From Coffea arabica (lineage: Eukaryota > Streptophyta > Magnoliopsida > Gentianales > Rubiaceae), in assembly GCF_036785885.1 (NCBI RefSeq), contig NC_092312.1, positions 11,488,001 to 11,552,000 of the forward strand: 64,000 bases of DNA, given 5' to 3'. The notes beneath the pieces were generated by a model. It did not search any database. It was given only the letters and a program-made list of their open reading frames with translations, and was not told the DNA's origin. This document shows, piece after piece, positions 1-64,000 of the stretch (positions are counted from its first letter, which is position 1; the number at the start of each line of letters is the position of its first letter). The position numbers were made by a program, and so were the translations under genes.

Positions 1-511
1 AAATTAGAACCTACAAACTTCAATTTGCCACCATCATATGCTGAAGATGATCGAGGCAGTGATCCTGCCCTTTCAAGGGGCCCCAGGTTTGATCAGTCAG
101 ATTCAAGGCATCAATCTGGGGACCAAAGAAACGACAGATTACCATCTGGAGGTTAAATTACTGCATCTTTATATCTCTTCTGCTTGTCTTTTACTGAACT
201 CTGGAGTAAAATATGGCTGAAATATCATGGTTACTGCAGTTACAAGTGGAGCATTAGATGCAATAAGGGAAAGAATGAAGAGCATTCAATTAGCTGCAGC
301 TGCAGGAAATCAGGAGCCTGCAAACAAGCCCGTGATAGCTGTGAATGGGAATTTAGGTCATCCCCTGCCAAATCAGTTTCCCCTCGCCACTGAGCATGCG
401 AGTATTGAAAATTCAATGCCGGGAGGGGTTCTTCCTATGGATGAGAAAGCATTATCCGGGCTTCAGGCACGAATGGAGAGGCTAAAAAGTGGGTCCATTG
501 AACCTTTATAG
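1..511 (+). CDS. MOR1: MOR1/XMAP215-family microtubule-associated protein, C-terminal end (partial)
   Basis: This is the 3' end of a gene that begins before the window. Two exons are visible, 1-151 and 240-511, joined by an 88-bp GT-AG intron (a G split before TT gives Val). The frame ends with TAG at 509-511. The C-terminus carries a motif LDAIRERMKSIQLAAAAGN and ends with MDEKALSGLQARMERLKSG, which I recognise as the conserved tail of plant MOR1/GEM1. This family binds tubulin through N-terminal TOG domains (not in the window) and promotes growth of cortical and spindle microtubules. Only about 140 residues are present, all in the low-complexity C-terminal region. The family call rests on the tail motif, so a close paralogue cannot be excluded. 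Confidence 0.82.
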
Positions 512-3505
512 GGAGAGCAATCACTTCTGGGAAAATCATCAATTCTTTTAAGCATCTAGGTGTCATTGTGCCAAAAAGATGCTGATTTTGTAAATGAAGA
601 GCTTGTATCCTGGTGTAATTATAGGGCTGCCTTGAGTACGCATCCATCTTTGCTGATGGAAAAGACTCGTCAAGATTTATTAAAGGTTGCTTTTACAGCT
701 GAGATTGTCCTGTAAGAATTTGGCAACTGGATTATTCTGATTTACTCTTTCTTTGTATATTGTAGGTTGTTCCTTTGTCATGTTTGGCATTTGATAAATG
801 TTTAATGAAAAGTTTTTGATGTGTCAATACAACCAAATTTTGATACCAAGTGTATGTTTGATGATTGATTTCTCCGATTGGAGGTGGTATATTTGGATAT
901 TTAGACTCCATATTTTGCAAAAAGATGGTTGCGATTACGTTTAATCAAATCTTTTAAACAATTGTGATGGGAGGTTAATTCAAAATAACAGCTGTCAATC
1001 TAGTCCTGATGGTTTGTTTTCATTAATCTGAGGAAGATGGATGTTGCGGAATCGCAACTTGTATTACAGCGGAGGACACTGTCAATATAGCGCCTTTGTT
1101 GGACCCCTGTAGGCTGTACTCGCGAGTCACAAATTTTTTTCTCGGACATGATAGCTTTTCTATTCTACTCTTATTCTTACTCTATATTATAGATAGCAAA
1201 CAAATTTATTTAGTTAAATTTATTCATACCTGCATATGAATAGTAGAATATGGATATCTTAAGTTTTTATCCATATAAATTGGTTATCCAATAATATTCA
1301 TTTAATAAATTGATATAATTGAGTAACCAATCAAATTCAATTAGTTCATTTAAAATTGTCTTTCCCAAACCTCCTCTCTTTTCTCATCCATTTAGAAGAA
1401 ATTTGAGCCCTGCATTTGATTATTAAATTCATTGTCGGAAACTTTCATGCATTAATATTGTTGAAACTTTGTAAATAGTGGAATGTTTTATTTTTCAGTC
1501 TTAACAAATATTTGATGCATTTTTTTATGCAAATAGATATCCTACTTGATTTTTTTTTTTAGATTCGTCATTTTGTCATGATGTTGACTACTTTTGTTTT
1601 ATTTAATATTATTATTTTTAAATTTTATCTTATCATTTATTTTCTCGTAGTTTGTTAACCTACTCATTTTTCAGCATTATCAATTTATGACAAGCTTTAA
1701 TCTCCTTTCGTACTTTTCCAAAATGAAATTTTAAATTTGCACATGAAAAAAATGATAGGGGTTCAAAATTTTTGAATTAAGTTTTTATGTTAACTTTCAT
1801 AGTACTTAGTTCAAATTTTTATATTTTTATTGTTCAATTATTAAATAGTATGTAATTTTGAGACCTAGAGCGCGGATGAAAAAAAATTGGTAATTAGACT
1901 TATTGAGTATTATAAGTAAATATTTTAAACTAGTAATGGGGTACAAAGAGTGGTAGTTTGCAAAATGAATTTAATTGAGTTTACAAAAAGTTAAAATAAA
2001 TAGGTTATAAATAGGTAATTGAATTACCAAACTTTTTAAAAAAATTTATCCATTTATACCCATCTAATTAAATGAGTATAAATGAGTTGACTTATTTATA
2101 CCCATTACCCATTTCAACACGCCCAAACCCGCCCAAATAACCCATTTTGATACCTTTTATACCAAGGGGGAGGGGTGGATCCAAATAGGCTAAGAGAAAA
2201 TCCGGAGGGGATTGAACCATCACCGGACCAAACGGTTGCCTTTGCATCTGTTAGTGAAACTTTTCAGGAAATTTTGGAGATGAATGCAAGTCAATGGTCG
2301 ATCCCTTGACCTATCTGCAAAATACTTAAATGAAACAGAGTAGCAATTGAATTTGAAATCATTCGTGATTTCAAGAAAACTGAGAATATTGGCGACTTCA
2401 TGGATCTTTAATATGCTAAGGAATCGTGCAAAATTTAGATGCTACAACATAAGAGGGTCGGATGGGAATCCGCTTCATTATGCTCAGAGGATGTTTTAAG
2501 CGTCAGAAACGAAACTTGCATGTGAATGATCTGGGTTTGAAATTAGATCCTCAATTTTGCCCCAAAAAAAAAGGGCATAACAAACTTGGTGAGTGAATTT
2601 AGAAACTTATAATAATAAACTAGGCGAGTGAGTTTAGAAACTTCGACCGAAATTTGGAACAAACCCTTGTTCTCAAAAACTTTAAAAAAAAAAAAATTAC
2701 AGGTGTGAATTTGGGAACTTCGACAGCAAAGTTTCTACAATATGAAACTTGGTCACTCTAATTAGAGACTAATTACTAAAACAAAAAGAATGGCAAGATT
2801 TGCATTTTGGTTCAATGATCGATCTTCAATGGCGTTTCTTCACATGTGCCTGCTTCATTTGTTTGAGAAAGAGGGCGGCGAGCTGATGCTTTATGGGTCG
2901 TTTTGGTTGGTTTGTCACATGAACATGATGGTCTTCAAGATATAGCCTATTTAATTTGCTCAGTTTCCCCCAACTCCCAAGCGCCTTTGTCATATGAAGA
3001 CTCATATCACAAGAACACAATTTATGTCTTCATATATAGTCTAACTACAAAGATTTAATTCGAAAACTACTACATGTATACCCGCCTTAGTCCTTGAAAA
3101 CATCCAAAGCATTTCGCGATGAGAAAAATATTGGGAAAAATTATCTTACAATTTTTTTTTACAAGAAATAAAAAGTATAAAAAAATTTCAACCTCTACAT
3201 GCATGTGTTTACAAAACAGACAGTATACTTGTTTGCATTGCATGCAAGGTGATTTTCCCTTGTCGATAAGGATGAAATACAAGAATCTCCATCAGCAGGT
3301 CACATCACTATGGCAATTCCATGTAGTATTTATTTGCCATGCAGAATGAGAGGCAAAACTAAATATTTAAAAATTTTGAAAAGTCAGGCACACTTTTTTT
3401 TTTTAAAGGGTGTCCCGCAGAGAATGAACTCCGCAAACTATTCCTCACCATTCATAATTTAAAGACAGCAAAGCTCGAACCACCAGATCAAGCCTTAAAA
3501 GGGGC
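512..3505. other. Gene-free AT-rich spacer after MOR1
   Basis: The first few hundred bases are the probable MOR1 3' UTR. From about 1120 to 2160 the DNA is very AT-rich and resembles a decayed non-autonomous transposon, with a right-hand edge of repeated CCCATT and CCCGCCC words (2100-2150). At 2560-2740 a short degenerate repeat (GTGAGTGAATTTAGAAACTT-like) occurs about three times. I see no supported exon on either strand. Confidence 0.5.
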
Positions 3506-3584
3506 AAAAAATTTGGACCATTTCTCAATTTGTGCGTGCCATCATTGCGCAGGGGCATGCTAATCCTTTTCTCTTAGTATGGAT
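3506..3584 (-). pseudogene. U6 spliceosomal snRNA pseudogene (3' half)
   Basis: Read on the minus strand, this stretch matches the 3' half of plant U6 snRNA: a GATTAGCATG-CCCCTGCGCA core, then a GCACGCACAAAT-like box, GAGAAATGGTCCAAA and a terminal T run at 3506-3511. The 5' stem of U6 (GTCCCTTCGGGGACATC) is absent. The GATACAGAGAAGAT segment is altered, and one G of the invariant GCATGGCCCC is missing. I see no USE element (RTCCCACATCG) or correctly spaced TATA box upstream on the minus strand. A truncated, diverged retro-copy fits best; transcription is unlikely. Confidence 0.75.
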
Positions 3585-4715
3585 ATTATATACTACAACC
3601 TTTATTTCTATTTCCCTACTAGTTCTTTTGTGTTATATTAGTAGGAAATGCATTCCTAAATTACTTTCAGTCCTCCATTTCTAAAATTTTGTATTTTGAG
3701 TCCTCGAACACAATAATTTATTACACGTAGTACATAATTTTATAATAATCGTACAAGTACATATGGGATTGGCTTAATTTTTGTTAAAATCAAAATTATG
3801 GTGGCATTGACAATTACGGAATTAAGGCAACCACAAAACTTTCATTTTTCATCCAACAATTTCCAAAATAAATTAGAATGAAAACAATGTGTTCAATTTG
3901 AAGCTTAAAAAGTCGAATGAATATATATATATTGTTTTCAAGAGGCATTTGTTCTTAATGGTGAATTTTCACTTTAAGTGTAGGGGTTTAAGATGTCAAA
4001 TATTAAGAGAGGGGAATGTGTAATTTTGCGACAAGATGAAAATCCTTAAAACTTTTTCCAGCCTATTTTATAATTTTCAATAGATGAGGAACTTCCAAGC
4101 CCCCCAATAACTACATAGATATTTAATTCTTGCTTGATCTTTAACTTGAAATATTTTTGGTCGACACTGTGGCATTTTCAATATTCGTGAATTAGAATAC
4201 ATCATTCTAAATTTTGCTGTTTATGAAATTTTTTCTGTTGTATGAGAAGGGTTTTAAGTCTTTTTTTTTTTTAAATTGAAATAGTGCCTCCTGTAATTGC
4301 AAAGTAATTAATGGGAGTTTTGTGAATTTAAATAATAAATGAAAACTAACATTTGATAAAAGTGAAACTAAAATATGGACTCTGAAATATGCAGCTGTTA
4401 AGTTTTTGAATTGTTAAGTATTGAAATATTAATATTTGAACCTATTCTACATTAAGTGATAAGTAAAAACTTATCACTTGTTATTTTGAGTAAGTATATT
4501 CTATTTTTTGTAATCAAACAAGCCTTAACATCACTTTTTAGATGTTGTATTTTTTATTATCAAACACAAGATTTGAACCATTAAATTTAAGTATTAAATT
4601 AAATTATGGAACAGGGTCTAAATGTACTAAATAGTACATTTGGGGCACCCATTAAAAATTCTTGGAAATAAAAAGCGACCAACTGAAGTCACAGAAGACC
4701 TCAAGTCCTGACTTC

Positions 4716-5276
4716 TAGGGATGGCAATGGGGGCGGGCACCCGCCCCACGGGGGGTCATTGGGGCGGGGGGTGGGGGGAAATTCCCCCTGTTTAGAAACG
4801 GGGCGTGAGGCGGAGGTATACTTCCCCGCATATATGTACATAATTATATATATAATGATATTATCAATTATGCTACTAATTATACATGTCTATTAATAAA
4901 ATTTATTAATTTTTTATACTAAATTTATTAATACATTTATGTTAAATTCCCAACTACACTTAATACAATAACATTTTTTCTAAAAAAAACATAATAATAA
5001 TTTAGTGATTGTATTTGTATCAAAAGTAAAAACTTGATTATTTTAATTATATTTGTTTTATCATATTAAATTGTATTCAAATAACTTTTGTTTTATTATT
5101 TTTATGAGTTTTAATTGTGAAATTATAATAAATAATAATTTGATGATGTATTGATATTTTAGTACTTGATTATTTATTTAAATTTAATTATAATAAAATT
5201 ATATAATAAAATTTTTTTAATCTTACACGTGCCCCGGGGGGCGGGGGGAGGTGTCCCCCGCCCATTGCCACCCCTA
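4716..5276. mobile_element. hAT-type MITE with 8-bp TSD
   Basis: This is a 561-bp non-autonomous DNA transposon. Its ends are inverted copies: TAGGGATGGCAATGGG on the left, and TAGGGGTGGCAATGGG read inward from the right. GC-rich subterminal blocks flank an extremely AT-rich core. The 8-bp flanks CTGACTTC (4708-4715) and CTGACTCC (5277-5284) differ at one position, which fits the 8-bp TSD of hAT elements. There is no coding capacity. It lies about 450 bp upstream of the DUF1218 start. Confidence 0.85.
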
Positions 5277-5721
5277 CTGACTCCTGAAGAAGCACGCTAA
5301 GTTTAAACGATAGCTCATTCAATCGAATCATTAATATTTGATAATTAAACGACACAAGTAGTACTACTACTACTATGAAGCGGTAAGTGCATTAAGTTTA
5401 TTCCGCTCTTACAAGAATCCAAGAAAGTCTCCTCCCCTCCCAGAATTCCAAGAAACCTCCTCCTTCGTTACTTTACTTCTTCCTTAATTAACAATAGATT
5501 TTTTTTTGGTTATTTCCGGTAAGTACTTAGTCCACAGTATATATCTGGTCTATAATATCTTCTTCAATTTCCAGACACCTAGTAATATTGGTGGGTTTTT
5601 TTTTTCTCCTTTTTTGGCCCCGTGGGATTTTTTATGCTTGCTTTTCTGTAACGCTTTTAATACTGTTGTTTAACTTTTGCGGTGTTGATATTGAATTGAA
5701 GTGATATAGGCTATTGTTAAG
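5277..5721 (+). promoter_or_regulatory. Upstream/5'-UTR region of the DUF1218 gene
   Basis: Between the hAT MITE and the ATG is a CT-rich stretch (about 5405-5480) typical of plant leader regions. It is followed by a possible donor site (CCG|GTAAGTAC, about 5518) and T-rich DNA, so a 5'-UTR intron is possible. I could not place a convincing TATA box. Confidence 0.3.
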
Positions 5722-8700
5722 ATGCCTTCTTCAACGCTTTTGCTGTTGGTGGTGTTTATTATTGATTTGATAGCTTTTGCACTTGCTGTTGCTGCTGAGC
5801 AAAGAAGGGCTTCTGTAAGTTTATTCCCAGACTTCTAATTTGCCTTCTTCTATGCCAATTTAGAGTGGTAGATGGAACTCTTTTTTCTTGATTATAGCTT
5901 GAGGTTTTGGTTAGAGCTGCTGGCAGAAAGTTGCAATTTTGTTTTGGTTCGTGATCTGCTAATATTTAATTGCAATTTTGATAAAGGCCTGTTGAATTTT
6001 CATGTGCATCAGAAATAGAATCCAAGTCTATCTGCTGTTCTCGAGTTTATGAATTTCCCATTTTAGGTATTCAGGTAGCTAATTTTACAGTATAACCATT
6101 CATGTTCAGTGTTGTGGATGTGATATGGAAATATGTGTTGAGCATGAACATTCTAGCAATAAATCACTGTAGGCCTAATGAGAAAAATTATAGTTTGTGG
6201 TCATCATCTGCATATTGTCTTTGCGTGTCTTTGCATATCGTAGATTTGTGTCTCTAGTTCTGCAGGTCTCAGTGTGATAAGAAATTTTGATGTCATTTAT
6301 GTAAGACCCAACTGACACATAACATATTGTATACATTTCATGAAGGTCTCCATGTAAAAACTGCTTTTTTTTTTCGGTCTCTGATATAACTATAGAAAGG
6401 GCATTCATTGACTAGATAGAAACGTATGTGCCCCAATAACTGAAGATTCAATGAAAATCAAAAGAGAAAATATTATAGAGATTGAAGGGCTTGAGACCAA
6501 GGTTCAGTAGGGGCTTCCAATGGTTGGGAAATTTCCTAAAAAAAAAAAAAAGGATTAGGCAAGAATGACTGCAAACGATGCTTTATAGGTGTTTACCATA
6601 GGAGGATTGCAAACTGGTTAAGCTATTCAGGAAACTGTAGTCTGTTTTTTTGGCCGCCCCAACCCTGGTTTTACAAAGAAGAGATTCAGTGATTGTGTAT
6701 AGGAAGCCTGAAATGTGAAAAATCTTGGAAGACAACATGCATCAGTGAAGTGATGGAGATTATTGTCCTCTTCTCTGACTATTGTTCACTGTGTATAAAG
6801 TGCTTGTGCTAGTGTGATGGTTGTGACTATAATTGCCTGGGCATGAAGACCATGTCAATGCCCTTTCAAAAATCCACATGGAGTCTTTTGTGCAGGGTAG
6901 GAATTAAGACTTAATTGACGGAAATAATTTAAGAGATAAGCGTTTGATTTCTTCTCTGCATGTTCGGATTGCCCTCATCAAAGTCCGGTAAGGGACCTGT
7001 AGAGCTGGATGGTCTGCCTGAAGCCAGCCTCTCACTTTAGTTGCTTCATTTCTTAACCTGACTCTTCTCTCATCTGTCACTCCCAAATTTACCTTAGTCA
7101 AGGCTGATGTAGAGAAGCAAAGGGGGAATTGTAAACATTTGTGGAATTCACCAAGAAACAGTTTGCAATCTAAAATTGAATTGTTCAGTATCTAAATTTT
7201 AAAATGGTAGTGCATGAACACAAGTTTTTTATCAGATCCTCCAATATAGCAACTAGTATCAAATTGCTTGCATCATAAGCAGTGGCTTTTATTACTAATT
7301 GTCTTGGAAGGTGCACCATTTTAACCATTTGAATGACCTTAAGGTCGCTATTTAACAGACCATCCTTGAAAAGAGTGATAGCATAAAGCTGGAATAATTG
7401 TGTTGAATTGAGGCAGTTATCTTTGCTTACTGTAGTGCCAATTAATAGGCATCAAATTTGAACTTTTTTCCCCCCATTTTTTGGCCTCAAAATATCCTTA
7501 AACACTACACAAACTTGTTATCCAGAAATTGATAAGGAATACCAGAAACACCTTTACATCTAGAATTGGACTTCTATTAAGCTTAATTACTTATATATCT
7601 CAACTGTTGTAGCTCAGTAAATGATATTGCACTGGAGAAGTAATCAGTTATTTCTTTATAGAAAGATTGGCTCAAATTAGAGCACTATAACAATTCATGT
7701 GCCTCACTTTTCTGGCAGGCAACAACTACCGCAAATGCTACTTCAAACTATTGCGTCTATGAATCAGATGTTGCAACTGGCTTGGGTGTGGGGTCACTGC
7801 TGTGCCTTCTGGCAAGTCAACTACTTGTGATGTTTGCAAGTCGATGCTTGTGTTGTGGCAGGGCACTACGACCTGGCCGTCCAAGGACCTGGGCAATTGT
7901 CCTATTTATAACCTGCTGGTATGTTCTATTAAATATTACTCTGCCTGCTCTTCATGTTTGCTTAAGATGGCCATTTTGTACTCTCACCCATGGTGTTGTT
8001 AGTTTTACTTGGAAAGCTGCACTTAAAGCCAAGCCCAGGCAAGCTCTGACACAGTCAGAGGTGGGTTAAGCAAATCTGACTTGAGCATCCACTTCACGCT
8101 TTGTCTTTTGTTGTCCTGAATATTGAGATTGAGCTAACTCAGATTTATATTTAATAAACTCAAGTTTGGCTTGAGTTCTGTAATATTTCTTTCTGTTACT
8201 TTTCCCGGATGTCTTCTTTTGCATTCTTATAAACCCCCAACTTTTTATGTTTCAACAACAAGAAACCCTAATGGGCTTATGATGTGTGCATAGCACGTAA
8301 TATTTGCACTCTAAAATAGAGAAGGAATTCATTAGTGAAAGTGTGAATAGACATGCTTAATTTTGTATTAAGTTATGTTTTAGCTTGGAATTATATTGCT
8401 TAAGCTTGAATCACTTGTAAAATGATACTTAACTTGATTCAAGCTCATTAGTCTTCAAATCAAGCCCCAGCAATTTGATTAAAGCTCTCTTTGATCTCAA
8501 CCTGACTTGCATCTTTTATTTTCGTGAAGAAAATGGAATTTTTTCCTGGATTTGGATAAATGGCGGTGCATTCTTGGTTTTCAGGTTGACCTTTTTTATT
8601 GCTGAAGTGTGCTTGCTAGCTGGTTCTGTGAAAAATGCCTACCATACCAAGTACAGAACTATTGTGTCTCAGAACCCTCCTTCCTGCGAGACATTGAGAA

Positions 8701-8840
8701 AGGGGGTCTTTGGGGCTGCGGCTGCATTCATCGTTTTCACTGGCGTACTCTCTGAGCTCTACTACGTGAGTTATTCAAGGGCTGATGATGGATACCTCCC
8801 TAATGTTAGGGATGCTGGCATAAGGATGGGGGCCTTATAA
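5722..8840 (+). CDS. DUF1218 family membrane protein
   Basis: Three exons, 5722-5814, 7719-7918 and 8585-8840, join in phase at GT-AG borders (phase 0, then TG|G completing Trp) to give 182 residues ending in TAA. The protein has an N-terminal hydrophobic segment (about 3-25, possibly a signal anchor) and further membrane spans near residues 50-70, 82-105 and 138-158. It has a Cys-rich turn SRCLCCGRA and a conserved-looking tail GVLSELYYVSYSRADDGY. Length and layout match the plant DUF1218 family, small four-helix membrane proteins. Some members, such as MWL proteins, are linked to secondary wall and lignin, but the role of this one cannot be told from sequence. Intron 1 is 1.9 kb and I see no gene in it. 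Confidence 0.85.
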
Positions 8841-9524
8841 CAAGAGACCACCAACATATCTAGAGATAATTTTATTAGAAAACTGAAGTACGATGGATGG
8901 TGCTTTAATGTTCTAGGATTTGTTGGGTTCTCATCTGTAAATTGTGGTGCTATTCTGAAATGGAGGTGCGTATATGTACGAAAACAGTTGCCCCTCCTGT
9001 TCCTTCTAACCTCTCTAATGTCTTGTTCTGCCACAGTTCCACATATTTGCCTTTTTCTTCTTGTCCTTTCTTTTATTTTCTCTATATAATTCTTGGTGGA
9101 GCGGTACAGACGTTGCTCCTCCGGCATCGAGGTTAATGTCATTTCCAACTCAGCTCAAATGGTTGGAGTCTCTCTGGTCTTGATAATCCCTTGCAGCAGT
9201 CAGAATGACATTAAGCAGTGAAATAAATTCCCAAAAGCAGTTTGGCTTCTTCTTCATTGGTATGCATTTAACGTGCACGAAATGTCAGTCTTATGAACTT
9301 TTGGAGAGGCCACTGCAATTTACCTAAAAGTTTTATGAAGGGGTCCTTGCCCTTTATTCTTGTGATATTTGTCCTGATAATAAAGACATACTCGTTTATG
9401 AACATGCACTGGACTTGTCAAATTTATTTTCCCTTTTCAAATTTATTTTCCCTTGTCAAAGACAGAAGTTTGAAATTTTTTTTTAAATTTCCGACCAATT
9501 GCTTGTATTATTGTAAAAATCAAA
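8841..9524. other. 3' flank of DUF1218 gene, no further gene seen
   Basis: Probable 3' UTR and spacer. A short direct repeat of AAATTTATTTTCCCTT occurs near 9419-9455. Open frames here are short and on both strands, with no recognisable product. Confidence 0.4.
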
Positions 9525-10450
9525 GAGATAATTTCGAAACCTCACCCTTGATGTCTGATAGCATCACTGACCTTTCCTGAGGTTTCAAAGATATCACTAA
9601 CCTCTCCTAAAACCAATTTTTTTCTAACCATGTTAGCCCAAAGCCAGAAAAAAAATCATTTAAGGAAAGAGATGATATTTTGATTCTAACTCTACACTTT
9701 TGTGTCGATCCACGCTGAATTTTCTACCAAGTTGATTTATAATATAGGGTAGGCATAAAAGGACTAAAAATGTTGGGCCGGGGGGGGGGGGGGGTTTAAA
9801 TGCAAACAAAATAATGGTTAGAATACGATTTTTTTTTTTTTTGGAAAATTTTCTACCTAAAATTTATCAAAAATAATTAGATTAATTTCATGTAAGGTTG
9901 GCAATGCAGGGCCAAAAAAGTAGGGCCGGGGCGGGGGAGGGGGAGAAAGGAGGGGCGTTTAAGTATAAGATCAATTGTTAAACCACAATTTTTTATGAAT
10001 TTCAATATTTTTCTATTCTAATTAGTTGGCCTAGATAATTATTAGAATTGCAAGGATAATGCAACACAAGATTAGCATGGGATGAAAGTTTGGGGCAGGT
10101 GGTTCGAGTGCAAAAGTAATGGTTAGAATAGCCATTTTCTATGGATCTCAATTTTTTTTAGCCTAAATAAGTGTTAGGATAGAGAATATTGTAATATAAT
10201 GTTGACATAGGAGAAACCAAAAAGTGGTGGTTTTAGTACAAAAGTAATTGTTGGAATTTTTTTTTTTTTTGTCCATCAATTTTTATTCTTTCTCCAGATC
10301 GTTTGTGCCTAAATAATCGCAAGAAGAGTAAGGAAGACTGGTGTCTTTGGATCCCACCTCTGTAGTAGGGGAAGTAAGCGTAGTTCTGAAACATTAGGGA
10401 TGCTAAATGATATTGTTGAAAATCTTGGGGATGTTTTCTGAAATTATCCC
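9525..10450. mobile_element. Inverted-repeat DNA transposon (MITE-like) with perfect 9-bp TSD
   Basis: This 926-bp element is bounded by GAGATAATTTC on the left and its near-inverse GAAATTATCCC on the right. Identical 9-bp flanks AAAATCAAA lie at 9516-9524 and 10451-10459. A 9-bp duplication suggests the Mutator superfamily, although the weak terminal match and the hAT-like AGGTTTC subterminal words leave the class open. The interior is made of about four degenerate tandem units, each with a G-rich GGGCC block, a segment like AAAAGTAATGGTTAGAAT and a T run. It has no coding capacity. Confidence 0.7.
9776..9795. repeat. Poly-G run
   Basis: A near-uninterrupted run of G inside the 9525-10450 element. 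It marks one of the degenerate internal units; G-quadruplex formation is possible. Confidence 0.8.
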
Positions 10451-11997
10451 AAAATCAAAGGATGGACTGTAGTTTTGACAACTACCTTTTGAGGTTTGGA
10501 AAATGTCTCCTTAGCGGAGAAGAAATTAGTAAGGCTCCAAATTTCCAATATCTGCTTTCAAGTGCAGAGGCGTGGTGTAGAGAGTTGCGCCTTCAATTGC
10601 AGCTGGAGGTATGATTTCTCTAATTTTGCCCCTGCAGCTATTGAAAAAGAAAGCGACATAGCAGAAAGTGAGAAACAATTAAATTATAGCTAGAAATCAC
10701 ACCACGTATTAATTGAACACATGTTGATGAGATCCAACTCAAGTCTTTTAAGTAAGTTAGGAAAGTTAAAAGAGAACGGTTTATTGTCAAGGAGATTTTG
10801 ATCTAGTGGTTCAGATTGAAATGTCAAAATTTAGAAGTTTTGAATTCCAATCCTTGTATTCCTCCTTACTTCTTAAATTTCATCCCTCCCTACTAGGAAA
10901 AAAAAATTTAGAGAACCCAGTAGTTAGTTTTTTGGTCAAGTTAAGTTATCACCACAAATCTAGCAAATTTTTTTGGTTAAGTTTTTAGTACTTTTTTAAT
11001 TTGGTAGTTTTGAGTATTGTTTTAAGTTATTTCCCGTGTATTTTTTTTATTTACAGTCGATTTAGTAGCTTGAGTATCGTTTGAAGTTATTTCTTGAGTA
11101 TTTGTGGCTTACAGTTTTCGATTATAAAGAGGGCGTCAAATTGTTGCATTTAGTTAAGAAGAGTGAAAACATGAAAGTCTTGTTTTTATTAATTAATAAT
11201 ATATTGTTGAATTTTTTATCTCCCTTTTCTTACACATCTTCATGTGTGTAAATTAGCCTCCCTTTTATGTATTTGTGCGCGCTTGAAATTGATCTCCCAA
11301 TTCGATAATTTTGGGTTCTACAATAATTCGCTGGCTGCCTATTGATTCAAAAACAGGTTGGAAGGCGTGCTTTTTAACTAGACGCCTTAATGTAATGTAA
11401 GTGCTAGTGAAAACGCGCTTCCTTTAGCATTGTGACATTATACCCTTAATTACCTTGGCTCATTGGAGTGAGGTCAGTAAACCACATTATTCAACAGTAT
11501 CCTGACTTCTCCTGGTCAATTACAAAGGCATTTTTTGAGCTGTGGGTTAATTAAATTTCTATATCTGCCAACGGGTCTCATCACCACAAATTCACAATAC
11601 ATAGATGAGGTTAAAAAAGATCTTTTTACTTTCAAAAGAAAATTATATCTTTGTCACCAAATAAAAAAAACTTGAAAATAACTAAATACAGGAAAAAAAA
11701 AGAAGTGTGAACACTTTTAATAGGTAGCTTTTTTAATTAACATTTTGCTTATAAAATACTACTTTCTTTTATTTATCATCCAAATGAATTGAAGGAAGAC
11801 TAATGTGCATTTAGCCAAACTACTAAATTTAAACTAAACCCAATGTTAAAGAAGAAATAGGAAACAAATTTTTAAAAGCCTACTAATATTTCAAGTAGCT
11901 GGATTCAAGCTTAATTTATTCAAAATGAATGTCATATAGTTGGGTGGAACATCCGACTTTTTAAGGAAAAGAACATATCGATTAACTTTGTAATAGC
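10451..11997. other. AT-rich spacer, no gene seen
   Basis: Short open frames only. At about 10985-11115 two imperfect copies of a unit of roughly 60 bases (AGTAT-GTTT-AAGTTATTTC and TTTACAGTC/TTACAGTTT words) lie in tandem. A stretch near 10800-10860 resembles a tRNA-like A/B box but is too degenerate to call. Confidence 0.4.
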
Positions 11998-12192
11998 TCC
12001 CGCGTGAATGGTCCAGCGACAGCGCCTTTCACCAGTGAACCTTGAGGTCACAAGTTCGAGTCTCCACTTCGCTGGATTCCTCTGCGCACTTAACGTGTTC
12101 GGGCCGGGTTGGGGCGTCAGGTCCGGACCGCAGGGGATTAGTCGGGCCCTTCTAGAATCTCTAGCGGGATCATTTAGCTAGCCCTTCTAGCA
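11998..12192 (+). mobile_element. tRNA-derived SINE (probable)
   Basis: A GC-richer island in AT-rich DNA. It starts with a tRNA-like head: an A-box-like GTGAATGGTCCAGCG, then 35-40 bases later a B-box-like CAAGTTCGAGTCTCC. The body ends with GGGGATTAGTCGGGCC, a word typical of plant SINE bodies such as Au-like families. The short tail has TCTAG repeats. Target-site duplications were not found, so the limits are approximate. Confidence 0.6.
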
Positions 12193-13228
12193 ACTATCCA
12201 AATGTTAATCTCTGTTGTTATTTGGCTTGGGAAAAGCCTTCAGCAAAGGGACAAAGGAAGGAGAAAGTAGAACGGCAGACTTTATATTGGTTCTCTTAGT
12301 AAAAACAAACCAAAAGGAAGGAAGAAAAAATAATAATAATACGTGCCTTTCCCATATAAGCAAAAACCGAAAGATGAGTTTATAATCAGGATACACTCGT
12401 ATTTATTGATTTCTCACAGCAATTTTAATTTCAAACGAGGTGAAAATCAGGACTAAGGTCTTCATTGCCATGTCCATGAATTTTGAATTAATGTGAGATT
12501 TCAAAGTTTATATTGTTGCTTTATCAAATTCCTAGAGAAGCCTTTCTTCAAGGGGGTAATACATGCTATTTGACTTGAATTGTATAGTCTTTCAAGCACT
12601 AAATCGAATTTAATTATTGGTGCATTAAAAATATGAGTGAAAAAAAATGCTCATGAGTGAACGTGAAGCAGGCAGTGTTTATTACTAGTAGTTTAGAACC
12701 ATTCTCTTCATTAATTGAACTCCACCAAGATTGTGAAAGCATATCATGTATTTTTGCAAGAATCTTCCATCACATCTAGTCATCCCTACCCAGCTCGACA
12801 AAGACCCCATTCATCTCTTCCCTTGTGCCTGTCGAGTCCAATTCCTGTTCCATAAGAAGAACTTGTGGCTGAGAAACATAACCCTCGAAAGAAGCAATTT
12901 TTATTAAACATTCTCTTATCAATGAAGAGAAAAAAAAAAGAGCTTGATGCTCATATTTATAACCATGAAGCTGATAATAAAAGAACAGCTTCAAAGATCA
13001 TAGTAAATATTTTGATCCCAGATAGAAGAAAGCCACCAAAAAAACAAAAACACACCTTACATCTCACTATAGAGTTAAGCATCGAGCACTGGTTCAACTC
13101 TGTATAGAATGTTATGACCGAAATTAGGGACAGATTATGTACATTAATTCATCCGCCAAACATGATGAGATCTGGATCGAAACAACAAATACAGATGATC
13201 CCTTAGTTATCAATTTGTTTGTTGTCCC
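12193..13228. other. Spacer and 3' UTR of the Dof gene
   Basis: The right part (about 13100-13228) is probably the 3' UTR of the minus-strand Dof gene. Short open frames on both strands have no recognisable motif and biased, low-complexity content. I see no gene. Confidence 0.4.
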
Positions 13229-14143
13229 TCAGGGCTTAATCTCTATATCATCCCACGGAATATTGAGGTCAGCTGAAACCAATGGATCCATATCATTCCA
13301 ATTCCAGTAGTTTGGCATTTCGGCCAGGGTACTGCTGGTATTTGTTGTCTGACCTTGCCACGATGACTGAGAAAAAACACCAGCACTCGTTGTAGATGGA
13401 GTGACTGTAGTAACTGTTGATGATTCCAGATGATCAAGCTCCGCAGTATAATCATAAGCGTTATTCAGGGATAAATTGGAGCAAGGAAATGAGCATGGGA
13501 TTGTATCAAAAGGGCTTAAACTAGAGAATGAAAATTGTAAACTATGACGATCTTGAGGCAGCGATAGCATTGGACCAGTAATAGCATTGCTCATCGAAGT
13601 CTTGCTGGTGAAGGCATTGATTGGATCATGCTGGACTGAAGAAGAACTGCTAATCAAGGCCTGGTAAAGAATATCAGAAATATTTTTCTGGTCATTAATA
13701 GTGGCTAGAGGAGAATTATGACAATCTCGCTGGCTCTGAGCAAGATTGGCATAATTCCTGTTACTACTGCCGCCGCCAACAATGGCAGTATTGGTGGTGG
13801 TGATGGCAGTGGTGATCGTGGCAGCATTTGCTGTCTTCAGGCGCTTGTTTTTGCGACCACCGCCAACGGGCACATTACGAAGAGTCCCTCCATTAGTCCA
13901 GTGCCTCTTACAAGCTTTGCAAAAATGGCGAGGTTGAGACTTGTTGTAATTGTTGTAGTAACAAAACTTTGTATTCGAGGAACCACACCTTGGACACTTC
14001 AAAGGCTCTGATTGCTGTTGCTGATTCTGTTGTTGCCTTTTCGCTGGAGGGGGTTTCGGCAACTCCACCGCGCCAGAATCCAACAAAGTTTGGTTCCAAT
14101 CCAGTGGATGATCACTCGAAACTTGTTTAGTATTTAATCCCAT
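13229..14143 (-). CDS. Dof-type zinc-finger transcription factor
   Basis: A single coding exon of 304 residues, from ATG (14141-14143) to TGA (13229-13231). I chose the internal Met over an in-frame one 17 codons upstream because [11 protein letters not shown] matches the usual start of this Dof subgroup and the extra residues look like untranslated sequence. The Dof domain (residues about 48-100) has the C-X2-C-X21-C-X2-C finger at Cys50, 53, 75 and 78, with [21 protein letters not shown] and the basic tail [11 protein letters not shown]. Dof proteins bind AAAG sites in plant promoters. A Gln-rich stretch precedes the domain and Ser/Thr/Asn-rich sequence follows it. The C-terminus WNWNDMDPL...WDDIEI is a likely acidic activation region. 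The target genes and exact subgroup member are not identifiable. Confidence 0.92.
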
Positions 14144-14720
14144 CTTTACTTTCACGCAAAGAATCCAAGGAATTAATGCAGGTAAGAAACACAAAAGAGA
14201 ATTCCACTAAATTTGATTGCTTTCACTGTTAATGTCTGTGCATATGATCAAACAAATTCTAGCTGGCTAGCCCCTTTGGATGGTGGTGCAAGAAGAGAGA
14301 GGAACCTGAAGAGGACAAGAAGTATCAAATTGTTTTGCTCAAGGCAAAGGGAGTGCGGCTGTGATTGTGAAGATATAAGAAATTGGCAGACAAGGCAAAG
14401 TAGAACGAAATTCTTAGGAAGGCAATGAGAAGCGAGCATGTCTGAGATTCTCTTTATCTGTCTATCTATTTCTAGTTCTCTACTAGTACTAGAACTACCT
14501 ATCTATCTCTCTCTTTCTACCAATCTATCTGTAAAACAATGATAACAAGAAGAGGGAGGGAGGGAGGGAGGGAGAGAGATCTATAAATCTATACCTCTAT
14601 TTTCCCGATAAACTTCAATGGTCCAAGAGGGTTTTGATTGATCCTATGTGGGTTGTTGGGGTCCTCGTGTCAACTATATAAAATTCCACCCCCACCCCCC
14701 CCCCCCCCCCACACTATATC
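14144..14720 (-). promoter_or_regulatory. Upstream region of the Dof gene with GA/CT repeats
   Basis: On the minus strand this region leads into the Dof ATG. It contains a GGGA-type microsatellite (14550-14578 on the + strand, so CCCT on the coding strand), many TCTATC words and a C run at 14694-14710. CT-rich tracts are common in plant core promoters and leaders. A TATAGATTTATAG-like sequence (about 14580-14595) could be a TATA region. The assignment is inferred from position. Confidence 0.35.
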
Positions 14721-16274
14721 TATATAAAATTTCCTTATTCAACCCTTATATATTCTTTTCTCTCCTAAAAAGAAAAACACACATTCAAATAAAGAAAGCG
14801 CACACCAATGTAAACATTCCATCCTCTATGGTGGGCTGAGTGGTTACTTCGCCCCTAAGCTGAGGGTGGCAAGCAAGAATGGACACGGAAGGAGTCTTGG
14901 CCGTTGATAGTGCTTTCCATATAGGGAAAAATGGAATGTATGCATGTAAATTGAAAGATACAACTCGGAGGTTGTTTTGAGGTTAAAAAAAGAAATGAGT
15001 TTCCATGTGGAATATATGAAGGTATTCGATTCAATAACATTTAATCTTGTGGGGTTCCAAAGTTGACAGAAAGAGATGTATATCTGCGTAGAAAGAGAGA
15101 CTCGTATTGTTTCATGCAGTCCTTTTTAATTAGCACACACAAATGTAGGGATGAAGAAAGAATGGTCGGTGTAATTGTCTGCTGTTCTATAACCATTCAT
15201 GGTGGTGATTGATGATGATGATTAACTCTAAATCATATAGTGAGAGTGAGAGAGAGAGAGAGGTTAATTAGGTAAAGGCGTTGGAGCCTTGGGGTGTAAA
15301 CCAGTTGTCACCACGTGATTCCTCGTGGGGGCGGCCAATTTTTACAAACTTTTTAACCCATAACAGATTCTCGCTCTGTAGTAGTAACATTTAGATTTTC
15401 ATAAGTGGAAAATTTTTCCCTAGACATGCATACATACAAGGGACGGGAGGACAAAACTTGTATACAGCGTACTAGTCAAAATTATTCTTTTATTCGATTC
15501 ATGTCTCACTAACTAGTCTGTAGGTGGTAAGTAAGCAGTCCAACATAACATTAAGGCAGACTCGCCATTTTCAATAATTGTGGTGAAGAAAAATCTATGC
15601 GCCTAAAAGATGTAGTAATTCTTGCGGGTGCTCATAGGCTTTGGCTGTTCATCTGATCCACCGGACTGAAAATCTATGCCACAGGCCACCAAGGACGGAC
15701 TATCCGCCGTATAATCTTCAGCCTCTGAACTGTATCGGAGTCTTTTCACTCGATTAAATTCTTTGGCGCTGTCGTTTGCATTTCAACCATGAAATCATTT
15801 TAACAGCAATATGTGATGGCTCAAGTACAAGCAAAATTGTCTCATAAATAGTCACCAGGGGTTACCGGACAAACTGCTAGCAAACATCCGGGATTGAAAT
15901 TTGATATAGGTGCTAGCTACTAGGTAGTACCCGGAATTGACACCGGAGTCACCAAGAAAATGATGATGACGATGGAAACCTTCATGATCAGTCTTGTGGA
16001 GGGGTCTCTTGCTAGCTTCATGTGGAGGTATAGCTAGCCTAGGTACTGGCTAAGATTATTGTTAATTTGATTTTGCAGTGGACAAAAGCTAGTGTTAAAT
16101 CGTAAATCTTTTCGCTTTCGCCTCATGTTGATCTCGCAGCATCATAAGACGATTGAAAATGTTGAAGGACTTGAAATGCTTATCGTTCATGCTCAAAAGT
16201 TCACTTTGATTAGACTTTTGGGATATATTATCAGGCGACGGACTCTTAACAAAAACTTGCATTAATATTTCCTT
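14721..16274. other. Spacer with one weak exon candidate
   Basis: Gene-poor DNA with a (GA)n tract at 15241-15262. Apart from the minus-strand terminal-exon candidate at 15603-15768 I see nothing I can name. An open minus-strand frame at 16095-16274, just left of a MITE, has no recognisable motif. Confidence 0.35.
15603..15768 (-). CDS. Possible terminal exon of an unrecognised gene
   Basis: On the minus strand an acceptor-like ACGACAG (just right of 15768) is followed by 55 in-phase codons ending in TAG. The predicted peptide contains EFNRVKRLRYSSEAEDY and ends STRKNYYIF, a plausible coding-like composition. I do not recognise the family and found no upstream exon that would join it. A chance open frame of this length is quite possible. 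Confidence 0.18.
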
Positions 16275-16467
16275 CGCAACGGATCTCCTATTCCACACTC
16301 TGTGTCACTCTCTGTCTCATTTTTTATTATATTGCTATTTCTCCTGCATAAACATCATGTTTTAGTTCTTTTTTGTTTTCTTAACATCCAATACCTATTA
16401 ATTGAGTAATACATAAAATTTAACAAACTCAAAAAATCAAAATGTGTGGGACAGAAGATCCGTTGCG
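16275..16467. mobile_element. Mutator-type MITE (CGCAACGG family), older copy
   Basis: A 193-bp element whose ends are inverted repeats: CGCAACGGATCTCCTATTCC on the left, and CGCAACGGATCTTCTGTCCC read inward from the right. The 9-bp flanks TATTTCCTT and TCCTTCCTT match at 7 of 9 positions. It belongs to the same family as the 395-bp element at 58647-59041, sharing the termini and the subterminal TTTTTATTATATTGCTATTT word. It has no coding capacity. Confidence 0.75.
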
Positions 16468-18373
16468 TCCTTCCTTATACTATATAAGATTGAGTTTTTG
16501 TCAAAAAATAGGTTGAATTTCAACGGCATAGGTGGGGACTTTCTAGGAATGTGAAATATTGTGTATTAGTTTAAAAACTTTAGGTACAAGTTAAGAAAGC
16601 ATGCATTTGAGTATGTTTACTGAAATCACTCCATTTTAATACATTTAAAGTTGTCATTGATGAGCCATCTGGGTATTGATGGAATGTGTAATTAGTGTGT
16701 AACCGTTTTTGCATTTTGTACAACCCATATATGCTTGTGTGTCGGTGTAATTACCGGAATACTCCTTAACTATCAATAATTCCCCTTTTCAGCCACAGAT
16801 AACCGTTTGAGATGTTGCTTTGTCTGAAACGTTTGAATGGTAATCGGATTTAGGAAATGAGTCAACGATTTCTCTATTAATGGTAGGAACTCATTTATCT
16901 ATCATTTATAATCTGCATTTATGAACCACAAACGTTTGTCAGTTTATCCCCTTTCAATTTCAGGAGTTAAGTTTTCCCTTTTTGCATTTATCTACAACGA
17001 TTTGCCTCATCGTTTTCTCTTCCATCCGAGTTCAACTTTAAAATTACCTATTATTTCGTCATTAATTACATCCAATTCAATTGCCAAACCTTTGGTATGT
17101 TAATGCCTAAACAATTTATTATCAATTTCTCCCTGTTCGCATTCTAGGATTGGAATAATTTTACCTGACTTCATACTAATCAGCTCAGAATGCTTTTCAG
17201 TCCTAGCTACTCCTAGTGGTTCAACGTGAAGTTAGATTTCACACCCCCTCCTAAAATTTTTCAATTCCTCCCTTAATTTTGTCAGTGTGTTTTTAGTACT
17301 TACAACTAGCGATTCTTATCGCGTTGTCTAACTTCAATTGGTTTGAGTTGGTTATAATCTTATATGTTTGGAGCAACAGCGAGTAAGAGCTCTCGGTGGA
17401 GATTCTGGAATAAGGTTAGCTTTCTGTGTTGTTCTGTCTTTTTGCATTATCAACGACCTTCAATTTGACACAGTTTTATTGTAACGCTGTGTGAATTGAT
17501 TGATTATATCGTTTATTTTTTCATACTAAGTTTTATTTCTTCTCACAATATACTATTATTTGTTCAACAAAAAAACCTCCTTCCCCACAGGCACCTAGTC
17601 TTTGGAAAATATAAAGAGTTTGGATTGAAAATCTGATCAAGTGACAAGAATTTGTACACTAATTTATAAAATTGCGCTGCATCACTACTACCCATTTGAA
17701 TACAACTTTCTCAATAAGAAATGCATCAATAATACTACTTATTCTCATCTACCCCATCCCTTTTTGTTACCGGCCGGTGTTTGGCTAACAAGGAGAAAAC
17801 AACCCAAGTTCATAAAAAATGTAATCACATCCCAACAAAATGTCCTTGACTACTTTACCAACAAATCCAATCAATCAGAAAGGAGGAGGAGGAGGAGCAG
17901 CAGCAGCAATAGATGTTCCAGATAACAAAATCAGGAGGGAATATGCAGGAAATGAACAAGGTCGGTCGGTTAGGTAAAGCCACTTTACGAGTAAGATGCC
18001 TCTCCCTAATAGTAGTAGGTATTAAAAGACCGAACAGAATATTTGTCGGACAACCTGCAGGATATAAATATAATGGCTTCCTCTTTATTAAGTGTGGCTT
18101 CACTTCTTTATTAAGCATATAATACTAATCAAAGTCCAACATCAACAGCTGATGAACGACATGGAGTTGGAATCCCTCCCATTCCATGTTAGTGAATAAA
18201 CAATTCTCCACGTATTTGAGTTCACACATCATTCTATCCAACTAATCGAGTCAAAATCTTAGTGTAAACATGCGGAATCATACTATTATTATTTTTGGTT
18301 TGTAGAATGAGCAGCCCCTGTCGCAACTGCAGCGTATCATTGTCCTTCGTACAATCAATGCATATGTTGGTTG

Positions 18374-18376
<3 letters not shown>

Positions 18377-18411
<35 letters not shown>
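18377..18411. repeat. (AT)n microsatellite
   Basis: Uninterrupted AT dinucleotide repeat of about 17 units. Confidence 0.95.
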
Positions 18412-18414
<3 letters not shown>

Positions 18415-18794
18415 TAGTAAAAGGGTTTCATTCATACAAGAATGATCAGCCGGAGGTTTTTCTCTTAGCCGAATGTTTCGAGTGACTGGCATCATGGGAT
18501 GCTTCCAACTGGCCGCTGGACCACCGGATGGACCCAGCTCCAGGTTGGAAAATGATTCTGATGAATTAGGTGGTGGGCTGTGCTAAGTTTATTCATCACT
18601 TCATTCAGCTAAATCCTATATGATATTGAGGAGGATATCACAAAGTAGACTGCCGACCCACCAGAATCATGACCGGATATGATTATCTCCACAAACTAAA
18701 AGCATGCTACTAAGTAACTAAACCTTTCTGTCAAAACCCTCTCAAACTCAAAGGGTAGCTCAAGGTGACGGAGGACTTGTGTATGTTTATTAGC

Positions 18795-18850
18795 TCTCTG
18801 TCTCTCTCTCTCTCTCTCTCAGACACACACACACACACTAATACATACAC

Positions 18851-18891
<41 letters not shown>

Positions 18892-18892
18892 C
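18795..18892. repeat. Compound microsatellite (TC)n(AC)n...(AT)n(AG)n
   Basis: Four dinucleotide tracts in a row: TC, AC, then after a short break AT and AG. A compound array like this is prone to slippage. Confidence 0.95.
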
Positions 18893-19811
18893 AGCTCTAG
18901 AATTAGTGTATTATAAGTAACACTACTATCTAGACAAGTTAATTAGTACATATATATATTATTACTCATTAGTATAAAAAAGATTAATAGTCCTCTTCGT
19001 AGTTCATTCCTGTGCTATTCATGCAGTAAGCAAAATACCCGAACCAATTCTTTGTCAGTCGGCACTCTGAGAATCCACCAAAAAATTCTAGGGGCCCCAT
19101 CCATTATCAATTTCGATTTGTGTGGTGATAATGGCTGTGCTTCGGTCATGGCTTCCCATAGGCTGCATTTGAATACAGAGGATTCGGAATTCTCTCAAAT
19201 AAAAATGCCTGTAGTTGTCTACTTACGCTATTTAAGAGGTATTTAATAATTGATACTGTATATTACAAACCCCCCAAGTGCCTATTCAAACAACTATTGG
19301 AGTGATACGGATTAGGTTTCAAATGCTTGGTCAAATATTGCTCAAGCCAAACAAAGCCATATATATATATATATAGTATAGTTTCTTATTACATGCATTA
19401 CAAGCCTCTACAGCTTGAGCCTACAGGGATTACACATGCAAAGGGGAGCAAGGGAACATTAAAACAAGTAGCCAAATGGGTAATGAATTGACACATGCAT
19501 CATTACGAAAGGACAAGGACGTGGTACAATCTGGGACAAAATTCCATTGTTTGGCATATCCCTGTCAAGTAGCCTAGTAATTTCATTGAACGACCAGAAA
19601 AATTCAAATTTGCACTAGAATAAATAAAAACCAGAATTGAGGCTAAGGAAGGGTATTGCGGTTTACAATTACATGACAAATATTGGCATGCCAAAGCGAA
19701 CAGCAAGTAACATGTCCAGAGCATCGAAAATGGTCCTACGTGAACATTATTAGCATGTGGTATAGGCTCAATCAATCAACCAACCTAGCAGTGCCCTCAA
19801 GAAATTTATAA

Positions 19812-19860
19812 ACATATATATATATATATATATTTTTTTTTTTTTATTTTTTTTTTTTTT
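19812..19860. repeat. (AT)n plus poly-T tract
   Basis: An AT dinucleotide tract runs directly into a nearly pure T run. Confidence 0.9.
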
Positions 19861-20968
19861 GGAATATTTCATATGTACAACCTAGGAGTCTTTGCAATTT
19901 CAGGTCTAAGTTCTTACAACTATTAATTTCAGTTTTCTCGAAATACATGCAGAGCTTCCATGATTGTAGGAGCTTTTGCTTGCTTTGTTCTGCAAATTCC
20001 CGCTAAACTTGACTCTCTCTCTTTTTTTTTTTTTTTTTTTTAAATTTAAGAATACTATCTTTCACACACACACAAACTAAGCCATGATATTAATAAAACA
20101 CAAAATAGACAAGTAATGGTGTGGATCACGTCGGAATGCATAACCAATTTTAACCTAAACTCGTGACGCGGGCTCGAGGGGGGAGCACATTGGTCCTATC
20201 TGTCAGTCATGTGGCTTCTGATTCGCTACGAGGAAGGAATGGCATTGGCAACCCCAGAAACACATATGGTATATGGTACGCTGGACAACACAACCCCTAA
20301 AACCCAACTCCTGTTTACGATTAATACCACATCACATCCCCCTAAAAATATATAATACATAACATTTGCTCAACCCAATGTGTCACATTCCATTACCACT
20401 CGACGCTAATTAAATATACATTTATTTGGAAGATATAATATTTACTTGTCGTCACCACAAAATTCAGCAGAATGTTTAAATTTGCCTGCTATTTTTTGTT
20501 TTCCCCTTTTCCCACTTCTAGTTCCCCGGAGACGCCACCAAGAACAATCATCCAACCCTTTTCTCTTCCTCTCTCTCCTCCCCCCCCCCCCCCCCCCAAC
20601 GAGACCAACACGGCGATCATCCTGTCAGGCATGAAAAGTCATCTACAAGGGAATACGGGCAGGAGAGCAAAAAAGTTAGCGGCAGTTACATTTGTCCGTA
20701 TTATAGGACAACGGCAGAAGTACAACGCTAATTAATTACTACCACATACTTTATAATGGACATAACAGTGCAGTAAAGCCCTTAACAGAAAACTCCAGGA
20801 GGCATTAATAGAGATTTACTCCTAGGCTTCGACTAAAAATGGGTTATTCTAGGAGGACAAACAACAATTCTACAATACTGGCACCACAAAGGCACCAATT
20901 AATCAGAGGAGGAGAAGCGCAATTTCTCTTGCACCTCTGTTGATGCTGCAACTAGCAACCCTTGCACC

Positions 20969-23900
20969 CTAGAACTTGAAATCCTTCTTCTTCTTTGACT
21001 TGCCTTCTTTTTCCTGCATCTTTCTCTTCCTTTTATTCTCATTCTGCAGTAATTTCGTCCCATTAGATAAGAGAGAACAGGACTACAAAAGATAAAACCA
21101 CCATACCAGGAAATAAACTTCTATTATATGCACGCACCTCAGCAACCATGTCACTGAAATCTTCTCTCTGGCTTCTTAACTTCTCTTCTTCCCTAGCTTC
21201 CTCGTATCTGACAATCATACAAGAAAGAATTAAATTACACACCAGCAAAACAAAGTCGCTGAAGCAATCAGAAACAGGCACCACACTTACTTGGCTGGCA
21301 AGACATTATCCATGACTTCTAACTCCTCTGGTGCTAATGTGACATCAACTCTATCAGCTTTCTGACCTCTAAGCAGATCAACCTGAAAGAGACCAGTATA
21401 AACAATCCAGAGTGAATTGTAACCCAAATAGTATAATTATAACATGACCTAGAAGTGCCATCATCTTTACTTCTAGCAAACACCATAACACTTCCAAGTT
21501 ATTTAGGACATTTTTAATATCCACGTGGGTATATATGTTTGGAGGATCCAAAATTGCGTCAACAAAGTTGTAAAACACCAAAATCGGCATTTTCACCAAA
21601 CCAGAACAATTACTGACAATGTACACGAGAAAATCTCTTATGAACATGGAACCAGGACCTCATGTATACCAGATCTTTGTCCTCAACTCATCAATTAGCA
21701 ATGCAACAACTATACTAAATTGGCAAATCCACACTGGTCAATTATGATTGCATACTGAGCAGTCTAAGCCCAAAAAACAAGAAGAAAATTTGGCAATGGC
21801 AAAAATATACATAACTAAGCATGCTCCCACATAGCATACAAATTCCATCAATGCGCAGTATCACGCGGCTGAGGCAAACAAACAACTTAGCAAACCACAA
21901 AGTATCAATCATCCAGAGAACATCTTCTCATTCAACAGTAACAGGTAAACTACTGTAAAAAAGACCACTGCCAGAATTTCCTTGTCATGCAGACATTTTT
22001 CAGACCACTACAGGAAGATTGTAAACAGCCAAAAAAGAGCAACCATTTGTAGACCCATCAAAAAGTTGAGCTGCAAGTGACTACAATTAGCATAATTACC
22101 AAACAAAGATATCAAATATGCTCACCCTTTTTGCGGCAGTCTTGTCTTGTGTGCCAGTATTGATCACATACCTGTAGGTACACAGCAGAGTTATCTTAGT
22201 TATTGACAACCGAGGCTCTTGTGAAAACAAAGACACAAAAACTAAGAGGGATTTCTGATACTACAAGCATGATACTTACGTGTGAGTTGTTCCAAGTAGG
22301 GTTCCTGGAGCTATCCTCTCTTCTTTCTCTTCAAGCACCTTTACATAAATGCGTTGTTAGCTTCAGCAACAACACAAAGGGACAAATAGATGGAATAGGA
22401 TTTGAACTCATGTTCTCCACTAACCTGATACAAAGGCTTCTCTGGCTCCTTCCTTTGCTGCTTGCGAAGATCAATAACGTCTGGAGTCTCAACGCCAGTA
22501 GGTGTGCTGTAAAAACAAAGAAGGAAAAATAAAGACAATTGAAGAATAACAAATGTGCCAAACAATTATTTAATCAGCAGTTCACTTTTCATTTTGACCA
22601 TTTTCTAGAGTTTTTCAGCATGCATACTCCAATGCCTTTAATGTCGTACCAGATTAAGTTACTGATACAACTTACATTGACAAAAAGCCCTTCTAGGGCT
22701 TATCATGTTAAACTTGCAAAATGTCAACAAAAGCCACAAAACTTGTGGTGTAAGGATAACTCATAGCAAGCCATCTACCATCTTAACAACTTACAAGAAT
22801 ACCATAACAAAGCACCAGATCAAACATCTACTGTAAAAAGAAAATCAAGATGCAAACCAAGATATACTGAAATACCTTGAAAGGCTATCCACCGATTGAA
22901 TACCATCTTCCATTTCCTCTTCCTCAATCTGTTCTTCCTCCTCCTCTTCCTCCTCCTCCTCCTCCTCCTCTTCCTCCTCCTCAAAGTCACCCCAATGTTT
23001 ACTCTTATCAACTGGTTCCTCCTGATTTTTTTTATCAGGAATTGCAAAATATGTCAGGGAACCGAAATCACAGAAATCGAAGAAATCATAGGATCTTGAT
23101 GAATTATACAACCCTTCTGAGATTGAGAATCCAAAATTATATGCTTATCACAAAAGGCAGATAAAAACATTTTTTCAAAAGTCTCAAAAAATGCCATCTC
23201 TCAGTTTGTATATTTAACAGGTGCAAGGATTCTAATGTACCAAAAATTCACCAACCAAGAGCAGTTAATGTTACTGCAGTTACACAGTCTCGTCCATCTT
23301 CAAGAAAGAACAACGGATATTTTCTAAAACTATCTCCAGAAGACACACAAGGCAATAATCAAACATAGACAAACTATGTTCCAGAAAAAGAAGGCCAATA
23401 ATATTCACATCCCAACACACACACACACACACAAATGAATGAAATGCTTTATAAAGAACATAGTTGGCTACATTTCTGAAAAATAAGCACGACCTTCTGC
23501 AAGAACAAAGAGGAGAAAATTTTTAATTGAAACAAGTAACTGATTAGGAAGCAGTACCTCATAATTAGGCTGCTCTTGCTGAAGAACTCCAAAGACATCT
23601 CCATATATAGGGTTCCCATGCTGCTCAAGATATGTAAAATAGAAAGACCTTAGAAGTAAAACAGTTGTAACATGTGATGTACACAAAAGGTGATTGCCAC
23701 CAGCAAAGATGACACAAAAAATGTGCCATTAAAGAATCAAAAGAAGGGGGGAAAAAACTTACTTCATCAACAGGTGGTTTGCCCCAGCCTCCAGGTTGAA
23801 AGCCAAATTTAGCTCCAGGTGGAATAGGTGCATTTAATCCCGGAATCTTAAGATGAGGATAGGAAGGTGGGGGCCCATACCTCTGAAATAAGAAGATAAT

Positions 23901-26900
23901 TGAACAAGCAAGAAAGAAGGCACGTTCCCTTGAACTAATATGTGCGATTTTCAAGTAAAACTGGAATTACGATGGTAATGGTAAGAAAAAGCATGAACAA
24001 GTATGTAACTCATTTGACCTGCATATTAATAAGCCAAGGAGGAGGGGCTCCTTCTGGCATACCAAGAGCCTCTTTCAGTTCCTGTGATAACATGCCTGGC
24101 TTCATTTCCCGCAACTTTACCTGCATTGAGTGCAAACAGCAGTAAATCATTAAAAACCTTAAAGGGAAGAATACAAGGACACGTACACTCACTTTTTAGA
24201 CGAATCTACCGGTTACAACAGTAGCACTATGCTTCACAACTAGTATAGAACATAATCAAGGACAGCTGACAGGTTCATTATGACAACATATGCAATAAGA
24301 CTCAAAAATATCAAACTGTTAGTCATCTGAATTCTGATTTCAAGGAACTAAGCAAGACTGCCATGTTCAGAAATAAATTCCTTAAAATACCAGGCAAAAG
24401 TAATTACATCACAGTCTCTGTTTTTCATCATGAATTTATTTTCACATCTATGAATTACCAGACACATGATCACCACGCTGATCCTTCAGTCAAAAAAAAA
24501 AAAAAGTTCAATCAGAGCGTCAAATTAATGGACCAATATAACCAGTTACAGAGACATATTAACATCTATGGTTATCTACAAGGACATTGAAATCGTTGTC
24601 TAACCAGTGTGTGTGCGCATTGGCAAGACATCATCTTCAAATGACAAAAATATAGATTATGCAGGGGCAAATAAAGTACATCTTAATGCCCAGGTAAAGC
24701 ATCAGGTGCATACCTCAAACTCCTTTCCTTCAAAGTACAGATCACCATGTGTTGTGAGCTTTGGTTTGGTCTGGTATTTGAAAAATGCATCATGCAGTAC
24801 CTATGACGAAGTAACAACATATGAAAAGGTGAGGAACATATAATATGGAAAACAAAAGGGAAAGTTCTGTTTGTAAGTTGACAGGATGAAGAAACCTGAT
24901 AGTCAATGTCCATTTTTCCCATCTTAGGCTGCATCCTCTCACGCTGTTTCTGTTTAAGTTTTTTACTGTCCTCCTTTTCAATATATGCCTGCATTAGCAT
25001 AAAAACAGTCAAGCAGATTTTACATCCAGGATCTGACAGGAGAAATGGCACAGCAGCAGAGTTGCTAACTAATCAAATGCTTCTCAGTAAATAGAATCAA
25101 AACAGACAAATTACCACAAAACGGGGAAAAAAAGGTCCATTATTGAGTAATGAAGAACAAAAAAGAGCCAAACTCTATTTGGATTCGGAAAATCCCTCGT
25201 CATTGACCATGCAATTGCTAAACAGAAAAAAACAGCTTGGCTTTGTCCAAACAGAAAAGGTGACCAACATGTCAACCACAGTTTGAATAAACATACAAAC
25301 CAAACTTCAGCAGAGAATACACAAGAAAGAGATCAAGAATCAAACTTTTAATCTTAACCACCTGAACAAAAAATACAGCCATATTCCCAATAAAACACCT
25401 TCTCCCAACAAACACACACGTCCAGTCTGACTTGTACCCTTCCTGGGGGGTAAATTTTTTTTCCTGAAAACTAACTTGGGCATTCACATTAGCCTATATC
25501 TTGCGTTAGTTGATGACAGGTGGATGGTGCTTAAAATAGACTGACACAGAAACTAAAACAGAGAAAAACTCATCACCAAGTGCCTCAGCCAATCCCAATT
25601 AAACAACTAACTTCTGTGACAATGAATGCCAATTAAAAACATAATATTTCAAATTTCTGAAGGATAAATTGCATAAAGAAAAAGTCTGACCATTAAAAAA
25701 GATCAACAATGTAGTTCTTAAAATTAAGTTTTTGCTCATATCATCAAGAAGACGTACATTCTAGAACAACAAGATTCTTGCAGAAAGAAACCTCAGTAAA
25801 TATAACACTTACTTGTCTGATTTTCTCAATTCCAGTGGCAGCAATAAAATCAGGAAGTTGAAAGGGCTGTTTCTCAATTCCTCGTTTTCCCTGCAAAATA
25901 CATATCAAGCCCGATGAGATAACAGCTTAACACAACTTATGTGTCTTAAAGCAACACTCACTAGGGTGCAAATAGTAACTTAGATTAAATAGCCTAGGCC
26001 AATAACTTCAGCATTAAACTAATCCAAGCCTTATGCAGGATGTAATAGGATCTGAGAATGCAAATATATACATTAGCATCCTGCTAGGTATGAGTCACTT
26101 GTTGCACTTGCAAAGGCAGAATTAAAGAGATCTATTTGCCCATAAGCAAAAGCATGGATTATTACATCCCAACCCCCACCAGTAAAAATGTTAAGATAGA
26201 GATATCAAGCAAGGATCCCCTTGCCAAACACCTACATGTCCAGGCTCCTTAGACGTCACAGCCGCTCGCCTGCAAGAACCACATATACTCACATAAGACA
26301 AACGGCATCGACTTTATCTTCCACCACACTCAACCCAAAACCCACCCTTATCAAGCCCATCATTTTCGCATTTACAGCATTGTATGGACATCTAAAAAGC
26401 ATGAACATTAATACGGCAACCAATAGCTAACTTTCTAACTGCAGCTACTAACCTGCAAAAATTTCCGCTTCTGACACCAGTGCCTTGGAACTGGAACTGT
26501 ATTTCTATAAGATTTAAGAAATACTAACAGCTTAGGGTCTGCAGCAGTAGCATCCCAGACCTGCAAAAAGTAAACAAGTATCATCGCAAACTGAAACAAG
26601 GATAAGAAGTAGAATGGTGCATATGTGGAGAACCAATTGAAGACACCTAAATGAATTTCCTACAGTAAGAATGACCAGAACAAGAATTTTAAGAATATTT
26701 TAAGTTCTGCATCACAAAATACCTCAACAACATCAGGTCTTGAGGAAATCTGTTTCAGTTCAGCAATTTTCATCCGACGTTGGAGCTGCATGCATACACA
26801 ATGAAATGAAATTAGAGGTACTACCAACCAAAAGGAACAAGCTCTACCAGTAAAAGGAAAGCCAAGTAATTTTAGCTACAAAATACTGAGGAACGAGAAT

Positions 26901-29624
26901 AACATCGAATACAAACTTTAATCTCAAGATAAACCTAATAACCTTTTTCTTTTTATTGGAAAGGCCTTTCTCCTTTTGCTGGGGGTCCTGCTCTTCTCCA
27001 TCTGAATCTGAATCAACCTTCTTATTGGAGGTGGCATCAGGTGCACTTTCATCCTTTTTGTCATTCTCCTATATAGATCAGATGGTGAAAACTTGGCCAA
27101 AATATTAAAGCTAGAAATACCAACACAAACAACAGCAACTTAATAAAATGAATTGGACCTCTTACCTCAGAACCAACAGCATCCTTGAAACTGAATTTCT
27201 CAAAAACCTTCCTCAATTCATCATCTAAATCACCGTCAAGTTCAGCCTTTTCTGGAACATACTCCACCTCAACTTGCTCCAAGACCTATTCAATACAAGA
27301 AAAACAAGGAAGTTAAAATCCACATAATTTTTTTATTTGATTCTCCAATGAAAACATCCAACCATATTACAGAAATGGCAAGATATCAGAATCCAGAAGC
27401 CTATTCAACTTAGCACAGCTGACAAGTTTATTCAGTTAGATTGGTAGAAATTTCTTGGTTTTGGCATACAACGGATTTTGAAAACAATGCAACCAACTTA
27501 GTCAAACAATTCTCATTACAATGCAATCAACTTAGTCAAACAATTCTCATTTCCAAGAAATAAGCAAGAAAATGACACAAATCTCTAATTCATCTGGCAT
27601 GATGAAACAACTTCCTGCTAGTAAATATTCTCCAGATTCCAAATGTATCCAGTCCCACAGAAACACACGACAGCCATAGACTTAACTAAAAAGCTACTTC
27701 TTATATGGCCATTAAAGAATGCACAAACATCATAAACCACGCATAAACCAAGCAGAAATGCACATATGACAAGTTACGAGCGACAGCTTTCATCATTGCA
27801 TGCCAAACCGTTCAAATCTCTCAAGCAGTTTCATGTGCACCCAAGTGATTTCTTCCTTGACTCTTAGCCATCAACACTTGCGAAATGCAAAGCCAATAAC
27901 CTTTACTAGTGTCAACAACTGACGCCACAGAAGGTCAACGTTAATCCATACTCATTACTAATCACTTTTTTATGTTATTCAGACCTGATGGATTCTCTTT
28001 AGTCCAGGAAGGTCCAGCAATTCTTAGATCAGAGATTGACAACACATGTTTACACAAAACTTTTCCAGAGCCAATTTGGTACACTATAATATACTTTTGG
28101 TCTGAAACACCAAAAACATTCTAGTAGTGGCCAAACTGCAATAAACTTTTGTGGTATAGAATGTATTCATGAAGAGGAAAACTATCAACCAGAAAAAGAC
28201 CTTTCAGATCTTGACATATTTCTTGTACTTCACAATAATCTATCAGAGAGTACAACCATTTTTTTCCCTTTGACAAAGTTACAGAAACATGTTTTGACTG
28301 TTTCTGGAAAGACAACAATTCCAAAGATGCTCAAACAACAGAATGAATATTCCATTTCTGGAAAGACAACAATTCCAAAGATGCTCAAACAACAGAATGA
28401 ATATTCCAGTTCCCACCAGATCAGGAAATAAAAATGTGTTTCGCCAACAGCAGGAAAAAAAAAGAGAGGGAAAAACAATTTTCAAACCAACCAGCCATGT
28501 ATGACAGAAGCGGGTTCAGTTATGATGCTGTTTCATATTAAATCATATCACAGGAATTCAAATTACATGGCAAATCGGGAAAAGAAGAACACATCAAATA
28601 TGTACAAGACAAATTTTCCAGGTATGACATGAGAAAACAAATAATGCTAGATCCTTCCTCTTTCCCATTTTTCTTTCCCAATAATATACTTTTCCACCCT
28701 CTACCAAATCTTGTGCTCAAGTTCCACACCCATTTCATTGACAAAGCAGAATGCCCTAGAGCCTGGCCTCCTAAAATTCCACAACGAATGAGTCCCTTAG
28801 ATAAAGTGATATGAAATATTACCCAGACAAAATAAATATGACAAAGCACAAACAAGTAAGACAAGGGAATCACTTGCAGACCTCCTTTAGTACCAAGCAC
28901 AAAATAACCAAAACAAAGCATATACCCCAGTCTTAACTCTTATCTCATAACATACTTTGGGATTTCCTGAAAGATCTAGCCGAGACTACCAAAAAGCTAC
29001 GGGATAAAGATAAAAAGGATTTCCACCACCAGTAAGTAATCAAGTCAAAACCAATCTTAGCAAAAAACTAATCTACAAAAGTGACTATAAAACAGGGAAA
29101 AATCAACGAAAAGCATAGCTTCGACAGAGTATTATTGTCAGAAACTTTTGCATGCACCTTCAAAATCAAGCCCTAGTTTCCATAATCATAGGATATAGTT
29201 TTTATTTCTCTAAAATCTTGGGCCATAGTTACTAACTCACAATCTCGTACGCATTTGGTCAATTTCCAATGTATGCAAAATCCACAAAATTAAGAAACCT
29301 AACTGTAGCATGATCCATAGAAAAAGAAAAGCAACAGAAAACACAAGTAAAAATGAAACATACCTTTTGAGGATCCGAGTTCTCCTTGGCGCTATCATTA
29401 TCGGTGGTGCCGTTAGCATCCTCGGAGGCGGCAGCGGCATTGTCACTCTCGTCACCGGTATTATTGGTCCCAGACGCCGCCTTGTTCTTCTTCTGCTTGC
29501 GCCGCCTCCGGCGCCGCTCGCTCTCCCGAGATTTCTTGGCAGTGGCGCTAGGGTTTTGGGTTTTCAAGTCCCCGTTCGGATAGGATAAGCCCCCTGCAAC
29601 GCCGTTCGCTACCTCGACGGTCAT
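20969..29624 (-). CDS. SF3B2: Splicing factor 3B subunit 2 (SF3B2/SAP145), complete 18-exon gene
   Basis: Part of the U2 snRNP SF3b complex that helps anchor U2 at the branch point. Minus-strand exons: 29364-29624, 27166-27285, 26943-27068, 26723-26785, 26453-26560, 25813-25890, 24896-24988, 24714-24800, 24019-24120, 23763-23882, 23558-23620, 22876-23021, 22425-22506, 22280-22338, 22126-22171, 21291-21382, 21138-21207, 20969-21043. All junctions are GT-AG and all phases join, giving 1791 nt and 596 residues. Order: a basic and acidic N-terminus (RRRRRRKQKKNK near 40), a DUF382 region (about 170-300, with VPVPRHWCQKRKFLQGKRG), a PSP proline-rich domain (about 313-385, with PPPWLINMQRYGPPPSYP), a long Glu run (about 425-445, encoded by a GGA/GAG repeat) and a Lys-rich nuclear tail KSKKKKDFKF. 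Length is normal for plants and nothing looks broken. Confidence 0.95.
22936..22982 (-). repeat. Coding trinucleotide repeat giving poly-Glu in SF3B2
   Basis: A TCC/TTC repeat on the + strand encodes an unbroken run of about 17 Glu in exon 12 of SF3B2. Repeats of this kind vary in length between alleles. Confidence 0.85.
27485..27552. repeat. 34-bp tandem duplication in SF3B2 intron 1
   Basis: Two nearly identical 34-base units (containing CAACTTAGTCAAACAATTCT) lie head to tail inside the first intron. Confidence 0.8.
28301..28408. repeat. 54-bp perfect tandem duplication in SF3B2 intron 1
   Basis: Two 54-base units (starting TTTCTGGAAAGACAACAATT) are head to tail and identical by eye at 28301-28354 and 28355-28408. 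They are intronic, with no sign of function, and are probably recent. Confidence 0.9.
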
Positions 29625-29945
29625 ATTCCGATCTCTCGTCGGTAAAATTTATTCTAAGAGTTTTCCTATTCTTTAATTTCTCTCTCTAGCTCCTGTGTTG
29701 AGAGGGAGCAAATGGAGAAGGCAATTATGAGTCGAGGGAGAAGAGAGATACAACGATGGGAGATAACGACTACTGAAATGTTTTAAAGAATCTGCCAATC
29801 TGGCATAAGATATCTTCGGGCACCGTAAACTAATTGGGCTTACAGATAATACAAGAAATTATTTTGGGCCTTTTGGGTCAGAAAGGCATGGCCAATGGGA
29901 TCACCTTAATGATATTTGGACTTAGGCCCGTTGTCAAGTTTAATA
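29625..29945 (-). promoter_or_regulatory. SF3B2 leader and promoter with TGGGCC/AGCCCA elements
   Basis: On the gene's strand this region has GGCCCAAAATAA and AAGCCCAATTAG and, further up, GGGCCTAAG. These are site-II-like (TGGGCY) motifs seen in promoters of plant housekeeping genes. A CT-rich leader (29675-29695) lies near the ATG. A telobox-like AAACCCTA falls inside exon 1. No clear TATA box is seen. The assignment is by motif and position only. Confidence 0.4.
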
Positions 29946-30019
29946 ATTGGTAATATTTGTTTTAAGAGTTAATCTTATACACACTCATTATTAGAAACAT
30001 GAAATTTATATAAAAAGTA

Positions 30020-31716
30020 CTAGAGGGAAGTCCCACGCGAAGCGTGGGGATTGATACCTGTGGTGTGATCAAATAATTTAACAGTATTTGATAACTTGAT
30101 ATCAAGTGGAACACACTTATATGTTCCTTAAGCTTTCTATTGTCATAATTAGCATTACATTTTTCTGGTGCTTGGCTAGATTCTTTTCTTGAGCAATAAC
30201 GGCACGGTTCCCTACTTTTTTTTTCCATGTCTAATACAAATGGGAACTCATGGTGTTATCATATGTATCATTTTCCCCTAAGTTTAATCTTTCAAACAAA
30301 ATTAGCTTGTTCAATCAGGAACACTCACCATTGTTTTGTTTAATAGTTTTAACAAAATGAACATGAATTTTTAGTGCTTTACGCTTATTTTCTGTTGTTC
30401 TAATCGTACTTTATCTTTTTCTTCTACTGATAACAATACATATCTTTTTCTTGCCTTTTGATTCCCAAATTGCTTTTAGCATTAAGCTTTTCAATATTGT
30501 TTGTTTGATCCATCCTAAATTTCAACCAACAAGCCCTAAACTTAAACATAGAAAATTTATATATAGCATTTGTTTGCTTGACTACTACAACTAAGAACCA
30601 TTATTTCAATCAATACATGCATCTACAAATAATTAGAGAGCAAATTAATTTTCCTCATTACAAACACTAACTTATATCAAACAATTATCAGGTCTACGAA
30701 ATTCAATACAAAAAATAAAAAAGCATGTAAGTATAGTCGTTTATCTATTCAAATGGCAATTTCTATCCACACACAACAACTCAGTCACTTAACTATTGAA
30801 CCAATAAATTGCATCAACTACAAGATAATTTTCAAAGTTGAACAATTATTCACACACTTGTTCATTTAAGCACATGATTCAAATGGATCAAGTATAATTG
30901 TAATAATATTTAATCAATAAATGACATGCATCAAGTGGGAATATAGAGTTACCTTGTACTTTCGGTAGTAAAGTGCAATCTAAGAGCAAAATCTCTCCAC
31001 ACTTCGCTCGCTTGCAAAAGAAAGCACAAAGGCTTATTCAGGATTTTGAAGAATGGAAGCTATGCAACTCATAGACCAGAAAGCAAGAGCAAAATTGAGC
31101 ATACCTCTACAAACCCAACTTTGGTATTGTGCAAACCTTCTTAATCCACAATTTTGTACCTTAACAATAGCCATTATTGTAACCTACATTACAAATTGAT
31201 GAGCAAATATTGAAGAAAATGGGAGGTCTTGCGTTACTCTTGTAACATTTATTCCAAATGATTCTTTACCTCTCACACTTTAATGGCCTTATTAATGTGC
31301 TACAGTTACTAATTCAAATAAGTGGCATTTGTTGCAAGAGTTGAATTAATGGTTCTTGAGCTTTAATGATGAAGAAGATGAAACTTTCTACAGTTACAAT
31401 TCAAGTATTCATTTTTAGCCTTATGCACCAATATTATCTTAAATGCATTTAATTTGCATAATCAATTCAGCTAAACATACTTGAGGGGAATTAATTTCGT
31501 TTTTCTACCCACTTTGCTAAATCAATGGCAAAGTAGCCAAACCATTAGCCACTAAAGGGTACAGTAGGTAAACCATGCGAAATTAGGCAACAGAAACTTG
31601 TGCATTATGCTTAATCAATACTGTTATTTTTTTACCATTACCAAAACGCCCCTACAAATGTTAGATGAAAATCACCCAAGAGTCATACAACAACTCCTTT
31701 ATATATATATATAGGA
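30020..31716 (-). mobile_element. Non-autonomous Helitron
   Basis: On the minus strand the element begins with TC at 31716 (TCCTATATATATATATAAAG, preceded by A). It ends with CTAG at 30020-30023 followed by T, as expected for insertion between A and T. Eight bases before the CTAG is a perfect 7-bp GC-rich hairpin, CCCACGC-TTC-GCGTGGG (30032-30048). Helitrons have no inverted repeats or TSD, and none is seen. The 1.7-kb interior is AT-rich with no helicase or Rep frame and no recognisable captured gene. Its 3' end lies about 400 bp upstream of the SF3B2 ATG. Confidence 0.8.
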
Positions 31717-32085
31717 TTCAAGTTAATTGTCATATGTGTAATAGTGCTAATGTATACAATGTTGGTTTGTACAGAATCAACTAATATCAGTTTTAAATGC
31801 TACAAAACATAATAGAATGGTAAGACGGAATATTAAAGTTTATCTTATGAGCAAAATAAAAATGTTAGGGCTTAGAAGGTTCTCAAATAAACGTGACAAA
31901 TATAACGTAATTTTGAACTAGTATTGTAAAGACAACCTAAAATGGAATTTTCTAACAGTAGTTTGTATACAAAAATTTTGTAAAAACATCCATAAAATAC
32001 CTTGAATTGAATAACGGGAAGTTTTATTGAGAATATCTTATACCATGTGGCTAGTAGAAAAATGATTTCTTTTTTTTTTTATTAA

Positions 32086-32127
<42 letters not shown>

Positions 32128-32603
32128 CTTCCAAGTCAATGCTATGTTTCTTGAGGCCGAAAAAAGAAAAAATAAATAACTAAACAAAAACCTTAGCAGT
32201 ACAAGCTTGTTTCTGCGGATTGTTAATTTGCCGCCAACGCTGAAAAGAAAGACAATGTATTGAGTGAAGCAACATTTTTCCTGCATTTTTTCCTTCTACA
32301 GCCGTAAGCTAGCCTATTGGCCTTAATTTTGCTACACTTAGCGGGACCAATCCTTTTAAGAAGATGTTAATGCTTAGTAGTATGGTATACAACCAACCAA
32401 GCTCTGAGGAAACCATGAAAATATTGCTCCAAACACACTACAGGCGAGAGCCTGAGATCTTGCTGGCTCTCCTTTCTTCTTTGATGTTTTAGAAGGGAAA
32501 GGAGAAAAAAGTGATAATGAACCATTTCTTTATCAGACTCAACTGTTTGGATATTGTGATATTTTGGTATCAAAGGTAAATATTCTGAGGGGGAAAGAGC
32601 AAG
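31717..32603. other. Spacer and upstream region of the polyol transporter
   Basis: AT-rich spacer with a (TA)n tract at 32088-32123. The last 200 bases or so before 32604 probably include the transporter promoter and leader. No gene is seen. Confidence 0.4.
32088..32123. repeat. (TA)n microsatellite
   Basis: TA dinucleotide tract of about 17 units upstream of the sugar transporter gene. Confidence 0.95.
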
Positions 32604-34690
32604 ATGGAACTCCAAGAAACTGGGAACGTGGGTGTCCCAAAGTACAAGAAGACGGGTTATGATACAATAGAAGAGGAAATTCAGGGTATTGCATGCAAAG
32701 AAAATGGAAAAAATAGCAGCAAGAAATATGTACTAGTCTGTGCCATCTTTGCCTCTCTAAATTCTGTGATTCTTGGATATGGTTTGTACCTTTGCCTTCC
32801 CCTCTTTGAAATTAACGGTCATTTTGTGCTTCAGTATCCATTCTTCAATCTCTTTTCTTTGAACTTTACCTCCTTGATTTATTGCTTTTGCCAATGTGAT
32901 TATGCAAGGAATGATCATTTGTTGCGGATGATCAAAGTTGGAATTCTCAAGAATGGGAAAATAAAATTGATGAAAAATGCTAGATACTTGCATTTTTCTG
33001 CTCAAGATCAAGGCTTCAACAGTAGATGCCAGGAATTTTATATATCTGTTTGAAAAACAAAATATTGTTTGTTATAGAAAATTAACTGTTATGGTTAGTT
33101 TCTTAAACATTTATTCCTCCAGACAATTATCGTGTTTATGCTCCATTTTCCAGTTCTTGGATTATTCATAATCATACTCATTGGTTAGTTCCATGGTACT
33201 GATACATAAAAGTCATTTCCTGCTAACTAAACCAGAATCCTATCAAAATTTATGTCAACTGCTATAGTTCCCTAAGCTTGATATATCTTTATTGACAGCT
33301 CACAAGTAATAAATATGAAATCACAGATATTGGAGTTATGAGTGGAGCAATATTATTTGTTCAAGAAGATTTAAAGATTTCTGAGTTACAAGTAGAAGTC
33401 CTCGTCGGGATTTTGAGCATAATTTCACTGGTGGGTAGTCTAGCAGGGGGTAAAGCATCAGATGCCATTGGTAGAAAATGGACTATGGCATTTGGTGCCA
33501 TTGTGTTTCAATCTGGTGCTGCTATTATGGCTCTTGCTCCCTCTTTCGAGGTGCTAATGGTCGGAAGGATTTTGACTGGCATTGGAGTAGGCTTTGCAGT
33601 GGCGATTGCACCTACATACATTGCTGAGATATCCCCTAGTGTTGCTAGAGGATCATTAACCTCCATCCCTGAAATTTCCATTAATTTTGGGATCCTGCTT
33701 GGTTATGTTTCAAATTATGCCTTCTCAGGACTGCCCGTACACACAAATTGGAGGATCATGCTTGCTGTTGGGATTCTCCCTTCAGCTTTCACCTGTTTTG
33801 CTCTGTTTATCATCCCTGAATCTCCGCGGTGGCTAGTAATGCAAAGCATGACTGCCAAAGCCAGGTTGGTGCTTCTCAAAACAACAGAAAATGCAAAAGA
33901 AGCAGAGGAGACATTAGCTGAAATACAACTAGCTGCAGGGCTCGCCAACGCTGAAAAGCACAAGGAGAGATCTGTATGGCGTGAACTACTAAATCCGTCA
34001 CCCGGGGTTAAACGGATGCTCATTGCAGGTTGTGGAATTCAGATTTTCCAACAAATCACAGGAATGGATGCGACTGTGTATTATAGTCCTACAATCTTTA
34101 AAGATGCCGGGATCAAGAGCAGTTCAGAACTTCTTGCTGCAACAGTTGCCGTGGGGTTTACCAAAACAGTCTTCATCCTGGTAGCTATTTTACTTATTGA
34201 CAAAGTAGGTAGAAAACCACTTCTTTATGTGAGTACAATTGGAATGACTGGTTTTTTGTTCGTTCTGGGATTAACTCTCTCTTTCCTGGGGAATCGTCCG
34301 GTTGGGATAAAGTTGGCCATTCTCTGTGTATGTGGAAATGCAGCATTCTTCTCAGTGGGAATTGGTCCAGTTTGTTGGGTTTTGTCCTCTGAAATCTTCC
34401 CTCTGAGGCTACGAGCTCAAGCATCCTCCATTGGGGCTGCTGGGAGTAGAGTCAGTAGTGGCCTGGTTGCCATGTCTTTCCTAACCATTTCTCATGCTAT
34501 TACAGTTGGTGGAACCTTTTTTGTCTTTGCAGCAATATCAGCTCTTTCTGTTGCTTTTGTTTACAAGTGTGTCCCAGAAACGAAGGGGAAATCACTAGAG
34601 CAAATTGAAAAGCTTTTTCAGACTGATAAGCACTGGAAAGGAGGCGAAGTGGAGCTTGGAGATGTTGAGCACCTAGTGCAGAAGCAATGA
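32604..34690 (+). CDS. Polyol/monosaccharide transporter (MFS sugar porter)
   Basis: Exon 1 (32604-32781) and exon 2 (33327-34690) join G|AT to give Asp in GYDIGVMSGA, producing 513 residues. This is the expected two-exon structure and length of a plant polyol transporter (PLT/PMT clade). MFS signatures in order: GYDIGVMSGA in TM1, ASDAIGRKWT in the TM2-3 loop, PTYIAEISP, PESPRWLVM in the loop after TM6, GIQIFQQITGMDATVYYSP in TM7, DKVGRKPLL in the TM8-9 loop, and PETKGKSLEQIE after TM12. It probably acts as a plasma-membrane H+ symporter for polyols or monosaccharides; the substrate cannot be told from sequence. The hydrophilic N-terminus has KYKKTGYDTIEEE, close to known PLT leaders. The frame is intact. 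Confidence 0.92.
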
Positions 34691-37217
34691 TACTGGCTTG
34701 AAAAGCAAATATACACCAATAAATTGCTTTTGCCTCACAAACAATAGTGAGAAACTACAGTACCAAAGCTGAATCTACTTTGTAATGAAGCCTCAACCAC
34801 GATATCACATTGCATATTGTCTTTTTTCTCAAAATCTCACATAAGGCTGATTTTTGTGCCAAGAACCTATACAGCCCCTTGTGTTAAAGTTGGTTGCCTA
34901 CTTTAGTTGTAGATGTTCTCAAAGATAAATTTGCTGGGAGGATACTTTTGACTGAAAGCTGCAATAAGTATCAGAAACAAATTGTATTTGTCAAAGTTAC
35001 AAGGCAATTGAAAGAAAGATTGAAGGACAGAAGAGTCGAATCAAAGTTGAAATCACCTTTTCTTCAAAAGGTTAGCAGCCTTTTGTTATGTTTCTCAGTT
35101 TTTGACTGAGGAACATGTTTGGCATTTTTTTTTTTTTTCCTACTTTTACTTTGTTTTGAAAATGCAATTTCCACCCCATCCATAGAAGGAATTCTACTTA
35201 TCAAAAGTTACAACAACCTTTAGGAATAAAGGATAGATGTGACGACATTTAAGAATAAAGGAAGGGCATCCAATTCCTTTCTAGCATATTAATATCCCCA
35301 TCGCCATCTGGGTTTACATCAGCACTTCTGATTGTGCCCATTGCCTGGTAACAACACCAGGGGCCATTGGGTTTATTAAGCTTTGAGTAGCTGGAAAAGC
35401 AAAGAGAGCATAGGCGCAGCTTATTGGGAAGCACATATACGCTTTTTAACCATAAAGCAGTTGCAAATTCCCAGCAAGAGCATCCATTACTGTGTTTCTA
35501 AGCACTAATTCTTCACTTTTCAGATCAGGCTGCTCCTACCAAACTACCTTTCAAACATAAAAATAAGGGATTTAGTCAATACTTTGTCCAATTTTTACCA
35601 AAAAAAAAAACACTGTGAAATGCACCCAAAACCAAGTTGTATATACAAGTGCAAAATGACTTATTGCTTGCACTTAAATTTATCACTCATGCAATGATTG
35701 AAGTGAGGAAGTAGAAAGGTTCGAAATTTAGTGTTGAATTATTAAATATACAGCACAGGAAAATTGACAATTTGAACAACAGATGAGGCTTGAAAGGGAA
35801 AGCACATGAAAGGCCACATGGCACATGTAATCAAAAACACCATAATACAAATGAAAGGGATGGCTTTTAAAGGTTTTGGGGCTAACTCTGCCTGCATAAA
35901 TGTTGCTGAGACATCAAGCTTCACCTATATGATTCCAAATGGAGTTATGCACCTCTAAACATAACAAATACAGGGAAAGGCAAACCGGCATTGATCATAT
36001 TATGCAGCACAGCAGCATCCCTTTTGCGTCCGCAACTGTCATAAGAAAGTAAAAAAAAAAAAAAAAAAAAAAAACAACTGCTCTGGAAAATGAACTTAAA
36101 CTCAAAAAACTGATTGAGTTGAGCAATTGGTCTCAGATGAAAAGTTACTTCAAACAGTTGCTTACTTATTCATAAACTACTGAGTAGTTAGTTACTGAGG
36201 TTTAATGAGGTTGGAACAGCCGCTTGCATTTCTAAGTTTTATAGACTGTTGGTGGGATGATTCAATTATCTTGCAGGTATTCTTGCATGGGTTGTTACTG
36301 CTACTTGTATCAAATTAAATCATCATTCATTGAGAATACCACTTTAGTAATCATAATGAAGAGGTACAAGTAAGCAACACCCAAGAGAGTTATTCCCGGT
36401 TGGATCAGTTAGAATTGTGTCTTACCTAATTCTTTCCCTTGAATTGAAGTTGGTGGGTACTTTGCATGATCTAACTTCATAGCCGCATCACATTTATATG
36501 TAATTAGTCAGATAGAAGCGCATAATTAGGCTGATCATCCAAAAGAGTCCTCGAGCACAATATTAACGGAACTTTATATGCTAAGGTTCGTTTAACTACA
36601 AGATATACTTTGGAATTGGATCTTAGGATGTCATAATAAAGATAAATTCAGTTAGTCTAGAAGGCACTAGGATGTTGAGGAAAATGAGCAATATTAAGCA
36701 CCAGGATGTGTTGGTTGTAAAGAACACAAATTTGTACTTTTTAAGTGGGAAGGAAGGTCAAGAATAAAGTTGAAGGATAGCAAAACTTACCAATTAGTAC
36801 AATTTACAAGTACATCACATCACCACAGGCTACATTTATTGGCCTAAACAGAACTTCAAAGAATTCACCTACCAACACGAGATTTCATATAGAAAAGCTT
36901 TCAACTTTTCTGCCATGAACTGGGAAGACTAAAACGACAAATGGCTTGAAACTGGTGATTTCAGTTATCAGACGAAACTCAAAAAATTCAAATGAAAATG
37001 AGATCATCCACAATTGCTTCTGTATAACGTGCGTAGTTGGAAGGTTTTCCAGCAATACAAATGGAAAGATATACTACTACTAGCTATTTAACATTGGCTA
37101 ATTTAGACTTTGTTCTCCTTAAATTTCTTTAGTATAAAAAGAATGCAGCACAGTGGTAGGACTGAGTTGGTCCCATACCACATTTAATTCTACAATCTAC
37201 TGACTTAAAGCGACACA
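34691..37217. other. Spacer between transporter and glycosyltransferase
   Basis: The left part is the transporter's 3' UTR. The right 100 bases or so belong to the 3' end of the minus-strand glycosyltransferase. There is a poly-A run at 36051-36074. Open frames (for example 35249-35434 minus) have no recognisable domain. No gene is seen. Confidence 0.4.
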
Positions 37218-38525
37218 TTAACCTGAAGTAAAATTGCAAAAGATGCAAGTGTCCGACATCATGTGTTGGATAATGCTTCCTTGTTGAATCTCAAGCTTTC
37301 TGCTCTCCTTATTCCAGAGATGCACTGCAAAACTTCGGCCACGAATCTGCCTAAGTTTAGTAAACATCCACTTCGATTGAGTCTCATTCCTTGGAGCTCT
37401 AAAGAGGCTGCCAATCCTGCTCCAATCAACAGGATAAAATGCCGCAGGAGGCAACACCGTAAAATTATATCCAGGCCTTTGGCTTACCCTTGAAACAACT
37501 CTCGAAACCAAGTAAGGGCCATTGTGACCCCATTTATTGCCATCAAAAGTTAGTGCAAATTCTTCAATAAACTTGTAAAGCAATGGATGCCCTTTATCGA
37601 AAATCATCACTGCATTATTCAACCTGCTCCAATTTCTTGTCTGAAGATTCACAGTCTGAGCTCCAATTGCATTCCTCAAGTTGACAAACCTCTTCAATAC
37701 TATCATATCAGCGTCGATATAGATCCCACCAAACTTGTACAGCAAACCAAGCCTAAGCAAATTGGAGAGGTTTTGGCCAAATGAAACCTCCCCGGGATTG
37801 ACATTTCCTTTGGTTAAACGATCAATCCAAGCTTTTGCAACTGTATTCTTGAACAAATAATTGTAATCAGGGGAAACTGCAGCTACCCTGAATCCCTTTT
37901 TCAAGAAAGGCCTTAAAATTTCCATCCCTAGTCTTGAATCCAATGAATCTGACGCTATTATCAAGCAACCATCCGGATGTGACTTGAATAAACTTTCTAT
38001 GGTGAAAAATTCTCTATCACCGAAATTGCCAATTGAAGATATCCAAGTCATAAAAAACCGAAACTTACATGAAGAGTTCGATGAATTAGCTTTGAAGAAC
38101 TCCTTCACTCTTTTCGAGAACTGCTTCATTTCCCCATCCTGCCCGAAAATTTTGCTCAAAGCCTTTCTACTTTGCCTTCTTTTCACATGAAGTATGACAG
38201 ATTCATTCCTAATAAAATCCAATGAATTTTGGTCTGTATGCAGGAGGGTAAAGTTCAAGTCCAAAAGGGTCTTCTTTTCTGCAACAGGGATTTCTTCTTT
38301 CACAGCATACATGACAGAAGAGGACACTTTACCTGAGGAAGACATAGAAACGAACCTTCTTGATTTTTCTGCAACATTTTCCGGCGAGGAACTAGCTAGC
38401 AGGGGAGCTGTCTTGGCTGGAAACGGGATATAAACTGAGAAGATACTGAGGCTATTGTAAGCTAAAAGAACAATCAAGACAAGGGAAACAAGAAGCTGAG
38501 ATAGCTTCAGTTTGAAAATCCCCAT
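37218..38525 (-). CDS. Alpha-1,4-glycosyltransferase-like protein (Gb3-synthase / DXD family)
   Basis: An intronless 435-residue frame. Topology is type II: a short basic N-terminus, one membrane anchor (about 9-30), then a Ser-rich stem and a luminal catalytic domain, so Golgi location is likely. The DXD sugar-transferase region (about 155-285) has SNLLRLGLLYKFGGIYIDAD with the metal-binding Asp-Ala-Asp at 271-273. The C-terminal alpha-1,4-glycosyltransferase (Gb3-synthase-like) region (about 300-430) contains RNWSRLNNAVMIFDKGHPLL and FAVHLWNKES. Animal relatives make globotriaosylceramide; the plant acceptor and sugar are not established from sequence. The frame and motifs are intact. Confidence 0.88.
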   Translation of the reverse strand: MGIFKLKLSQLLVSLVLIVLLAYNSLSIFSVYIPFPAKTAPLLASSSPENVAEKSRRFVSMSSSGKVSSSVMYAVKEEIPVAEKKTLLDLNFTLLHTDQNSLDFIRNESVILHVKRRQSRKALSKIFGQDGEMKQFSKRVKEFFKANSSNSSCKFRFFMTWISSIGNFGDREFFTIESLFKSHPDGCLIIASDSLDSRLGMEILRPFLKKGFRVAAVSPDYNYLFKNTVAKAWIDRLTKGNVNPGEVSFGQNLSNLLRLGLLYKFGGIYIDADMIVLKRFVNLRNAIGAQTVNLQTRNWSRLNNAVMIFDKGHPLLYKFIEEFALTFDGNKWGHNGPYLVSRVVSRVSQRPGYNFTVLPPAAFYPVDWSRIGSLFRAPRNETQSKWMFTKLRQIRGRSFAVHLWNKESRKLEIQQGSIIQHMMSDTCIFCNFTSG

Positions 38526-38891
38526 TGGTACTTCTGTGATCTTTGCATGGTCAAGGATTTACATTTGTCTTTAGGACAAAACTTGGAAAGTGAGAAGTAA
38601 AGTTGAAGAGCATACTTCCTACTATTGTTATTACCACATTTTTCAATAGCGGGGGCGGCAAAATTTTGGGCACGAAGATTATTGAAAATGTTTATTGGGT
38701 TTTGAGCTATGAAGATTTTGGAAGCAGAAGTTTATATAACCTATGAACGGAAGCTGGTTGGGTTTTGAGCCAAAATTGTACTTTTAGTGGAAGGAGGAAA
38801 ACACAGATGGGATGAAATTAATTTGTATTGGCGGTTGGGAAGTTGGCTACGGCGTGGTGCATGCTCCGAGTCCCAATTATATACACTAGTC
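38526..38891 (-). promoter_or_regulatory. Upstream region of the glycosyltransferase
   Basis: On the minus strand this leads into the ATG. A TATATAAACTTCTGC-like TATA region (about 38728-38740 on the + strand) lies about 205 bases upstream of the ATG. Its function is inferred from position. Confidence 0.35.
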
Positions 38892-39115
38892 TCTGCGTCC
38901 CAATTATTTAACCATATTTAAGAAATTCAACTTTTTAAAATAGTGATTTTATTGTATTATTTGTACTTTTTTTAATAATTTTACCTTCATAAATTTAAAT
39001 TTTAAATTTAAATGTTAGCCTGTGTATGCTTAGAGAAAAGGGTTATATTAAAAATAAAGATAAAAGTGTGTTTACACTTTTTCAACGTGACAAATAATTT
39101 GGAACATTTTAAAAT
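38892..39115. mobile_element. Stowaway-like MITE relic
   Basis: The left edge has CGTCCCAATTATTTAACCA and the right edge, read inward, TGTTCCAAATTATTTGTCA. These are the familiar degenerate ends of plant MITEs of the CTCCCTCCGTCCCAATTATTTG type. The interior is AT-rich and no clean TSD was found, so the limits are approximate. Confidence 0.5.
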
Positions 39116-39176
39116 GAAAAATATGACACTTTAATTACATCATAAATATGTTTTTCTCTTTAATTGTAAAGTGCAC

Positions 39177-39192
<16 letters not shown>

Positions 39193-39218
<26 letters not shown>

Positions 39219-39219
39219 T
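39193..39219. repeat. (GT)n(AT)n microsatellite
   Basis: Short GT then AT dinucleotide tracts. Confidence 0.85.
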
Positions 39220-39299
39220 ATATCACACTAAGTTAAGCTGATAGTGGCAGTATGCCTAAAGAGTTATAGCTAAATAAATAAGAATTATGGATTTGTGAC

Positions 39300-40173
39300 T
39301 AGGCCTGTCAATCGGGCCTAATGAGCGGGGTTTTGATGAGTTCAAGTTCAGCTCATTTAATTTGAAACAGTTTCGGGCTATGAGTTTCGGGTTCGTAAAT
39401 GTGAAACTCATACTCAGCTCACATAATATTCGAGTTGTGAGCCTTAATCGGGCTTAGCCCAAGCTCACTTATTACTCATTAATTTTCTTAATATAATTAC
39501 TATAACTATTAAGTTGTAAAACTAATTTAACATTTACAAGACTATAATATTAAAACTAAACATGAACAAATAATAGTTCTTAAAAAGTATATAAACCAAA
39601 AAAATTTTCAACAATATTTATATTTAATCCATTTAAAATGCATGAAAAATAGTAATAAAACATGCGATCAAAAGCCAATACATCTTTAAAAGTTGAAACT
39701 TTTTTTTATAATCTTGTGATTTAAATCCAAATATGCTTGAGGATTTTTGTGTTTGTAGACAAAAAAAAAATCAACCAATAATATGCTAATACAAAAATTT
39801 ACTCAACCAATAAGAAAAATTAGAGATTTAGTTATGCATTACTAATATTGGCTCTCAAGAAAGCTCATGAAAGAGTCTTTAGATGTATTTTTGTGTTTTG
39901 TAATTTATATATATTTTTAGTATTTAGTAAAAACATATTTGGATATATAATTATACATAATATCAAAATATAAATATTATATATATAGGTAATTAAAGGG
40001 CCGGACCTATATCGGATTTGAGCCTAATAAGGCCCAAACTCGGCTCACATTTAATTCGGATCTAATTTTTAGGCTTAAGCTCAGACCGGCTCACTAAATG
40101 ATCGGGCTCATCGGGTTTTCTGTCGGACCGAACGAGCCGAGCTCGGACTGGCCCAACCCCATTGACAGTCCTA
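39300..40173. mobile_element. hAT-type non-autonomous element with 8-bp TSD
   Basis: An 874-bp element with ends TAGGCCTGTCAATCGGG and, inverted, TAGGACTGTCAATGGGG. Flanks TTTGTGAC (39292-39299) and TCTGTGAC (40174-40181) match at 7 of 8 bases, as expected for hAT. GC-rich subterminal blocks with GAGC and GGGCTC words lie either side of an AT-rich core. It has no coding capacity. Confidence 0.82.
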
Positions 40174-40427
40174 TCTGTGACCAAAGATGTTCTCGAATAT
40201 ATGTTCAAATTGACAAATTAGCAAATCATTGATTGGATTGAAGGCGTACTTCTCTTTTCATTTCATTGCTATGTACACCTCAATGACACGATGAAATTCA
40301 ATTTATGAGTTAGGTTGATTATTTTAACAAGGGGAAAAATTAGAAAGTTTAGGAGAGCTGATCCAATTGGAGAATGATAGCGGTAAAATTATAAATTTTT
40401 CGAATATCCACTACACTTTGTGAGTAG

Positions 40428-40800
40428 CAGAGTTTTGATCACTCAACTTTTAAAAATATATATTTACCCACTAAATTATTAAAAATATAAATATTGGATC
40501 ATTTCGTCTATTTTTACCATTAAGTCTATCAGATCTAAGGACGTGCACAATAGTTTAATGAGTAAAAACATACTCACACAATAGTTTAGTAGAAAAATAC
40601 ATATTCATACGATAGTTAACTTGTGTACTTTACGAACTACCAACTTGGTTGCATCTCGTGACTCGTGCAAGTTCTTAGATCTAACACACTGATGAATTGT
40701 GAAAATAGGTAGAATGATTCAAATTTTATATTGTCAACAATTTAATGGATAAATAAATACTTTTAAAATTAAATGACCAAAACCCTATTATTCTAAGAAT
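40428..40800. mobile_element. Long-arm inverted-repeat MITE (class uncertain)
   Basis: The two halves are imperfect inverted copies. The left arm has GTTTTGATCACTCAACTTTT and the right arm read inward has GTTTTGGTCATTTAATTTTA. The similarity continues for about 100 bases to an ATCTAAG word near the centre of each arm. No TSD was identified. Confidence 0.5.
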
Positions 40801-40886
40801 TCAGTAAGCAGCGGGGCAATTTGCTCACAAGCAGAATGAGATACATGTAATCTAAACTTACTAATGTAAAATATATAAAAGACTGA

Positions 40887-40888
<2 letters not shown>

Positions 40889-40924
<36 letters not shown>
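40889..40924. repeat. (AT)n microsatellite
   Basis: AT dinucleotide tract of about 18 units. Confidence 0.95.
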
Positions 40925-40927
<3 letters not shown>

Positions 40928-41195
40928 CACTGATGATTTATAAAAGACTTACTCGACAGAATATATTTAACTTTGTGCGCCAAGTTGTCCTCTAAACTTG
41001 GGGCAGCTTGTATTTGCCGTAGTTGTTGTATTAAGAAGTACAATAACAAGTCAATGACACGACAAATGATTGTCGCCATTCCGAAGCATTTTCTATAACT
41101 CATTATCTGCTTATTATTTACCAACTTCAGTGGCTATAACCAATCATCCATACCTTCCTCGCAAAACTTGAAACCAGGTAATTTTCTTTGAAAAT

Positions 41196-41567
41196 GGTTA
41201 GTTTTCATTTCTAAAATTTGAGCCATGGACACATTATCATTCAAACTTTCTGGTATAACACATTTAATATCCAAGTTACCAATTTTTAATTAATTTCATA
41301 CTCAAATGAGTAATTAATCAATTTGAATAGAAATTGGGGATGCAATGGACATGAACCTGCTAAGTAAAAAGCGTTGCATGACTTAAAATCAGCAAAATAA
41401 AATGGATATCTTCACTCTCCCTACTTCAATTTTGGTTCAAATCGATTAATTTTCTGTTTGAGGATGAAATTGGTATAAAAATTAATAGTTCAGATACTAA
41501 ATGTGTTATACTAGAAAATTTGATAGCAAAATACATTCACGGCCCAAAGTTTAGAGATGAAAGTTGG
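41196..41567. mobile_element. Long-arm inverted-repeat MITE (class uncertain)
   Basis: Inverted arms of about 110 bases: TTTCTAAAATTTGAGCCATG on the left against TCTCTAAACTTTGGGCCGTG read inward from the right, both followed by TATAACACATTTA. No clear TSD; the outer limits are approximate. It has no coding capacity. Confidence 0.55.
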
Positions 41568-42211
41568 CATGTTCCCCTTTTCTTTTGTTTTTCATGCAAA
41601 AATCCGGCAAGTGCACATTGTTTTATGTTCTGCAAGGTTTCTTCCACAGGGCAAAGCAGTCATGGCCTATGCAGACAAAGCTAATATAAAATTTACGGTA
41701 CATTATGCAAGTAGAAGTTACATGCAACAAAAGTGACGGAGCTAAGACTCGCAAGCCTCAGCCACCGGAAGAACAGAAAATTGGAACGGTTGACGGCGCA
41801 TGTCATCTTTATTTGGCTACGAAAATCAAAGTTCTCCAAATTTTAGAGGATAAATGAATGTGGACGAATTTCATAACCATGCATAATCGAATCCGTGTCC
41901 TCCAATGTTTCAGGTTAACCATAGAGACTATAGTCCAGCCAGTGGTACGAAGATATGCGGCTGCAGCTGCCCAACACGGCACAAAAAGGAACTGTTCCGT
42001 AAAAGAAAACCAATGTAGGCATTTTCCCACAAAGATTGTGAAGGAATCCGATATACATATCAAAGTTTCGAATTAAATTCACCATTCATCACTCATAAAA
42101 GCCCATGATCAAGAAGAAAGACCTTAATCAATACAACCGCATTAGTCATAATTAAATATAACGTGTCACTCAAAACTACAATAATAAGGAAAGCCTGAAC
42201 CTGAAAGTGTA

Positions 42212-42403
42212 GCATCAAACTTCAAAGCAACCCCATTCTTCTCTTATAGTCGCCAACAGTCAAGGTTAAAGAATGTCTCCTCATCATTTTCTGGAACCCT
42301 TTATCCCTATAATGCAGCATCAAACTTCAAAGCAATCCCATTCTTCTCTTGTAGTCGCTGACAGTCAAGGTTAAAGCATGTCTCCTTCCATCATTTTCTG
42401 GAA
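42212..42403 (-). repeat. Imperfect tandem duplication of the VIP5 coding end into its 3' UTR
   Basis: About 87 bases starting GCATCAAACTTCAAAGCAA (+ strand) occur at 42212 and again 105 bases on at 42317. The right copy holds the true C-terminal codons and stop of the VIP5-like gene; the left copy lies beyond the stop. The left copy lacks two bases relative to the right one, so only part of the peptide frame is kept (RRHSLTLTV then DYKRRMGLL-stop). Confidence 0.85.
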
Positions 42404-44222
42404 CTCTACAACCAACAGTTGCTTCTATTCTCTGCTTCCGAGCCATGAACCCTGCTTGCGCTCCTTTGGCCCCACCAAAATTTTCAAGTGGATCCAAGTT
42501 AATTTCAAGTTTAAAACCATGCAGCATGTTCGACTCTCTTCCTTGATCTACAGGAGCACTTGTATCTACCAACTTCCCATCATCCGCTGTAGCTGTAGCT
42601 GCCTTTCCCATCTCAGTGGAAACTACAGCTGTGCCATTACGGTTATTGACTGCTGAGGCTGCAGTAGCTTCACCATCTGCTGCAGTTGCTTCTCCATCAA
42701 TGGGGTTTTTGACATAATAATTTCTTGACCTGGTCCATCTCCTTGAGAAGGGATCATACCCAGCTTCACCAGCTTTCAGACTCGCATTGACCGGTTTCAA
42801 TCCTGATGCATTCTTGAAGTTTTCAACCCTGTTCTTTCTGTTCATCTCTGCCAACCTAATAGCTTTTTTGTCCATCTCATGGGCTTGCCGAGATGCCTCC
42901 AATTCCTGCAGTCTGGCCTTGATCCTCTCCACCTCTAGTTCATCATTGTTAATCTTTGCCACTTCCATCTCTGTCCTCAAACGATCCTTCTCAGCTGCAA
43001 CATTCAGCGGTCTCCATGTGGCAGACTTTTTCTCCTGCAACATCTGCTTGACAGTTTCTGCAGAGTAAACAAATGAATTTGTCTTCTGAATGGCCTCCTT
43101 CTTTTCCAATACCTCCAGTTTGCTTGGCATGCGGCCACCACTGCGCTCTACTTCCCTAACCCATTGGTCATATTCCTCCTTGGCAGGTGGAGAGTCTGAA
43201 ATCATGGCCATCTGCCACCTAGCAGCAGAGTTTTCATTTCCCCAAACAACATTTAGATACTTATATGTGGTCTTGTTATCAAGCTTGTACAGGCGATCTG
43301 GGTCTGAGCCATCAACATTGCGGACAACACAGAGTCTGTAGATTGGACCATATCTATTCTTCCCAATTCCAACCCTTACAAAACAACCAACAATCAAATC
43401 CTCAAAAAAAGGTTCCATAAACCACTTTGCTAATTTAGATCTTCGAATGGTAATTTCCTTTATATCCTCATAGGTTGGCCACTTTGATTCAGCTGATGTC
43501 TTGTCTTCATCACTATCAGCCATTCCACCATCACCAGTAGACTCTTCCTCATCACTATGTGAAGCGCTTCCACTCCGGGTAGGGCTACCTATAGTTGCTG
43601 CTGTAAAGGGTCTACGCTTGACAGGTGAGTAACCACGGCTTCCAGAGCCATCTCTAGTTGCATCCCTAAGTTTCCGATGAGCCTCTGGATCCTGCTGCCT
43701 CATTCGCTTTGCTCGTATCTCATTCAGCGCGTCATCTTTGGCAGCTGTCCTGTCAGCAAATCTAGTTGATGAGCGCACAGCACGAGAATGAGTTTGAGTG
43801 GGGCTCCCTTTTCTTTTTTTTGCAAATTTCTCGTGCATTTCTCTATCACTTCTTGTTGATGCACGATCTGCTAAAATCATTTCCCTTTGAAGTTCCGACA
43901 TCTGTGCAAGCTTTTTCCTATCATCTTCATCCTTGTAGAGGTCACTCCCAACAGAATCGTCATCACTGTCACCTTCATGATAACCATCTTCTTCATGATT
44001 ACTGTCATCCTCATCCCTTTCCAAGGGGTCCAACCTTTTCTTGAGAGGGACTTGTGAACCAGAGGGTTTTCTGTTTGAATAAGCATGATCATCATCATAG
44101 TCATCATCTTTTGAGTCACTCTCATCATCAGAGTATGGAACCTTGCGTCGTCTTCTCTCACTTTCACCTGTTCTCCCAGCTGCCTCTAACAACAAGTCGT
44201 CTAATTCTTCTTCCTCAGCCAT
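42327..44222 (-). CDS. VIP5: RTF1-type Plus3 protein of the Paf1 complex (VIP5 homologue)
   Basis: One coding exon of 631 residues, ATG at 44220-44222, stop TGA at 42327-42329. I chose MAEEEELDDLLLEAAGR as the start because it matches the family N-terminus and a 5'-UTR splice acceptor lies 3 bases before it. Order: acidic Ser/Asp-rich N-terminus with a histone-modification-domain-like region (SELQREMILADRASTR, about 108-124), a Plus3 domain (about 250-385, with IRRSKLAKWFMEPFFEDLIVG in two parts and GPIYRLCVVRNV) and then a charged coiled coil (about 400-480). RTF1/VIP5 couples the Paf1 complex to elongating RNA polymerase II and histone modification; in Arabidopsis it maintains FLC expression. 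The frame is intact. A duplicate of its coding end lies in the 3' UTR. Confidence 0.93.
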   Translation of the reverse strand: MAEEEELDDLLLEAAGRTGESERRRRKVPYSDDESDSKDDDYDDDHAYSNRKPSGSQVPLKKRLDPLERDEDDSNHEEDGYHEGDSDDDSVGSDLYKDEDDRKKLAQMSELQREMILADRASTRSDREMHEKFAKKRKGSPTQTHSRAVRSSTRFADRTAAKDDALNEIRAKRMRQQDPEAHRKLRDATRDGSGSRGYSPVKRRPFTAATIGSPTRSGSASHSDEEESTGDGGMADSDEDKTSAESKWPTYEDIKEITIRRSKLAKWFMEPFFEDLIVGCFVRVGIGKNRYGPIYRLCVVRNVDGSDPDRLYKLDNKTTYKYLNVVWGNENSAARWQMAMISDSPPAKEEYDQWVREVERSGGRMPSKLEVLEKKEAIQKTNSFVYSAETVKQMLQEKKSATWRPLNVAAEKDRLRTEMEVAKINNDELEVERIKARLQELEASRQAHEMDKKAIRLAEMNRKNRVENFKNASGLKPVNASLKAGEAGYDPFSRRWTRSRNYYVKNPIDGEATAADGEATAASAVNNRNGTAVVSTEMGKAATATADDGKLVDTSAPVDQGRESNMLHGFKLEINLDPLENFGGAKGAQAGFMARKQRIEATVGCRVPENDGRRHALTLTVSDYKRRMGLL

Positions 44223-44225
44223 CGT

Positions 44226-46020
44226 CTGCAAAATTAGGATGCATTTTTTTTTTTTTTTTGTATTCAATAAGTTAAATCTTTCACAATCAATTCAGAGGAA
44301 GATGGACAAACGAATGAGTTTCTCAATGAGTCCCAAAACTAGATAAGCACCTCTCACAATGAAAACAATTTCCAGAAAAAGATGATGAAAAGGGACGCGG
44401 AAGCCAGAATGCCTAGCGGATGTCATTATTAAACATAAAGATGGTTTCATCATACAAGTTATAGCATTGCGTAAGTGATCAATTGTAAAACGTGCAAACT
44501 CCATCTTTTGCAGCATCTTTCATCAATTCAATAATTGGGACCTATGCTGACACGATGTCCAACAAGTGCATCACATTGAACAATGGTGACGGATGCCACA
44601 AATCTAAGTTTTGCGTCATGTAAATTCAGTTCATTAATTGGTTCAGCAGTGATTGGCTAAGTCATTATTGGAACGGTGTCGTTTATTTATTCTAGTACTA
44701 TAATAAGTAGTTTTATTGTGGTGTCGCTTAGTTCAGTCCAGGGTCGTTTTGAACTCAGTTGGGTTTTTTTTATAGAATTCTTCCAGCTCAGCAAGTTTGT
44801 TGTTTCCCTTTTAGTTTGTTAGATAAATAGCATTGCTCCTGCATTGGGGATCAGTTGCAATCTTACTTTTAAAATTTTGCCAGCGACAAGGAGATATTCC
44901 TTTCTCTGCAAGAAACTTCCCTTCTTTTCCTTCCTTTGTTGATCATTCCTTTTCCTTCCATTTTTGGGTTGAATTTTTCAAATTTCTTCATTGATTGACA
45001 AGTGGTATTCAGAGCTGTTCGATTCCTTGGCAATGGCGGAAACAACAAGTAAAGCTTCTGAGGAAAATCTTAAAAGGCTAGATAAAGAAGTTTCAGAATT
45101 GGGGTAGCTTTAGTACCATACAAACTCCGAAAAACCAAACCAGGTACATCAACTCACAACTCTATTAGCCAAAATTAAGAATCATTCAGGACTCTGAAAT
45201 CAATAGCGAAACATACAAGAACCAGAAAATGTAGTCATACAATCTTCTCAAACATCAACAAGTGGCAAGGTGAAGTCAATTCAACAGAATAGAAGCATAA
45301 ACTGTATTCACATAAACCAACTTCGCAAGCAACTACATATCCAACTACATTACGTAAATCCTTGCCAGTCTAACTTTACCAGCCAAAACTAGTGTACTGT
45401 CACTTTAGGGTCCATACCACATTGTACATGCATTAACTTGTATCTTTCTTACACAAACATTACACTAATTTTCATTTTTAAATCCAATATACCCATAAAA
45501 ACTACCTCAATCAAGCCGGTCAAACGATTTTCCCTAATCCTCAAAGTACAGCAACTCAGAGTTTCCCCTTTTTTTCTGCTGAACACAAAATAAGAAAATT
45601 GCTCCCGCAAAGAAGTCTAAAGCCAAACATGAAAAATAAAGAATTATCCATAGGTCAAACAAGAACTGGCATCGTAGAATTCAAAGGATAAAACAGGAAG
45701 AGTTTTTGAAGTACTATATTCTCAAGAAATAACACCTGTATCCACATATCATCACGAATTTCAACTCAAGCATAGATCTGCAAGTATGCGCCTAGCAGCC
45801 CTAGATTCGAACTCCACTAGTTTTACATTCTTCTTTTCCTTTTATTTCGTCATGAGCAATGAAGAAGAAAAAACTAGCTGATAAATTAAAAACTAATAAG
45901 GCAGAATTAGATGGCTACAGCGAGAAAGCTTACCGGAGAGAGTTAGAAAGCGATAGAATTAAACAGCGCAGTCTCGTCGTCCGGTCGGCTGACGGAGTCG
46001 GTGGCTCCTCCGGCTAATTA
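44226..46020 (-). other. 5'-UTR exon and 1.7-kb 5'-UTR intron of the VIP5-like gene
   Basis: On the minus strand a leader exon (about 45934-46020) ends CTCTCCG|GTAAGC. The acceptor TTTTGCAG lies at 44226-44233, three bases before the ATG. The intron (44226-45933) contains a fossil LTR-element fragment in the opposite orientation (listed separately). The splice sites are clear; the transcription start is not. Confidence 0.65.
44600..45105 (+). mobile_element. Fossil LTR-retrotransposon fragment (LTR end, primer-binding site, start of gag)
   Basis: A stretch with LTR character ends in ...GATTGACA at about 45000. It is followed directly by a primer-binding site of the initiator-tRNA-Met type (TGGTATTCAGAGC, 45003-45015) and a short gag-like beginning starting at 45033. 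The rest of the element and the second LTR are absent here, so this is a broken 5' remnant. The family (Ty1/copia or Ty3/gypsy) cannot be settled and the left limit is approximate. It lies in the 5'-UTR intron of the VIP5-like gene, opposite to the gene. Confidence 0.6.
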
Positions 46021-46330
46021 TAGCAGAGGAACAAATCCTGCTGAGATCAAGAGGATCGAGCTGAGGGCAATCAAAGGAAACCGTATATATATATATATAT
46101 ATTTAATTAGTATCCCTTTTTCAGGTGAATATAATGACGCCCCAGTCATTAATTTTGATGAATTTGATTACCTTATTGCTGGGCTGTCAATTCGGCCCAT
46201 TTATCTCGCTTTTTGTAGGACGAAGCCCTGTGTTGCATAGGCCATGATGTTTAGGCTCCAACTCAGGCCCTTCTACTCTATTAGGCCGTATACTATACCT
46301 GATTAGCCCAAAATAAGATCATATTTCTTT
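46021..46330 (-). promoter_or_regulatory. VIP5 promoter region with GGCCCA elements
   Basis: Upstream on the minus strand are an (AT)n tract at 46084-46103 that could serve as a TATA region, then AATGGGCCGAATTGACAGCCC and GGGCCTGAG words. The TGGGCC element is site-II-like, resembling those upstream of SF3B2. Inferred from motif and position. Confidence 0.35.
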
Positions 46331-46859
46331 TTTTTTTTTATTATTCGAAAATGAATTCAAGCAAGTAAAAGGGGGAAAAAAAAAGTGTATCGGTGAACAT
46401 AAATGATTGCCAACAGATGGCGACTTAATTTTTATTTAATAATTCAATTTAATATTTAAAATTTAATAAATTTAGACTTTAATACGTTCAAACTGTATTT
46501 CGACCCAATGTTATTCGCAACGGGATCAAGAATCCCCGTAGCAAAGTTGCACAATGTTACAAATAGGTATTTGAAGATTTGACTACTACTACTACTAACG
46601 AGCCTAATCAGTCCACCACTTGTTGAATTTAGCTGTGTTTGTAGGCCAACAGATTTGTGGAATTGATTCTCGAGTTTGATGCAATTGATCGATAAATTAA
46701 TATGAGTCTAATTAGAGAAAATTTTTTATTTGCTTAAAAATATAAACTTACAAAATAACTTTTCTCCATAGCTACAATTTACAGACCAGCCGTCTGTTCT
46801 GCATCATAAATTTCAGCTTTAATGGGATCACGTGCTATATTTTTGCACCATAAATTTGG
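46331..46859. other. AT-rich spacer, no gene seen
   Basis: No open frame of note and no repeat structure that I can define. Confidence 0.4.
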
Positions 46860-47693
46860 AGGATAACTTCAGGAACATCCCCTGAGGTTTTTGATAATTT
46901 CAAGTGGCTCTCTTAAGGTTTTAAAAATTATACCTACCTTCCTTATTCATTGAAAATGACAATAATATTAACCTTAATATTTTAATAAAACTCTCTTGTT
47001 GCCATGTGTTATACAAAGGATGGATTTTATTTTATTTTTCCTTTTTTCCTTCTTATTCATTTCTCTTATATTTCATTAGAAGTATAGAATAACTATCAAT
47101 GTTGTTGCTAATATCTATCCAGAACAAATGTTAAACTAGTTTTTTTTTATGATTTTTAATATCAGCTAATTTTTGTAGCTCTTTTTTTTTGTATCAAAAT
47201 CAAGAATAAATCAACAATAATTAAAAATAAATTGCCCAAAATCGCTACCAAACTTTGGTAGTTCCATCACTAAACTAATCCATAAACTTTTATTAAAAAA
47301 ATTAGTTCATAAGCTTAGAAAACACAAGATAACACTTTCTTCTCTATTTTAAAAAGAACCTATATTCTAAATAAAGCAGTATAAAAAATAGCTTATTATA
47401 GCAAAAGATTTATTGTTATAGTTGATTATTAAATAACAAATATTTGTATGAAATACTTGAGACTCGGTTTTTTTTTTAAACTAATTGTATCGAATTACTT
47501 TATAATTGTTTAGAAAAATGAATTAAACTTTATAAGATAAGGGCATTTTAGGGTATTCATTAAATTTTTTATCTTATTTTAAGGTTTGGATACCAAAGTG
47601 TCAAATCGAGGGAGATAAGTGTAATTTTTAAAATTTTAAGAGAACTAAGTGAAATAGTCAGAAACCTCAAGGGAGATTTCTGAAAATATCCCT
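46860..47693. mobile_element. hAT-type MITE with perfect 8-bp TSD
   Basis: An 834-bp element. Its ends are inverted copies over about 70 bases: AGGATAACTTCAGGAACATC on the left and AGGGATATTTTCAGAAATCT read inward from the right, both followed by CTTGAGGTTT-like and TATTTCAC-like words. Identical flanks AAATTTGG lie at 46852-46859 and 47694-47701. An 8-bp duplication fits hAT. No coding capacity. Confidence 0.85.
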
Positions 47694-47913
47694 AAATTTG
47701 GTGTACCATAAAATCGAATGGACAAACAAGAAAACACTTGGGATCCTTGGTGACATGTTTTCTATGTCAATCCAATGCCATCAATAGTGTTGCATCAAGT
47801 GTCATGTTATTATTTAAACTTGTATTAAACCAAGCCAAATTGAATTATTAGAAAATTAAAATGTAAATAATAATAAGACACTTGGCACAATACTATTGGT
47901 GGCATTGGATTGA

Positions 47914-48286
47914 GGCTAATTGATCCGAATATTGATGAAAAAAAAACCCTTCAGACACTTGCGGGTCTGACAGTAGTACGGTATAAATATATGGGTGCCG
48001 GGCTGACACAGCCCGGCACCTGACACCAAAAAATTTTTTTTTTTTTTTAAAAGACACATGGGTGCCGGGCTGTGTCAGCCCGGCACCTGAAAAAGTCAGA
48101 AAAAGTTGGCTGCCGGGCAGTCTCTGCCCGGCAGCCAGTCAAATAGTAAAAAAAAAATTTCGAAGGGCCTCAATGCAATTCAGACAAAGGGCTCAACTGC
48201 AAAAGCTGGCTGCCGGGCACTCTCTGCCCGGCAGCCAGTCAAAGTGTTTAAAAAAATATTCGGCAGGCTTCAATGCAATTCAGACA
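47914..48286. repeat. Left terminal inverted repeat of the MULE, with four GC-rich hairpins
   Basis: It matches 58274-58613 in inverse orientation. It contains palindromes built on two themes. GGTGCCGGGCTG-aca-CAGCCCGGCACC (about 47994-48020) and the same with a tgt loop (about 48061-48087) each have perfect 12-bp arms. GGCTGCCGGGCAG-tct-CTGCCCGGCAGCC (48108-48136) has 13-bp arms, and there is a near-copy at 48208-48236. Such sites could be transposase-binding sites or fold-back RNA sources; that is inference. Confidence 0.9.
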
Positions 48287-48519
48287 ATGTAGCTCCCGTG
48301 AATTTTTCACACTTTTTTGCTTCAGATTTGCCCCTTTTGCAGGCTTGTGGACAAAAAAAAAATTGTCTGCAGCTCCCGTGAAGCAAAAAAGAGCTGAATC
48401 AAAACAAATTTACGTACGATTGGACAAAAGAACTATGCTCCATTAGACTTTAGCAGGTCGTGAAACAATAATTGTGTGCTACCGGTAATAAAATTTTTTT
48501 TTAAAAAAAAAAACTTTGT

Positions 48520-48570
48520 AATCTAGCCGTCCAAACGGACGGCTAGATTTTACCTTATGCTCTATATAAG
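48520..48570 (+). promoter_or_regulatory. Perfect hairpin plus TATA box of the MULE transposase
   Basis: AATCTAGCCGTCC-aaac-GGACGGCTAGATT (48520-48549) is a perfect 13-bp inverted repeat with a 4-base loop. A TATA box TATATAAG follows at 48563-48570, and a CT-rich leader begins about 30 bases later (about 48595). This fits a core promoter for the transposase gene. The palindrome's role as an operator-like or terminator-like site is unknown. Confidence 0.65.
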
Positions 48571-48599
48571 CACTGAGGAACTTCCTCATCGTCCGCACC

Positions 48600-50391
48600 T
48601 CTCACTTTCTCCCCTACGAAATTTACATTTCTCATTTTTCTCTCAGCCCTCAGTCGGAGTTTACATTTCTCAGTGTCTCACACTTTCACACGAGCACCTC
48701 ACTTTACATTTTGCAGAGTTGGGCGTATTACTATCTTGTGGCCCTAATCGATATTTTGAAGAGTTGGGCAAAGAACTGTCCTGTGGTCCAAATCGTGAGT
48801 ATTTGTTGGCTTAGTCCTCCTTATTTAACAAATGATTATTACTTTGTTTGGCAGTAGAATTGGCTTGTGGTCCTGTTGGTGTTTCTAATAATTACCTTAT
48901 TCTTATGCAGAATTGGCATCAGACGCTTGGTGCCGTGTTTTTGTTAATCGCCGTGCTGATTAATTGCGGTGCTTCTGTTAAGGTCGCCGGGCTCATTACT
49001 CACGGTGCTCCCAAGGCAATCGATTTTTTTGATTCAAAAAAGGTTAGTGATTTGTATTATATAAAAGTTGCTATAATTTGTCATTTTATGTTAGTGAATT
49101 GTTGATAAATATTTTATGATATTATTATAATTTGTTATTAATTAAATATTTAATTTATTGTTGAAGCAATTGTAAACATATAATGTAGTTTACGTATGTT
49201 TGTTAATATTAGTTAGTGAAGCACGGTACACGCTTAGTTGAATTAGTTTAGTGATTGAATTAGTTTAAGTAGATTAATTAGTTGTTTAAATTTGTTTAAT
49301 AAATGTATTTAAAGTGATTGATTAAATGAATATAAATCTATAATAAATGCAGTACATAAAATTGATGTCATTAGCATAGCTTAATATCGAAATTAGTATT
49401 ATTGGTTCAATGCAATTCACCTTATTATGCAAGTTAGTTGATAATTAGTCCACGGTATTTAGTATATGATTAGTTTAATTAGTTTTGTGATTTAATTAGA
49501 TTAATTAGTTGCTTTTTAATTAGTTGAATGAATTAAATTTAATAGGTTCGATTAGATGAATTTAGATGTATTTGTCGAGTCATGTATTGAGTTTTGATTA
49601 TGATAGCTATTTAGTAGGGATAATTTAAGTATTTGAAATAATTGCTACATTTAATACATAAAATGCATAAACATAATGTAATTAGGTTAGCTTTATTTCA
49701 AAATTAGGGGTATTAGTTTAATGCAATTGACTTTGTTGCGCAAGTTAGTTGATAACTAGCTTGTGCTATTTAGTATCTGATTAGATTAAGTAGTTTTGTG
49801 GTTTAATTAGTTAAATTAGGACCTCTCACTCTTTTGTAATTAATTAATTTTAAGAGGTCGATTAAATGAATTTAGATTTATTTGTCGAGGCATGTATTGA
49901 GTTTTGGTTATGATAGCTATTTAGTGGGGATAATTCAAGTATTTGGAAAAACTGCTACATTTAATACATTAAATGCATAAACATAACGTAATTAGCATAA
50001 AATCATTTTAAAATAGGGTTTTTAATATTAGTAAGATATTTGATTAGAATTTCATATTTAATTGACCAAATATGAAATGTAGGTGCATGATAGACTTAGC
50101 ATAAGGTAAAATTTTTATAACTAAATGTAGTAATTAAGGTGGTTAATTAGGTTTACTTTGTTATTTATTAAATGATACGTTTATTTGTTATAAATGGTTG
50201 AATTATTTAATTATAATGCTTTTTTTGTTGTTATTTGTTATATTATTGGTTATTATTTGTTACAATTATGGACTCATAATTGTTTATTTATTTGTTATAA
50301 ATTATACATATTTGATTCGATCAATTAATTGATTATTCAAATAAGCTTATCAATGCGATTTTACAATGTTATCAACACTCGTCCGTAATAG
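48600..50391 (+). other. MULE leader exon and 5' intron with about 310-bp degenerate tandem repeats
   Basis: A CT-rich leader begins soon after the TATA box. Donor AAAAAAG|GTTAGTG lies at 49042/49043 and acceptor CCGTAATAG ends at 50391, just before the transposase ATG. Within the intron, about 49370-49995 holds two clear copies and a partial third of a unit of about 310 bp (shared words TTTGTCGAG-CATGTATTGAG and ATTTAATACAT-AAATGCATAA). Open frames in the leader region do not resemble known proteins. Confidence 0.55.
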
Positions 50392-50398
50392 GTATAAC

Positions 50399-53184
50399 AT
50401 GTCAAGTGATAATTGCCTGGTGATACAATTATATTGGGGAGGAAAAATTATATACAAAAAGGGGTCAATTTCATATGATCCTCCTATACCGAAAAATGCG
50501 TTGTTCCTGACAGAGGTGGTGGGTTATGATGAATTGGTAGATAGAATATACACTATTATGGGTTTAGATCGGAACAGCTATAACATTAGTTTGATATATC
50601 GGAGTTGTCTCCAAAATGGCAAGTTTGGTGCAATGCCTTTGGTAAATGACAATGGAGTTGCTGGTCTGTACTACTTACAATCTGGTAGTAGGCTTGCAAC
50701 CGAAATATATGTGGAGGTCGAGAAGCTATTGGGTTTAGAAGAACATGGTACCGATGGTTTATAAATTATAAGTGGTAATCTTGAGCGAGGCGGTAGCAGT
50801 TCCGAACATATATCTTTATTGCAGCTAGTCGCCCATTTTGAGAGTCAAATGACCCAACTAGCTAGAGCAGATGTCGAACAAAGGCATAGAGGGCGAAGAA
50901 GGGGTACTGGTCGGCAGACGAATAATGAGCCTCCATGTACAGGTGCTCGACCGATAATTCACACCTCAAGCATTCATTCTCGAGGTGCGGATATTGAATC
51001 GGCACCAATGTTTGATGCACAGCCATCTACTGACGATCAGTTTGTAGATGTTGACATGGACTCCGAACCGGAGCCCAATCTTAGTGGTTCGGATGATGAG
51101 AACCACGAACATGGTACTGATAGTCAAGCAGGGCATCTAGAGGGCACATCTATGGCCCATGATGACATGGATCACGGTGCCCCCTGGATAAATAGTGAGG
51201 GTCCACAACTGCGTTATGAAGCTGGTGTTGACGCTGCATTGAATTTTGACCCCCTTGATGCTGGGCGAGTGGAAAAGTTAAGAATGTGGAATGAACACAC
51301 CAGAGATTTAGAATTGGGCCATCTTTTTGAATCAAAGGAGCATGTCCAACGAGCTGTGAAGTTGTGGTCCATCAAGGAGAACAGGGAGTTCAGAGTTCGT
51401 GAGAGCACGCCAACGACTTGGTATGTTCGTTGTCGGGCTCGTAACTCCGTCCCCCCTTGTAATTGGCAGCTTCGTGCAACCTTACGGAGCTCGCACAACA
51501 TGTGGATGATTGTCACACTTGCTGACGCACATACTTGCGTCCGTATTTGCTATAGTAACGATCACCGTGGATTGAGTAGTGACATAATTGCTGAGCACAT
51601 TATTCCCCATATTATGAATGGTCCGGTGTACAAAATCAAGGAAATTCAGGCATCGGTGAAACAAGAGTTTCATTGTGATGTGTCATATAAGAAGGCTTGG
51701 TACGCTAGACGCCGTGCCATTGATATATTATATGGGGACTGGCCGACATCCATATTGCAACTGCCGACATATATTGAGGAGTTACAACGATCGAATCCAG
51801 GGACGGTAGTTGTGTGGGATCATCATCCATTAAGTACCCCATCTGCAATAATTTTTGATTATATATTTTGGGTATTTGCTCCAGCCATCCAAGCTTTCCG
51901 CTATCTAAAACCGGTGATATGCGTGGATGGTACCTTTTTAAAAGGGCCTTATCGGGGAAAACTTTTGGTCGCCATAGGGTTTGATGCTGACAATTCAATG
52001 TTTCCTTTGGCATATGCCCTAGTTGATGAGGAGAATAATCGGAGTTGGTCTTGGTTCATGAGACTGTTACGCATTCACGTGTGTGGTGATGTGCAAAATA
52101 TATGCATTATTTCTGATCGTCACCACGGCATTATAAACGCAATGCGTACACTCGAAGAGTGGCAGGAGCCATTAGGGGTGCACCGATTCTGTTTGATTCA
52201 TATTCGGAGTAATTTCACACAAAAATTCAAGAATGAGAGGTAAATTGTCTCCGAACCTTTAAAAATAATGCATCCGCACCCTAACATATTAAACATATAT
52301 TAAACTTATTCTGACGATATTTTATGTTGCCTGGTAGACTTAAAAGTCTGATGTACGCTGCTGGTGTGGCAAATCAGCCGCGCAAGTATGAGGACAACAT
52401 GAATTTGATTTACTCCTTGAATTTGGAGGCGTACACATGGCTAACGGGTGGATCAGTTCGACCCGAGCAATGGGCTCTGTGCAAAGATGGGGGTTATCGT
52501 TGGGGGCACATATCCACAAATATGGCTGAATGTTTCAATAATTTGTTGAGGGACGCTCGGTTGCTTCCAATTACTGCATGCATACGGTTCACATTCAATC
52601 AAACAGTTGACCTGTTTGTCAAAAATCATAAGGTGGCATGGAATCTAGTATACGCGCTCCCAAAAAAATTTTGGAAGCTATATGTAAAAAATGAAAAAAA
52701 AGGGAGGGCACATGCAGTTCAAGTGTTCGATCACCAGAGAGGCATTTACTGTATCACAACTGCTTATCGACAAAGCCGACAAGGAGGTAATGCCCAGACT
52801 GTCGACATTGGAAGTCACACATGTACATGTGGAAAATGGAGAGAACTACGCTTCCCATGTTCGCATGCTATGGCAGCGTGTTATAGGTGTGGTATTAGTC
52901 CAATGACGCTTGTCGCTCATGAGCATACGTTTCCCGCTTATCAGGCTACATTCAGTGGTTCTTTTCAGCCGCTACGGGATCCAAAATATTGGACCACATC
53001 TGAATTAAAACTGAATGTCAATGGAGATCGGTTGAAACAAAAGATGCCCGGACCATTGAGAACTGCTAGGATCAGAAATCAGATGGATAGAAGATGTCCT
53101 GATGCACCACGTCGATGCAGTAACTGCTTACAGCCGGGTCACACTGCCCCTAATTGTCCATATACTGGTTATTTTCATAAATAA
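50399..53184 (+). CDS. MURA-type MULE transposase
   Basis: Exons 50399-52239 and 52338-53184 join AG|A (Arg) for 895 codons. I chose ATG 50399 (MSSDNCLVIQLYWGGKI) because it follows a splice acceptor and matches MURA N-termini. Order: N-terminal beta-rich domain (1-120); acidic linker; MuDR DNA-binding domain (about 300-370, with FRVRESTPTTWYVRCRA); MULE catalytic domain (about 470-600, with CVDGTFLKGPYRGKLLVAIG and CIISDRHHGIINAM giving two Asp of the DDE triad); SWIM zinc finger (CTCGKWRELRFPCSHA); C-terminal zinc knuckle (CSNCLQPGHTAPNC). An in-frame TAA occurs at 50762-50764. It may be a nonsense change, or it may be removed by a short intron (phase-0 GAG|GT at 50716/50717 to CAG at 50824). 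It binds TIRs and cuts and pastes the element. Confidence 0.9.
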
Positions 53185-53416
53185 CTTGAGCTGTCTCAGT
53201 TCTGGTAGAGGGTTGTACTAATAAGTAACTGGTATTTGATATTTGATAGTATTAAATGCATAACTTTTGATGTATTATCTGTTATGAACTGCTATTTGGT
53301 AGTGATAAATGTTAAACTCTGGATGTATTGTCTGTTGTGATGCATTTGTTAAAGTGTTAAAATTTGGAGAATAAACATGGTACTTATATTATTTGTATCT
53401 GAAAGTAGGATTTAAA

Positions 53417-55927
53417 ATGGAGCGATGGAACAGAACCACAGCGCCCCCTCATCCCGGTCCCTTGGATGACAGTGTTTTATATCTACAATCAGAACACAGG
53501 TCAGCTGCGATCTTTCAAGGCAATGGTGTGGATTTAGATGTTCGGCGGTGTGATAAGAGGTTTTTTCAACCTCTTATACATTTAGATGAACGGGTTGCGC
53601 ACTACATCGATGCTGCTGGCTTTTATGGCATTCGCCGCGCCGGTTATCTCACAGTAGATCATGGTCTTATTAATGCACTTGTGGAGCGTTGGAGGCAAGA
53701 GACACACACTTTTCACCTTCCAGTTATGGGAGAGGCGACTGTGACTCTGCAGGATGTGGAGGTTTTATGGGGTCTAAGCGTTGATGGTCTACCCGTCACA
53801 TTAGTACAGACGAAACGTAGTCCATTAGACCGCAAACAGTTGGTTAACGACCTTTTGGGATATTGGCCAGAAGATAATATGCTGAACCACGGTCGTCTGA
53901 AGTTATCGTCCATATCCCGACGGTTGAGTACGCCACTGCCTGCAGATGCTTCTGATGAGATGGTTCGCCAGTATGCCCGGATGAACATTCTAATTCTATT
54001 GGGTGGATTGCTATTTGCAGATTCGTGTCAGAACGTCGTCAGTTTAAGTTGGCTAGACTATGTTCGGGATTTGGATGCCATGAGCCAGTACAGCTGGGGA
54101 TCTGCGACGTTGGCGTGTTATACCGACGATTGTGCCACGCATCACGTGTGTCTGCAATCACATCTGGAGGTCCGTACTTGTTAGTACAGCTTTGGGCGTG
54201 GGAGCGGATTCCCGTGATTCGTCCTGATATACTCCCATATTCTGGGATTGGGGATTTTCCTAGAGGTGGTAGATGGGCCGCTCAACGAACAGGGGTTGAC
54301 CCTTATAGCCGATCCACTACATCTTATCGGGAGCAGCTAGCCTTATTGCGGTTGGATCAGGTATAACGTCTATATCAATAAATTATATTTTATAGTCCCT
54401 CGTTTTTAATTTTGGATCGTATCTAAATTATGGTTATGGTAGCAGTTTATTTGGATGCCGTATAGCAATGGCGTACTGGCTAGTCTACCTGATTATTGCA
54501 GAAGAGGGGAGCGCATATGGCGGGCAAGAGTCCCTCTAATTTTCTGGCACATCGTTGAAATACATTGTCCAGATCGTGTCATGCGCCAATTTGGGATGAG
54601 GCAGGAAATTCCGGAAGAAGTTGACACTAATCGAGCTTTACACCAATTGGAGATTTCCGGTTATCCTGGAAGAAATTGGGCTCATTTTCATCGGGATTGG
54701 ATAGGATACTGGAATGCGCGTGGAGAAGCACAAGTACCTGGCGTGCCTACAACCACGTTCAGGCCTTCCAATAATTATCTGGAGTGGTATCACAATCACA
54801 CCGTTCTGTACATTACGCCGCCTATCCAGCAGCAGGCACAAGTTGGACAAATGTTGCATGGAGTTTCGGGCCAGTTGGAGTATTTGGTAAATTACTACTA
54901 TCTCCCAAATTTAATTTATTTACTTTTGGACAATGGATGATCATGTTTTCTCCTATTTTGTATATGTCAGATGAATACTATGCAGCGCATTGGTCGGCAA
55001 TCACATGGTGCACTTGAACTTGATGACCCTGGGAGTCGATTTCATCCACGTCTTGCAACAATTGTTGATGGAGCATATGGATCAATGCAATATCTCCAGC
55101 GCTTTGATCGCATGGTTGTTGGTGATTATGATTCTTTCGATCATAATCCTCATGTGACACCAGAAATTCCTATCCAACCTCGCGTGCGACGTGTCCCTAC
55201 ACAAGGTGGACCATCATCTAGTAGAAGTCGACGCCATAGGCATGGGTTGCAGGACGAAGTCATTGAGGAGACGGGCATTCAAATGACCGAGGGGGGCACT
55301 CAGTCGCATTACAACCCGACTAGTAATCAATTCACCACATCTGTGTCTTTGCCGATGACAGACATCCACGGTGTGTCACATGGACAGAATATATCGCCCT
55401 TTACCCCTCAGGTGACATCGTTCCCGCACTCACAGTATATTGCTCTAGATGCCACGCCTTTGCCACAGTTTCCACCCTTTGGTGTATATTCCAGGCCCTC
55501 TCCATATTTGCCTGTATTTGGGGGACATTTTCCATTCTCGTCAAACGAGCCTCCATTTGGATACGTTGCCACTGCAGCGGACTCATCTTCTACTGCTAAC
55601 CTACATCCAATATTCAATTTTCTGAACGAAACGGGTGGTGTCCCTTCCATTTCAGACCTTCCCGATTATTACAGTCTTGGACAGACTACGACCGTATCTG
55701 CGTCGATCCAGCCGATATCTACTACTACATACGGTCAGACGGGGGATTTTGCCACGTATCGTTCTCAACACGATGGTGATAGTAGTACGACAGTTGAGTC
55801 GGATGAGGAGGATGACGTAGGACCCTATGCTCTTCGTGATCGTTGCAGACGAAAGCCTAAAAGATTTTGTTGTCCGTCTACAACACCAGGTGATAAAGGC
55901 AAGGGCAAAAGGCGTACCAACCGTTGA
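53417..55927 (+). CDS. Plant mobile domain (PMD, MAIN/MAIL-like) protein carried by the MULE
   Basis: Exons 53417-54360, 54446-54886 and 54971-55927 have GT-AG borders in phase (the second acceptor is an ambiguous CAG/CAG). PMD signatures: HYIDAAGFYGIRRAGYLTVD, HTFHLPVMGEATVTLQDVEV with LWGLSVDG, LLVQLWAWERIPVIRP, QFIWMPYS, then RVPLIFWHIVEIHCPDRVMR and RQFGMRQEIP. The domain fills about residues 30-450. A long Ser/Pro-rich tail follows and ends in a basic segment KGKGKRRTNR. Near 54115 the homology moves from one frame to another (WGSATLA then LYRRLCHAS), consistent with one missing base. Host PMD proteins (MAIN, MAIL1) act in silencing and genome stability, and the domain is known from transposons. 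Its role here is unknown. Start is 232 bp after the transposase stop. Confidence 0.88.
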
Positions 55928-56069
55928 TATGATCATTTCAATTGCATGTTTTACAATTTCAAATATTTGAATATGAGGATTTAGCGTTAATTTAATCTTT
56001 TATTATTATAATACTTATCGCTATTTTTAAATTCACGATTGTACAATGTCATGTTATGCATTTTTTCTT
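55928..56069. other. 3' flank of the PMD gene within the MULE
   Basis: Short AT-rich stretch before the tandem repeats; probably 3' UTR. Confidence 0.4.
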
Positions 56070-57880
56070 CTTACAGTGATTTTTTATTGCATAATCTCAA
56101 ATAATTATAAAATCTTTATTTCAAGTGAAACTTAATAGACAACTACTTGAAATGCCCAAAAAAATAACTGCTTACATATTATTCAATCGACTTAACGCTA
56201 TATAGTTACTTATATTATAATAGAATATTTAATTAACTATTTAAATTTACCAAATATAAGTATTGAACATTAGATATTAATTCCGTGGATGTTTTTAGGG
56301 TTTTAGGGTTTAGGTTTTAGAAATGCATTCTTCTTTAGGGTTTAGGGTTTAGGGTTCCTTCTTTAAGGTTACATTATCAAGGAAATTCTACGCTGTGTAT
56401 AGTCTAGGGTTTAGGGTTCAGGGTTCAGGGTTTAGGGTTCAGGCTTTTAGGGTTTAGGTTTCAGAAATGCATTCTTTTTTAGGGTTTGGGGTTTGGGGTT
56501 TAGGTTTCAGAAAATATTTATTTGTTAAAATTTATCATTTGTTTGTCATTTGTTTTGTAATTTAATTTGTTTTAACAAATGATGAAACGTGCATCATATA
56601 TAAAAGAAAATGTAGTGAAATAGAAAATTTTAGTTTGCGTATATAGTAACTTTAGTTGTAAATAGTATTAGGTATTATAATCGGTTATAATCAGGTATTA
56701 TGATTAAAATAACAAATAAAGGTGATTACCAATATAAAGAACTCACATTAATTTTTAAAAAACTTCTTGCCATTTCTTCTTGTCTTTCTTGCATATTAAA
56801 TCAAATATTTGAATCATACAATTTGTTTATCTTACATTTATTTTTTCATCTTACATTTATGTTTATCTTACAGTGATTTTTTATTGCATAATCTCAAATA
56901 ATTATAAAATCTTTATTTCAAGTGAAACTTAATAGACAACTACTTGAAATGCCCAAAAAAATAACTGCTTACATATTATTCAATCGACTTAACGCTATAT
57001 AGTTACTTATATTATAATAGAATATTTAATTAACTATTTAAATTTACCAAATATAAGTATTGAACATTAGATATTAATTCCGTGGATGTTTTTAGGGTTT
57101 TAGGGTTTAGGTTTTAGAAATGCATTCTTCTTTAGGGTTTAGGGTTTAGGGTTCCTTCTTTAAGGTTACATTATCAAGGAAATTCTACGCTGTGTATAGT
57201 CTAGGGTTTAGGGTTCAGGGTTCAGGGTTTAGGGTTCAGGCTTTTAGGGTTTAGGTTTCAGAAATGCATTCTTTTTTAGGGTTTGGGGTTTGGGGTTTAG
57301 GTTTCAGAAAATATTTATTTGTTAAAATTTATCATTTGTTTGTCATTTGTTTTGTAATTTAATTTGTTTTAACAAATGATGAAACGTGCATCATATATAA
57401 AAGAAAATGTAGTGAAATAGAAAATTTTAGTTTGCGTATATAGTAACTTTAGTTGTAAATAGTATTAGGTATTATAATCGGTTATAATCAGGTATTATGA
57501 TTAAAATAACAAATAAAGGTGATTACCAATATAAAGAACTCACATTAATTTTTAAAAAACTTCTTGCCATTTCTTCTTGTCTTTCTTGCATATTAAATCA
57601 AATATTTGAATCATACAATTTGTTTATCTTACATTTATTTTTTCATCTTACATTTATGTTTATCTTACAGTGATTTTTTATTGCATAATTTCAAATAATT
57701 ATAAAATCTTTATTTCAATTAAAACTTAATAGACAACTACTTCAAATGCCAAAAAAAATAAATGCTTACATATTATTCAATCGACTTAACGATATATAGT
57801 TACTTATAATATAATAGAATATTTAATTAATTATTTTAATTTACCAAATATAAGTATTGAACATTAAATAATGAATAAAT
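56070..57880. repeat. 797-bp tandem duplication with telomere-like arrays
   Basis: Copies start at 56070 and 56867 (CTTACAGTGATTTTTTATTG), exactly 797 bp apart and identical by eye. A third, partial and more diverged copy starts another 797 bp on at 57664 and runs to about 57880. Each full copy holds about 215 bp of degenerate plant telomere repeats (TTTAGGG, TTCAGGG, TTTGGGG) at 56295-56510 and 57092-57307. There is no coding capacity. The full copies look very recent; the partial one is older. Confidence 0.93.
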
Positions 57881-58273
57881 TTTTAAACGGCCTTTTATTA
57901 TAATTTTAATATACATAATATTTTTCATCCATGCATAATTTAATTTTTTGAGTTGCCAATATACTTCTTTATGCATCTCCGCATCTGCTTTGCTTCTGCT
58001 TATTGCGCGCAGGAAAGTGAACTTTTCACCATAGAAATGTAATCGATGTTTAATTTTTACCTCTACTTTAATTCCGTGGATTGAAGAATATTGTCAGAAA
58101 TGCATTCTTCTGCCGCATTTTTTTTTTGTAAAACAAGCCGGCAGCCAGCTTTTCACACAGGTAGAAGCCAAACGCATGGCTAATCTAACCACTTCTTCTT
58201 CATAAAGCGCTATAGCTTTGAAGGTCGTTTCATAGCTTGCCAAATGTTCTAGTGCTCTAACAGCTTGCCAAAG

Positions 58274-58613
58274 GTCTGAATTGCATTGAAGCCTGCCGAA
58301 TATTTTTTTAATATTAATTATGCAATTCAGTTGAGCCACTTTGTCTGAATTGCATTGAGGCCCTTCGAAATTTTTTTTTTACTATTTGACTGGCTGCCGG
58401 GCAGAGAGTGCCCGGCAGCCAACTTTTTCTGACTTTGTCAGGTGCCGGGCTGACACAGCCCGGCACCCATGTGTCTTTAAAAAAAAAAAATTTTTTTATG
58501 GTGTCAGGTGCCGGGCTGTGTCAGCCCGGCACCCATATATTTATACCGGACTACTGTCAGACCCGCAAGTGTCTGAAGGGTTTTTTTTTCATCAATATTC
58601 GGATCAATTAGCC
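58274..58613. repeat. Right terminal inverted repeat of the MULE
   Basis: Inverse of the left TIR, holding three of the four hairpins: GGCTGCCGGGCA... at about 58391-58419, and GGTGCCGGGCTG-type palindromes at about 58441-58467 and 58507-58533. It ends AATATTCGGATCAATTAGCC. One left-arm hairpin is replaced by an AT-rich segment here. Confidence 0.9.
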
Positions 58614-58646
58614 TTGGATTGACATATAAACATGTCACCGAAAATC

Positions 58647-59041
58647 CGCAACGGATCTTCTGTCCCACATCCTGTGCCACTCTCTGTGCCACTTTTTATT
58701 ATATTGCTATTTCTCATTCATAAACCTCATGTTTTAATTCTTTTTTGCTTCCTTAAGATCCAATAACTATTAATTCAGTAAAAAATAAATATAACAGCTT
58801 AAAAAAAGCAATATATAATAGAAAATTAAAAAATACATCAGAAAATTCATAAAAAATCTCATTTTTTATGCATTTTGAATTTTTGAGTATGTTAAATTTT
58901 GTGTATTACTGAATTAATAGTTATTGGATCTTAAAAAAGTAAAAAAGAATTAAAACATGATGTTTATGAATGAGAAATAGCAATATAATAAAAAGTGGCA
59001 CAGAGAGAGTGGCACAGAATATAAGACAGAAGATCGTTGCG
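58647..59041. mobile_element. Mutator-type MITE (CGCAACGG family) with perfect 9-bp TSD
   Basis: A 395-bp fold-back element. The left end CGCAACGGATCTTCTGTCCC and the right end are inverted copies over about 150 bases; one C is missing near the right tip. The flanks CCGAAAATC (58638-58646 and 59042-59050) are identical, so the insertion is recent. Same family as 16275-16467. It sits 25 bp from the end of the MULE and about 200 bp upstream of the epoxide hydrolase ATG. Confidence 0.92.
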
Positions 59042-59246
59042 CCGAAAATCTCAAGTGACAAGCAAGAGATGAGATTCGAATATTCCGAAAATCTTGAGAC
59101 ACAGACAACAATTGACCGACTACTACTAATGACAGACTCAAATTGAAACCGTGCGTAAGCGAAAATCAGAGCAAAATATTGGAAGTCATTTGATTTTGGA
59201 TTCTTCCTTGAGCCATTTATCGTCTGCATTTCTTGCGCTTAGTCAA

Positions 59247-60970
59247 ATGGAGAAGATAGAGCACAAGTATGTTGAAGTGAATGGCTTGAAGCTTCATGTG
59301 GCTGAGATCGGAAATGGGTCTAAGACAGTGTTGTTCTGTCATGGGTTTCCAGAGATCTGGTACTCCTGGCGCCACCAAATGGTTGCGGTGGCCAGCGCTG
59401 GTTTTAGAGCCCTTGCACCTGATTACAGAGGATATGGATTTTCCGATCCCCCACCTGTTCCTGAGAAGGCCAACTACTTAGACTTTGTCAGTGACCTCCA
59501 CGCTCTGATTCAATGTCTTGGCATTCCAAAGGTTGATACCCTTTTGCTAATTGTCTCTTTCTGTGAGAGCATTTTGCTTTTCCCGTTAGCTGTTGTGAAT
59601 GTGCTTTTCTTGCATAATTGGGAAAGCTTATTAACTCTGTGAATCTAATTGATCAAGAAATTTTCTTTTTTCCCTCGCTCATTTCCATGAAATAATATTT
59701 CTATCTTAAGATGCGGAATTTGATCTGCAAGTTCACCTGCTTTTCTTTGGAAAAATGTTCAAGAAATGAACAAAGGGGATCTTTTTGAAGCTGTTTCTGA
59801 TACTTTTATATGGACTACTGGGACTACCAATCTGTCTCAAGTCTTTCCTCTTTGATATATGAGTTCAGATGGGTAAAATTTCTTAATCTCATTTCCAAGA
59901 TGCACCAGTATATGAGAGAAAAGAAGAGAGATGAAGAATGCTCTGCCAAAATCATTCCTTTGTCACTGAAATTAAAACCTTTTGAGATCCTTCTCCGAAT
60001 TTTCCGCACAATGTGCAGGTTTTTCTCGTGGCCAAAGATTTTGGAGTCCGCGTAGCACAAGTTTTTGCCCTTCTCCATCCGGAGAAAGTTGAAGGAGTTG
60101 TAACACTGGGTGCACCCTTCACACCTTTGGGACCCCCACTGTTTCTGCAGTACCTCCCTGGAGGCTTCTATATTTCAAGATGGCAGGTGCATAATTCTCT
60201 TTGTTATTTTCTTCCTTCTTCTTGCATTCATACCAGAGTTAAGTAAATTCTGGATGCGGAATTATGCTGGAGTGGGGGAGTAGGGAGTCATGAATTTCGA
60301 ATACAGGTTTCGAGGTCAAAATGTGGGTTCTAACAAAAAATAACTTGTTCATTCTAGGAACCTGGAAGAGCTGAAGCAGATTTCGGCAGGTTTGATCCTA
60401 AAACAGTTGTTCGCAGAATCTACATTCTGTTCTCAAGAAGTGAATTGCCAATTGCTGGGGAGAATCAGGAAATAATGGACTTGGTGGATTCATCTATGCC
60501 TTTGCCCTCTTGGTTCACGGAGAAAGATCTCGAAATGTATGGCAGTCTTTATGATAAATCTGGATTCCGCACCGCACTAAAAGTACCTTATAGGTACCCA
60601 ATCGATCAAATTCCTCTTGAATATTTGTACTGACTGAGTCAGCCATGTTTCTAAAACTAGGAGTTTTCTTGTTACTGTTCAGTCTTCTATACCTGCTAAC
60701 CAACTGGTTTGTTTGTGTTATAGGTCATTGAGCGAAGAGTTCAACATATCAGAAATGAAGGTGGATGTCCCAGCGCTATTGATAATGGGCGAAAAGGATT
60801 ATGTTATCAACTTCCCAGGAATGAATGACTACATAAGAACTGAACAGGCAAAAGAGTGTGTTCCTCAATTGGAGACAAAATACATACCTGAAGGTTCCCA
60901 TTTTGTTCAGGAACAATTTCCTGATCAAGCGAATGACCTGATACTCAACTTTCTCAAGCAGCATAGTTAA
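59247..60970 (+). CDS. Soluble epoxide hydrolase-type alpha/beta hydrolase
   Basis: Exons 59247-59531, 60019-60186, 60358-60593 and 60724-60970 join in phase for 311 residues, normal for plant soluble epoxide hydrolases. I chose MEKIEHKYVEVNG, the usual family start, over an in-frame Met 32 codons upstream. The alpha/beta-hydrolase fold shows the oxyanion-hole HGFP (32-35), nucleophile Asp102 in VAKDFG (the family norm is GHDWG), acid Asp255 in GEKDYV and base His289 in EGSHFV. A cap region (about 150-225) carries candidate Tyr residues, including KVPYR. It probably hydrolyses lipid or cutin-derived epoxides to diols in the cytosol or peroxisome. The frame is intact. A recent MITE sits about 200 bp upstream. 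Confidence 0.9.
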
Positions 60971-61737
60971 CCCGGGCACCAAAAAAACAACTCTCTCTAG
61001 TAGATTTTGATGTACTTTTGACTGTTCCCTACTACTTTCACTTCAGAGTGGACATCTGAAAGTTCTTAACCAGATGTGTGGATGGAGTTTCCCAGTGCTA
61101 TGACATTGGTGGAGTTTGTAATGCTGTAACATTTCTGAAATAATAGAGAGAGATTCTCTGCGGTAATGTTGCATCATTCACAATTTCTGTCATACTACCA
61201 CTTAAAAGCACTTCTTACCATTTCACTAAAGCTTGGCATTTTCTAGCTTTTGTACAACATGATGCTATGGTTGATTTTCATTTGTCAAAAGTTTTACGGG
61301 TAATAGAGCTAGTGATTTCTCCCTGTGACTCATACAACCCAAAAAATACAAATTCAAAACTTTTGACTAATTTTGATTTTAACCGTTAGATATTAAAGTT
61401 TCTTTTAGTGGTCCTCAATTTCCCTAAAATAAAAAAGTTTGGGATCATATTTATTTTGGTCGAAATATCAAGAATCAATTTAACTGATAAACCAAACATG
61501 AGGGACCCAAATTGCACATCGCCCTTTATTTTAATTATGTCTAAGTTCCTAACTCTTCCTTTTATATTTATGCTTCAATTATTTCAAATATCAAACTCAA
61601 TTAAAAGAAAAAAACTATCACAACATTTGATTTAACATATATAAAATCCACTAACTAATGTTGAAAATTTCACCAATTTTCCGTTACAACAATCTTGTCT
61701 ATCTTTTCATGCCTTTTATCTATGTTTTTTGACATTC
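60971..61737. other. 3' UTR and spacer after the epoxide hydrolase
   Basis: Probable 3' UTR to about 61170, then AT-rich spacer. No gene is seen; the frame at 61408-61635 has no recognisable motif. Confidence 0.4.
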
Positions 61738-62123
61738 TTTTCTTACATTTTCTTACAGAAAGTAAGAGTTACGCAAATAAACCTAATCCCGTGAGAAACC
61801 TCAAAAGCCGACTATTCTTGAGGTCCTCACAGGGACTTATCTACCCAACCCATACCCCCTCCCTTACCGATGTGGGATTTGGAAACCCCGACAGGGGCAA
61901 GTCCAGTGGGCCGCCCCTGCTAGAGGATAAAGACCCCCCACGAACCCTGTCCTGTTGACCCACCCCTTGACAAGAGTTTCTTTTCTTACATTTTCTTACA
62001 GAAAGTAAGAGTTACGCAAATAAATCTAATCCCGTGAGAAACCTCAAAAGCCGGCAACTCTTGAGATCCTCACAGGGACTTATCTACCCAACCCATACCC
62101 CCTCCCTTACCGATGTGGGATTT
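61738..62123. repeat. Repeat-spacer-repeat unit (about 144-99-144 bp)
   Basis: A 144-bp sequence (TTTTCTTACATTTTCTTACA ... ACCGATGTGGGATTT) occurs twice in direct orientation, 243 bp apart. A GC-richer 99-bp spacer lies between (CCCCGACAGGGG and GGGCCGCCCCTG words). GACATTC lies immediately before the first copy (61731-61737) and after the second (62124-62130). This could be a small terminal-repeat element with a TSD or a simple tandem duplication. The ends lack the TG...CA of classic LTRs. Confidence 0.7.
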
Positions 62124-62196
62124 GACATTCGCTTTTCGCTCTTTCCCTTTCATTGGGACCCGTATTTCGGCTTGGAGTGTTCACAAAATATTTTCT

Positions 62197-62424
62197 AAAT
62201 ACTGGGCATTAAATGATAAACAAATTTTTAAGAGGGTTTTTATTGTAATTTGAAAATGCATTGCATCATTTCATTCACACACGCCCGGCCTTATTTGGGG
62301 CCCAGTACATCTTTTTGCTATCCGCCTTTGTGCGTCCCCACAAAAAAAAGTTGGCTTCCTTGCATTGCTTCTGCCTACCGCGGACAGAAAAGTGTATTTT
62401 CCACCGTAGACGGGACCACCGCTG
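62197..62424. repeat. Diverged sequence related to the 3' part of the MULE
   Basis: This stretch aligns by eye with 57870-58036 inside the MULE. Both have CATTAAAT-AT-AA-AAATTTTTAA, then a TTTTATT-TAATTT block and, further on, GCTTCTGC-TA--GCG--CAG-AAAGTG-A-TTTT-CACC-TAG. Identity is roughly 75% over the matching blocks, with an insertion in this copy. It is probably a relic of a related element. Confidence 0.5.
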
Positions 62425-63069
62425 AGAAATAAAGGTGCAAGATCCAAAACATGACATTGAGTTGGACTACTTAGAAGTACAAAGTACTAGAGATTTTCTT
62501 GCATAGCCAATGCCAATATATTGTGCCGAAAATATTGAAGAATTTCCTGGTATTCTCATTTCTCTAAACAATAATATGTAAATTCTTGCCAAGTTATATG
62601 TAGTGTCCATGTATATGCATAACTCGTAGAACTGAAGAATTGAAGTAATTGTTAACTTAATTGGATTGCTAATTAAGCTACTTAATGGGCGAGACCACAG
62701 TGGTAAAGTGCACTAAAAATTCTATCAGGAAGACATTAATTTTTGCTCTTATATTTTAGATATCAATCAATTACTTCTCATATTGGCTGGCAAGGAGGGA
62801 CCTTAAGAAGGGATGTAAATCTTATGCCATTATGGACCATGATGAAGTGCTTGCATACTTCCACATAAACCACAAAGAGTCTGGACAAAGGAGCACATAT
62901 GCAATATGAAAAATAAACATGAATGAAGAACACAATAAACGTAAATTAATTAAGTCAATAGTACAGAATCTCTCTCTCACACATTTTTACGATAGTTTGT
63001 AAAGCTCCAACAAGTATTAGAAGAAAAACAAATTCAAATAACTAAATCGTAGAACAATAGTTCATAACT
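62425..63069. other. Spacer, no gene seen
   Basis: AT-rich DNA without a supported frame. A tRNA-like A-box word (ACCACAGTGGTAAAGTGC, about 62694) has no partner B box. Confidence 0.4.
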
Positions 63070-63333
63070 TCACAACACTTTGAAATTCCTTACAGCCCCA
63101 AATATTTGATGCCAACATGTCACGTTTATTCCAGTCCCAAATGGCGCCATGTGGACAATGGCTTTCATATAGCACTTTGAAATTCCTTTAGAGCGTCCTA
63201 ACATGTCAGCATTGATATTAAAAAAGTCATCTTTAGTCATTGCTGGTTTCCTGGGAACTCCAAAAGGAATGATCACAAGATGCATACGAGTAAGGGTATC
63301 ATCCAATTGCTCTTTTTTGACAAAACCATGCAG
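63070..63333 (-). pseudogene. Malate dehydrogenase gene fragment
   Basis: On the minus strand an acceptor TTTCTAG is followed by an open exon encoding LHGFVKKEQLDDTLTRMHLV, IIPFGVPRKPAMTKDDFFNI and NADMLGRSKGISKCYMKAIV. This matches the NAD-binding domain of organellar or peroxisomal malate dehydrogenase, where the family has [20 protein letters not shown] and NINAGIV. After about residue 60 the similarity is lost and the frame stops. The usual flanking exons (GxxGxxG nucleotide-binding start, catalytic His) are absent. A captured or decayed exon fits best; it may form part of a chimeric transcript with the acidic exons to the right. Confidence 0.75.
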
Positions 63334-63652
63334 CTAGAAATGTAAACCATACATTAGTAACAAGTAACTTGAGGGTACTTGTTGGGTAACACCAAAATAC
63401 CAGCACCTTGCACACTGGTTTTACAAAACAGTAATGCTAGCTTCAATATCACTTAATAATACCCTGCTAGCCAAGTGGCACACATGAAATTTTAAGGTAT
63501 ATCTCAATTAGCTAGGACTATCTACTTGAAATCAAGAAAAAAAATTACCTCAAAGAATCAATTCATTCACTCACCAACTAAAGGCAAATCAAACCATAAT
63601 AAATAGCATTTTAAGAATCACAAACATAAATATTTAAATTGCAAAATGTTAC

Positions 63653-64000
63653 CTTCTTTTGTGGGGTTTTGGTAGGTTCTTCCTCATCCTCAAAAGTTTC
63701 TTCTTCATCTTCGGAAGATGAATCATCTGAGCTGCTTATCTTTGGTTGCACAGGCTGCCAAAGTTAAATTCAAGCATTGAACATATAAGTGAAATGTTAA
63801 GGTCCCACAAAAGCCAAATGCGATTAAACTTTCATCTTAACTTTCCTCTTCACTACTACTTTTTGTTTTCCCGCCTTTAGCACTGGATTTCAGAACACCA
63901 GTGGGCTAGAGAACCCCACAAAGAAATAATTACAAAAGCCAACTGATATGTTAAAAGGCAACAAAAATGCATACTTGAAAATTACATACCACAACTTTAC
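63653..64000 (-). CDS. Acidic nucleolin/HD2-like exons entering from the right (partial)
   Basis: Minus-strand exon candidates with good borders: 63653-63754 (34 codons, phase 0, PVQPKISSSDDSSSEDEEE then TPQKK), 63842-63905 (PTGVLKSSAKGGKTKSSSEEE) and the first bases of another at 63990-64000 (donor at its left side). Alternating acidic-Ser blocks and Lys/Pro-rich linkers in short exons recall nucleolin N-termini or HD2-type histone deacetylase tails. The phases of the two internal exons do not join cleanly, so one border is wrong or the copy is decayed. The next sequence leftwards is the malate-dehydrogenase-like fragment. Confidence 0.4.

Follow-up and report, generated by a model that had tools for sequence, protein, structure and literature searches.

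The window analysed here, a stretch of 64,000 nt of Coffea arabica (GCF_036785885.1, contig NC_092312.1, positions 11,488,001-11,552,000 of the forward strand), contains a MULE in which a MURA-type transposase gene is followed on the same strand by a gene encoding a plant mobile domain (PMD) (Table 1). All positions are window coordinates, and copies and relatives were searched within the plant's own 1.2-Gb genome. The perfect 9-bp target-site duplication (TSD) and the matched TIRs described in the first-pass annotation were both recovered: TTGGATTGA stands at either end, and the two TIRs are complementary in blocks (85-100%), one repeat unit of the left TIR being absent from the right one. 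The element transposed into a MITE with a 9-bp TSD: rejoined without the element, its flanks correspond to 40 uninterrupted MITE places of the same genome at 90-93%. The promoter proposed for the transposase has a counterpart in the TATA-like TATATAAGC, but this motif is exact in 8 of the 23 family copies and hence not universal in the family. The telomere-like motifs behind the PMD gene were considered as VANC-like targets and rejected; enriched 8-mers numbered 18 compared with a maximum of 22 and a mean of 11 in shuffled sequences, which is not clearly above the shuffles, and the motifs are therefore not used as evidence.

Table 1. Features of the element and of its insertion site (window coordinates).
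Feature	Position	Strand	Description
MITE, insertion host of the element	47735..47913; resumes from 58614		~210 bp
Left target-site duplication	47905..47913		TTGGATTGA
Whole MULE	47914..58613		10.7 kb; MURA-type transposase and PMD gene on one strand
Left TIR	47914..48286	+	373 bp; starts GGCTAATT; perfect 27-bp palindromes at 47994-48020 and 48061-48087
TATA-like motif	48563..48571	+	TATATAAGC; possible transposase promoter
Repeat of ~310 bp	49341..50024	+	Two copies; non-coding leader
Transposase exon 1	50399..52239	+	N-terminal domain without Pfam match, MuDR DNA-binding, MULE domain
Transposase intron, predicted	52240..52337	+	GT...AG
Transposase exon 2	52338..53184	+	SWIM zinc finger, weak CCHC knuckle
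PMD exon 1	53417..54360	+	PF10536 positions 1-236; 1-base frameshift near 54110
PMD exon 2	54446..54886	+	PF10536 positions 238-347
PMD exon 3	54971..55927	+	Long tail without Pfam match, basic stretch at end
Tandem duplication	56069..57870		797 bp; 3' of PMD gene; 98.9% over 1005 bp
Telomere-like motifs	56294..57281	+	TTTAGGG, n=18, two clusters
Right TIR	58274..58613	-	340 bp; palindromes at 58441-58467 and 58507-58533
Right target-site duplication	58614..58622		TTGGATTGA; perfect 9-bp repeat of left

The predicted splice sites and frames of the two-exon transposase gene and of the separate three-exon PMD gene agree with those drawn at first. In the transposase, the MULE (PF10551, 69.9 bits), MuDR DNA-binding (26.9 bits) and SWIM (32.9 bits) domains all exceed their curated cut-offs and bear out the MURA-type assignment, except for its zinc knuckle, which at 17.3 bits falls under the cut-off of 20.8. 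The PMD gene carries the full PF10536 domain over the curated cut-off of 34.9 bits, in three pieces of 126.4, 41.3 and 71.1 bits (positions 1-160, 155-236 and 238-347 of 347) that together span positions 1-347. Compared with solved structures, one PMD piece gave four hits (E 0.7 to 1.1) without a relevant match, and the PMD alignment gave none up to E 10. With its ~9-bp TSD, long TIRs and the three transposase domains above cut-off the element is organised as a MULE, but the window copy lacks the intact coding capacity of an autonomous one, so that the earlier description as nearly intact holds for the structure and not for the coding sequence. An in-frame stop at 50762-50764 interrupts transposase exon 1, where 11 of 11 other copies compared have a sense codon, and at the frameshift in the PMD gene all eight other copies spanning the point keep one frame. 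Introns across either lesion were considered and rejected, since other copies are open there. Judged from its sequence, the window copy is unable to make either full protein.

The element belongs to a family of two-gene MULEs, of which it is a damaged copy; the family also has members with open frames. Searching the genome with the TIR yielded at least 76 matches at E <= 0.001 (40 of 225 candidates scored), and the element is thus not a chance arrangement. A perfect 9-bp TSD was found in 17 of the 19 family copies with both ends located, the exceptions being C6 (5/9) and C12x, where the stretch ends and the TSD is unreadable. Insertion sites differ between the copies, apart from C21 and C22; the window family is mobile. 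Of the 23 copies examined, one (C8) is free of stops and frame changes in every piece searched.

According to the first-pass annotation, copies with these TIRs but without the PMD gene would point to a one-off capture. This test came out in favour of the PMD gene, PMD sequence being retained in 9 of the 11 copies that bear transposase sequence. The two copies without it, C21 and C22, have one TSD in common and still contain the tail of the PMD gene, and thus represent one secondary loss. Genome-wide, a transposase lies no more than 4 kb away, among the matches listed, for at least 122 of the 150 PMD hits scored; in all 122 pairs it is upstream and on the same strand, and the expected co-occurrence of the two frames is thereby borne out. 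Shifting positions by 0.2, 0.5 and 1 Mb as a control left 0, 0 and 0 pairs. For the other 28 hits there is no transposase nearby among the matches listed. Gaps between the paired genes measure 180-970 bp, and the pairing spans lineages with transposases only ~40% identical. PMD and transposase trees are alike, and the distances of the two genes are correlated in Mantel tests (rho 0.914 for 11 loci and 0.918 for 14 loci; in each case 0 of 5000 permutations reached as high a value). Both genes have been co-inherited through deep splits of this MULE group.

Purifying selection across copies, the other property looked for in both frames, was also found. Over nine disjoint pairs, the PMD gene has accumulated 154 changes that are synonymous and 134 that are not (P 5.7e-25 against 3:1), and the transposase 149 and 136, which means that constraint on PMD is about as strong as on the transposase. 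Recently split pairs show weak constraint, with a PMD dN/dS of 1.55 (B3/B14) and 0.70 (A16/A20). The C9/C10 pairs taken as a neutral control were uninformative, both compared pairs being identical. Together with the same-strand pairing, purifying selection supports the view of the PMD gene as a functional part of the element, and the pairing, the congruent distances and the selection on both genes mark it as a selected, co-inherited module and not a one-off capture. Chance capture of a host PMD gene that is merely carried along, as the frequent gene capture by MULEs and the TIR- and TSD-bearing copies C21 and C22 without PMD might suggest, is contradicted by the same three results and is extremely improbable; the common TSD of these two copies moreover marks them as a single insertion, so that they do not stand for two PMD-less transpositions. 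That PMD is selected and co-inherited across many loci means that it does something for the element.

Deletions in C11 and C17 fuse the transposase coding sequence to PMD with the frame kept (430 and 364 aa), and on contigs C1 and C2, at loci that correspond to each other, the transposase N-terminus (N-domain) is joined to PMD in a 547-aa frame. Such junctions, the constant gene order and close spacing, and the PMD-MULE transposase fusions reported in grasses and Amborella (PMC5418596) would fit a transposition helper, i.e. a PMD protein that works with the transposase, for example when complexes assemble, enter the nucleus or integrate, and leaves silencing untouched, as supposed for MURB of maize MuDR. 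Three in-frame junctions would nevertheless arise by chance in ~1 of 27 cases if frames were random, which is weak, the internal transposase deletion of C4a is out of frame, and a helper role would leave unexplained why PMD is linked with host silencing proteins. We consider a helper of this kind possible but unlikely.

The C1/C2 fusion itself differs at 22 synonymous and 6 nonsynonymous positions (P 3.7e-10) and, by this pattern, is probably a domesticated gene; it would add a new example of host use of transposase and PMD parts. One could extend this to the PMD at large and regard it as a domesticated gene that serves the host and merely lies in or near MULEs. This is very unlikely for a mobile family whose PMD-bearing copies, with perfect TSDs, occupy different sites, and for PMD copies that vary in place and mostly adjoin a transposase.

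In the tree, a branch with support 100/100 separates the MULE PMDs and two host-like C5 genes from four intronless C10 genes. A single clade of MULE PMDs apart from host PMD is tentative, with a support of 50/76. By eye, the C5 genes look MAIN/MAIL-like and may be orthologues of MAIN/MAIL. MAIN and MAIL1 are described as functioning in TE silencing (PMC5418596), and the anti-silencer VANC as containing DUF1985 (PMC5735166). All 20 MULE PMD exon-1 proteins matched this Pfam family (best E 1.3e-5), as did two divergent PMD-like proteins with PMD at 2e-14 and 6e-14 and DUF1985 at 4e-7 and 1.3e-7 (positions 18-135 of 141), every DUF1985 match lying under the curated cut-off. A genome search with DUF1985 returned five matches, none over the cut-off; four of these (loci L071 to L073) match PMD better and the fifth overlaps a PMD hit. 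DUF287, the second VANC domain, was not reported by Pfam for any PMD scanned. The likeness to DUF1985 appears weak but consistent. If real, it would tie the MULE PMD to VANC, to our knowledge the only MULE accessory protein that has been shown to undo silencing.

Our best guess, to which we give an even chance, is that the element uses its PMD protein to counter silencing, as the grouping with host-like C5 genes, the role of MAIN/MAIL1 in TE silencing and the likeness to VANC would suggest. Made together with the transposase, it would keep the element's own copies accessible to transcription. Its target could be the non-coding repeats and TIRs, by analogy with VANC in VANDAL elements; alternatively, it could oust host MAIN/MAIL1 proteins from the silencing pathway. 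On the other side stand the sub-cut-off DUF1985 matches, to a domain that may not be what makes VANC active, as well as the weak constraint in recent pairs, the PMD hits without a listed transposase, the unreported DUF287, the tentative standing of a separate MULE PMD clade and the two coding lesions of the window copy itself. Since PMD is kept by selection and co-inherited, the published anti-silencing guess becomes a testable claim. More doubtful, and rather unlikely as it stands, is a wider proposal in which MULE PMDs and VANC DUF1985 would be branches of one transposon counter-silencing superfamily that predates VANDALs and is found beside MURA-type transposases in many plants; host PMD silencing proteins would belong to it as well, and one element here would also have become the host N-terminus-PMD fusion gene. 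Hosts and transposons would then fight with versions of one protein.

Among known systems, the two genes of maize MuDR converge, and the comparison with MuDR/MURB is loose because those of the window element stand in tandem on one strand. MuDR (mudrA, mudrB) similarly combines a transposase with a second gene of its own, a resemblance of description and not of sequence, and mudrB is listed as of unknown function but required for integration (PMC6446971). Arabidopsis MAIN and MAIL1 share PF10536 (PMC5418596, PMC8616336) and may be orthologous to the host-like C5 genes with which the MULE PMDs group, but the PMD described here is part of a mobile element and has a long C-terminal tail without Pfam match. 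VANDAL21/Hi of Arabidopsis with VANC21 likewise has a second gene beside a MULE transposase and non-coding tandem repeats (PMC5735166, PMC10398659). VANDAL TIRs are described as degenerate or absent (PMC6446971, PMC10398659) and those of the window element are long, which sets it apart from VANDALs; besides DUF1985, which the PMDs resemble weakly and below cut-off, VANC has DUF287; and VANC activity was demonstrated by experiment (PMC5735166, PMC10398659), whereas a like activity of the MULE PMD is conjectural. Closest among these systems are MULEs with PMD known from flowering plants (PMC5418596; PMC6446971, table groups 42 and 45-50), which also unite transposase, SWIM, 9-bp TSD and PMD sequence in one element. 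Those reported from grasses and Amborella have PMD fused to the transposase (PMC5418596) instead of a separate tandem gene on the same strand, and the table of PMC6446971 often marks PMD as antisense, in contrast to the window element. PMD in MULEs and a conjectured anti-silencing use of MULE-borne PMD have been in print since 2017 (PMC5418596), so that a transposon-carried version of a host silencing protein was already noted; whether the carried gene acts is the question addressed here, and our analysis adds the selection and co-inheritance tests, the PMD-DUF1985 match and the probably domesticated C1/C2 fusion gene.

There is unusually good evidence that the second gene of this MULE, encoding a plant mobile domain (PMD, PF10536), matters. 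Searching the coffee genome with PMD residues 1 to 232 (150 scored matches of 697 candidates) and with the C-terminal part of the transposase from the window (138 of 1361 scored) and from a distant relative (143 of 1537), we found a transposase match within 4 kb of 122 of the 150 PMD matches listed, in all 122 cases upstream in the same orientation and separated from the PMD by 180 to 970 bp. Once positions were shifted, no PMD had a transposase partner. The window-type transposase list alone paired 93 of the 150 listed PMD matches, and in the reverse view a listed PMD lies within 6 kb of 81 of the 143 distant-transposase matches listed. The 28 unpaired matches among the 150 include fusion genes on contigs C1 and C2, C11 and decayed copies. 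Two clear groups emerge: A, which includes the window, and B, with about 50% (PMD) and 40% (transposase) identity to the window. At C11:31514971 (locus L067), the PMD is part of a joined open frame reported at 1051 aa (901 bases read).

From the closest to the most distant pairs, pairwise dN/dS of PMD exon 1 goes from 0.46 to 0.13 in group A and from 1.55 to 0.11 in group B, and that of the transposase from 0.70 to 0.08 and from 0.55 to 0.08, respectively, in bins that leave out pairs with saturated dS (42/135, 14/105, 32/120 and 12/105). Since pairwise comparisons share branches, nine disjoint pairs were picked from the trees; these hold 154 synonymous and 134 nonsynonymous changes in the PMD and 149 and 136 in the transposase, the test having a null of 3:1 that ignores transition bias. 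For the PMD, two pairs out of nine show weak or absent constraint (0.70 and 1.55), a pattern to be expected of copies that decay after insertion. Besides, PMD and transposase distances correlate with rho 0.914 (11 loci) and 0.918 (14 loci), as high as in none of 5000 permutations, and both trees recover identical groups. All MULE PMDs may or may not stem from one common capture (tree support 50/76).

The first-pass annotation had called the element a nearly intact MULE with two genes, which was correct on the anatomy and over-optimistic on intactness, because the window copy is broken at two places by a stop and a frameshift. Its TIRs measure 373 and 340 bp, and the transposase (two exons) and the PMD gene (three exons) lie on a common strand, the PMD beginning 232 bases past the terminal stop of the transposase. 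In Pfam, the MuDR DNA-binding, MULE and SWIM domains of the transposase score above cut-off and a zinc knuckle under it, and the PMD pieces cover the 347-position PMD profile entirely. The stop in the transposase is present in none of the 11 other copies read, and the PMD frameshift in none of the eight other copies spanning the position. The palindromes repeated in both TIRs are possibly hairpins or protein sites. Telomere-like motifs also occur in other copies, with 18 in C17, 9 to 16 in C13, C11, C22, C21, C8, C6, C4a, C12 and C2x, five in C4x and none in C21x.

Features of the element and its surroundings (window positions)
Feature	Position	Remarks
MULE element	47914 to 58613	flanked on both sides by a copy of TTGGATTGA
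Stop in transposase	50762-50764	
Frameshift in PMD	near 54110	
TIR palindromes	47994-48087 and 58441-58533	perfect, 27-bp, GC-rich, repeated
TTTAGGG telomere-like motifs	56294-57281	18, downstream of PMD, within 797-bp tandem duplication
Left flank of element	47735-47904	part of foldback MITE
Host MITE	47735-47913, resuming at 58614	foldback, ~210 bp, many copies
Second MITE	58647-59049	foldback, high-copy, immediately downstream; akin to 16267-16444

The TIR search of the genome gave at least 76 matches (40 of 225 candidates scored), and our copy set comprises the window and 22 fetched places. A perfect 9-bp TSD is present in 17 of the 19 copies with both ends located; C6 deviates and the TSD of C12x is unreadable. 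C21:36147710-36156105 and C22:52880832-52889282, on different contigs, have an identical TSD and lack the PMD domain, retaining the tail of the gene alone; because of the common TSD they count as a single insertion that sits on segments which match or were duplicated. Transposase sequence occurs in 11 of the 23 copies, nine of which also hold PMD sequence. Copy C11 retained the PMD and lost the transposase apart from its N-terminal domain, C12 keeps one piece of the PMD-gene tail and nothing else of the genes, and both genes are missing from ten copies, most of them around 2 kb in length (the reading of C18 covers one end). Among the 23 copies, C8 alone shows neither a stop nor a change of frame in the pieces searched.

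Fused without the element and with a single TSD copy, the flanks match at least 40 other places at 90-93% across the junction (40 of 526 candidates scored). As the left flank also lies in a MITE, the element jumped into this MITE. Contig C4 holds both outer flanks (left 94% over 229 of 400 bases, right 99%) with only about 15 bases between them, so that this site lacks the MULE together with its host MITE and the second MITE downstream. A genome search with the latter gave 1399 candidates.

A 547-residue frame (exon 1) joining a transposase N-terminal domain to a PMD is open at both C1:56550773 (L037, L069) and C2:50998622 (L068, L070). As collinearity of these loci, at about 94%, extends through most of 9 kb as far as a common EF-hand gene, we infer that C1 and C2 are homeologues. 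The two genes differ by 16 synonymous and 6 nonsynonymous changes in exon 1 (532 codons) and by 6 and 0 in exon 2 (149 codons), with no indel within the coding parts compared; pooled (22 vs 6), this gives P 3.7e-10 against neutrality. A window-type TIR was not found around the fusion gene, save for a foldback of about 280 bp on C1 only. Because selection acts at fixed, matching loci, the fusion fits a host gene and is probably a domesticated MULE gene. The closest relatives of its N-terminal domain, C11:63114406 (77%) and C12:62376706 (80%), are open over 461 and 286 aa, with no PMD or transposase among the matches listed there; C11 and C12 are likely another homeologous pair. Pairs are also seen among the 22 large contigs of this 1.198-Gb genome. 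Between C9 and C10, two stretches (L074/L075, L066/L076; 1301 and 601 bases) are 100% identical, vs 94% for C1/C2, as would follow if these likely homeologues had recently exchanged or copied sequence.

The anti-silencing use of the PMD, which the first-pass annotation proposed beside a transposition-helper role, had already been suggested for MULEs in papers that also describe the silencing of TEs by the host PMD proteins MAIN and MAIL1 (PMC5418596, PMC8616336). In our tree, the MULE PMDs group with two host-like PMD genes on C5, separate from four intronless ones on C10. The similarity to DUF1985 may be a further pointer to what the PMD does: all 20 exon-1 PMD proteins from A and B, related rather than independent sequences, match this domain under cut-off (best E 1.3e-5), and two divergent PMD-like proteins are recognised by the PMD and DUF1985 models alike, covering nearly the whole of DUF1985, their profile aligning to the MULE PMDs with a probability of 96.6 (E 7e-10). 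One host-like PMD of C5 matches DUF1985 at 4e-3, one intronless PMD of C10 gave no match to it, and our literature search returned no paper joining DUF1985 with the PMD. Two divergent PMD-like frames, 96% alike and both matching PMD and DUF1985, stand head to head or tail to tail at C3:106700-108150 (L071). 

In this context, the anti-silencing protein VANC of VANDAL MULEs contains DUF1985 and DUF287, and its loss-of-methylation effect is described as demonstrated (PMC5735166). No function test of a MULE-borne PMD appeared in the portions of the literature covered by our search. Phased small RNAs are reported from PMD genes of the tea plant (PMC10673657). PMD-bearing MULEs as a kind are already known: the first description in MULEs is credited to rice (PMC5418596), and several plant MULE groups are tabulated with a PMD, frequently antisense (PMC6446971).
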